Origin: Acaryochloris sp. IP29b_bin.148
GTDB lineage: Bacteria > Cyanobacteriota > Cyanobacteriia > Thermosynechococcales > Thermosynechococcaceae
Direction: 5' to 3'
Assembly: GCF_028285565.1 (NCBI RefSeq)
Contig: NZ_JANQOY010000139.1
Location: 1-45,677 of the forward strand
Length of the DNA: 45,677 bases
Shown here: positions 1 through 45,677 of the stretch, piece by piece
Position numbering within the stretch: the first letter of the stretch is position 1
How the letters are laid out: each line of letters starts with the position of its first letter
The notes under the pieces: model-generated
The model's database searches: none
What the model saw: only the letters and a program-made list of their open reading frames with translations
Told to the model about the DNA's origin: nothing
Position numbers and translations under genes: made by a program

Positions 1-19
1 TGTAATCCAAGGGACATAA

Positions 20-2393
<2,374 letters not shown>

Positions 2394-2501
2394 GGGTTCG
2401 GTTTCCCCCAGAGAATCTAAACCATAGGTTAAAATATTAAGAAATATTATCAGTGCCGTGTCTCTAACTGAAGAACGGCTGTTGCTACGGTGTGCCTTGT
2501 T

Positions 2502-3377
2502 ATGAAATGTGTCATCCACCGACGAGCTGAGTTTTCTGCCAGCCATCGGTATTGGTTACCTGAGCTATCTGCATCAGAAAATCAGGAAAAATTTGGGCTA
2601 TGTACGCGTTCCCCTGGCCATGGCCACAACTATGAACTGTTCGTGTCCATGTGGGGCGAACTCGATCAATATGGGATGGTCTTAAATCTCTCGGATGTCA
2701 AACAAGTGATTAAGCGAGAGGTCACAGACCCTCTCAATTTTTCCTATCTAAATGAGGTATGGCCCGAGTTTAAGGAAACGCTGCCCACGACCGAGCATCT
2801 GGCACGGGTGATTTGGCAACGGTTAGAATCTCACTTGCCGATCGTAAATATTCAACTTTTTGAACATCCCAAACTTTGGGCCGACTACAAAGGAGCTGGC
2901 ATGGAAGCCTATTTAACTGTTGGAAGTCATTTTAGTGCTGCGCATCGATTGGCACTTCCCGAACTAAGTTTTGAAGAAAACTGCGAAATCTATGGCAAAT
3001 GCGCTCGCCCCCATGGTCATGGCCATAACTACCACCTAGAAGTGACCGTCAAAGGTGAGGTGGATGCCCGGACAGGCATGATTGTGGATTTAGTCGCTCT
3101 CCAAAGCCTGGTCGACGATGTGGTCCTAGAACCCTTTGACCATACCTTCTTGAATAAAGACATTCCCTACTTTGAAAAGATCGTTCCCACGGCTGAAAAT
3201 ATTGCCTTCTATATCGCCAAACTCCTGCGAGAGCCGATCCTCAAAATTGGGGCGGAACTTCATCGCATCAAGCTGATTGAAAGTCCGAATAATTCCTGTG
3301 AAGTGCTGTGCTCTGACTTATTTGATACAGCGCCAGTACTCTCCGATCGAGTGGGTGAACCTGCATTAGTGGGCTAA
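2502..3377 (+). CDS. tandem-domain 6-pyruvoyl-tetrahydropterin synthase / QueD family protein
   Basis: The 291-residue protein contains two consecutive PTPS/6-carboxytetrahydropterin-synthase (T-fold) domains, about residues 1-130 and 133-280. Family members act on 7,8-dihydroneopterin triphosphate in pterin or queuosine synthesis. Each half has the Cys plus HGHNY zinc/substrate signature: CTRSPGHGHNY in the first and CARPHGHGHNY in the second. The second half also keeps the catalytic Asp-His motif (FDHTFLN), whereas the equivalent place in the first half reads LNFSYLN, so both triad residues appear lost there. ATG 2502 is chosen over GTG 2490 because MKCVIHRRAEFSASH starts at the domain edge; neither has a clear Shine-Dalgarno. 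Whether the product is a pterin or a queuosine precursor cannot be told from sequence alone. Confidence 0.88.
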   Translation: MKCVIHRRAEFSASHRYWLPELSASENQEKFGLCTRSPGHGHNYELFVSMWGELDQYGMVLNLSDVKQVIKREVTDPLNFSYLNEVWPEFKETLPTTEHLARVIWQRLESHLPIVNIQLFEHPKLWADYKGAGMEAYLTVGSHFSAAHRLALPELSFEENCEIYGKCARPHGHGHNYHLEVTVKGEVDARTGMIVDLVALQSLVDDVVLEPFDHTFLNKDIPYFEKIVPTAENIAFYIAKLLREPILKIGAELHRIKLIESPNNSCEVLCSDLFDTAPVLSDRVGEPALVG

Positions 3378-3417
3378 TTTTCGGACATTAAGTTCCCGCT
3401 GGCTCGGATCGCCTGCC

Positions 3418-5049
3418 CTACAACGGTTCACCAGCCAGATACTCATCAGATTCAATTTGGCCATAATCGAGTTTGATAATTCGATCTGCCAGATGGAAGA
3501 AATGGTCATCATGGCTGATCACCAGTAGGGTTTTGCCTCGCTGTTTGAGTTCAGCCAACAGTTGCGTGTAAAAGATCTCCCGAAAAATGGGATCTTGGTC
3601 CGCTGCCCATTCATCAAATAAGTAGATGGATCGATTTTCTAGATAGGCAGACAACAGGGCTAACCGTTTTCGCTGGCCTTGAGAGAGTCCTGTAGTGGAT
3701 AGCTGTCCATCCTGTACAGAAACCTTCTTCTCTAGCTCTAGCTTGCGCAAATAAGTCTGGGCTTGTTTATCTAGAGTAGAGAAATCTTCGCTGATTAACC
3801 GCTTAAAGAGGTAATAGTCCGAAAAAACCGTCGAAAATAGCTGCCGATACCACTCACGATTGGTGTCTATGATGGGTTTTGAATCCAGACAGATCTCTCC
3901 TGATTCAGGGGTATACAACCCGGTAATCAGTTTGGCCAAGGTAGATTTACCACTGCCATTGCCCCCAACAATAAATATGAGTTCTCCTGAATTGATGGTC
4001 AGATCAATCGGCCCAACCGTGAACAGATGGTCGACTTCTGGGTCATGGTAGGTATGGACGACCTGGGCTAGTTTCAGCTGGTGCCACTGCTTGAGAGTGG
4101 GTTGTGTCACCACCGTGTCTATTTCTGCATTCTGAGACAGTGTTAATCCCATCTGGTTAACTTTCTGAATCGAAACATTGGCAGTTGCTAGATTCGGTAA
4201 GCGCTGGATAATATTGCCCAATGGTCCCATTAAATAAGTGAGGGTGAGGATATAGGCGGGTAACACGGCTTGAGTTGAGGGTAATACTTCGGGTACGCCA
4301 AACAGAAGTACGCCAATCAAAAGAAAGAATAGAAATTGCCCCCCGCCGCTGGATAATGCTGCAAACTTAAAAGCCGTTTTTTGTTGTCGACGGAAGGTTG
4401 CTGCACTGACCGTCAGATCTTCTTCAAAAAAGGTATTGCGACGGATAGCATGTAGCTTTAATTCTTTAATGCCATCGGTGATGCTGCGAAAATGAGTAAA
4501 TAATTGATCTACTTCCTGGCGAGATAGGCGAATATGGCGATAGGCAAGACCAATCAAAAGCTGGACCAAGGCAATAGAGACCACCATAAAGGCCACCACA
4601 ATCAAGAAGACCCAAACTGATAGCCAACCTAGATAGATTAAACAGCCACCCATCACTGCTAAGTCAATACAAAGGAAAGGAATGACAAATACAGTATTAG
4701 CAATCGCTTCTACGTCATTTGTCAAAGCCGCGAAGATTTGGCTCGGGCCTAATTGCTCCAACTGTCGTAAGGGAGCAGCGAGGATTTTCCGGCTGAGACG
4801 TAAACGCAGTTGATAAACAGAATTTTGAGACAGATCAATAAGTAAAAACTGGGATAGACTCCCGGTTACAAAAGCTAGAATGGCTAACCCTGCGAAGGCG
4901 ATTAGCATTGGCTGGGTGGCATTTTGGCTAATCGCGGTATTAATTAGAGCAATTAGTCGTGCACTACAAACGCCACTGATAACTCCCGTCAGAATAGCCA
5001 AGGTTGCACTCAGCCAAGAAGCCTGAATGAGGAGCCAGATAATCCGCAT
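3418..5049 (-). CDS. ABC exporter of the cyclic-peptide/siderophore type (SyrD/PvdE/YojI-like)
   Basis: This 543-residue half-transporter fuses a six-helix exporter membrane domain (about residues 1-310) to an ATPase domain. The ATPase shows Walker A GGNGSGKST (362-370), signature LSQGQ (455-459), Walker B IYLFDE (475-480) and the H-loop His in SHDD (about 513). The LSQGQRKRLALLSAYLENR stretch and the short overall length resemble the SyrD/PvdE/YojI group, which exports siderophore precursors, lipopeptides or microcins as a homodimer. No NRPS or ribosomal-peptide synthesis genes lie nearby, so the cargo is unknown. It lies 214 bp downstream of the PsbN-like gene on the same strand, which allows but does not prove co-transcription. 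Confidence 0.85.
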   Translation of the reverse strand: MRIIWLLIQASWLSATLAILTGVISGVCSARLIALINTAISQNATQPMLIAFAGLAILAFVTGSLSQFLLIDLSQNSVYQLRLRLSRKILAAPLRQLEQLGPSQIFAALTNDVEAIANTVFVIPFLCIDLAVMGGCLIYLGWLSVWVFLIVVAFMVVSIALVQLLIGLAYRHIRLSRQEVDQLFTHFRSITDGIKELKLHAIRRNTFFEEDLTVSAATFRRQQKTAFKFAALSSGGGQFLFFLLIGVLLFGVPEVLPSTQAVLPAYILTLTYLMGPLGNIIQRLPNLATANVSIQKVNQMGLTLSQNAEIDTVVTQPTLKQWHQLKLAQVVHTYHDPEVDHLFTVGPIDLTINSGELIFIVGGNGSGKSTLAKLITGLYTPESGEICLDSKPIIDTNREWYRQLFSTVFSDYYLFKRLISEDFSTLDKQAQTYLRKLELEKKVSVQDGQLSTTGLSQGQRKRLALLSAYLENRSIYLFDEWAADQDPIFREIFYTQLLAELKQRGKTLLVISHDDHFFHLADRIIKLDYGQIESDEYLAGEPL

Positions 5050-5263
5050 GGAGGTCTCTAATAAAGTGCAATACCCACTGTACAGAAGCTAAGCCCAATC
5101 ATGCCGTCGGCCTGAGCTAGCTGATGAAGATGGGATATCAACACAAATATATTGTATTCAAGACTCAAGGCTATTCTTTCAAGGAGGGATGCTGATTAAA
5201 CAAATACCCCTTACTAAGGAGACTCTGACTTTTGTAGATGCTAACTGAAGGGGGATGAATTTA

Positions 5264-5470
5264 TTAATGGCTATGTCCATAGCCATGCCCATGACTGTGC
5301 CCATGGCTATGCCCGTGACTGTGTCCATGGGCAAGATCATGCTCTTCAAAAGGATCAACTAATTGTCTGGAGGGCGGGCCAAAAGCTACGTAGATAGCAA
5401 TACCAGTGAAGACAATTGTTACAACCAAGATGGTTACGATTAGAACTGATGCAGGATCAGAAATTATCAT
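5264..5470 (-). CDS. PsbN-like single-pass membrane protein with histidine-rich C-terminal tail
   Basis: This 68-residue protein has one transmembrane helix (about residues 8-30) followed by [16 protein letters not shown] (30-45). That block closely matches the conserved end of cyanobacterial and plastid PsbN (FGPPS-x-x-L-x-DPF-x-x-H-x-D), a thylakoid protein needed for photosystem II assembly and repair. Canonical PsbN stops there at about 43 residues. This one continues with 23 more residues made of Gly-His-Ser-His repeats, adding ten tail histidines that should bind Ni, Co, Zn or Cu. Its upstream neighbour on the same strand is a HupE-type metal permease, which suggests metal buffering or delivery. 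psbH, the usual psbN neighbour, is not in the window. The PsbN match is strong; the metal role is inference. Confidence 0.82.
5267..5335 (-). repeat. short tandem repeat encoding the Gly-His-Ser-His tail
   Basis: An imperfect 12-bp periodicity built on CATGGGCATAGC/CATGGGCACAGT-type units encodes the GHSH repeats of the PsbN-like protein. Such a tract can change length by slippage, so the number of histidines may vary between strains. Confidence 0.6.
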
Positions 5471-5636
5471 TATCTTTAGAGGTTAACTACTCAATAAAAT
5501 ATACAGTTTAATCTAGAAAAACTCTGTATTTTAAAAGGCATTGATTCATAAAAATCGAATGCAAAATAGTTAGCTTTTTAGCGCAAAAAAAGTATTAAAA
5601 GTTTTGGCAAATATCGCAAGATTAAACAAGGAAATC

Positions 5637-5726
5637 ATGAATCCATATCTGTTGAAGAATCTGATCTTCATGTTGCTGAAAGAGATTCTAGAAAGAATTG
5701 TAGCTTATGCTATCCAAGGCTTCTAA
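5637..5726 (+). CDS. possible 29-residue amphipathic peptide
   Basis: ATG 5637 follows AAGGA (5628-5632) by four bases and opens a 29-residue frame beginning MNPYLLKNLIFMLLKEILER and ending IVAYAIQGF. The pattern of hydrophobic and charged residues would form an amphipathic or membrane-associated helix. It matches no small photosystem or cytochrome subunit that I recognise. It runs antisense to the flanking HupE and PsbN-like genes. It could be chance, because short ORFs are common in AT-rich DNA. Confidence 0.25.
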   Translation: MNPYLLKNLIFMLLKEILERIVAYAIQGF

Positions 5727-5800
5727 TGCATGAAGTCAATAAATTGCTTTTTGATTTTCTGATTAGTACAAATAACAAGCATGGACTATTTTATACATAA

Positions 5801-5824
5801 AAAGCGAGAGAACCCTCTCGCTTT
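5801..5824 (-). terminator. Rho-independent-type terminator downstream of the HupE gene
   Basis: A perfect 10-bp stem (AAAGCGAGAG / CTCTCGCTTT) with a 4-nt loop. Read on the minus strand the stem runs into a short T tract (CTTTTTAT), 127 bp after the HupE stop codon. This suggests that the HupE and PsbN-like genes are mostly transcribed separately. Confidence 0.65.
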
Positions 5825-5950
5825 GAATATAGACAGATTTTGGTGGTAAAAGCAGGAAGAACTATGTTGATTCGAAAAGCAAAAAAATATTGTTTAAAAC
5901 CTGACTTGCTTTATGAATTCACCCTGAGACTTAGCTTTTTTAGTCAAGAG

Positions 5951-6580
5951 TTATAGTAAAGATCCTGAAAGAAGGTAGGCAACACCGATACCACAGATTC
6001 CTAATCCTGGATAAATTAAATTTCTATTGGAGGGGAGTAACTGTCTAGTGGCATAACAAATGATGTGACCAACCGCTAGTTGGGTAAGGGTGAAACTAAT
6101 CAAAAAATTGATTTGAGTAGAGGCAGGAAAAGTCTCAAGTAAAGCTGCATGGGGATAACCATGGCAAAATCCTGCGATCGCAACTCCCGCTACCAGCAAG
6201 CCAGTTGTTACCGTATCTACTTGAGTCAGTAAGACTCCAATGAGAAATAGTGAGATTGAGATTACTAACATACTGGGAATCTGAACGCCGAGGATCGCAA
6301 CCGCAATTCCCATCAGTGATGAACTGGTAAAAGCCCAAATCATCCCTTCTTTTTTACGAGATGCCAATAACCCTGCTGATGCGATTAAGGCCAAGTGATC
6401 TAAGCCCATTAGTGGATGAGTTATACCCACCCAGAAACCATTAACAGTGGTGATCTCTGCGCCATGGTGAGCAAATGCTGGTTTTATAAGCCCTCCAATT
6501 AGCAAGCTGATCACAATACCTAAACCGATCAACATCAGTCGAGCTATGGAATTAGCGTGTTGGGAAGCAGGCTGTTTCAT
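5951..6580 (-). CDS. HupE/UreJ-family metal permease
   Basis: The 209-residue protein belongs to the HupE/UreJ family, secondary permeases for nickel or cobalt. It begins with a signal-like segment ending KPAFAHHG (cleavage expected after Ala37), so mature His-His would lie at the periplasmic face. The family motif HPLMGLDH (residues 55-62) and a second His motif GFCHGYPHA (about 137-145) are present, with about six membrane helices. No hydrogenase or urease genes are in the window, so the metal user is elsewhere. The PsbN-like His-tail gene lies next downstream on the same strand but beyond a terminator-like hairpin. Substrate (Ni versus Co) cannot be decided here. Confidence 0.85.
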   Translation of the reverse strand: MKQPASQHANSIARLMLIGLGIVISLLIGGLIKPAFAHHGAEITTVNGFWVGITHPLMGLDHLALIASAGLLASRKKEGMIWAFTSSSLMGIAVAILGVQIPSMLVISISLFLIGVLLTQVDTVTTGLLVAGVAIAGFCHGYPHAALLETFPASTQINFLISFTLTQLAVGHIICYATRQLLPSNRNLIYPGLGICGIGVAYLLSGSLL

Positions 6581-7409
6581 GATTTATGACCTAAAATTTA
6601 TTTGCACCTAAAATTGGAAAGCTCAAAAATTAAACCAGCAATTGCTCTAGCTGGAGAGAGCATTAAAGTAGCATTGTTCTTGCATATTTTTACTACAAGC
6701 TCATTGTCTTTAAGGCAATATGGGATCTTCAGAAAAAAATTGGTTCTTGGGCATGGAGAACTCAATTGGGATACGGAGAAATAGTCCATCCTTATCTGTT
6801 CCCTGCGACATCATCGATATCTCTGAGGTGAATAGCTGGCATAAATGTGATCTCACCTGAGGACCACATCAATGCTGCAATCAACCTATGGTTTATCAGC
6901 CACAGAAAGGATTTGCTGAAACCTTTAACTATTGAGAATATTCTTAATTCAAGATAAGGTTATTAATAAATTTTTTCAATAAGGCCGCATATAAGATTTC
7001 TGTTCTAAATTGAAAATTTCATAAGGAGAAGCTATGTATCACAGAATTATCGCCTTTTAGGCCACTACTTTAAGAGCTCTATATAAATATGAGTGTAAAA
7101 TTTAGTTTTTATTTTATTGAGAATTATCTTGATAAAGAACAGGCTCGATTCAAGATTGTAACCATCTTGTTGGCATCAGAGGATGGAATAAAGAGCCGGT
7201 GTGTGGATATGGGTAATCCACACAGTGCAATGAGTATCAAAGCTTAAATACGACCATCAGTCATCACTCCTGCAAAATTCTAAGCAGAAATGATAGTGAG
7301 GAGAGGTTAATAATGCTGAAAAGTCGGGCTAGGAGACCAGCCGATAACCGATACACCTTATGTTGGCCAGATAACCGATACACTATGACTAACACCTAAC
7401 AAGTCGTTT
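6581..7409. other. gene-poor spacer of about 830 bp with decayed-looking sequence
   Basis: No long credible gene is present. Overlapping 60- and 63-codon frames near 6600-6785 look like mutual shadows. A strong AAGGAG (7023-7028) precedes an ATG with only eight codons (7034). A 52-codon frame (7089-7247) ends with CVDMGNPHSAM, which superficially recalls the MGNPH motif of diaminopimelate epimerase, but it has no supporting context. A direct repeat near 7343-7383 is listed separately. The stretch may be the debris of an old insertion. Confidence 0.45.
7343..7383. repeat. 14-bp direct repeat, two copies 27 bp apart
   Basis: GATAACCGATACAC occurs at 7343-7356 and again at 7370-7383, just upstream of cutA. 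Adjacent repeated motifs of this kind occur at the termini of some transposons, and they can also be operators. Neither reading is proven. Confidence 0.6.
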
Positions 7410-7415
7410 TTGGAT

Positions 7416-7736
7416 ATGGCTACAGACGCTATTGTGGTGATGGTTACCACCTCTTCCGAGGATGAAGCGGTTGCGATCGCAGCCCTTCTCGTTCGTGATC
7501 ACCTGGCGGCCTGTGTCAGTCTATTTCCCATCTCATCTATTTATACCTGGGATAAAAAGGTACGCCATGATCAAGAATGGCAGTTGATGATCAAGACTCA
7601 ACAGGATAAATTTGCGGATTTAGAAACGAAAGTGCGTGAATTGCACACCTATGATGTGCCAGAAATTATTGCCTTGCCCGTTACGGCAGGTTCGATGCCT
7701 TATCTCAACTGGATTTCAACCCAAGTCCAACCCTAA
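7416..7736 (+). CDS. cutA: CutA1-type divalent-cation tolerance protein
   Basis: This 106-residue protein has the full-length CutA1 trimeric ferredoxin-like fold signature: VVMVTTSSEDEAVAIAALLV at the start, then AACVSLFP, the YTWDKKV strand, and HTYDVPEIIALPV near the C-terminus. CutA proteins are small, very stable trimers linked to copper tolerance in E. coli; their biochemical activity is poorly defined. ATG 7416 is chosen over the in-frame TTG 7410. It is followed after about 20 bp by the Ycf20-like gene, perhaps in one transcript. Confidence 0.92.
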   Translation: MATDAIVVMVTTSSEDEAVAIAALLVRDHLAACVSLFPISSIYTWDKKVRHDQEWQLMIKTQQDKFADLETKVRELHTYDVPEIIALPVTAGSMPYLNWISTQVQP

Positions 7737-7757
7737 TTACTCCAGGGAGTTTTTCTA

Positions 7758-8090
7758 ATGCAGAATACCCGTCTCAATACCTTGGTTTCTGGTTTAGGAC
7801 AGCAACTGAAGCAGGAGCTGCGCAACCCCTGGCGACGGATTTCGGTGCTGGTGATTGCGTTGTTGTTTGGGATTTATATTGGCGTATCTTTTGCTGCGAT
7901 CGCAGGTCAGCTAGCCTACCTGGATATCACCGTAGCGGCTTTAGTTCTGCTGTTTACAGAAGTGGTGAACTGGATCTTTTATCGCAATCGAGGCAATGCT
8001 CGCAAAGCGCTCTGGGGAGAGGCCCTCAATACCTTCAAGTTGGGACTTACCTATGGTTTATTTGTAATTGCCTTTATGTTAGGGAGTTAA
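7758..8090 (+). CDS. Ycf20/DUF565 family membrane protein
   Basis: The 110-residue protein resembles the plastid/cyanobacterial Ycf20 (DUF565) family. It has a cytosolic N-terminus ending in NPWRRISVL, and then three predicted membrane helices (about residues 29-47, 50-68 and 88-108), with TEVVNWIFYRN between the second and third. In algae a Ycf20 homologue affects non-photochemical quenching; its molecular role is unknown. A GGGAG-type ribosome-binding site (CCAGGGAG) lies about 8 nt before ATG 7758. It lies just downstream of cutA. Confidence 0.85.
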   Translation: MQNTRLNTLVSGLGQQLKQELRNPWRRISVLVIALLFGIYIGVSFAAIAGQLAYLDITVAALVLLFTEVVNWIFYRNRGNARKALWGEALNTFKLGLTYGLFVIAFMLGS

Positions 8091-8102
8091 AAAATGCAGT
8101 AT

Positions 8103-9326
8103 TTACCGTACTGTCGTGCATGCCAATTGATAGATTTCCATTAACAACTTGTAGTTTTCCTCTGCCGTATACTTTGTAAGGAATTCTGCTCTCGCGGCTT
8201 TCCGCATCCTTTGCCGCTGCAGTGGATGATCTACTGTCCAATTGACTTGATGGATTAATTCAGCATGATTGCCCGACTGAAAATGGAGACCTGTACGACC
8301 TGAGTCCACTAACTCTGCGATTGCACCAATATTTGAGGCAATCACAGGGGTGCCCTTAGAAAAAGACTCAATAACGACTCGCCCAAAGGTCTCGTACCAT
8401 TCCGAGGGCATAACCAGAACCATTGCCCTACCCATCAGCTCGTACACTTCAGCTAAAGTTTTGGTGCCCAGCCACTCAACAGAATGACACTTAGAACTAG
8501 CAGCTTGAACCAAAGGAGCGAGAGGCCCCTCACCCACAATTTTTAAGGGAATCTTTGTATGCAGAGACTCCCACGCTGTTAACAATGTCCGTATCCCTTT
8601 CTCCGGTGTCAGCCTTCCCACAAATAAGGCATACCCCCCTTCCCCATCTCCCATACTGCGATCAGGATAAACAAAGTTCGGTTTGACAAAAATTTTATCT
8701 TCGAGAAAACCGCATTGGATAAACTTCTCACGCACAAAGTGGGTCGGTACAACGTAGAGATCCACCATACTTTGCCAAGTATTTAGAACATTGTGAACCC
8801 CGATTATTAGTGCAGCGGCAGAAGTAGCAGTCCAACTATTTCGATAGCAACGATGCAGAATGCTAGGCCATGGCATGATTTTCCCTTTGCAATCTTCACA
8901 AACCGCGCCTTTTCGAAAGAAAAGTCCACTAGGGCAAGAAAGACGAAAATTTCTCAGGGACTGGACGACAGGAACACCTTCAGCCCTAGCAGCAAAATAG
9001 ACCGATGGAGATATCAGGGGAAAAAAGTTTTGAGTATGGACTACATCGTAAGTGGATTGTTGGAGTAGCGCCCGAATCGCTCGATAGCTGGGTTGAGACC
9101 AGATTGCATTCAAGCCTGTCTTCCAAAGTCCTAAGCTACTGATCGTTTTGTTATTTTCGACATAAGTTCCAACCTGATGTCCCCTCTGTCGTAGCAACTG
9201 GCATTCGGCAGAAAATGATTCGTCTTCTCCACCCCGAGCTAGGTAATGATTATGAATTTGAAGAATGTGCAATACTTTAACCGAATCTTTGACAGCTAAA
9301 TGTTGAGCATTGATACTTGCTCGCAC
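8103..9326 (-). CDS. GT4-family glycosyltransferase
   Basis: This 407-residue GT-B fold glycosyltransferase probably adds a sugar from an activated nucleotide donor to a surface polysaccharide. The N-terminal acceptor domain begins HILQIHNHYLARGGEDES and contains a Cys cluster (CPSGLFF...CEDC...C, about residues 130-160), a recurrent feature in one GT4 subgroup and possibly a zinc or structural site. The donor domain has FVGRLTPEKGI, and the E-x7-E catalytic region is ETFGRVVIE. The GTG start (9326) has no convincing Shine-Dalgarno, and a later start before VKVLHILQ is possible. It is the most distal gene of the minus-strand polysaccharide block. Confidence 0.85.
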   Translation of the reverse strand: MRASINAQHLAVKDSVKVLHILQIHNHYLARGGEDESFSAECQLLRQRGHQVGTYVENNKTISSLGLWKTGLNAIWSQPSYRAIRALLQQSTYDVVHTQNFFPLISPSVYFAARAEGVPVVQSLRNFRLSCPSGLFFRKGAVCEDCKGKIMPWPSILHRCYRNSWTATSAAALIIGVHNVLNTWQSMVDLYVVPTHFVREKFIQCGFLEDKIFVKPNFVYPDRSMGDGEGGYALFVGRLTPEKGIRTLLTAWESLHTKIPLKIVGEGPLAPLVQAASSKCHSVEWLGTKTLAEVYELMGRAMVLVMPSEWYETFGRVVIESFSKGTPVIASNIGAIAELVDSGRTGLHFQSGNHAELIHQVNWTVDHPLQRQRMRKAARAEFLTKYTAEENYKLLMEIYQLACTTVR

Positions 9327-9793
9327 AAAAGCTCAAAAGACAACTAAATTGCAGTAGCCAATTTTTCTGTCAAAGAGTAATACTACTACTCTAGGACATT
9401 CATACCCCAATCACCCATAAGGTATAAATCCCCCTAGAACATTCTAAATTTGTTGTTAATTAAGGATTATTCATGATTAAAAAACTCCAGCAAGCTAGAA
9501 AGTTTTTTGCTTCAACTTTTCTCTGTAGAAGATAGGCAAGACGAATGCTTTCAATAACACCTCTTTGATGCCTTCTGGATCAATATGATGAGCTATGATC
9601 TCCACCAACTACAGAATGAAAAAAGCTAATAAGACTATCTGTTTGCCAATGCATTGCTTAAGGTCTTGAGCTTAGATGGTCTTTTCGCTAAGGTATTTCA
9701 AGTTTTAATAGAATTTATTCAAGGCATTTCAATTAATGCCAGTATATAATGACTCCTATTGTATAAAATAACAACCTTTATTGAAAAGGATTA
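9327..9793. other. 467-bp AT-rich spacer in the polysaccharide block
   Basis: No intact gene is visible. On the plus strand a frame reading FDAFWINMMSYDLHQLQN is stopped twice and then continues with DYLFANALLKVLSLDGLFAK (about 9568-9750). This looks protein-like and might be a gene remnant, but no family was recognised and chance cannot be excluded. Confidence 0.35.
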
Positions 9794-10933
9794 TCAATGT
9801 TTCTTTACAAAGGTACTGTAAATTTGTTCTAGTGTCCTCGTCTGTTGATATAAGTCAAATTTGATTAATACTTGTTTTCTCCCATTCGCACTGAATTCCT
9901 GACAAAGCATCGAGTTTTGTAAGAGATATAAAATATGTTGAGCAAGATATTGACAATGATGCTCAGGCACTAAAAAACCAGTTTTGCCATGAATAATCGC
10001 TTCAGGAATACCACCATGATCAGAAGCGACAATAGGTACTCCCATCGCTTGAGCTTCAAGGATGACCATTGGCAGACCTTCAGAATCTCCTACATCAGAT
10101 GTCACACTCGGCACTACTAATAGTCTTGCTTTCTTCATCCATTCACGGACAACATGAGACGGTTGAGAACCCAGAAATTGATAGCATTTCAACGTATTGG
10201 CCGCTAAGTGTTCCAGCTCTTTCCTTAACGGTCCATCCCCAATAATGATAAGAGAGGCATCAGCGACGGAATCTTTCACCCACTTCATTGCCTTAATCAA
10301 GTATTCGCATCCCTTTTTCTCGATCAATCGCCCATTAAATAGAACAATCAATTGCCGGTTTGCCGTAATGTCTGCTTGATATAAATTTGTATCTACCCCG
10401 ATATAGTGTACAAGCAATCTATCTTCTGGAAATCCTTGGTTGATCAGTTTATTTTTAATAAATTCGGATACACAAAGAAATAATTGAACCTTTGCCTTCA
10501 AGGTTTCTCTGCGACGTAAGTAAACACGAGTGCTGATAGAGTTCTGTCGAGCAAATTGATCACTCATCGTCGCATCCAGACCATGGTAGGTAACGACTAA
10601 TGGGATATGTAATCTGTTTGCTAGTGGCAGGGCTAGGGTCCCGCAAACGCCAAAATGCGCATGCATCAGCACAGGGTCTATTTGGTGGACCCTCCGAGAT
10701 AGGCTAGGAGAGATGCCCAACTCCTTGAACAGCAATTCAGCCCCTATACCTAACAGTCCGCCTCGATTGACGACTTGGGTGCGTTCCTGGGGTAAAGAAA
10801 TGCCTTGAACAAAGCGAGTGCCCACATAATGGGGTCTAAAACTTTGTAATCCTTCTGCCTGTTTGTGGATAAACGTTTCTGAAATCGGCAGCAACCGACC
10901 ACAAAAGATAGCCACAGCAGGGGGAGGACTCAT
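9794..10933 (-). CDS. GT4-family glycosyltransferase
   Basis: The 379-residue protein has the two-domain GT-B layout. The N-terminus is AIFCGRLLPISETFIHKQ with the glycine/His element VTYHGLDAT (about residues 114-122). The donor domain has LFNGRLIEKKGCEYLIKA and ends the active-site region with SEGLPMVILEAQAMGVPIVA, where Glu residues correspond to the E-x7-E motif. Overall it resembles colanic-acid/WcaL-type retaining transferases. The start overlaps the stop of the preceding glycosyltransferase by 4 bp (ATGA), so the two are translationally coupled and probably act on the same polysaccharide repeat unit. Confidence 0.87.
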   Translation of the reverse strand: MSPPPAVAIFCGRLLPISETFIHKQAEGLQSFRPHYVGTRFVQGISLPQERTQVVNRGGLLGIGAELLFKELGISPSLSRRVHQIDPVLMHAHFGVCGTLALPLANRLHIPLVVTYHGLDATMSDQFARQNSISTRVYLRRRETLKAKVQLFLCVSEFIKNKLINQGFPEDRLLVHYIGVDTNLYQADITANRQLIVLFNGRLIEKKGCEYLIKAMKWVKDSVADASLIIIGDGPLRKELEHLAANTLKCYQFLGSQPSHVVREWMKKARLLVVPSVTSDVGDSEGLPMVILEAQAMGVPIVASDHGGIPEAIIHGKTGFLVPEHHCQYLAQHILYLLQNSMLCQEFSANGRKQVLIKFDLYQQTRTLEQIYSTFVKKH

Positions 10934-12168
10934 ATCTTGCCGCTATTGAGAATGTCGGCATAGCATTCGGCCCAGTATTGCCCTTTAGCGGTCCAGTTAT
11001 AGTAATCCCGAACTCGCTGCTGCCCTGAATTGCCTAGGCGCTGTCGCAATGCCCCATCACTTCCTAAGCGAACCATCGCGTCAGCCAAATCTATAACCGC
11101 TTGATCGGGAGAATGAGCAGGGACTTTAATGCCCGTGGTATCGGTGACTTGCATTTGAGGACCACCCAAGTCTAGACAAATCACAGCCCGACCCATCGCC
11201 ATGGCTTCTAGACAAACCCACCCACCAGAATCATGCAAACTGGGGTGAACAAGAACATGGCATGATTGCAGTTTCTGCAGGGCTTCGGAGCGGGGAAGTT
11301 GTCCCCAGAATCGAACTTGGTGCTCAATCCCCAACTGTTGAGCTAGAGATTGTAAACGATGATATTCAGGACCTTGGCCAACAATCCAATATTCAACTTG
11401 AGTAGGGAAATGAGCTGCCGCAAAGGCTTGCAACCCTAAGTGAAACCCTTTCCAATGCAGAAGCCTCCCCATACTGATGATCCTGAAGGGGGACTCCGCT
11501 GGTGTAGGTATTTGAGAGAACCCGGTTATTTCCTCACTAGAAAGACCTGCTTCAGAGGTAATACACACCTGGCTTGCCCCTAAATAGCGCAGACGCTCTG
11601 CAGTTTCGGCAGTGGTAGCACCCGCCCATTGCGATCGCTGAGCAGTCAAACGCACAAAGGGATCATATTCACCTAATCTCCTGGCCCAATTTCTCAAGTT
11701 TTCATAGAGTTTACCCCTCATGCTCCAGTCTTGGTAAAAGGGCTTTGGTGCAGACTCCGCTCCACCCACTGGTCCCCAGATAAAGGGAATGGGTAAAAGG
11801 GCTAAGAAACTAGGAGACCAATATTTTACATAGGTCACATGATGAATCAGATCAAAACCGATCTCGCGGTCCAGTCGACGAATTAACCCATAGGTTTTGA
11901 ATTGCCAGAGGTAATAATGCAACTGAACTCCAAAATTCCACCAGCGTGTCCAAGGGAGATTGTGATAAATAAATTGAAGTTTTAGATCAGGCTGCTTCGC
12001 CAACTCAGCTTCGATAGCCCTGCGATTATCACTGCGAGTCACCACCCAAACCTGGCAATATTGGGCAATTTCCCAAGCTGTACTCCAGCCCACCTCTGCT
12101 TCAGAGCCCATATGAGGTCGACAGGCATAAGCAGAGATGAGAACTTTTTTATGACTTAAGTTAGTCAT
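10930..12168 (-). CDS. GT4-family glycosyltransferase
   Basis: This 412-residue GT-B glycosyltransferase starts KKVLISAYACRPHMGSEAEV, a pattern seen in GT4 enzymes with a GSE loop near the N-terminus. The donor half contains SMGRLLHWKGFHLGLQAF and the catalytic-region sequence SGGWVCLEAMAMGRAVICLD. It couples by a 4-bp ATGA overlap to the next glycosyltransferase gene. It lies 78 bp downstream of the adenylate-forming gene, so three or four minus-strand genes may share one transcript. Sugar specificity cannot be predicted. Confidence 0.87.
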   Translation of the reverse strand: MTNLSHKKVLISAYACRPHMGSEAEVGWSTAWEIAQYCQVWVVTRSDNRRAIEAELAKQPDLKLQFIYHNLPWTRWWNFGVQLHYYLWQFKTYGLIRRLDREIGFDLIHHVTYVKYWSPSFLALLPIPFIWGPVGGAESAPKPFYQDWSMRGKLYENLRNWARRLGEYDPFVRLTAQRSQWAGATTAETAERLRYLGASQVCITSEAGLSSEEITGFSQIPTPAESPFRIISMGRLLHWKGFHLGLQAFAAAHFPTQVEYWIVGQGPEYHRLQSLAQQLGIEHQVRFWGQLPRSEALQKLQSCHVLVHPSLHDSGGWVCLEAMAMGRAVICLDLGGPQMQVTDTTGIKVPAHSPDQAVIDLADAMVRLGSDGALRQRLGNSGQQRVRDYYNWTAKGQYWAECYADILNSGKI

Positions 12169-12246
12169 TTCCCAGTTCGATACATAGCAAAGAGCCGAAG
12201 TCTAGAGCTGCATAGGTTGTTTTAGCGAGCAAAGCATACCTTAACC

Positions 12247-13608
12247 TTATTCTGGCCTTAAGTGATTGAGATGCTCCATTGCGACTTTACTGATAATAAA
12301 TCTATGTTTGTTCGCGGCAGTTGATTTTATCTGGTCAACTTGTTTCACCTGAACCTCAACCTGATCACCCAGAATATTGGCAAATTTTGTATTAATTTTA
12401 TGTCTATTTGCTTCACTCAAAACAGGAGAACAAACCACCTTAATGAAAACCTTGTGCAGCGATTCTTGAATCGCCTGATATTGAATAATTTCTGGGAATG
12501 TTCGAAAGAACTCACTGAGTTCGACGCCGTTAATGATGGTTCCTGACGGACTGATAAAAACATCTCGCACTCTGCCGATAACGGGTGATAATGTGGCGGT
12601 ACCCTGCTCAGGGAAGGATAGAGGATCCGTAACGAAGTCGCCAATCCGATAGCGAATTAACGGAAAGTCCGGGTTTCTAAGATTAGTTAAAACGAGTTCA
12701 AATAAGCCATCGGAGCTAGGGAGGGTCTCCAGCAGAGTCCCTCGTTCACAAACATGCAGTTTAGAATCTGGATAGGAAGCGGCGATTAGCCCTGCCTCAA
12801 TGGTTCCATATTCGATCGCAACTGGGCATCCAAACACCTTTTCCATCAATTCTTGTTGATAGTCAAACAACGGCTCTCCCCCAACCATCACCAATTTAAG
12901 ACAGGATGGTGGAGGTTGATCCTCGTTAGCTCTGGCCAATAAATAGGCTAGATTCGGCAAAGCATATAAAAAGATGATTTTCTTTTGGTTGAGTTGCCGA
13001 TACCATTTCCTTAATTTATCTCGATCAATTCGATCAACAGGAAAGGCAATTTTATTGCGAATTTTTTCAGAAATTCTAATTTTTAGATACTCTATTTTCT
13101 GCTCGAGACTTCTTCCCCAAAAGCGTGAATAGCCCCAAAGATTAGCAGTTTTGTCCCACACACTTAGGCCAAAAAGACTTTGACAGTAATATTTATCTCG
13201 TTGACTTTCTAGATAGGCATCTTGCCCCCAATAACATTTCATCGGTGTCCCCGTTGATCCACTGGTGCCTGTCCAGAAACCAGTGGACGGTCGATCAGCT
13301 CGAAATAACTCGGGGGCCTTCTGTATCTCTGATTTTTCCAGAATGGGAACTTGTTGAGAAATATTTTCTAAGGCACTGAAGTGAGACGGCAGATGATGAC
13401 TAGCCTTTAAGGCTCGATAATAAGGAACATGGGTACAGGAAAATTCCCACAATTGATTAAACCGCTGAAGCTGATAGTCTCTAATTTGCTGGCGAGACTG
13501 CTGCTCAAACGATACGCGCTTCTGGATTTCTAAGTCAACCGCTTTAAATCTAGAGAAATGCTTAAAGTATGCTCGGATAAACCACCACATCGATAGATCT
13601 AATTTCAC
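12247..13608 (-). CDS. CapK/phenylacetate-CoA-ligase-like adenylate-forming protein
   Basis: The 453-residue protein resembles the CapK/PaaK branch of the ANL (adenylate-forming) superfamily. The ATP-phosphate loop TGTSGSTGTPMK lies near residue 115, and VAIEYGTIEAGLIAA and FPLIRYRIGDFV match the A5 and A7 core motifs. CapK-like proteins are common in capsule and exopolysaccharide loci, where they may activate an acyl or amino acid group for polymer decoration; the substrate is not known. It is the first gene of the minus-strand glycosyltransferase group, transcribed away from the plus-strand glycosyltransferase at 13824. Confidence 0.82.
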   Translation of the reverse strand: MKLDLSMWWFIRAYFKHFSRFKAVDLEIQKRVSFEQQSRQQIRDYQLQRFNQLWEFSCTHVPYYRALKASHHLPSHFSALENISQQVPILEKSEIQKAPELFRADRPSTGFWTGTSGSTGTPMKCYWGQDAYLESQRDKYYCQSLFGLSVWDKTANLWGYSRFWGRSLEQKIEYLKIRISEKIRNKIAFPVDRIDRDKLRKWYRQLNQKKIIFLYALPNLAYLLARANEDQPPPSCLKLVMVGGEPLFDYQQELMEKVFGCPVAIEYGTIEAGLIAASYPDSKLHVCERGTLLETLPSSDGLFELVLTNLRNPDFPLIRYRIGDFVTDPLSFPEQGTATLSPVIGRVRDVFISPSGTIINGVELSEFFRTFPEIIQYQAIQESLHKVFIKVVCSPVLSEANRHKINTKFANILGDQVEVQVKQVDQIKSTAANKHRFIISKVAMEHLNHLRPE

Positions 13609-13823
13609 CCAGCGATAAACATTTAAGTCTATTACACCATGGATGGACGATCGAACTGGTATGCAGAGCGATCCATAAAACTGGGAGAAGCGACATTGCT
13701 TCCCGACCTGAAATTCATCTCGTATTGATGCAACACCAAATAGAGCACTGCATTATAGGATATAGGAAATATAGCGTTCGTTAACTTTAGGTAGAGTTCC
13801 TGGAAAATATTCGAACTGCATGG

Positions 13824-14945
13824 ATGTTAAAAAGGGCTGCTTTCTACTGGCAGCCTGTTGTGCGCGAATTTAGCAAACTCGTCCCGCAGACAAAGCTCTT
13901 TACTGGGAGTTGGCCAGGATATGCGTATGGCTGCGAAAAGTCATTTAAGTACGAGATCGTTGGCCAAAGAAAGCTGATTAAACTAAAGCCCAATGCCAGT
14001 GGGTATGGTACAACGCTGATGTACCTATCTCCTAAGATTCTTATCTCACTGCTCAAGTACCAGCCCCACGTGATTTTTGCAGATGGCTTCAGTCTATGGA
14101 CTTTACTAGTGCTGGTATTCAAACCCGTTTTTCGATGGCAGGTTATCGTTTTTTGCGATGGTAGTTCGCCGAGTACGGACCATATTAATTCTCCGCTGCG
14201 GTTGCAAATCCGCCGTTTAATGGGGAAGGTGGTGGACGTTTTTATCGCTAATAATAGTGCTGCGAGTAAGTACCTTGCGGCAAAGCTAATGGCTGAAGAT
14301 ACAAAAATATATTCTTGTCCATTTCTAGTGTCTGATGGCCGGGCATTACAGCAGATCTCTGGTCAAGGCAATTCTCATCTAGATAAGCTCCATCAAATCG
14401 CCCAAACACGACCGATCTTTCTATACGTCGGCCAAATCATTCCTCGGAAAGGGATAAAAGAGCTTTTAGATGCTTGTTTGATTTTAAAAAATAAAAAAAA
14501 CTGCAATTTTACGCTTCTAATTGTAGGCGATGGGCAGCAACGCAAAACCTTAGAAGACTATACAACTCGTTGTTCTTTAGAACGTTATGTAAAGTGGATA
14601 GGGGAAATTGAATATAGCAGCTTAGGTGTATATTTTGAGTATGTGGACGCATTTGTTTTCCCAAGTCTCGAAGACGTCTGGGGAATGGTTGTTTCTGAAG
14701 CAATGGCATTTGGAAAGCCAACTCTATGCTCAGATAAAGCAGGGGCTAATGAGCTGATTATAGAAGGCAAGAATGGACTTTGTTTCAATCCTCATCATCC
14801 TTCAGAATTGGCAGATGCGATGTTTAAACTGATTAGTGATCCAGGCAGAATAAGCGAGATGGGAAAACAAGCAAAAAATATGTCTAAACAATATAACCCT
14901 AGCCAAACGGCCAAGATGCTGGCTCAATTGATATCCTCACAATAA
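13824..14945 (+). CDS. GT4-family glycosyltransferase
   Basis: This 373-residue GT-B protein has a shortened N-terminal Rossmann domain that lacks the usual glycine-rich opening strand and starts directly with RAAFYWQPVVREFSKLVPQT. The donor domain is complete: FLYVGQIIPRKGIKELLDAC (about residues 194-213), and FPSLEDVWGMVVSEAMAFGK carries the E-x7-E-type catalytic pair. An in-frame stop at 13788 limits upstream extension. It is transcribed divergently from the CapK-like gene and faces the minus-strand lyase gene. It probably contributes to the same polysaccharide; its sugar is unknown. Confidence 0.83.
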   Translation: MLKRAAFYWQPVVREFSKLVPQTKLFTGSWPGYAYGCEKSFKYEIVGQRKLIKLKPNASGYGTTLMYLSPKILISLLKYQPHVIFADGFSLWTLLVLVFKPVFRWQVIVFCDGSSPSTDHINSPLRLQIRRLMGKVVDVFIANNSAASKYLAAKLMAEDTKIYSCPFLVSDGRALQQISGQGNSHLDKLHQIAQTRPIFLYVGQIIPRKGIKELLDACLILKNKKNCNFTLLIVGDGQQRKTLEDYTTRCSLERYVKWIGEIEYSSLGVYFEYVDAFVFPSLEDVWGMVVSEAMAFGKPTLCSDKAGANELIIEGKNGLCFNPHHPSELADAMFKLISDPGRISEMGKQAKNMSKQYNPSQTAKMLAQLISSQ

Positions 14946-15060
14946 AAAACATCTACTACGGGGATTGATATGGTTTGCCTCAAGAGAACTGTCGAAAATT
15001 GTTTCGAGGTTTAGCCAGAAATCTTAGAACAGGATGACTGTGAGCAGTTTCGAATCCTCC

Positions 15061-17349
15061 TTAATCCAGCGTTTTACCTTGCCTATGGTCTGGGGCTAAA
15101 GGCCCCTCCTTATCCTCAGAAAAGCCATGGGGATGTTGAGCCAAAATCTTTCCAGTCGCATCAGTAACCGTACCGTGAGCAACCAAAGGCCTGTGTTTTT
15201 TTTGGTAAATCGCACAATCGCCATCTAATACTAGGGTATTCCCTAAATCCACAGGATCGGTCCCCGCGAGACGAACCGCCACGATGTCCCTGGGGTGCCC
15301 TGGCCTGTCAATACCCAGCGAAATAGCTTCCTCAGAGATCGATAACAATTGCACGGTTGGACAGGAGACAGGCCCCAGGGCTGGCAACAAGATCCAGGCA
15401 AAGGTTGTGGGGCCACTAATTTGGGCAGAATAGACAGCGGTGGTACTCGGTAATTTTTGGTTATACGTTCCACTCCACCATCCCTGCACAGGCTCCTCTT
15501 GCCCTCGCACTAATTCAATAGACCAAGACAAGGAGGCACAGGGAAGAATTCGTAAATTACCCACCCCCCGATCCGTGGAGACCGCAGACTCTCCTTGTAG
15601 GGTCACCGTGCAGTCTGGATGGAAATGCCATAGTGGCGTTATCTGTCGCGGGCAGTGCGTGATCACTTGATCTACTACAACCCAATATTGTCCTCGCAGA
15701 TAGACCACCGCTCGCCGATGTTTGATAGTGCCGTCTACCTCTGTAAAACCGTGCTCAAAAGTTCCTCGACTAAAGTCAAACTGGGGTTCAATGGCCCAGC
15801 TAGAAACAGGCTGTAAGGACTCTCTATGATCATGTTTCTAGCCTTGACCGTCCATCAAAATCACATTGTGACTCGCAGACCCCCGGAAATAATGCCAAAA
15901 TTTTGAGCGGATATAGCTATAGCGTCCCCCATCCACCAATAAGTCTCGACCATAGGCGGCTACAGATAAATGCAGCTTGTCATTGTGAATGTGATAGTAA
16001 ATTCCCATAGGGCCAATATCAAACCAGGCCCAGTGAGCTGTTTTCTCCCACCCACTGCGCATCACCATTTGCCCTGCCCGGGGAAACATTCTAGAGGGTT
16101 GCCCCTTGGGAGAAGCTCCCTGGGTTCCGTTCGAGGCAATAAAAGTCCAATCTAATCGCTGGTATTGTGCTGCCGCTTTCAGAACTAAATCACGGTTGTC
16201 GTTGCGATCTGAATCATTATTTAAGACCCCATACCCCTCTGGGCGCATTGAATAGGCCAAATAGTTCCACATATTAACCAACACCTGATGAAGTTGCTGG
16301 GGAACTGGTAAGCCAGCTTTCTCTAGGAGATTCCCTAACTGCTGCAAATCCGAGAGAACAACGGTGTGGTAATGGCTTGTGAGTTCCTTATGAGTACCAT
16401 CTGGGTAGATTTGATTGGGCAGATCTTGCAGCAAGCGGTCTAGGGCAAAGGTTAGCCATTGCTGGGCATTGGTAAACTCTGGCCAATAGAGGGCAATAGT
16501 GGCCAGTCCATACATTTCTTTGATTAACCAATTGGCCCCCCAAGAATTTAGATGCCGTAGGTAGTAAGCATGATCTTGAATGCTAGATAGCATCAAAATA
16601 CGGGCGGCCGGTGTAAATTCTTCTACTTGCTGCAGGCCATAGAAAATCTCAGCCCAATGAACAACCCTGAACACCACTTCTAGCCCTCGCCATTGAGCCC
16701 AAAGGGAAGCATTATCTGTCGAGGGATTAAACAGAATCCAATCTACGATTTGGTCATTTAGATAGCGCACATAGATCGGATTACCTGTGAGCTTGTAAGC
16801 CACAAACAGGTCTCGTAGATGGTAATGTCGATTGAGGAACCAAGCCCATTCTCTATCAGCATTCGGTCCCCTATGCATCCAGTCTAGGTGTCCGTCATCT
16901 CTTAAGGGCACCTGATCTTCGCATCCCTGAAAGGACAAGGTATTTTGGAGAACCCGATCTCCCCATTCGACGGTGTTACCGCTTGGTTCGATTCTAGAAA
17001 TTCTTAACCAAGGGATAGATGGGGACTCTTGATAGTAGTGCAATAGATTTTGGCAATGCCAGACGTCGCGTTCCTTAGAAAAAGAATGTCTCTTGAGGAT
17101 GGAATCATCTGCCAAGCTGATATTTGCCAACAGTTGCTTTATCCGCTGAGGATAGTGAAGGCAATACCAAGCTAGATCAGCTTTTTCTTGGGCGATCAAA
17201 GATTTCTTCTGATGCCTATTTTTAATGAGAAGCGTCGTTAGCAAGAATGGATGAAGCGATAATTTCTTGCCTTTGGCTAAAGCCATTTTAGTGATATTGA
17301 CGGCTTTACTCAAACTTTGTGACCAGAATAACGATGGATTCTCTCGCAT
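15061..17349 (-). pseudogene. heparinase II/III-family polysaccharide lyase interrupted by an in-frame TAG
   Basis: Read as one frame from 17349 to 15061, this is a 763-codon gene with a single TAG at codon 504 (15838-15840). The 503-residue front part holds the alpha-helical lyase domain and the beginning of the heparinase II/III beta domain, including HIHNDKLHLSVAAYGRDLLV and SASHNVILMDGQG just before the stop. The back part (translated as 215 residues from 15708) is the remaining beta-sandwich. No frameshift separates them: the intervening codons read KHDHRESLQPVSSWAIEPQF. A CAG to TAG change at a likely Gln would explain it. Such enzymes cleave uronic-acid polysaccharides or remodel an exopolysaccharide during export. 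Expected outcome is a truncated, inactive product unless the stop is suppressed. Confidence 0.85.
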
Positions 17350-17441
17350 TGTTTTAGTCCAAAAGATACTCTCGCGTTCCAGGGCAATTCATGCCAGATC
17401 AATGGTTTAATTGTTGTGGAATATACATTGTGTAGATTTAC

Positions 17442-17660
17442 ATGGCTCTGTTAACTGTAGATAAAATCGAGCAGCTGCGAGTTCAGCTAGAAGCATGTAC
17501 CAATCACCAAACCGCTGCTGCCCTCAAGGTTGCGATCGCAAGGCTAGAGTCTCAGCTCCATCCTCCGACGGCCCATTCCCCCAGCCTTTTTACAACAGAC
17601 GAAATTCTCCAACCCCTGATTGATAAAGGGAGCATCAAGATTTACAACCCCTGCTGTTAG
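17442..17660 (+). CDS. hypothetical 72-residue protein
   Basis: A 72-residue frame with plausible cyanobacterial codon use. The N-terminal half (about residues 4-38) is a predicted helix pair, with VDKIEQLRVQLEAC and AAALKVAIARLESQL. The C-terminal half (about 40-72) is proline-containing, ends in Cys-Cys and lacks a motif I recognise. It contains a GCGATCGC octamer. It starts 92 bp from the heparinase-like gene and is transcribed away from it. No function is offered. Confidence 0.5.
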   Translation: MALLTVDKIEQLRVQLEACTNHQTAAALKVAIARLESQLHPPTAHSPSLFTTDEILQPLIDKGSIKIYNPCC

Positions 17661-17703
17661 CACGTCAAACGACCGACTCTAATCAAACATAGGCGATCAG
17701 GCT

Positions 17704-18609
17704 TTAAGGCGTCTGCTGCTCTTGTAAAACACAAACTGACTTAACAGGGCGTACCGCCGATTCCCCAGCAGACCCCGGTCTTCCTGGATAAGTCTTGCCT
17801 TGATAAACCAAGGCAGAAGAACCGCCTCCATCAAGATTCAGCGCTTGTGTCGCTCCTTGCTGTTTCAGGAAATCAGCCAGCTCTGGCAATGAAAGGCCTG
17901 GCTTGTCAAGAGACTGTTGCTCCACCATCACCCAGAGAAGATCACCCGATTGAGTGAGGCCAATGGCACTTCTAGCATTGGGTTGCCGACTGCCAATCGC
18001 ATCCCGAATCACCTGGCCATCGACGGAATCGGTAAAGGCTTCTGCTTGCAAAGTTAGTTGAGGCAGTAACTGTGGACCCGCACCCAGAGAATAATTCAAC
18101 TTACAGTCCTTAGGAATGGGATGCTGATGGGACGTAATGGCATACTTCACCTGCGTTCCACATTGATACTGACGGAACTCTGAACGATTGAGGATTTTCG
18201 GTAGGTAGCGGTTGAGATCAGGATTGTCTACCAGCCTGGTGTTCTTCCGGGGATCTGCTTGGACTTGGCCGTTAATGCGAATATGGGACGTGGTTTGCTG
18301 ATTCACCGGATCAAAGAACCCCGCATTAATCACAGCGATAGGCTGAACACTCGTTTTCTGCGCAAATTCCTCTACGGTCATCAGTCCATCAGCTACCATC
18401 GGGCGAAGGGTGTATTGCTCATGCTGGGGAATTTTAATTAGATGAACCACCGCACCTGGCAAATCATAGGTTTGATGTAGAACTGAGGGCGGTGGACTGG
18501 ACTGAGGGGATGGCTGGGGAGACGGCTGGGACGATGGTTGCGATTGGGATGTATACAGTCCTAAACCCAAGGCCAGCAAAAAACTGATCAAAACGATACT
18601 GAGTTTCAT
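17704..18609 (-). CDS. exported phosphodiester glycosidase-domain protein (NAGPA/DUF2233)
   Basis: The 301-residue protein has an N-terminal signal/membrane segment (about residues 3-18, LSIVLISFLLALGLGLYTSQ) followed by a Pro/Ser/Gln-rich linker. Its globular domain resembles the NAGPA (phosphodiester glycosidase, DUF2233) family, with AVINAGFFDP and the conserved C-terminal ALNLDGGGSSALVYQGK. Bacterial members are exported; roles in cell-wall or exopolysaccharide metabolism are proposed. ATG 18609 is chosen because AAGGAG lies 7 nt upstream; in-frame ATGs at 18615 and 18666 would place the Shine-Dalgarno too close or lack one. Confidence 0.82.
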   Translation of the reverse strand: MKLSIVLISFLLALGLGLYTSQSQPSSQPSPQPSPQSSPPPSVLHQTYDLPGAVVHLIKIPQHEQYTLRPMVADGLMTVEEFAQKTSVQPIAVINAGFFDPVNQQTTSHIRINGQVQADPRKNTRLVDNPDLNRYLPKILNRSEFRQYQCGTQVKYAITSHQHPIPKDCKLNYSLGAGPQLLPQLTLQAEAFTDSVDGQVIRDAIGSRQPNARSAIGLTQSGDLLWVMVEQQSLDKPGLSLPELADFLKQQGATQALNLDGGGSSALVYQGKTYPGRPGSAGESAVRPVKSVCVLQEQQTP

Positions 18610-18754
18610 ACTCATCTCCTTTTCTCGGGAATTCGAATTGATTTGAGGCGGGAGTAACAGCGACAATGGGTAGGACTGGGCAATTGCAAAAAGTCCAGTT
18701 TTAAGGCACTGTCATCAGTCCCAAAAAAAATGGTAGAACCTTACCCTCTCCAGC

Positions 18755-18786
18755 GGCATACCATCCAGTAGGATGGCTGGTATGCC
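18755..18786. repeat. inverted repeat between divergent genes
   Basis: GGCATACCA (18755-18763) pairs with TGGTATGCC (18778-18786), and an inner TCC/GGA can extend the stem. It sits between the divergent glycosidase-like and Rpn-family genes, 23 bp before the latter's TTG start, so it could be an operator or an RNA hairpin limiting Rpn expression. Confidence 0.5.
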
Positions 18787-18808
18787 CCAATAAGAATGAC
18801 TTTGCCTT

Positions 18809-19705
18809 TTGAAAACTGATTCTATCTTCTATCGTATCTTTCAGACTGATCCCGGCACCCTTTTTGAGTTACTTGGCCAATCTGCAAACATCGCCCAAGG
18901 CTATGAATTTAAATCAGTAGAGATCAAGCAAGTTGCCTTTCGCCTAGATGGCATCTTTCTACCCACACCCAATGCCCCCGATCAAACCGTCTGGTTTGTA
19001 GAAGTCCAATTTCAACATGACCCTCAGTTTTATCAGCGCCTCTTCTCCGAAATTTATCTCTACTTGGGGCTGCATCCCCACACCGTAGATTGGCAAGCCG
19101 TTGTTATCTATCCTCGCCGCAGCGTAGAACCCACCTCCCCCCATGTCTACCGTGCCAATCTCAACAGCGATCAAGTCCATCGTATTTATCTTGAAGATCT
19201 AGACAACACAAGTCCTTCTCTGGGAGTGGGGTTAATGCAACTGGTAATGGCCAACACCAAAGATGTGGTCCCTCAAGCCCAAGTACTGCTGGCAAAGTCT
19301 CAAACCCAAAATCGGACAAACCCGAAAATAGCAGCGATAATAGATTTAATTGAGACGATTGTGGTCTATAAATTTCCCCACCTCAGTCGAGAGGAGATAG
19401 AGCGTATGTTGGGTGTAGGTGAACTCAAGCAAACTAAAGTTTATCAAGAGGCCCTGCAAGAAGGACGTCTAGAAGGACGCCAAGAAGGACATATTGAAGG
19501 ACGCCAACAGGGGCGTATTGAAGGCGAAAGAGCCTTAATTCTCCGCCTACTCAGTCGTCAGATCGGCTCCATCCCTCCTAATCTCCAAGCTCAAATTGAG
19601 TCATTATCGGCGGAAAAGCTGGAAATATTAGGCGAAGCTCTACTCGACTTTGTCAAGCTTGCTGATTTAAGAGCCTGGTTAAAGCAGAATAGTGCGAATG
19701 AGTAA
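18809..19705 (+). CDS. Rpn-family PD-(D/E)XK nuclease / DUF2887 protein
   Basis: The 298-residue protein begins MKTDSIFYRIFQTDPGTLFE, the hallmark opening of the DUF2887/Rpn (recombination-promoting nuclease) family. The restriction-like core is visible as RLDGIFLP (Asp) and VWFVEVQFQHD (Glu-x-Gln), about residues 47-70. The C-terminal third has a run of Glu-Gly-Arg repeats (EGRLEGRQEGHIEGRQQG) and then a DUF4351-like helical tail. Rpn proteins stimulate RecA-independent recombination and behave as semi-mobile genes. The start is TTG (18809), chosen because the family begins exactly there. It is convergent with mutS; a decayed relative lies on the other side of mutS. Confidence 0.85.
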   Translation: MKTDSIFYRIFQTDPGTLFELLGQSANIAQGYEFKSVEIKQVAFRLDGIFLPTPNAPDQTVWFVEVQFQHDPQFYQRLFSEIYLYLGLHPHTVDWQAVVIYPRRSVEPTSPHVYRANLNSDQVHRIYLEDLDNTSPSLGVGLMQLVMANTKDVVPQAQVLLAKSQTQNRTNPKIAAIIDLIETIVVYKFPHLSREEIERMLGVGELKQTKVYQEALQEGRLEGRQEGHIEGRQQGRIEGERALILRLLSRQIGSIPPNLQAQIESLSAEKLEILGEALLDFVKLADLRAWLKQNSANE

Positions 19706-19775
19706 ATATAGCGTCCTCAGCTTGCATCTTTGATGTTGTCTGAGCCGCTGCCTACCCTCTAGATTACAGCCCCCT

Positions 19776-22415
19776 TTAAAAGGGTAATTCAAACTGCTGG
19801 TTTTGCTCCTTAGCAGTCTCAGTCGACTTACGAGGGCGAGATGGCGCATTCCCCTTACGAAGGCCCACCGCAATTTTGCTATGTTGCTCAATCTGTTTCA
19901 TCACTTGCTTGGCTCGCTTAATCACTGACGGGGGCAAGCCTGCCAACCGACCTGCTTCAATCCCGTAGGAGCGACTTGCTCCACCGGGACAGACTTGATG
20001 GAGAAAAATAATTTGATCGGGGAGTTCTTTAACGAGGACTTGATAGTTAGCGACATTTTCCACCAAACTCGCCAGTTCATTTAGCTCATGGTAATGGGTG
20101 GCAAAAATGGTACGGGCCTGGATAACGGTGGCCAGATGTTCCGCCACAGACCAAGCAATCGCTAGACCATCGAAGGTGGCCGTGCCTCGACCAATTTCAT
20201 CTAGCAGCACCAAAGAGTGGGACGAAGCATGGTTAAGGATATTGGCGGTTTCGTTCATTTCCACCATAAAGGTAGACTGGCCCGTGGCTAGATCGTCCAC
20301 CGCACCGACGCGAGTAAAGATGCGATCGCACACTCCCAACCGAGCCGACTGAGCGGGCACATAGCTACCAATCTGGGCCATCAGTTGAATCAGACCCACC
20401 TGACGCAGATAACAACTTTTGCCGCTGGCATTGGGGCCGGTTAAAATCACCAGATCGGGTGCTGCCTTAGAGGTAGGAGAACGACCCAGCTCAGTAGCAT
20501 TAGGGACAAAAAAGCCCGGTGGCAGGGACTGCTCCACCACCGGATGGCGACCGTCCAGAATTTGAATATCGCGACTATCGCTCATATCAGGACAGCAGTA
20601 GCCCTGATACACTGCCACTTCCGTCAGGCCCACCAGAATATCCACCGCAGCGACGGCAGCGGCAACGGTGCGAATTAGGCTGGCCTGTTCACCCACTTCG
20701 GTGCGGAGGGCGACAAACAAGTCATATTCCAGCTGGAACTGTTCTGTTTGGGCAGTGAAAATGCGGGCTTCCCGTTCCTTCAGTTCTGGGGTGATGAATC
20801 GTTCTTCGTTGGTCAGAGTTTGTTTGCGAATATAGTCGTCGGGGGCCTGGTCGGCTTTGGCCCGAGAGATACTAATAAAGTAGCCAAAGGCTTTGTTAAA
20901 TCCCACCTTGAGGGTGGAAATACCCGTGCGTTCTCGTTCGTCTTTTTCTAGGTTGGCGATCCACTGTTGGTCGCTGACGATTTGCTGACGCATCTGATCC
21001 AGCTCACCATTGACGCCGGGTTTAATAATGCCCCCTTCGGTTAGGGAGATGGGCGGCGATTCCACTAAATGGGCGCGCAAGCGCTGAGCGAGCTGATCGA
21101 GAATGGGGGGGACGGTTTGTAAGGCCTGCAAATACTGGGCTTCGCATTTGGCGACTTTGTGAGATAACTCCGTCAATTGGCCGAGGGATTCTGCTAAGGC
21201 CACCAGGTCACGGGCATTAGCCGTGCCAGACCCCGCCCGCCCTGCCAAGCGTTCTAAATCGTAGATTTTCTGGAGTTGGTTTTGCAGTTCCTTGCGAAAT
21301 CCGGTTTGAGGTAGGAGTTCAGTAATCGTCGCTTGACGAGCTTGAATATCCTGGAGGTCGAGGAGAGGCTGCAATAACCATCGACGGAGGGCGCGACTGC
21401 CCATAGCCGTGCGAGTCCGATCAATGGCCCATAGCAAAGACCCCCGAAAGGTGCCATCGCGAGAGGTTTGGGTGAGTTCCAGATTGCGCCGACTTTGATG
21501 ATCGAGCACTAGGTATTGGCTAAGGGTATAGGTAGCCAGGGGCTGTAGAGGAATATGGGTGTCTTTTTGGGTGGCTTCTAGATAGGCCAGTAACCCCCCT
21601 GCGGCCCGCACTGCTAGGGGGAGATGCTCACAGCCCAGTCCTTCTAAGGAGCGCACCCCATAGACTTCTTGGATGCGTTGACGCGCTTCTGCCTGGGTGA
21701 AGGAGGTTTGCGATCGCAACGTATAACAAAACTGATTGGGCAACCCTTCTGGCAACAGATCCGAATTCTCGCCCGGTCGCAATATCTGCTGAATATCGGG
21801 AGCATCCGTTGGAAACAACACTTCCGAGGGCTGGAGGCGCAGCAGTTCCTGGGCCAAGGTTTCCCGTTCACTAAACTGGGTGGTCAGAAATTCCCCAGTG
21901 GAAATATCCGCATAGGCCAAGCCCCAATGGTTACCCGCCAACACAAACGCTGCCAGAAAGTTATTACTGCGGGCATTCAGCATTCCCTCTTCTAAGAGAG
22001 TGCCGGGGGTAATGACGCGGGTGACTTCTCGCTTGACGAGTCCCTGGGCCTGGGCGGGGTCTTCCATCTGGTCGCAGATGGCGACGGCAAAGCCCTTTTC
22101 TACCAGCATTCGACTGTAGCGATCGAGCTGATGGTGAGGAATGCCTGCCATGGCCACGCGGCCAATATCATTCCCCGCCTGCCGACTGGTCAGCACCAGC
22201 TCTAGAGCCTGGGCAATGGTGCAGGCATCTTCAAAAAAGGTTTCATAAAAGTCTCCCATCCGATAGAGCAAGATGGTCTGGGGGTATTCGTCCTTCAGAT
22301 CCACGTAATGACGCATCATCGGGGTAAGAGCGTCCCGGTCTACGGTGGTGCGATCGCGATGTTGGGCAGGGTTTTTGCCTTCTCGTAAAACGGGGATGTC
22401 AGCGGAATCGCTCAT
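19776..22415 (-). CDS. mutS: DNA mismatch repair ATPase MutS
   Basis: This 879-residue MutS1-type protein recognises mismatches and small loops and recruits MutL. The mismatch-probing Phe-x-Glu motif is present in [11 protein letters not shown] (Phe56, Glu58). Domains follow in normal order: connector, lever/clamp, and ABC ATPase with Walker A GPNASGKS (660-667), Walker [13 protein letters not shown] (about 736) and a helix-turn-helix end ([16 protein letters not shown]). The C-terminal extension ends [10 protein letters not shown]; QFxLF-like ends of this type bind the beta clamp. It appears intact. It sits between an intact and a deleted Rpn-family gene, which may reflect local recombination. 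Confidence 0.97.
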
Positions 22416-22589
22416 GGAGGATCGTCAAGTCCAAATCGTACTGATTACGACTCTATCGTAGTGACCAGACCGTCTCAACTCGCTGCGTCATATTCTGTCG
22501 ACTGATTGTATAGACTTGAGCCGGGGCTGGTTGACGAAGTGACCGACCACTGACACACTCTCTGTGATGGACTCACGCTTTATGGTGAA

Positions 22590-23157
22590 ATGACGGAACA
22601 GCGTGCAGATTATGACGGGCCTTGGAAAGAGATTCTGGAAGCCTACTTTCAAAATTTCTTACGGTTCTTCTTTCCTAAAATTCATGCTGATATCCATTGG
22701 GACCAACATTATGAGTTTCTAGATAAGGAACTGCAGCAGGTGGTCCGTGATGCTGCAATTGGAACGCGCTACGCGGGGATATAAGCGTCAAGACGTTCTG
22801 AATCTGTTCCGCTTTATCGATTGGGTGATTACGTTACCGCAAGAGCTGGAAACGAGCTTTCGACAAAATTTAGAGGAATATGAGAGGGAAGTACAGATGC
22901 CTTATGTCACAAGTGTTGAAAAGATTGCCAAGCAGGAGGGCTTAAGAGAAGGGCTACTAGAGGGCATCAAACTCGGTTTGGAGTTGAAGTTTGGCAATGA
23001 GGGCTTAGAACTTCTAGCAGAAATATTTCAAATACAAGATATAGAAATCATTAGAGAAATTCAGTCTGGTATTAAAAAGGTAAGCTCGCCCAAAGAGCTA
23101 CGTTCTATTTATAGTCGTAGTCTTCCTCGTAATCAATGGTGCCAAACAACTCTGTAA
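22590..23157 (+). pseudogene. internally deleted Rpn-family/cytosolic nuclease-like gene
   Basis: Two abutting frames match the two ends of one protein family. The front piece (22590-22784) reads DYDGPWKEILEAYFQNFLRF and stops after VVRDAAIGTRYAGI. The back piece, in another frame (from about 22747, ending 23157), reads YKRQDVLNLFRFIDWVITLP and PYVTSVEKIAKQEG. In intact relatives these are separated by roughly 100 residues that hold the nuclease core, so a deletion of about 300 bp near 22745-22765 plus a frame change is the simplest explanation. The product should be inactive. The end overlaps the antisense VapB-like gene. Confidence 0.78.
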
Positions 23158-23287
23158 TCTCAAGCTGCTGACGACGCATCACATATTCACGCAAAGCTTC
23201 TTCAACCACAGCACGTTTCGTTCTATGCCCACTTAGCTTTAAGGCAGCATGCATTAAGTCTTCGTCAATTTGCAAGTGAGTAACCAT
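23105..23287 (-). CDS. VapB-like antitoxin without adjacent toxin
   Basis: This 60-residue protein has an N-terminal ribbon-helix-helix-like DNA-binding region, THLQIDEDLMHAALKLSGHR, followed by TKRAVVEEALREYVMRRQQL, and an acidic tail ELFGTIDYEEDYDYK that in VapB proteins fits into the toxin. ATG 23287 is chosen because the domain begins there; the longer frame from 23317 adds an unrelated leader. In normal vapBC operons the PIN-domain toxin starts within a few bases of the antitoxin stop. Here that position is taken by the antisense end of the deleted Rpn-family gene, so the toxin is missing. It may be solitary, or act in trans. Confidence 0.8.
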   Translation of the reverse strand: MVTHLQIDEDLMHAALKLSGHRTKRAVVEEALREYVMRRQQLEITELFGTIDYEEDYDYK

Positions 23288-23485
23288 GCGTAAAGTGTCA
23301 CACATAACCTTGCACACATATATATGTCTCAGTGGTTTGGGAAGAGTCTTCAGCTTTGTAAGTCACGTATTTTTTAATGGAGTAAACCACTAGCTGAAAT
23401 TCCGTCTAGATCCTAGATTAAAGAATCGGTATGAGTGTTGAGGACTTGGGGGAGATGAGGCGGTGCAATTCTCAGAGATCGGCTT

Positions 23486-24511
23486 TCAGCCATCGCCAGC
23501 AGTTGATTCAGGCTCCTTTAGAGACAATTTCGGATCAAATAAAGCAGGTTGTCCGCCCGTATGCCAAAACAGAATGGTTTGTGGAGATTGAAACTGTCCA
23601 CTTTGAATTAAATCTAGTAACCCTCCCATGGCTCGCCCCGTATACACTGGGTCCAACAGAATTCCCTCAGTTTGTGCGACTAAAGTAACGGCAGAGCGCT
23701 CTAGGTCGCTAACAATGCCATAGCCTGCTTCTTGGTAAGCGGTTTCTACTCGAAAGTCTGCGGGTTGAAACTGACAATCGGATAATTCGAGAATCTGAGC
23801 GGTCGAAGTCGCCAATTGGGCTAATTGCGCCTTATAGCTTAATGGTTCATCTTCAGCTTTATCAATCCGTATCCCAACTAATTCCACCTCCATTCCCAAG
23901 AGTGCCTTACCCACGGTTAGTCCTGCTTGCGTCCCCCCAGAACTAGATGCAAATGCTATGGCATCTATAGACCGCTCCATCGTTTGCATCTGCTGCTGAA
24001 GTTCAGCCATCGCCACTACAAAGCCAGCGGCACCAAGGGCATTTGAGCCGCCATAGGGAATCCTATAGGGATGTTTGCCTTGGCTGGTCAGTTGGGCTGC
24101 AATGGCACTCAGTTGTTCCCCTTTCCGATCTGCTCCTGTCCAGTGAAGGGTGGCTCCCAGGAGTTCATCTAACAGCAAGTTGCCATTGGCCTGGATAGGA
24201 GGCGTTCCTCCTAAAACCAGGTGGCACTCTAAACCCACCATTGCTGCTGCCGCCGCTGTTTGCCGACAATGGTTGGATTGAGCAGCCCCTGCTGTGATCA
24301 CACAGTCACATTGTTGCTGTATCGCATCTGCAACTAAAAATTCTAACTTGCGGGTTTTATTTCCCCCGAGGGCTAATCCTGTTTGATCGTCTCGCTTCAT
24401 CAAGATTCTAGGTCCCCCCAGAGACTCAGACAGACGGGATAGCTCCACAATCGGGGTGGGGAAGAAGCCTAAAGAAAGTCGAGGTAAGTTAGGAAACATA
24501 CTGTTAGTCAT
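23486..24511 (-). CDS. D-cysteine desulfhydrase / ACC deaminase-family PLP enzyme
   Basis: The 341-residue protein belongs to the fold-type II PLP family that includes D-cysteine desulfhydrase (D-Cys to pyruvate, H2S and NH3) and 1-aminocyclopropane-1-carboxylate deaminase. Lys52 in LGGNKTRKLE is the expected PLP Schiff-base lysine. AAQSNHCRQTAAAAAMVG and SSGGTQAGLT provide the substrate-site Ser/Asn and the PLP-phosphate glycine loop. The opening FFPTPIVELSRLSESLGG is typical of the desulfhydrase group. Which activity dominates cannot be read from sequence. It appears monocistronic. Confidence 0.85.
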   Translation of the reverse strand: MTNSMFPNLPRLSLGFFPTPIVELSRLSESLGGPRILMKRDDQTGLALGGNKTRKLEFLVADAIQQQCDCVITAGAAQSNHCRQTAAAAAMVGLECHLVLGGTPPIQANGNLLLDELLGATLHWTGADRKGEQLSAIAAQLTSQGKHPYRIPYGGSNALGAAGFVVAMAELQQQMQTMERSIDAIAFASSSGGTQAGLTVGKALLGMEVELVGIRIDKAEDEPLSYKAQLAQLATSTAQILELSDCQFQPADFRVETAYQEAGYGIVSDLERSAVTLVAQTEGILLDPVYTGRAMGGLLDLIQSGQFQSPQTILFWHTGGQPALFDPKLSLKEPESTAGDG

Positions 24512-24819
24512 CCGTTCTTTGGGCGGTTCGACTGGGTTTTGACTTGGTCAAAATTATAAATACAACGATTCATCACACAAGGTTATAACCGGCCTCGCTG
24601 GGTTGACAGTTCAGATTCTGACAGACTAAGTCACCTCTATCCTGAAATTCGATGGACCATCATAAGTCGCCAAATTGTGTAGCTCAATGACTAAGGGTAA
24701 AGAGATTGAAATATTTATAACGAAGCTATGACCCTTGCTTAGCCTGTATTTTTAAGGTTTTACCTTAAGGATGGGTAGTTTAATTGCCCATCAGTATATG
24801 GCTTTGTTAGCGGGACATT
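24512..24819. other. 308-bp intergenic region
   Basis: Between divergently transcribed genes. No gene is seen. A small inverted repeat GATGGG/CCCATC (24770-24792) lies about 30 bp before the plus-strand gene at 24820. AT-rich sequence around 24710-24770 may hold its promoter. Confidence 0.4.
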
Positions 24820-25122
24820 ATGGTTTATCAACTGTGGGCTAGTTATTCCCCTCTCTTGCATCCTTTATTTGTGGGAATTGGCTTTTGTTTGGCCTGGGGA
24901 ATTGTGGGGTTGTTAGTGTGGAATATCGGATCTGCGATCGCATATAGTGTCCGAGTCTCAAATCGGATGCATCAAATCCCCTGTAGCAACTGCCAATATT
25001 TCACAAACGATTATCATCTCAAATGTTCGGTCCATCCTGATATTGCTTTATCCGAGAAGGCGATTGACTGTAGAGACTTTGCTGCACCGCCTACTTTAAC
25101 CCTAGATATCCAAGATATATAG
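24820..25122 (+). CDS. small membrane protein with four-cysteine C-terminal domain
   Basis: A 100-residue protein with a membrane segment (about residues 15-40) and a soluble tail containing CSNCQYFTNDYHLKC and a final Cys in AIDCRDF. The spacing C-x2-C-x11-C-x14-C plus a conserved-looking VHP suggests a metal-binding or disulfide knuckle. I believe similar short proteins with CxxCxYF..LKCxVHP occur across cyanobacteria, but no function is known to me. It is 4 bp upstream of the next small gene, and the two are probably co-transcribed. Confidence 0.65.
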   Translation: MVYQLWASYSPLLHPLFVGIGFCLAWGIVGLLVWNIGSAIAYSVRVSNRMHQIPCSNCQYFTNDYHLKCSVHPDIALSEKAIDCRDFAAPPTLTLDIQDI

Positions 25123-25126
25123 GTGC

Positions 25127-25378
25127 ATGGTGAGTGAGGATGGCAATATAATCGTTTCTTGGCCACACGAGTCTGATCCAAACTGGACTCAGGATGTTTG
25201 GATTCAGCTCAAGTCTGCTATCCCCATTCTTAAACAGTATGGATTCACACATACTGCCACGACCTCAGGCACTTTTCTACTATGGCAAGGAAACCAGCAA
25301 AGCGCTAAAGCTCTTGCCAAGGAACTTCAGCACTCCTATCCTCTTCTGAAGGTTGAATTTGAGCTTGAACAGCCCTGA
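25127..25378 (+). CDS. hypothetical 83-residue protein
   Basis: An 83-residue soluble protein with no signal or membrane segment. It begins MVSEDGNIIVSWPHESDPNW and continues with alternating helix and strand predictions, including AIPILKQYGFTHTATTSGTF and a final acidic strand. The family was not recognised. ATG 25127 lies 4 bp after the stop of the cysteine-containing membrane protein, so they likely form a two-gene operon. The MITE-like element begins 8 bp after its stop codon. Confidence 0.6.
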   Translation: MVSEDGNIIVSWPHESDPNWTQDVWIQLKSAIPILKQYGFTHTATTSGTFLLWQGNQQSAKALAKELQHSYPLLKVEFELEQP

Positions 25379-25386
25379 AGCTATTA

Positions 25387-25773
25387 GACCTCTTGCATGA
25401 ATTTTGCTTAAAGCTACTGTCTCTTACCCTTTATGGATTGCACTTGCCCCCCCATTCTGATACTGCTGGCAAAATTCACGTCCAGCTATATTGGGCGATC
25501 ATGTCGATGGCTTTTACCCTTGCGCTCGCCCCCTAAATCCCCCACCAGTGGGGGACTTTACCTGTTTCTCCACACAGATATGCAAAATCAGATTTGAGAG
25601 AACAATGCTTGAGGTTTTCGGCCCTATTATCCAGCTTAGCTATAGGCTCAAAGTCCCCCAGAATGGGGGATTTAGGGGGCTGTAAAAGACTTTGCTATGT
25701 AAACAAATGCTTATTTCTCCTGGCATGGGGGCGGGGGGCCACGCAGGATTGGGGGCTATTCATGCAAGAGGTC
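25387..25773. mobile_element. MITE-like element with 16-bp terminal inverted repeats
   Basis: GACCTCTTGCATGAAT at 25387-25402 is repeated in perfect inverted form at 25758-25773, bounding a 387-bp segment without a credible gene. The sequence recalls terminal repeats of IS5-like elements that are common in cyanobacteria, which would make this a non-autonomous derivative. No clear target-site duplication is seen. It fills the gap between a small gene and the 3' end of hisA, and carries a second inverted-repeat unit nested inside. Confidence 0.65.
25528..25680. repeat. nested 153-bp palindromic repeat unit
   Basis: Imperfect 31-bp terminal inverted repeats (25528-25558 and 25650-25680) start GCCCCCTAAATCCCCCA and end GGGGGACTTT, with a few mismatches. 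Each arm can also fold on itself (CCCCCA/TGGGGG). Units with CCCCCTAAATCCCCC ends are dispersed in several cyanobacterial genomes. It lies wholly inside the larger inverted-repeat element. Confidence 0.75.
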
Positions 25774-25832
25774 CATCGAATCGTGTTCTCAATACCCAAG
25801 TTCAGATGGCTTGCAGAACAGCATTGTCATTC

Positions 25833-26606
25833 TCAGGCCAGCGCAGAAGAGCCTAAATCAGGGGGCACATCCTGCCAGCGACCCGGACCCACGGCCCGGA
25901 GGGCTTCAGGTAAAGCGATATCTTCTGTATATAAAGCCTTACCCACAATTACGCCCGTTACTCCGATCTCTTCTAATGCCAGCAAATTCAGCAGATCCGT
26001 AATTGAGCTAACCCCACCGGAAGCAATCACTGGAATCGTAATCGCCTCAGCCATTTCTCGCAGCATCGGAATGTTGGGGCCTTGTAGGGTGCCATCCCGT
26101 TGAATATCCGTGTAAATAATCGCCGCTGCTCCCGCCGTCACCATGCGTTTGGCTAGGTCTACTGCCAGAATCTCGGAGGTCTCTAACCAGCCTCGGGTCG
26201 CGACTCGGCCTTCCCTCGCATCAATGCCCACCACAATTTGATCGGGAAATTCCTGGCACAGCTCCTGGACCAGATCAGGATTTTCGATCGCAACCGTACC
26301 TAAAATACCCCGTCTTACACCTAAATTTAGAAGCTGGGTCACCCGAGTGCGATCTCGCAAGCCGCCCCCCACCTGTACCGGAATCTCTAGGGCGTCTACC
26401 ACCGCTGCAATGGTCTCTAAATTGACGGGCTGGCCCGTTTTAGCACCATCTAAATCCACCAAATGGAGCCACTGGGCTCCTTGAGCTTCCCATGCCTTGG
26501 CCACTTCAACCGGATTCTCAGAAAACACTTGAGATTGGTCATAGTCCCCTTGATACAGACGGACACAACGGCCTTCCAGTAAATCTATAGCAGGGATAAC
26601 ATCCAT
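25833..26606 (-). CDS. hisA: phosphoribosylformimino-5-aminoimidazole carboxamide ribotide isomerase
   Basis: The 257-residue TIM-barrel enzyme catalyses the fourth histidine-biosynthesis step, an Amadori isomerisation of ProFAR to [25 protein letters not shown] carries the catalytic Asp8, [10 protein letters not shown] and GTVAIENPD the first phosphate site, and [14 protein letters not shown] the second catalytic Asp (about 130). The C-terminal [12 protein letters not shown] supplies the other phosphate loop. ATG 26606 is chosen because the family begins exactly at MDVIPAID; a longer frame from 26675 adds 23 unrelated residues. It is not clustered with other his genes, as is usual in cyanobacteria. 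Confidence 0.95.
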
Positions 26607-26932
26607 TGGCTTACCTTCGTTGACTAACTTCTCCAGAGATGGCTTGGCCCCCTCCGATCTAAGCATGATTTGCATCCTTAGGATTGCCTTGCCCTTTGAT
26701 TGTCCATGTAAAGTGGGACAGCGCAGTCACAAATCTCGATGCTTAATCAGGCAGTAGAGAAGCGTTCACAACTGTATCATCCACTCGAAATGATAGATTA
26801 CAGCCGCCGTGATCAGCCACACGAATTTCAGAGAGGTGGTGCGTTTCGCCTTGAGGCAGGAACCCGAGAATCACAAATAAGTCAAGGTATGTGGGTATGC
26901 TGGTAAGAGAAAAAGGTAATCACCGCATCATT

Positions 26933-27619
26933 ATGAGTTCAACAACATCACAGACCAACCACACTTGGCATCAATATCTTTTAGGAAGTTGTGCAGCTGT
27001 GCTGTTGAGCGCATTGCCCGCTGGGGCCGCAGAACGGGTTGTATTCAAATATGGTCCGATTGCTCGTTCCGTGCCAGTTAGTTCTTTGCGTCAGCTGGCA
27101 GATACGGGTCGGGCCCCTGCTGACCTCAAAGCCTACTTGGAGTTGGCAGACCAAGATCCGCAAAAAGTCAGTGAGACCTTGACTCGCCCCTTTGCGATCA
27201 GTCCGACTGAACTCGATCGACTGCTGAATAGCCCCATTGGAGATGTCATGCTGGATGAAGCTGGGGAAATTGTTCATCCCCCCTCAGACCGGGCCAATCG
27301 AGAGGCCATTCGTTCCGCTTTAGTCCTGGATGCAAGCCGGGATGGAGAAATCACGATCCTCGACACCCTCGAAAACTATCCCACCGACACCGTTGAGGTC
27401 GAAGGCGAACGCCTACTAGAGGCCTACCAGAAATATGGTCCCGTTATTGCCAAGGCCAAACAGTTTGCGCCTGCAGTGGGTGCTGCAAGTCCCTTGCTCA
27501 AGGAAGCTGCTCCTTTCTTGGAAGAAGCGAGTCCCTTCCTAAGAGAAGCTCAGCCCTATTTACAACGTTCAGGGGCTTTAAATATTCTCACGGACACCAT
27601 CCGTTCTTTGCTTGAATAA
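26933..27619 (+). CDS. exported DUF1400-domain protein
   Basis: This protein of about 228 residues has a signal peptide (LLGSCAAVLLSALPAGAAER, cleavage expected after GAA) and resembles DUF1400, a domain often fused to the front of cyanobacterial alpha/beta hydrolases. Typical elements seen are VVFKYGPIARSVPVSSLRQL, an LDRLLNSPIGDVMLD segment and LENYPTDTVEVEGERLLEAY. No hydrolase follows, so this is a stand-alone domain of unknown role. The C-terminus has a repeated A-P-F-L-E/R-E-A pattern (about residues 180-210). Starts at 26897 or 26933 are both possible; 26897 has AAGGT eight bases upstream. Confidence 0.75.
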   Translation: MSSTTSQTNHTWHQYLLGSCAAVLLSALPAGAAERVVFKYGPIARSVPVSSLRQLADTGRAPADLKAYLELADQDPQKVSETLTRPFAISPTELDRLLNSPIGDVMLDEAGEIVHPPSDRANREAIRSALVLDASRDGEITILDTLENYPTDTVEVEGERLLEAYQKYGPVIAKAKQFAPAVGAASPLLKEAAPFLEEASPFLREAQPYLQRSGALNILTDTIRSLLE

Positions 27620-27946
27620 GCCTGCCACGTCTTCTCAAGACTATCGGGGCGGCAGCCTAAACCACTCCCCCTGGCCCACTCTATCTGTAGGATCAGAGCT
27701 ACTTTGGTCTGTTCCACAAGGGGCAGTACGGTTCTCTACCCAACCTCGGACCCGAAACATGTCAGAATATTAGCATTGTTGCAGAGGGTTGAGCGATGTC
27801 ATGGCCCGTAACCTCTCACTCTCTGTCTTTAGCAATATTGGTGTGTAGCCATATCTGGGTTTGCCCTTATAGAAGTTAATCATTCTTTCTAGAGGTCTGG
27901 GTTAGATCTGCTCCATTGATTTGTATGACTAGAGCGAGGGAAACGC
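27620..27946. other. 327-bp intergenic region
   Basis: No gene or clear terminator is visible. It contains the promoter region expected for gshA, but I see no convincing operator or riboswitch. Confidence 0.4.
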
Positions 27947-29092
27947 ATGGTGCTTTCTAAAGGGTTTGAAGTTGAAATTTATACGGGACAGCCAACCGGC
28001 GAAATTGTTGGTTTGTCAGACCGTATTGTCCGCGATCTAGATGGATTTGTGCGGGAACCCGATAGCCGCAATGTTGAGTACACAACAGCACCGGCCCATC
28101 ATTATGATCAGCTGCTGTGCGATCTGGTTAGACCGCGGTTGCAGTTACGCCAATATCTCCAAACCCTGGGTAATTACACCCTGATCCCCGGTAGTACCTT
28201 GGCTCTTGCCGATCACCAACAGTTCTATCGCTCTGACCCCAATAATCCCTACCACTCCTATATCGAGCAAACCTACGGCACAAGTGTGGTCACCGCTAGC
28301 ATTCACATCAATATTGGCATTGCTGATCCCGAAGAATTGCTGCGTGCTTGCCGACTTGTCCGTATGGAAGCCCCTCTGTTTTTGGCACTGAGTGCTTCGT
28401 CACCTTTTTTGGGCGGACAAGTGACGGGATATCATTCGACTCGCTGGGCGGTTTTTCCCAAGACGCCGACTCAGGTTCCTCTTTTTACCAGTCATCAGCA
28501 TTTTATTGATTGGACGGAATCTCAGCTATTGCAGGGGACGATGCAGAATGTTCGCCACCTTTGGAGTTCTGTGCGCCCGAATGGGAATTGTCGGCCCTAT
28601 GACTTGAATCGTCTAGAGTTGAGAATTTGCGATCTAGTGACTCATCCGGTGCATTTGCTGGCCATTACGGCTTTGCTAGAAGCCCGAATCTTACAACTGA
28701 TGGATGATCCCAACCTTGATCCTCTGATGGGTAGTTATCTTAGCTCTAACCCCGATCATCTGATGGCCCTTGCCGATGCCAACGAAGTGGCAGCTGCCAC
28801 CCATAGTCTGGATGCGACACTCATCCATTGGCAAGATGGACGCCGCATTTTAGCCCGTGACTGGATTGAGGAGCTGTACACAGAGGTTTGGCCCACGGCT
28901 AAACAGGCTGGTTTTAGCTGTTTTCTCTCGCCGATCCATCAGATCTTGACACAGGGAAATGATGCCCAGAAGTGGCTGGCTCAGTCCGAGCAAGGGCAGT
29001 CGATCTCACAGACGGTCCAGGCTGCGATCGCAGAAATGACCCAAACTGAAATTGATCTTCGCGACAAATTATGTGAGCCTATAGCGGTATAG
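27947..29092 (+). CDS. gshA: glutamate-cysteine ligase, cyanobacterial type
   Basis: The 381-residue protein matches the cyanobacterial glutamate-cysteine ligase family, which joins L-Glu and L-Cys to gamma-glutamylcysteine, the first step of glutathione synthesis. Family features seen: the opening KGFEVEIYTGQPTGEIVGLS, FVREPDSRNVEYTTAP carrying the Arg and Glu of the substrate/Mg site, HINIGIADPEELLRACRLVR, and SSVRPNGNCRPYDLNRLELR. The length is normal. It is followed after 25 bp by trmL, so the pair may share a transcript although the functions are unrelated. Confidence 0.92.
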   Translation: MVLSKGFEVEIYTGQPTGEIVGLSDRIVRDLDGFVREPDSRNVEYTTAPAHHYDQLLCDLVRPRLQLRQYLQTLGNYTLIPGSTLALADHQQFYRSDPNNPYHSYIEQTYGTSVVTASIHINIGIADPEELLRACRLVRMEAPLFLALSASSPFLGGQVTGYHSTRWAVFPKTPTQVPLFTSHQHFIDWTESQLLQGTMQNVRHLWSSVRPNGNCRPYDLNRLELRICDLVTHPVHLLAITALLEARILQLMDDPNLDPLMGSYLSSNPDHLMALADANEVAAATHSLDATLIHWQDGRRILARDWIEELYTEVWPTAKQAGFSCFLSPIHQILTQGNDAQKWLAQSEQGQSISQTVQAAIAEMTQTEIDLRDKLCEPIAV

Positions 29093-29117
29093 CGCCCAAC
29101 CAAAGTCCAGACTGTTT

Positions 29118-29579
29118 ATGCTCCGGGTTGTTCTTGTTTATCCCGAGATCCCTCCTAACACAGGCAATATTGCTCGGACCTGTGCTGCCACTCAAACCGA
29201 GCTGCATCTTGTAGAACCCTTGGGATTTGAAATTTCTGATCGGTATTTAAAGCGAGCAGGATTAGATTATTGGCCCTATGTAACGCTCCACACCCATCCC
29301 TCGTGGCCTGATTTTCAAGAGTGCCAGATGCGGCAAGGGGGACGTTGTGTCAGCTTTAGCACCTCAGGCACCCATAGCTATCTAGAATTCCAGTTTCAAG
29401 AGAATGACTGGTTGATCTTTGGCAGTGAGTCGAGTGGCTTACCCCGAGATATCCTGCAAACTAGTGCAGCAGTCCTACGGATCCCAATGCCCCAACCGCA
29501 AGTTCGGAGTTTGAACTTATCAGTCAGTGCTGCCGTTGGTTTGTTTGAAGCCCGGAGGCAGCTAACCTTGAAGTTGTAG
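29118..29579 (+). CDS. trmL: tRNA (cytidine/uridine-34-2'-O)-methyltransferase TrmL
   Basis: This 153-residue SPOUT (SpoU) methyltransferase methylates the ribose of the wobble base in tRNA-Leu species. The three SpoU motifs are present: PEIPPNTGNIARTCAAT (motif 1), FGSESSGLPRDIL (motif 2) and IPMPQPQVRSLNLSVSAAVG (motif 3, cofactor knot). The length fits the minimal TrmL form without an extra RNA-binding domain. It probably acts as a dimer in the cytoplasm. Confidence 0.93.
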   Translation: MLRVVLVYPEIPPNTGNIARTCAATQTELHLVEPLGFEISDRYLKRAGLDYWPYVTLHTHPSWPDFQECQMRQGGRCVSFSTSGTHSYLEFQFQENDWLIFGSESSGLPRDILQTSAAVLRIPMPQPQVRSLNLSVSAAVGLFEARRQLTLKL

Positions 29580-30288
29580 CCTCATTCTCCTGCAGTTTTG
29601 TGCTGTCTGTTCTGGATATGGGGCAGAAGGGAGTGCATTGTGTTTATCAATCATTCACATCGGTAGATATTTATTGATGACTGAGGATAAGTGGTGCTAT
29701 TTTTATCTTTCTGCGCCATAAAAATGCCAAATTACTATTTGAGGAGGCTAACAAAGATCAGAAAACTTTATTAGTGTAATAGCTATCGATTATCGGCTTA
29801 AGTCCTATTCGGTGGAATTTGCGTGTTTATACGCAAGCTTTTCTATGGATAGTTAGGCTATTGATTTGAATTCAGTAGTTATACGCAGGATATGTGCGAT
29901 TGTTCCTGGGCAGATTAAATGAAAGACACTTAAGAGATATCAGTTCTCCCAGTAAATGACCATAGCTTGCGATTGGAATAACCCATCTTTAGGGGATATA
30001 CCCCCGAACAGTATCAAGTGATACATTGTTGGGGGCAAAAATATGTATTGATGCTGGAATGTATTTCCTAGTCTTGACCTCGCCCCCTTTGAAGGCTTGT
30101 TTAATTTAAAGAAGCAGGGTATTTTTTCTTAATGCACGTTTGCGATCGCTCTCATTTAGATCACAGCTTTTCGCGCAATGTTATGAGATAATTAAAAACT
30201 TATAAATATTTTTAATTTCAAGCTTAATTTTACAAGTTCATTGTCTGAAGTTATCGAAGAGACACGTTAAGGATTCAGGAGGTCTTCA
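29580..30288. other. 709-bp intergenic/leader region upstream of the M23 peptidase gene
   Basis: No credible gene is present. It holds a hairpin at 30001-30035 (listed separately) and an AT-rich stretch (30185-30235) with TATAAATAT that may be the -10 region. The region is long enough for a structured 5' leader. I compared it by eye with the ydaO (c-di-AMP) riboswitch, which often controls wall hydrolases, and did not find its conserved core. Confidence 0.45.
30001..30035. repeat. strong imperfect hairpin
   Basis: CCCCC-G-AACA-GTATC pairs with GATAC-AT-TGTT-GGGGG around an AAGT loop, giving 14 paired bases with two small bulges. It is not followed by a T tract on either strand, so it is not an obvious terminator. 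It lies about 250 bp before the peptidase start. Confidence 0.6.
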
Positions 30289-32040
30289 TTGAAACGAGAA
30301 ATTCCGCAGAAGATTGATACTGTCTTGTCAGGAGTATCAACTCTCCTTCGTCGAACTCGTTCTGCCAGTGTTCTAGGTTTTATGATCACGGTCAGTGCCC
30401 TCGGCGGACTTATAACCGAGCAATCAGCTCATGCTGTTGCTTCTACTCACTTCAACTCATCTGCTCGTCAGCCCTTACAGTTGCCGGACCTGATCGGTTC
30501 TTCTCGGTATAAGGTATCGACATACCAGGCTAGAAATACCTCAAAGCGCTCAACGTTTCTGCGAGATAAAGTTTCGCAGCGCAAAGCGATCCTTGTTGCC
30601 TCCAAATCGGAGCAGATTGAGCAGCCTACACCGTTTGCCACTCAACCTGGCAGCCCCCTAGCTGTAAAAACAGCAACTACACAGCCTAAGACCTTATCAA
30701 CCGCTCAGTTGAACGAGGTTGAGGTTTCTTTCCCCCGTCGTCATTGGGTAGGATCTTCGCAGGGGTTAGTCAGTGATCTAGGGACACCTTTAGTTTCTGA
30801 GCATTTGTTTAAATCTATCGATCTGCTTGATTTAGGCAATAATTTAGAACTAGGTACCTCTGATATTTTAGACAGCGTTGCCATCAAAACTCGGGTTGCA
30901 GAACCCATTCTACTTGCCGGGTCACCCCAGCAGTCTTTGTTGAACTTAGATACTGCGCTTCCCCAATCTCTGGGTTCCGAGGAGGTTTCTGAGAGTGGGT
31001 CTCTGCTAACCCATCCCTTGAATCTATCGGCAGCCCTTGAGGACTCGCCTGACGCTTCTGAGCCGAAGAACAATAGCCCCAAGGTACCTCAGCCTACCTC
31101 TGTCGATACAGAAGAAGCCCTTGCGGTTTTACCGGATATTGACTTATCCCAAACGATTATCCCCAATGATCGAAATTCAGCCTTAATCGACTCTGGGGCG
31201 ATTGTGCATCAAGTTAAACCTGGCGAAAGCTTAGAGGACATAGCTCGTCTGTACCAAGTGTCTGCCAATGAAATCGCTAAAGCCAATCGGGTTAGCGATC
31301 CAAGCTCTGTTGGTCCTCAGACTAAACTTCGGATCCCGGCTCACCAATCTCTTTCTCTGTCTCTAAGCACGGTCCAAGATATTGTCGCTCTCAATGATGC
31401 AGAGGCTAGCGATCAGGCTAGTGGTTTGACGGGTAAACGTGATCAGAACGTTAAAGCTAAGGACAAAGTTGCAGCTAAGGACACCAGAAAACCATCCGCC
31501 CCTCTGGCTGTCCTACCGCCGCAGCCTGCTTCTGAGACACAATTGAATCGTCGTCAAAATATTGTCGCGACTCGTAACCTTTTGCCCCAGGTTCCTAGCT
31601 TGGAACTCCCCCCCTTGTCTTCTGTCGATCGTTATTTGCCTAGCCAGATGTTGCCGGGGCCTCAAAAATATGTGTGGCCAGCTAAAGGCGTTTTGACCTC
31701 TGGGTTTGGTTGGCGATGGGGACGTCCTCATCGTGGGATTGATATTGCTGCACCTGTGGGTACACCTGTTGTTGCAGCTGCTCCCGGTGTTGTCAAAACG
31801 GCGGGTTGGAATCGTTGGGGTTATGGCAATTTAGTTGAGATTCGCCATCCTGACGGTAGCTTAACGCTCTACGCACACAATCATCGGATCAGGACACGTG
31901 TTGGGGAATCTGTCTCCCAAGGTCAGCAAATTGCGGATATGGGTAGTACAGGCCGGAGCACTGGACCCCATACCCACTTTGAATTGCATCCTGCAGGCAA
32001 AGGCGCCATTAACCCTGTTCCTTTGTTGAGAAAACTATGA
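30289..32040 (+). CDS. exported LysM / M23 family peptidoglycan endopeptidase
   Basis: The 583-residue protein has a signal or membrane anchor (SVLGFMITVSALGGLITEQS, about residues 25-44), a long low-complexity linker, a LysM module (HQVKPGESLEDIARLYQVSA, about residues 306-350) that binds glycan, and a C-terminal M23 zinc peptidase (about 460-580). The peptidase has all usual ligands: H-x-G-x-D in RPHRGIDIAAP and H-x-H in TGPHTHFELHP. Such enzymes cleave peptide cross-links during growth or cell separation. The start is TTG 30289, supported by AGGAGG (30277-30282) 6 nt upstream. It ends at a strong shared terminator. Confidence 0.92.
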   Translation: MKREIPQKIDTVLSGVSTLLRRTRSASVLGFMITVSALGGLITEQSAHAVASTHFNSSARQPLQLPDLIGSSRYKVSTYQARNTSKRSTFLRDKVSQRKAILVASKSEQIEQPTPFATQPGSPLAVKTATTQPKTLSTAQLNEVEVSFPRRHWVGSSQGLVSDLGTPLVSEHLFKSIDLLDLGNNLELGTSDILDSVAIKTRVAEPILLAGSPQQSLLNLDTALPQSLGSEEVSESGSLLTHPLNLSAALEDSPDASEPKNNSPKVPQPTSVDTEEALAVLPDIDLSQTIIPNDRNSALIDSGAIVHQVKPGESLEDIARLYQVSANEIAKANRVSDPSSVGPQTKLRIPAHQSLSLSLSTVQDIVALNDAEASDQASGLTGKRDQNVKAKDKVAAKDTRKPSAPLAVLPPQPASETQLNRRQNIVATRNLLPQVPSLELPPLSSVDRYLPSQMLPGPQKYVWPAKGVLTSGFGWRWGRPHRGIDIAAPVGTPVVAAAPGVVKTAGWNRWGYGNLVEIRHPDGSLTLYAHNHRIRTRVGESVSQGQQIADMGSTGRSTGPHTHFELHPAGKGAINPVPLLRKL

Positions 32041-32080
32041 TTCCTGTCTTGTAAGGGCTTAAATCAACTATCAATATCAT

Positions 32081-32113
32081 AAGAAGGCCGAGGGTTAATC
32101 CCTCGGCCTTCTT
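32081..32113. terminator. bidirectional terminator hairpin
   Basis: A perfect 14-bp stem, AAGAAGGCCGAGGG / CCCTCGGCCTTCTT, with a 5-nt TTAAT loop. It lies between the convergent M23 peptidase and aldolase genes, 40 and 55 bp from their stops. The A and T ends of the stem provide short U runs in both directions. Confidence 0.85.
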
Positions 32114-32168
32114 GATGGGAGTATTCAGGCAAATCAATCAATGGTTTGCCTGAAAGATCTTTTATCTT

Positions 32169-33248
32169 TTAGACAGCAACGGTTTTCTTGGTCGTTGCGT
32201 CTAGCTCACCTTTTGCATACTTGACTGCAAAAATGTCTAAGGGCTGTTGCTTAATCTTGCTGGCATTGCCAGAAGTGCCAAAGGACTCATAACGAGCTAG
32301 GCAAACTTGCTTCATGTACTTGATAGAAGGCTTCAAGAAATGACGGGGGTCAAAGTTGCTAGGATCTTTAAATGCTGCTTCCCGAATAGCGGCTGTAATC
32401 GCTAAACGGTTGTCAGTATCAATATTGACCTTACGAACACCACTCTTGATTCCCTTTTGGATTTCCTCTACAGGAACACCATAGGTTTCAGGAATTTTGC
32501 CGCCATGGGCGTTGATCATGTCGATCCACTCTTGAGGCACAGAAGAAGACCCGTGCATCACCAAGTGAGTGTTGGGTAAGCGGCTATGAATTTCTTCAAT
32601 CCGGCTAATGGCTAGAATTTCACCGGTGGGCTTACGAGAAAACTTATAAGCACCGTGGCTAGTGCCAATAGCAACAGCTAGGGCATCCACTTGAGTCTGC
32701 TCAACAAACTCAACGGCTTCGTCAGGGTCAGTGAGAAGCTGATCACGGCTGAGCGTTCCTTCAAAACCATGACCATCTTCCTTGTCACCTTGACCGGTTT
32801 CTAAGGAGCCTAAGCAACCTAGCTCACCTTCAACGCTAACGCCGATGGCATGAGCAACTTGCACAACTTTACGGGTTACGTCAACGTTGTACTCGAAGCT
32901 GGCAGGGGTTTTGGCATCTGCTTCCAAGGAGCCATCCATCATCACGCTGGTAAACCCGTTTTTCATGGCGGAATAGCAAGTGGTTGGGCTATTGCCATGG
33001 TCCTGGTGCATGGCGATGGGAATATGGGGGTAGGACTCAACCGCAGCTGTAATTAAGTGGCGGAGAAAATGCTCACCCGCATAACTCCGGGCACCACGAG
33101 AAGCTTGCAAAATTACGGGGCTATCTGCCTCATCTGCAGCTTGCATAATGGAGATGATTTGCTCCATGTTATTGACGTTATATGCTGGAATGCCGTAGCC
33201 GTTTTCGGCGGCATGATCGAGCAAAAGCCGCATTGGTACAAGCGCCAT
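32169..33248 (-). CDS. fbaA: class II fructose-bisphosphate aldolase
   Basis: This 359-residue zinc-dependent aldolase cleaves or forms fructose-1,6-bisphosphate, and probably sedoheptulose-1,7-bisphosphate, in the Calvin cycle and glycolysis. [15 protein letters not shown] contains zinc His and catalytic Asp residues, [13 protein letters not shown] another conserved loop, and [10 protein letters not shown] and [13 protein letters not shown] the zinc and phosphate sites. It is the usual Calvin-cycle aldolase (cbbA/fda type) of cyanobacteria. A strong Shine-Dalgarno AGGAGG precedes ATG 33248 by 7 nt, consistent with high expression. Confidence 0.95.
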
Positions 33249-33391
33249 AGTTGATCCTCCTAAATGTTTGTCGTCGATAAAAAAGCGAAAACTGCGCCGA
33301 ATTCTTACGCTAATCTTTAGATATCCTACCCTGTCTAGCGGGTTCTCAGGTAGCTTTATCTAAAGTTGAGCAAAGACGAGCGATAAAATAT

Positions 33392-33462
33392 GGGTCGCCC
33401 GGGATTCGAACCCGGAACTAATCGGTTAAAAGCCGAGTACTCTACCGTTGAGTTAGCGACCC
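33392..33462 (-). tRNA. tRNA-Lys(UUU)
   Basis: On the minus strand a 71-nt cloverleaf begins GGGTCGC and ends GCGACCC (7-bp acceptor stem). The D arm is ACTC/GAGT, the anticodon loop CTTTTAA gives anticodon UUU, and the T arm is CCGGG-TTCGAAT-CCCGG. The first anticodon-stem pair (C-U) is mismatched. CCA is not encoded. Confidence 0.96.
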
Positions 33463-33620
33463 TTAATGAGCTTATGTATCCTAGCATGGAAACCCACCCT
33501 AACATATCTTTACGGCACCTGTAAGGGGAACTTTTGAACCTGCGAATATTAAGTTGGCACCCGTGGGGAACTGCCGCTTAAAACAAGGGGATAGTGTACA
33601 GGAACAGAATAGCTGGGCTA

Positions 33621-33752
33621 ATGGCATCTGCAATAGCGTACACTAAGGGCTGGCAGGATTTGTTTGAATGGCCCAGGGCCAATCGCCTGTTCATGCTCTC
33701 CAGGGGCGACCTGTTATGGATTAGCCAGCAGACAGGTGATTCATCAAAATGA
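33621..33752 (+). CDS. possible 43-residue leader peptide overlapping mgtE start
   Basis: ATG 33621 opens a 43-residue frame (begins MASAIAYTKGWQDLFEWPRA) whose TGA overlaps the mgtE ATG as ATGA. The arrangement would couple its translation to mgtE. The sequence resembles no known leader such as MgtL, and the start lacks a clear Shine-Dalgarno, so it may be chance. Confidence 0.3.
   Translation: MASAIAYTKGWQDLFEWPRANRLFMLSRGDLLWISQQTGDSSK
33709..33737 (+). promoter_or_regulatory. hairpin that could mask the mgtE ribosome-binding site
   Basis: ACCTGT (33709-33714) can pair with ACAGGT (33732-33737), which overlaps the presumed mgtE Shine-Dalgarno AGGTGA (33734-33739), 9 nt before ATG 33749. 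Ribosomes translating the short upstream frame would open it. This is a structural possibility only. Confidence 0.3.
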
Positions 33753-35158
33753 GAGGATCTGGCTTGACTGAGCATTCTGATTCCAGATTACAAGTGGTTC
33801 CCCGCAAGGAGTTGCGGGAGCTGGTGCGATCGCAACTTCTGATGTTGCTGGAGCAAGGCAATTTGGGCGGGGCCAAGGCCCTATTAGTGCCTGTGCAGCC
33901 TGCCGATATTGCGGAGGCTATCGAAGAGTTGCCAGAGGCTCAACAGGCCATTGCTTTTCGTCTCCTTTCTAAAGATGAAGCCATTGAAGTCTATGAAAAC
34001 TTAAACTCCAGCGTTCAGCAGTCCCTGATCGAAGAGTTTAAGCGTCAGGATGTATTAGACATTGTCGATAAAATGTCTCCTGACGATCGGGCTCGACTAT
34101 TTGATGAATTACCGGCCAAGGTCGTCAGCCGTCTGCTCGATCAGCTGAGTCCCATCGAGCGTCAGGCCACAGCCCTGTTGTTGGGGTATGAGGCAGGCAC
34201 GGCTGGCCGAATTATGACGCCTGAGTACGTGTCGCTGAAGGAGAATTTAAATGTTTTTCAGGCGTTGGAGCGGATCCGGAGTTTAGCGCGCTTTACCGAA
34301 ACCATTTATTACCTCTATGTGGTTGATGTTGCTCGTCACCTAACGGGCATTATCTCCTTGAGAGATTTGGTGACGGCTCAACCAGAACAGACCATTGGTG
34401 AAGTGATGACGCGAGATGTGGTGTCCGTCAGTACGGATACTGATCAAGAAGAAGTGGCCCGTATTATTCAGCGCTACGACTTTTTAGCAATGCCCATTGT
34501 TGATCGTGAGGCACGTCTGGTAGGGATTGTCACGGTCGATGATGTGATCGACATTTTTGAAGAAGAAACCACGGAAGATATCTACCGTATGGGAGGGGTG
34601 CAATCGGGAGGCGATGACTATTTCCAAACGGATCTGATTACCGTTGCTCGTAGAAGAGTGGTGTGGCTATTGGTGCTGTTGTTGACGAATACAGGAACAA
34701 CGGCAGTGATTCATAGCCAAGAAGATATGCTTAAAAAGGTGGTGGCGCTGTCTAGTTTTATCCCGCTCCTGATCGGGACAGGTGGCAATGTGGGGGCCCA
34801 ATCCTCAACAGTGGTGATTCGCAGCCTCAATGTTGAGCAGCCTCAGGCGAATCATCCCCTATGGGTGATCCAACGAGAAGCTTTTGCTGGTGCGATTTTG
34901 GGTCTGATGTTGGGGGTAATTGTCGTTATTTGGGCCTATGTTTTGCAGGGGAGCTTTGCGGTGGCGATCGCAGTGGGGTGCAGTCTCGTTGCCATTTCGA
35001 TTTTGGCTTCGGTTGCTGGGTCGGCCCTGCCCTTTGTCTTTAGAGCCATTGGATTTGATCCAGCGTTGATGTCAGCTCCCTTTATTACCACAGCGGTGGA
35101 TGTGTTAGGGGTCTTAATTTATTTTGCCGTTGCCCGATTTATTTTGGAACATACTTAG
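33749..35158 (+). CDS. mgtE: MgtE-type magnesium transporter
   Basis: The 469-residue protein has the standard MgtE order: an N-terminal superhelical Mg-sensing domain (about residues 20-135, with LPEAQQAIAFRLLSKDEAIE), two CBS domains (about 140-265, with GEVMTRDVVSVSTDTDQEEV), and a five-helix channel domain (about 290-469) containing LLLTNTGTTAVI and LIGTGGNVGAQSSTVVIRSL. MgtE forms a dimeric Mg2+ channel gated by cytosolic Mg2+ and is found in cyanobacterial membranes. The first residues before LQVVPRKEL are poorly constrained, so the true start might be slightly later. Two base pairs after its stop begins the broken L,D-transpeptidase gene. Confidence 0.94.
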   Translation: MRGSGLTEHSDSRLQVVPRKELRELVRSQLLMLLEQGNLGGAKALLVPVQPADIAEAIEELPEAQQAIAFRLLSKDEAIEVYENLNSSVQQSLIEEFKRQDVLDIVDKMSPDDRARLFDELPAKVVSRLLDQLSPIERQATALLLGYEAGTAGRIMTPEYVSLKENLNVFQALERIRSLARFTETIYYLYVVDVARHLTGIISLRDLVTAQPEQTIGEVMTRDVVSVSTDTDQEEVARIIQRYDFLAMPIVDREARLVGIVTVDDVIDIFEEETTEDIYRMGGVQSGGDDYFQTDLITVARRRVVWLLVLLLTNTGTTAVIHSQEDMLKKVVALSSFIPLLIGTGGNVGAQSSTVVIRSLNVEQPQANHPLWVIQREAFAGAILGLMLGVIVVIWAYVLQGSFAVAIAVGCSLVAISILASVAGSALPFVFRAIGFDPALMSAPFITTAVDVLGVLIYFAVARFILEHT

Positions 35159-35160
35159 GT

Positions 35161-35845
35161 GTGAAAAAGCTCAAGCTATCCACCAGACCGTTGCTGGTCG
35201 TGGGACTTGTTCTGCTGGGCAGTGTGGGAGTATATGGTGTTTTCACCAGACTGGGGTATGTATTTCCCCCTCTCGCAAGCGCCTGATGTTTTATGTGGGG
35301 AGAGTTGTACTGCCCAGCGGCTGCATCAACCGCCTGTAGGGAATGCACTGGTTAATGGCGATCGCGAAATCGCAACCTTGACGAATCTCTCTACCCTGGA
35401 AGCCGATAAACTCACCCTGCTGATTGAAAAATCTAAATTGAGGCTCACGGTTTACTACGACCAAAAACCACTCAAGTCCTATCCGGTGGTATTGGGAAGT
35501 GCGCCGACAGGGGACAAGTTACGAGAAGGCGATCGCAAAACGCTAGAAGGTTTGTTTCAAATTCAAGATAAATACCCCCATCCCATCTGGTCAAAATTTC
35601 TTTGGATAAATTATCCCACTGCCGATTCCTGGCGCAAACACTTGGCAGCTAAACGTCAGGGCAAAATCAAGATCAGCGATACCGTTGGCAGTGAAATTGG
35701 CATTCACGGGGTGCCATCAGGATCCGATCACTTAATTGATCAGCGTCAGAACTGGACTTGGGGCTGTATTTTTCTCAAGAATAAAGACGTTGATGAGCTA
35801 TATGCGATCGTCAGCAAAGGAACTTGGATTGAGATTTTGCCTTAA
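35161..35845 (+). pseudogene. L,D-transpeptidase (YkuD) gene with signal peptide and catalytic domain out of frame
   Basis: From GTG 35161 a 41-residue frame encodes a convincing signal peptide (KKLKLSTRPLLVVGLVLLGS ending PPLASA) and then stops at TGA 35284-35286. The catalytic domain continues one base out of register, from PDVLCGESCTAQRL to 35845, and contains LTLLIEKSKLRLTVYYD and the YkuD active-site region IGIHGVPSGSDHLID and TWGCIFLKNKDVDELY (His, Cys). A one-base indel near 35270-35284 explains this. L,D-transpeptidases make 3-3 peptidoglycan cross-links outside the membrane. The 212-codon frame starting 35207 could be translated, but it would lack an export signal. A sequencing error is the main alternative. 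Confidence 0.75.
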
Positions 35846-35961
35846 TCCGAAAATTTAGAATGGACATAACATTTGTTAGCCCTCGAAATCTCTATCCAAA
35901 TTTATACTTCGTTTCCAACTTTTGAAGCTGCTATTTTGAGACATTATCTTTCTTGAGAATT

Positions 35962-36306
35962 ATGAGTAGCGATATTGATCAGATAATTTGGCAACTTGCA
36001 GAGCACTACGATGACATGATGCTGCTTGGGCTTCATCAATTGTTGCTTACCAGAAATTTATTTATCCCATCGCAAGATCGCACTATACGGATTGCAGAAA
36101 TATCAAACATGAAGCTAGCTGAACTCTATACCGGAATGCATCCTAACTGGGGAGGTACTGGCTTCTCAACACTTTCATACGGCGAGGCACTCGATATGGT
36201 CCTTACGCTTGATAATGTAGATGGTGCTCTTCTCCACAATAAACAGGACTCATGGGTTGGCTTTGATAAAAGAAAAATCTTATGGCTTCGGGAACAGTCA
36301 AAATGA
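35962..36306 (+). CDS. hypothetical 114-residue protein
   Basis: A 114-residue soluble protein that I do not recognise. It has an N-terminal helical segment (DIDQIIWQLAEHYDDMMLLG) and a C-terminal region rich in aromatic residues (MHPNWGGTGFSTLSYGEALD, about residues 57-76), suggesting a small alpha/beta fold. ATG 35962 is preferred to the in-frame TTG 35953; AGAA is the only weak purine run upstream. It is surrounded by non-coding AT-rich DNA and may be laterally acquired, but nothing proves this. Confidence 0.55.
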   Translation: MSSDIDQIIWQLAEHYDDMMLLGLHQLLLTRNLFIPSQDRTIRIAEISNMKLAELYTGMHPNWGGTGFSTLSYGEALDMVLTLDNVDGALLHNKQDSWVGFDKRKILWLREQSK

Positions 36307-36491
36307 ATGATTTCTACATAATCTGAATACTGAATAAGTTGACATCTTCATTCTCTCGTTGGTTGGAATTACTATGTCTTCAACGAACTAAATTAAGTAC
36401 TCCACCACAACGGACGTTAAGTTACCTGTTTCTGATTCGTTCTAAATGGAGCCAATGGAATAATGGGGGCAGGCAAGCAAGGAGTTGAGTG

Positions 36492-37460
36492 ATGACAGTG
36501 GCCCACAATTCATCCTCTGGTTTGGCGACTCATTTGATCAATGGCGTTTTAGCCATCAAACCTCTGGCTAACTTTGCCAAGCGCCAAGCTCGATCCATGA
36601 TGATCAAACGAGCAGAAGCTATCGGTATTGACTGGCGAGGAGAGGTACAGCGTCTGCGTTCTCGGGGCGGAGCGCTAGCGTTTGATCCGGCTTGGGAAAA
36701 GGATTTGGAGCAGATCCGAAATCCTGATTTGGTCTATCCAGACTATTACTTACAGCCGTTTCACGCCTATGCACAAGGAAACTTGAGTTGGGACGCCGCG
36801 ACAGAAGTGGAAGTGGCCACCAAAGCAGTTCATGCTCAACTGTGGCCCGAAGCCAGTGCCGAACATACGATGAAACTGCGGCGCAATTATCTCAGCGCGC
36901 TTAATACCCAGCTTGCAGTTGCTCCCGAAATGATTCTGGATATTGGTTGTAGTGTTGGTGTGACCACCTTTGCCTTACAAAGGGCCTATCCCCAAGCACA
37001 GCTTACAGGCATTGATTTATCCCCTTACTTCCTGACCGTGGCTCAATATCGTTCTCGCCCCAAAGCCAATGGGGTAGAGACTGCTTCAGCGTCTGAGCCG
37101 ATTCGCTGGGTACATGCCGCAGCCGAAGCGACGGGCTTGCCGGATAGCTCCTTCGATCTAGTATCAGCCTTCCTGCTGCTGCATGAATTGCCGCGCACCG
37201 CCACACGGGCGATTCTGCAAGAAGCTCGACGCATCCTGCGCCCTGGCGGTTATTTCGCCATGATGGATTCCAATCCCAAGGCTGAAGGATATGTCAAGAT
37301 GCCGCCCTACGTGATGACATTACTCAAAAGTACGGAACCTTACATTGACGACTATTTCACCTTTGATACGGAACAAGCCATGGTGGATGCTGGTTTTACT
37401 CGGCCCACACGCACCGTCACTAGTCCACGCCATCATACCCTCATTGCCCAAGTTCAGTGA
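36492..37460 (+). CDS. class I SAM-dependent methyltransferase
   Basis: The 322-residue protein carries a C-terminal class I methyltransferase domain (about residues 150-270). Motif I is MILDIGCSVGVTTFALQRAY, motif II LTGIDLS, and motif III/IV ASGLPDSSFDL-like (here ATGLPDSSFDLVSAFLLLHE), followed by ARRILRPGGYFAMMD. The 145-residue N-terminal part is helical and of unknown type. The acceptor substrate is not predictable. AAGGAGTTGA lies 7-12 nt upstream of ATG 36492; the GTG at 36489 is an alternative. It precedes the LysR gene tail to tail, so the two may or may not be functionally linked. Confidence 0.82.
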   Translation: MTVAHNSSSGLATHLINGVLAIKPLANFAKRQARSMMIKRAEAIGIDWRGEVQRLRSRGGALAFDPAWEKDLEQIRNPDLVYPDYYLQPFHAYAQGNLSWDAATEVEVATKAVHAQLWPEASAEHTMKLRRNYLSALNTQLAVAPEMILDIGCSVGVTTFALQRAYPQAQLTGIDLSPYFLTVAQYRSRPKANGVETASASEPIRWVHAAAEATGLPDSSFDLVSAFLLLHELPRTATRAILQEARRILRPGGYFAMMDSNPKAEGYVKMPPYVMTLLKSTEPYIDDYFTFDTEQAMVDAGFTRPTRTVTSPRHHTLIAQVQ

Positions 37461-37566
37461 GGCAGCGCGGTGGTGGGAAATTGTCAGGTTATGAGCGATA
37501 GATCTTTGAAGTGGGCTCGCAATTCATGTGTGTGAGTTGACCATGTGTAAGATCTCCCCCTCCTCA

Positions 37567-38451
37567 CTAGCGCTCCCAAGGTGGCACGGGCTGGAACCGT
37601 TCTAATAAAAAATCAATCATGGCATAAACTTTCGGAGCAATGATCCGACGACTGGGATACAGAAGCCAAATTGAGACATCTACCATCAGCGGGAAGTCTG
37701 GCAGTACCTCGACCAACAGCCCAGACTTCAAACTTTCGCTGGCATTCCAGACAGACTTGATGCCAATTCCCAATTCCTGCTCCAGCATTTTACGCAGGGC
37801 CTCACCGTCATTGACCATAAACGAGTGGGGAACGCTAATAGCCTGTCCGTTTTTAAACTTCCACTTCGTCACTTCAGCCAAGCTGACACATTGATGGTTT
37901 ACCAAATCATCCGGTGTTGCAGGTGTACCATACCGCTCAAGATAGGCAGGAGAAGCAACCAGAATCCGCCGATCAGAGGCTAGCTTTCGCAGCATCAGGC
38001 TACTATCGGCCAAGGGGGCATTGCGGATAATTAGGTCATAGGCCCCTTCCACCACATCCAAGACTTCATCCGATAGCCGTAAATCCAGGCTGACTCGCGG
38101 ATGGTGGGCGTGAAAGTCAGCCAGAGTAGGAATGATATACATCCGGCCAAAGGAGCCAGGCATGGTGATTCGCAGTACCCCTTCCGCCTCTGTCCCCTGT
38201 CCCTTGACGGCACTCAGTCCCGTTTCTAGGGTTTCAATCATCTGCTGGGCATAGGGCAAAAATGCCTCACCATCCGTGGTTAAAGAAACGGCTCGGGTCG
38301 TGCGGTTAAACAGCCGAAAGCCGACTGTTTCTTCGAGTTTCACCAGACGGGCACTAGCACTGGCAGGAGAAAGAGAAAGATCCTGCGCCGCCGCCGAGAC
38401 CCCGCCACGCGCAGCAATCCTGAGAAATAACCGGAGGGATAAAATATCCAT
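37567..38451 (-). CDS. LysR-family transcriptional regulator
   Basis: This 294-residue protein has the N-terminal winged helix-turn-helix of LysR regulators (MDILSLRLFLRIAARGGVSA, with SASARLVKLEETVGFRLFNR as recognition region, residues 1-60) and a two-lobed effector domain (about 90-290) resembling the CrgA/DmlR-like subgroup (GVLRITMPGSFGRMYIIPTL). It is transcribed divergently from the dehydrogenase gene at 38559, the classic arrangement of a LysR activator and its target. The effector is unknown but is plausibly a metabolite of the adjacent cassette. Confidence 0.9.
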   Translation of the reverse strand: MDILSLRLFLRIAARGGVSAAAQDLSLSPASASARLVKLEETVGFRLFNRTTRAVSLTTDGEAFLPYAQQMIETLETGLSAVKGQGTEAEGVLRITMPGSFGRMYIIPTLADFHAHHPRVSLDLRLSDEVLDVVEGAYDLIIRNAPLADSSLMLRKLASDRRILVASPAYLERYGTPATPDDLVNHQCVSLAEVTKWKFKNGQAISVPHSFMVNDGEALRKMLEQELGIGIKSVWNASESLKSGLLVEVLPDFPLMVDVSIWLLYPSRRIIAPKVYAMIDFLLERFQPVPPWER

Positions 38452-38558
38452 TTATCAAAAATATCCGAATTATAATTTCGCGAAAAGCCTGTTTATCTTT
38501 CTAATTTAAATAATTATCATGCGGATAACGGTCTAGTGATTCGATAGAAGGCGAAATA
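38452..38558. promoter_or_regulatory. divergent promoter region of the LysR cassette
   Basis: The 107-bp region between lysR and the dehydrogenase gene contains CGAATTATAATTTCG (38466-38480), a near-palindrome of the size and AT content of LysR operators (T-N11-A type), 14 bp from the lysR start. An AT-rich TTTAAATAATTATCAT (38503-38520) could be the -10 of the outward promoter. Sites are assigned by position and symmetry only. Confidence 0.45.
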
Positions 38559-39569
38559 ATGAAAGCCATTGGGTATAAGGATGCGGGGTCAGCAGCAGAT
38601 GTCCTGATTGAATTTGAAACAGTAACGCCCCAACCGGGTCCAAAAGACTTACTTGTGGAGGTCCGAGGGGTTTCAGTGAATCCGGTGGATGTCAAACTGA
38701 GGGCCAGTGCTCAACCCGATGGTGAACCTCGCATTTTGGGGTTTGATGCTGCTGGGGTCGTACAGGAAGTAGGCTCAGATGTGACCTGGTTTCGACCCGG
38801 TGACGAAGTGTTCTATGCAGGCGACATTACTCGCCCGGGGACCAATGCCCCGTTTCAGGTCGTCGATGAACGAATCGTGGGTCGCAAACCCTCCTCCCTG
38901 GGGTTTACAGAAGCTGCTGGCATCCCCCTGACCAGTATTACAGCCTGGGAAATGCTATTTGATAGCTTCGGACTCAAAGAAGGTGAAGGCAGCGGGGAAG
39001 CGCTCCTCGTGATCGGCGGTGCAGGGGGAGTGGGTTCGATTCTGATTCAGCTTGCCAAGAAACTCACAGGGCTGACCGTCATCGCGACAGCCTCTCGCGA
39101 GGATACCCATGCTTGGGTCAAGAAAATGGGGGCAGATTATGTGGTCAATCACCGTAACCCCCTAGATGAAGAGTTGAAGTTTCTGGGCATTACCCCTCGA
39201 TATGTGGCGGCTCTGACCCACACGGACAAGCATTTTGCTGCCATTCGGGAACTGATTAAACCCCGGGGACATATGGCGCTGATTGATGATCCGGGCGCTC
39301 TGGATGTGGCTTCTCTCAAAACCAAGGCGATTTCTTTGAGCTGGGAATTTATGTTTACCCGATCAATGTTTCAAACCGAGGATATGGACGTTCAGCATCA
39401 GTTGCTGAATCGAGTCTCAGAGCTACTCGACAATGGCACGCTGATCTCGACAGTCAATCATCATGGTGGCAGTCTCAATATTGAAAATCTGCGTGCTGCT
39501 CACGAATTCCAAGAAAGCGGCAAGGCCATTGGCAAGACAGTGTTGGATGGGCTGGCGGCAACTGGTTAA
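38559..39569 (+). CDS. zinc-type alcohol dehydrogenase / quinone oxidoreductase (MDR family)
   Basis: The 336-residue protein is a medium-chain dehydrogenase/reductase with the N-terminal GroES-like domain (about residues 25-120, with [16 protein letters not shown]) and a nucleotide-binding domain containing [20 protein letters not shown] (about 148-167). The sequence resembles the zinc-binding alcohol dehydrogenase subfamily that acts mostly on quinones or enones with NADPH and often lacks the catalytic zinc. GAAGG lies 8 nt upstream of ATG. It is the first gene of a same-strand series extending to 43.4 kb. Confidence 0.88.
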
Positions 39570-39670
39570 ACCTTATTCCGGTTGCTAAGGAGGGAGAGTC
39601 CACTGAGGTTGATCGCGGACCCCTGGGAACCTCGGGGACTGCATTTTTTCACACGCTTGGAGGGATCAAA

Positions 39671-40537
39671 ATGCTCAAGAACATCAAAACAGTTTTCATC
39701 CTGGCACTGGCCTTCGCCCTTACCGTCCTGGGTAACACGCTGGTTTCATCCCAAAGCCTTGCTCCAAAACTGAAAGCTACCACCGAGATTCTCCTAATGT
39801 CTGATGTTCAGTGGGGACCACTTAACCCCGCCCGTGGCGACAAAAGCCCAAAGGCGGGGCAGCTTTGGGGCGATCGTACTGGCTCAGGGCCATCTGGATT
39901 TCTCGTGGAGTTTGTGGATGGCTTCTCGTCGCCCCCTCATATTCACAATGTCACCTATAAGGGCATGGTTATTCAGGGTCTCCTTCACAACGATGATCCA
40001 GGTGCCCATAAGATGTGGTTGCCAGCAGGGTCTTTCTGGACCCAACCCGCTGGAGAAGTGCACGTTACTGCTGCCGACGATAGCAATAACCTGGCGTATA
40101 TAGAGATTGAGGAAGGCCCCTATCTTGTTCGCCCACCGGAAGCAGCGTTTGACAATGGTGAACGGCCTGTTAATGTTGATAGATCGAATCTGGTGTGGCT
40201 AAATGCATCGAATATTACCTGGGTCGATCAGCCTGAAATGCTGGCCGGAGCCAAGATGGCCTTTCTCTGGGGTAACCCCCAAGACGAACAGTTGAACGGC
40301 ACCTTAATTAAGCTGCCCACCGGATTTACGGGAGAAATACAAAGCCAAGCCTCCACCTTCCGTGCGGTTGTGATTCAGGGGCAACCCAGCCTCCACTCGG
40401 GTCAGACCAACGTCCTAGAGCCAGGCAGCTATTTTGGCTCGGAAGGGGAGACAGTGCATCAAGTCTCCTGCGAAGCCAAAGAGGAGTGCGTTATCTACGT
40501 GCGCGCTCAGGGCAAATATAACGTCGTTTCGTCCTAG
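39671..40537 (+). CDS. exported DUF4437 cupin-like protein
   Basis: The 288-residue protein has a signal peptide ([20 protein letters not shown], residues 5-24) and two cupin-like beta-barrel repeats, about 40-150 and 165-285. The first has the metal-type pattern [20 protein letters not shown] and later [10 protein letters not shown]; the second has [20 protein letters not shown] and GETVHQVSC. It resembles DUF4437, whose function is unknown. Cupins bind metals and act as dioxygenases, isomerases or binding proteins. Being exported, it may pre-process or bind a substrate outside the membrane. It lies between the dehydrogenase and hydratase genes. Confidence 0.78.
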
Positions 40538-40741
40538 CCCAAGCAGTAACCGTGCCAATTGACACGGACGACCCTCAGTAATACTCCCATCGATTCACGA
40601 AAAGCCTGAAGTCGTGGAGCGGTTACCCCTGCTTCAACGAAGGCTTCGGGTCTGATGGTCGGAAAGAATTGCAGGTGCGATCGCAAATCTTTCACCTCCA
40701 AACAACTCATCCCAATTCATCACTAAATAAGGAAATCGCAA

Positions 40742-41578
40742 ATGAGTTACACCACGTTTAACGTTGAAATCAAAAACGCCATCGCTTGGGTCACCTTCGA
40801 CTATCCCCCTGTTAATATTCAGGGCCTGCCGATGCTAGCCGATCTCAATATGCTGGCCCAAAGGCTAGAAACAGATCGCACCATCAAAGTCGTGGTGTTT
40901 CAATCCGCCCATCCCGAAATTTTTGTGGCCCATGCCGACACGAATTTCCTCAAAGACATGTCTGCGATCCCAGTCTCTCGCGACGAAGTTAAACTCCTCG
41001 ATTTACAGGTGGTACTAGAGCGAATCAGCAAGCTACCCCAGGCCACCATCGCCAAGATTGAAGGCTTTGCCCGCGGTGGCGGTCACGAATTTGCCCTGGC
41101 CTGCGATATGCGATTTGCCGCCCGAGGTAAAGCTAAATTTATGCAGATGGAAGTTGCCATGGGCATCCTCCCCTGTGGGGGTGGCGCATCGCGGATGGCC
41201 CGTCAGATCGGCTTAGGGCGAGCCCTGGAAATTATTTTAGGGGCCAAAGACTTTGATGCCGACCAGGCCGAAGCCTATGGCACTATCAACAAAGCCCTCG
41301 ACCCAGAGGAGATTGGCCCGTTTGTGGAAGCTTTGGCGAACCGGATCGCCCTCTGGCCCGCAGAATCGATCAACGCCTGCAAACAAAGCGTCTACGCCTC
41401 CATCGACAAACCCATTGACGAAGCCCTGCAGGAAGAAGCCTATTGGCTGTATCAGGCCACCAGCCAAACCCCGGCCTTAAAGCGCTTTACCTGGGCAGAT
41501 GAAAACGGTGCCCAGTTCGATATGAACAATCAACACAATTGGCAAGAGATGGTTATTAGTGTGCAGGAGATCAAATAA
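40742..41578 (+). CDS. enoyl-CoA hydratase/isomerase-family protein
   Basis: This 278-residue crotonase-fold protein should act on an acyl-CoA. The first oxyanion-hole segment is IEGFARGGGHEFALACDMRF (about residues 105-125), and MEVAMGILPCGGGASRMARQ follows with the second glycine-rich segment. The second catalytic Glu common to hydratases is not obvious there, so isomerase, hydrolase or other crotonase activity is possible. TAAGGAAATCGCAA precedes ATG 40742. Its stop overlaps the next start by one base (TAATG), so it is translationally coupled to the flavin-dependent oxidoreductase. Confidence 0.85.
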   Translation: MSYTTFNVEIKNAIAWVTFDYPPVNIQGLPMLADLNMLAQRLETDRTIKVVVFQSAHPEIFVAHADTNFLKDMSAIPVSRDEVKLLDLQVVLERISKLPQATIAKIEGFARGGGHEFALACDMRFAARGKAKFMQMEVAMGILPCGGGASRMARQIGLGRALEIILGAKDFDADQAEAYGTINKALDPEEIGPFVEALANRIALWPAESINACKQSVYASIDKPIDEALQEEAYWLYQATSQTPALKRFTWADENGAQFDMNNQHNWQEMVISVQEIK

Positions 41579-42573
41579 TGAATACAGAATGCAAGACTCA
41601 CAAGCCTGTGGAAGATATCGGGTTTCAGCCCATTAATCGGGCCTACAACACCGTATTCCGTCCCAACCGATTAAGCCTCGGTCTCGTGGTCCCCATCGAG
41701 ACCTACTCAAGGGGGGCAGTCCCCACCCTGGAACGTCATCTGGAGCGGATTCAGCTCGCCGAAGCACTCGGGTTTGCGGCGGTGTGGTTACGGGATGTGC
41801 CCTTCAACGTGCCCTCCTTTGGAGATGCGGGGCAGACCTACGACCCCTTTGTTTATCTAGGGCTATTGGCAGGCCAAACTCAGCGCATTGCCCTCGGGGT
41901 TGCCAGCATCATTCTGCCCATACGACATCCGGCCCATGTAGCTAAAGCTGCTGCTACTGCTGATGTCCTGTCAGGGGGACGGCTCATTCTAGGGGTGGCT
42001 TCGGGAGATCGACCCGAAGAGTATCCAGCCCTTAATCTTTCCTTTGAGCAGCGTGGAGCTATGTTTCGAGAGAGCTTTGACTACATCCGGCAGATGAGTC
42101 AAGCATCCCCCACCTTTGACAATGCATTTGGCAGCCCGAATAGTGGGATGGACATGCTGCCCAAACCCACCTCTGGGAAACTACCCCTCCTGATTACCGG
42201 AGGCAGTCAGCAAGCCCCTGAGTGGATTGCCCGGAACGGAGACGGTTGGATGACCTATCCACGCGATACGGTGATGCAAGCACGCGTCATTCGCGATTGG
42301 CAGGCACGGGTGGAAGCGATTGGCGGTGCTGACAAACCGATCATGCAGCCGCTGTATATAGATCTAACCGAAGACCCCGATACCCGACCACAACCGATCC
42401 ATCTGGGATTCCGGTTAGGCGTAAACCATCTGCGGGCTTATCTCAAATCCCTGGAGCAAATCGGCATGAACCATGTAGCACTGAACCTGCGATTTAACCA
42501 AGCGGATATTGAAACAACTCTAAAACGTCTGGCCGACGATATCTTGCCAGAATTCACGGCCTCCAGTAATTGA
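41578..42573 (+). CDS. luciferase-like (LLM) flavin-dependent oxidoreductase
   Basis: The 331-residue protein resembles the bacterial-luciferase-like monooxygenase superfamily, TIM-barrel enzymes using FMNH2 or F420. Typical features are LGLVVPIETYSRGAVPTLER at the start, HLERIQLAEALGFAAVWLRD, VASIILPIRHPAHVAKAAAT (about residues 105-125) and LSGGRLILGVASGDRPEEY. These resemble a TIGR03571-type subgroup. The substrate is unknown. It is coupled to the crotonase gene by a one-base overlap and followed after 13 bp by an SDR gene, so the three are one operon. Confidence 0.86.
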   Translation: MNTECKTHKPVEDIGFQPINRAYNTVFRPNRLSLGLVVPIETYSRGAVPTLERHLERIQLAEALGFAAVWLRDVPFNVPSFGDAGQTYDPFVYLGLLAGQTQRIALGVASIILPIRHPAHVAKAAATADVLSGGRLILGVASGDRPEEYPALNLSFEQRGAMFRESFDYIRQMSQASPTFDNAFGSPNSGMDMLPKPTSGKLPLLITGGSQQAPEWIARNGDGWMTYPRDTVMQARVIRDWQARVEAIGGADKPIMQPLYIDLTEDPDTRPQPIHLGFRLGVNHLRAYLKSLEQIGMNHVALNLRFNQADIETTLKRLADDILPEFTASSN

Positions 42574-42586
42574 GAAAGCCAAAACC

Positions 42587-43402
42587 ATGACAAAAACGAT
42601 TTTAATTACCGGTTCTACCGATGGTATCGGCTTAGAAACAGCCAAACTATTGGTCTCACAAGGCCACAGAGTACTGTTGCATGGACGCAACCCCACTAAG
42701 CTGGAGGTAGCCGCAAAATCCTTCTCCGCTTTGCCAGACAGTGTTGAAACCTATGTTGCTGATTTGTCTCGAATAACTGATGTGGCATCATTGGCTCAGG
42801 CGGTGGCTAAAAACCACCCTACCTTGGATATTCTGATTAACAATGCAGGGGTCTTCAAAACGCCTAATACGGTTACACCAGAAGGGTTGGATGTCCGCTT
42901 TGTTGTAAATGCGATCGCACCCTATCTCCTCACCCAGCAACTTCGTCCTCTGATGACACCCTCTGGACGGATCGTCAACGTATCCTCCGCAGCCCAGTCT
43001 CCAGTGAATCTAGAGGCCTTGACTGGACGAGTCCAGCTCACCGAAGACTTCACTGCCTATGCCCAAAGCAAGCTAGCCCTGACTATGTGGTCTCGAAGGT
43101 TGGCTCTTTCACCTCAGGGGGATGGCCTTACCATAATCGCGGTCAATCCTGGGTCCATGCTGGGCAGCAAGATGGTGAAAGAGGGCTTTGGCGTAGCTGG
43201 AGGAGATCTGCGGATTGGCGCAGATATATTAACTCGCGCAGCCCTAGCAGATGAATTTACGGCTGCCTCAGGTCAGTATTTCGATAACGACAAAGGTCAG
43301 TTTGCTTCGCCCCATACCGATGCCCTCGATCCACAGAAATGTCAGAAAGTTGTAGATGCTATGGAGGCAATTTTGGAAATATTAAAGAATAAGCATGGTT
43401 AG
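42587..43402 (+). CDS. short-chain dehydrogenase/reductase (SDR)
   Basis: This 271-residue classical SDR has the NAD(P) motif TGSTDGIGLETAKLL (TGxxxGIG, residues 8-22), NNAG (about 86-89), and the catalytic Ser in IVNVSSAAQS and YAQSK (YxxxK, about 163-167). HGRNPTKLE after the second strand suggests NADPH preference. It is the last gene of the cassette and presumably oxidises or reduces an intermediate produced by the neighbouring flavin or crotonase enzymes. Confidence 0.9.
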   Translation: MTKTILITGSTDGIGLETAKLLVSQGHRVLLHGRNPTKLEVAAKSFSALPDSVETYVADLSRITDVASLAQAVAKNHPTLDILINNAGVFKTPNTVTPEGLDVRFVVNAIAPYLLTQQLRPLMTPSGRIVNVSSAAQSPVNLEALTGRVQLTEDFTAYAQSKLALTMWSRRLALSPQGDGLTIIAVNPGSMLGSKMVKEGFGVAGGDLRIGADILTRAALADEFTAASGQYFDNDKGQFASPHTDALDPQKCQKVVDAMEAILEILKNKHG

Positions 43403-43442
43403 CTTGTGATGAGAATAAATCCCTATTGCTGTATCTAGTCGA

Positions 43443-44117
43443 TCATCCACCCTCCGATTCAGACTCAGACAGCACGACCACCTCAGTGATATCAACTGTT
43501 CTCGCGCCCTTAGTGTTTTTGACTAGCTCAACCATTTTGTCTAAAGCACCCTGCTCAGGAACTTCACCGCTCAGCAATACTTTGTCTCCTTGTTGTTGAA
43601 TATCCAACGTTGCTAATAAGGGTTTCAGGGCTGGATCTGCAACCATCCCTAAGATCACCCGCTTAGCCAACCCTTGGTGATCGTATTGACCCTCTGGACC
43701 GATATGTTCTGGCGCAATATAGGAGCGCCGACCGGGGAAGGTAGAGCGATACAGGAACAGCCTCCGTGAGGAAGGATAGTAGTAGGGAGAGTAATGGCGA
43801 TACCGTCTACGATACTGAGGGTAGTGTCGAAAACTAGGATAAAAGCGTCGACCAAAACGACGACGGTGAATAGATCTATGGTGAGACCGTCCCGGGAAAG
43901 ATCTAAAATTACGATGCCGAAAATTGCGATGAGGAAATCTTCTAAAACGACGTGGATAAATCCGTCGCCGATGTTTAAATCCACCACGACGATGCCTACC
44001 GGCTAATAAAATGGGTTCGTCAGGTTGAACTTGCGCAACGTTTTCTGCTTTAACAACGGCCACATCAACAGAGAAGGCTGTTAGCAGGGTTGCTAATACT
44101 AGAGTTGGGTACTTCAT
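43443..44117 (-). CDS. exported BON-domain protein with Arg/His/Tyr-rich segment
   Basis: The 224-residue protein has a signal peptide (PTLVLATLLTAFSVDVAVVK, cleavage expected near VKAEN), a segment of about 85 residues (38-122) made mostly of Arg, His, Tyr, Phe, Ser and Pro (for example HRNFRHRNFRSFPGRSHHRS), and a C-terminal BON domain (about 150-217) with LDIQQQGDKVLLSGEVPEQG and GARTVDITEVVVL. BON domains bind phospholipids or help periplasmic proteins adhere to membranes. The basic aromatic segment should bind anionic glycans, nucleic acids or lipid A-like molecules. A Gln-rich acidic end follows. The function is unknown. Confidence 0.8.
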   Translation of the reverse strand: MKYPTLVLATLLTAFSVDVAVVKAENVAQVQPDEPILLAGRHRRGGFKHRRRIYPRRFRRFPHRNFRHRNFRSFPGRSHHRSIHRRRFGRRFYPSFRHYPQYRRRYRHYSPYYYPSSRRLFLYRSTFPGRRSYIAPEHIGPEGQYDHQGLAKRVILGMVADPALKPLLATLDIQQQGDKVLLSGEVPEQGALDKMVELVKNTKGARTVDITEVVVLSESESEGG

Positions 44118-44561
44118 ACGGTTACCTCCGTTTGAGGTCAGCCGTGGGGAATCGTATCAGTCATTCCCCCGTACATTACCCCATGACTGATTACAGAACA
44201 TCATGTTTGGCTAAATTTGAGTCGCTTAGCCCTTGGTAATGAACTTCACCCAAGCTCAGTACTTATAGAGTAACGTGAAAACCTGAGAGTAGACTGAGCT
44301 ATCATTCAATTTGTCTTATTGTGTAGATCGGTAAGGATCACTCGCGCAGGAAGCAATTTAGCATCGAGTTCTCCACTACAACCAATGTCAAGAAAATCGG
44401 TTGCATAAACTTGGTCAACGCATTTTGCCATTGTTTCGTTCCTTTAAGGAATTCAGCAATCCGACCACTCTACACTGAAGCTTCAGAGCAGTATGTTGCG
44501 AGTAGCACCAAAAGTATATCTTCCGCTTTGACACCACGCACCAGAGCCGCAATGTCTGAAT
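44118..44561. other. 444-bp region between BON and lipoprotein genes
   Basis: Contains only the short minus-strand frame at 44306-44431 listed separately. The rest has no gene, repeat or terminator that I can support. Confidence 0.4.
44306..44431 (-). CDS. possible 41-residue protein
   Basis: A minus-strand frame of 41 residues begins MAKCVDQVYATDFLDIGCSG with AAAGGA 8 nt before ATG 44431. It has two Cys and a mixed acidic/hydrophobic pattern, ending ARVILTDLHNKTN. It lies downstream of the lectin-like lipoprotein on the same strand. No family was recognised, and it may be the residue of a longer gene or chance. Confidence 0.35.
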   Translation of the reverse strand: MAKCVDQVYATDFLDIGCSGELDAKLLPARVILTDLHNKTN

Positions 44562-45200
44562 CTACAAGCTAAAAGTCGACCATGCTTGATACTCTACATT
44601 GTCTGCGCTGCATGGTTGTAGTGACAGAGGTCGCATCACATGAACAGGTGTTGCGCCCCGCCCCTCTTTCTTTTCAGTGCTGCTAACTGTGACACATAAC
44701 TCGGGAGCTGCCTGCAAAGTTAGGTTTCCGTTAGACTCTAGTGAAAACTTTTGTGTATCTGTACTGTCACAGGTAGCCAGCTCAAGATTAGCACCGGCTT
44801 CTGTGGATGAAGCTGTCATACAAACATCGAAGTACGGTATCTTAAATTGTCCTTGTTCAATAAGCGAAGCATCAAAACTTTGATCTTCTAGAAGACCTCC
44901 CGTGTAATCGTAGCAGGTGTGCGCTTGCAGTCCTTTTTCTATAGGTGCTTTGGTACCGCGTCCACCAGCGATATCTAGGCAATAGCCTCGGGATTCGTCA
45001 ATATCATCGTTCAGTTTAACTTCCACCAATTTTTCTGCAGACTGATTGTTGGCCGCTGATTCTTGTGTGGATGGGTTATTGTCTGCCGATTCTTCTGCAG
45101 GCTGATTATTGTCGACTGATTCTTGTGTGGATTGACACGCTGATGTCGCACCGACCATTAGACCACAGGTAATGATGCCCCAGATGACAAGTTTATTCAC
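44562..45200 (-). CDS. lipoprotein with ricin-type beta-trefoil lectin-like domain
   Basis: The 212-residue protein starts with a lipoprotein signal peptide ending MVGATSAC, where Cys is the expected lipid anchor (about residue 22). A Glu/Asn/Ser-rich repeated linker (about 24-60) follows. The C-terminal 150 residues resemble a ricin B-like beta-trefoil: GYCLDIAGG, LQAHTCYDYTG, FDVCMTASS, LELATCDSTDTQKFSL, ELCVTVSS and a last QAWSTF reproduce the repeated C-l-x-v / Q-x-W pattern. It probably binds a sugar or glycan on the outer surface. GTG 45200 is chosen because AAAGGAG lies 7 nt upstream. Confidence 0.78.
   Translation of the reverse strand: MNKLVIWGIITCGLMVGATSACQSTQESVDNNQPAEESADNNPSTQESAANNQSAEKLVEVKLNDDIDESRGYCLDIAGGRGTKAPIEKGLQAHTCYDYTGGLLEDQSFDASLIEQGQFKIPYFDVCMTASSTEAGANLELATCDSTDTQKFSLESNGNLTLQAAPELCVTVSSTEKKEGRGATPVHVMRPLSLQPCSADNVEYQAWSTFSL
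45041..45140 (-). repeat. 60-bp repeats encoding the lipoprotein linker
   Basis: CTGATTCTTGTGTGGAT occurs at 45056-45072 and at 45116-45132, with related TCTGCAGRCTGATTRTT segments between them. The repeats encode a 20-residue STQES/AEESADNN-type unit in the linker, so copy number may vary. Confidence 0.75.
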
Positions 45201-45677
45201 TAAAAACTCCTTTAGAAAAGGTTCATGCAATAAATTTAAGTCGACGTAAGAACTTCTGGGCTTATGATAATACTTGTGGCTGGATCATATTACAAATGTT
45301 CGACCGAACAAGCACGATAACAGTGACAAAAAAATGTGAAAACACAGTGAAATGACGCGTGTATGAAGTCGTAAGTTGGTAACAGGGAAGTAAATGTTTT
45401 CATGGGTCACTCGGAAGCCTAAGAGGCTATGGCGCACTGGACTTTAATTACGCCAAATTTGGGTATGACAGACAAGCCGATCAACAGGATAGGTTCATCA
45501 TTGGAAGACATATCCCTCTTTTATCTACCTAAAGTGATAAAAGAGGGATACATGCTTTGAGTGGGATTCTAAAATAATATCAAATCCGTTTAATCACCCA
45601 TAATTAACTTACTGCCTCCTGCCACCAATAGAAGTTCGTCAACCCATGAATCAGCTCCCGACGCTCTAGCAATACTT
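45201..45677. other. 477-bp end region without an assigned gene
   Basis: A perfect inverted repeat lies at 45511-45550. Two minus-strand frames running off the window, one ending at 45590 and one at 45604 (LLERRELIHGLTNFYWWQEA), could be the 3' end of a neighbouring gene; I cannot choose between them. Confidence 0.35.
45511..45550. repeat. perfect 15-bp inverted repeat
   Basis: TATCCCTCTTTTATC (45511-45525) and GATAAAAGAGGGATA (45536-45550) form a perfect 15-bp stem around a 10-nt loop. There is no T tract after it on either strand, so a transcription terminator is uncertain; a transposon end or operator is also possible. Confidence 0.7.

Follow-up and report, generated by a model that had tools for sequence, protein, structure and literature searches.

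The window that we analysed is a 45,677-nucleotide stretch of DNA from Acaryochloris sp. IP29b_bin.148 (genome G000). On its minus strand, positions 5264-5470 encode a 68-residue paralogue of PsbN with a histidine tail, which we call psbN2. Residues 5-45 match the Pfam PsbN family (PF02468) with 69.3 bits against a gathering cut-off of 25, the core motif FGPPS..L.DPFEEH is unbroken and the open reading frame is free of frameshifts and stop codons. An AlphaFold model based on seven sequences places a helix at residues 6-30 and gives the tail low confidence (mean pLDDT 67.6). The single N-terminal helix and the core block are those of PsbN, an assembly factor of the photosystem II (PSII) reaction centre, as the initial annotation had recognized. 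In contrast to PsbN, psbN2 has 23 extra residues with 10 histidines, lies outside the psbH-psbN arrangement and is a second copy in its genome. It also exceeds the length of PsbN proteins (about 43-46 residues, with an EEHED end in the genus) and falls 0.2 bits short of the NCBIfam PsbN equivalog cut-off (69.8 versus 70 bits). The tail (LAH(GHSH)3GHGYGHSH, positions 5267-5335, minus strand) starts after EEHD, where the canonical PsbN proteins of the genus stop at EEHED, and is encoded by a 12- and 24-bp tandem repeat. It had initially been described as made of Gly, Ser and His; its 23 residues and ten histidines were verified, but Leu, Ala and Tyr are also present. Its histidine density is above chance, since 40 shuffles of the window gave at most 8 His in 22 residues versus 10 in the real tail.

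The genome also encodes a canonical 46-residue PsbN on another contig (C86), where the next gene is the same as in the congeners. psbN2 is thus a paralogue, as first proposed. The further expectation that the canonical copy would lie beside psbH could be followed only in part: the copy exists, and because it is located at a contig end psbH is not visible there. In two congeners (G002 and G005) a psbH-like ORF, named by eye, adjoins the canonical psbN on the opposite strand. The neighbours of psbN2 are instead a hupE gene and an ABC transporter gene, and no intact PSII gene was found among the neighbours checked. In a phylogenetic tree built on few columns, psbN2 falls inside the Acaryochloris PsbN group with 98/95 support, together with six Acaryochloris-type rows.

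We then compared psbN2 with six canonical copies over 44 codons and obtained pS values of 0.40-0.55 and pN values of 0.14-0.19, whereas the canonical copies differ from each other with a pN of 0.01-0.05. With pN at roughly one third of pS over the helix part, psbN2 looks constrained, although less so than the canonical copies. In the tail, all 15 pairwise differences between the four GHSH units fall at codon position 3, with none at position 1 and none at position 2, and all four third positions are variable. By simple arithmetic, four variable columns falling randomly among twelve would all be third positions in 1 of 495 cases. A fifth tail unit, GHGY, brings two variable first positions. Judging from this substitution pattern, both the helix part and the tail of psbN2 look to be under constraint.

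Upstream of psbN2 and on the same strand, hupE (5951-6580) encodes a 209-residue HupE/UreJ permease that scores 81.1 bits with the Pfam HupE_UreJ family (PF04955), well over the cut-off of 23; the permease named in the initial annotation is therefore the right one. Between the two genes, at 5824-5801 of the minus strand, we found the hairpin described earlier, a terminator-like structure with a 10-pair stem and a T-rich tail; over the whole scan such sites are not more numerous than in shuffled sequences (2 versus a shuffle mean of 1.6). A promoter shared by psbN2 and hupE was considered and rejected, as 148-277 of 300 shuffles score as well as the region upstream of psbN2 when compared with the hupE promoter. 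Because of the hairpin and the lack of a promoter match upstream of psbN2, co-transcription of hupE and psbN2 is unlikely, in agreement with the first view of the locus. No Rfam element was detected up to E=1 between positions 4500 and 8000; in this interval we therefore saw no B12 riboswitch, a feature that distinguishes the gene from a riboswitch-controlled hupE of marine cyanobacteria, whose product is taken as a cobalt transporter in passages of PMC4284471. A gene for a CutA1 divalent-cation tolerance protein lies at 7410-7736, upstream of hupE and divergent from it.

The region directly upstream of hupE contains traces of other genes. When 6581-6930 was aligned with five psbFY genes (psbF-psbY fusions), 0, 0, 0, 1 and 0 of 300 shuffles reached the score, and the best alignments place a decayed remnant of the fusion at 6696-6902 (minus strand). 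The adjacent 6926-7050 (minus strand) shows homology to the psbE2 promoters of five genus genomes (scores 80-98), and 0 of 300 shuffles reached the score for any of the five. The psbE2 coding sequence was undetectable near the window hupE (21-257 of 300 shuffles score as well). Given the promoter homology and the psbFY match with no psbE2, the window hupE appears to sit behind a former psbE2-psbFY promoter whose genes have decayed; decay of psbE2 itself in the window is unsupported, only psbFY and the promoter region being detectable. The window genome retains a psbE2-psbFY pair on contig C132. Fur-type palindromes, according to what we take to be the Fur consensus, occur upstream of psbE2 in the genus with 2-3 mismatches and without shuffle control, and those of 6926-7050 are degraded. 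For the regulator beside psbE2 we dropped the identification as Zur, as it scores 107-113 bits with NCBIfam Fur versus 43-50 with Zur, all below the cut-offs.

The order psbE2 followed by the psbF-psbY fusion was seen in five genus genomes, that of the window included, and in one genome of another family, G031 (L143 6054-6641 of G000:C132, L079, L080, L078, L144 and L145). A further congener that has no psbE2 carries a psbFY-like fragment near a Fur-like gene (G005:C124, L146; query residues 46-98, 75% identity). The fusion protein of the window genome corresponds over its whole length to chain F of PDB entry 7ymi (185 bits), described in passages of PMC12661325 as the PSII-Pcb of Acaryochloris marina. 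The partner of the fusion sequence in this structure is a PsbE of canonical type (chain E), a pairing that may reflect how the chains were assigned. Passages of PMC5295598 give weak expression for the A. marina psbE2/psbF paralogues (AM1_1130 47 and AM1_1129 20, versus 34,459 for AM1_2630), and a review states, in the part available (PMC5438491), that psbE2 is raised by far-red light. AM1_1130/1129 would be the psbE2-psbFY pair of these genomes.

Close relatives of the window hupE (52-63% identity) are present in three congeners (G001, G003 and G004), while the other three have distant HupE proteins only (best E 1.9e-14 to 7.3e-14); the window genome has three further HupE genes, all distant from the window hupE. 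In the three congeners hupE comes after psbE2, a paralogue of cytochrome b559 alpha, and a 98-residue psbF-psbY fusion, with a FUR-family regulator adjoining, and on the other side of hupE lies sodX-sodN, directly next to it in G001 and G004 but separated by one gene in G003. We tested sodX and sodN with profiles in G004 (TIGR02754 78.4 versus 63.25 bits for sodX and Sod_Ni 170.7 versus 25 bits for sodN) and the remaining congeners by tblastn. Since sodX-sodN is convergent to hupE, this is a linkage and not one operon. An uninterrupted sodN is found in G000, G001, G003 and G004, and none was found in G005 and G006. In G002 two pieces of sodN are separated by transposase-like ORFs, named by eye (C2, about 828-830 kb; L203 and L204), and this genome also lacks the sodN-linked hupE. 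Thus all 4 genus genomes with an uninterrupted sodN have the hupE clade and none of the 3 others does, several of these assemblies being incomplete; hupE clade and sodN status agree in 7 of 7 genomes, with an exact probability of 1/35 by simple arithmetic. The sodN-sodX genes of the window genome are elsewhere, on contig C63, and no hupE adjoins them. Compared with other HupE/UreJ permeases, that of the window differs by the linkage of its clade, in three congeners, to cytochrome b559 paralogues and by its closeness there to the genes of Ni-SOD. Published roles of HupE/UreJ proteins comprise uptake of Ni or Co, and the HupE of Synechocystis was assigned a cobalt role (passages of PMC4284471). 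On the basis of its clade, the window HupE is a putative metal importer, with nickel as the most likely metal.

Among 58 genomes searched, from the genus and its relatives, a tailed psbN was present in the window genome only. None of the 6 congeners examined carries it, in a search that would miss tails of differing sequence, and the tail used alone as a query matched 1 of 7 genus genomes. The linkage of psbN2 to hupE is not kept either, the neighbours in the three hupE-bearing congeners being psbE2, psbFY and sodX-sodN. Conservation of tail and neighbourhood in relatives, on which the initial annotation had made its proposal depend, was therefore not observed. One other match, in G032, extends well beyond residue 46 with no stop, in a 405-residue frame, and is probably due to chance. 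The search, extended to 388 genomes of the class, matched 373, with no further tailed form among the matches listed. Scanning wider genome contigs with a pattern of the tailed protein gave at least one confirmed match (residues 31-66, Polyangium), read as a chance His-rich match, and no relatives were found in IMG/VR and among PLSDB plasmids; all these collections may lack entries for the window genome itself or for very close genomes. In a literature search limited to CC-licensed PubMed Central (titles, abstract starts and passages), we found no mention of a His-tailed PsbN and zero matches for the term 'PsbN-like'. The part families, PsbN and HupE, are already known; their combination is without mention in this search.

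A PsbN profile matched 371 of the 388 class genomes, 10 of them more than once, and we re-examined nine of these ten, leaving out G000. Two are of a different kind: G111 has a second PsbN-family ORF without a His tail (C5, L176 6076-6249, end NPCEDCKD, 44.8 bits), and in G006 the canonical psbN is divided over two reading frames (C152, about 40 kb; L075/L157), by sequencing error or decay. The other seven genomes (eight loci) belong to family f2, which we infer to be marine picocyanobacteria, and encode an extra PsbN-like protein with the motif [E/D]HARMHE[L/M]GIAHxH and 4 to 9 His from the motif on. Of these eight proteins seven were tested against Pfam PsbN (24.0-29.4 bits) and five of the seven passed the cut-off; in the clade overall the core motif has diverged (e.g. 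DTIDEHA) and the Pfam scores are 24-39 bits. A profile of those seven proteins gave strong matches (at least 90 bits) in 18 of 151 f2 genomes, five of which had supplied rows to the profile. The tree separates the picocyanobacterial clade from canonical PsbN and psbN2 with 100/99 support, and the His-bearing ends of psbN2 and of this clade are therefore most likely of independent origin.

We read 22 loci of this clade in three sets of 8, 8 and 6 stretches. In eight of them (G068, G306, G354, G408, G430, G465, G480 and G493; L185-L188, L191 and L193-L195) the PsbN-like gene precedes a SodT-like gene of the same strand by 160-280 bp, with sodX and sodN further along in G306 and G430. As the SodT-like proteins gave no meaningful match in Pfam and NCBIfam, the name relies on synteny with sodX-sodN and on inspection by eye. 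These loci and those of Acaryochloris resemble the sodN-sodX-sodT clusters of Ni-SOD described in passages of PMC4284471, with SodN and its maturation protease near an importer gene, here HupE in G001, G003 and G004 and SodT-like in G306 and G430. They differ from the published clusters by a PsbN-like His-bearing neighbour, of which those passages make no mention. In all eight SodT-linked genomes the His-bearing form is the sole PsbN-family match, G430 being 76% and G408 64% complete; the eight had been chosen, before SodT was seen, as showing one profile match each and are not a random sample. G452 likewise has one profile match, was left out of this check and has a locus without SodT. The SodT-linked tails hold 4-5 His, counted from the EH aligned to the canonical EEH, and near the richest tails, with 8-9 His (G102, G291, G297a and G345), there is no tested transporter. 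Queries for SodT or znu had no match in 13 of the 22 loci, among them L170, whose stretch ends soon after the gene, and six loci had zero query matches nearby, including the same short L170 at a contig end and G342b, which is partial and has no intact motif ORF. Another eight loci, none SodT-linked (L172, L173, L174, L189, L190, L192, L196 and L197), have a gene for a conserved protein of some 59 residues with one helix directly next to the PsbN-like gene. In G054 (L192 5733-10265) the PsbN-like gene is near genes for a ZnuA-family protein, an ABC-3 permease, an ABC ATPase and a FUR-family regulator.

The explanation that we favour, tentatively and at somewhat less than an even chance, is that psbN2 encodes a membrane-anchored metal-binding peptide that buffers the metal imported by HupE, likely nickel for Ni-SOD. 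psbN would have been duplicated and the copy retained by selection, its cytosol-facing C-terminus becoming a metal-binding tail. Passages of PMC4823308 describe the functional C-terminus of plant PsbN as stroma-facing and the protein as an aid to PSII reaction-centre assembly, and PsbN as seemingly non-essential in Synechocystis. The single helix would be a membrane anchor for PsbN2, leaving the tail on the cytosolic side, where the importer releases its metal and loading of SodN presumably takes place, so that the tail could catch and buffer ions coming through the adjacent HupE and hand them on. Nickel and Ni-SOD are favoured as metal and client because the HupE clade of the window travels with Ni-SOD, and delivery would then be to SodN. 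The metal role suggested at first sight fits with this co-occurrence and with the separate His-bearing PsbN-like clade beside a SodT-like gene. Several observations count against this explanation: the tailed form is confined to one Acaryochloris genome, the two genes have no shared promoter and a hairpin between them, the SodT-linked tails contain few His and the richest tails are those away from any tested transporter, three other distant HupE genes exist in the genome, G054 has zinc-uptake genes nearby and the SodT label depends on synteny. The position of the genome's own sodN-sodX on C63 without hupE counts against it as well, and the published cobalt role of HupE against nickel in particular.

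The metal might also be another one. GHSH repeats bind many divalent ions, and psbN2 could buffer cobalt, zinc or more than one ion, with the nickel link, or the hupE adjacency of a single genome, being coincidental. Besides this broad binding, the cobalt assignment in Synechocystis (PMC4284471, in part), the znu genes and FUR-family regulator of G054 and the 13 of 22 loci without SodT or znu matches would agree with such a buffer; we nevertheless think it fairly unlikely, as Ni-SOD-associated importer genes adjoin in both lineages, and the tree keeps the His-bearing forms of the two apart. Alternatively, the tail may act as a metal sensor or brake on the usual job of PsbN, so that PSII assembly or repair follows metal supply. 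The core motif kept in psbN2 and the linkage of this hupE clade to cytochrome b559 paralogues are in line with that idea, and the His-bearing form, being alone in eight picocyanobacterial genomes (two of them incomplete), may do PsbN's job there. Yet a canonical copy coexists with psbN2, the picocyanobacterial core motif has diverged and no intact PSII gene is among the neighbours checked, and we regard this possibility as unlikely. That psbN2 is a relic with no metal function, a duplicate psbN read through a lost stop into a slippage-prone repeat, would account for the tailed form in 1 of 7 genus genomes, the tandem repeat and the decay seen at the locus with the psbFY remnant; the intact reading frame, a pN of about a third of pS and the confinement of GHSH-unit differences to third positions make it improbable.

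For the preferred reading, a nickel buffer at HupE, CbtB and CbiN offer a comparison: these are small membrane peptides with a His tail that belong to cobalt/nickel importers. psbN2 is like them by description, with one helix and a putative metal-binding end beside an importer, on a scaffold that is that of PsbN. From its tail and neighbours, a nickel metallochaperone may serve as a working analogy for psbN2. A wider reading, which we consider doubtful, is that the PsbN family was recruited at least twice as a membrane-anchored, His-bearing nickel peptide that sits by an importer, HupE for Acaryochloris and SodT for picocyanobacteria, and relays nickel to Ni-SOD, and that canonical PsbN was replaced by it in some picocyanobacteria; through this replacement nickel supply, superoxide defence and PSII assembly would be coupled by a single peptide. 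If our explanation is true, the PsbN-derived peptide next to the importer would be a candidate, testable by deletion, for a chaperone on the path of nickel from import to Ni-SOD in cyanobacteria. It would further show that an assembly factor of the photosystem can be turned into a protein that handles metal, and would point to a function for a small gene conserved among ocean cyanobacteria. Together, the Acaryochloris and the distant marine cases hint at an unrecognised nickel-handling peptide.
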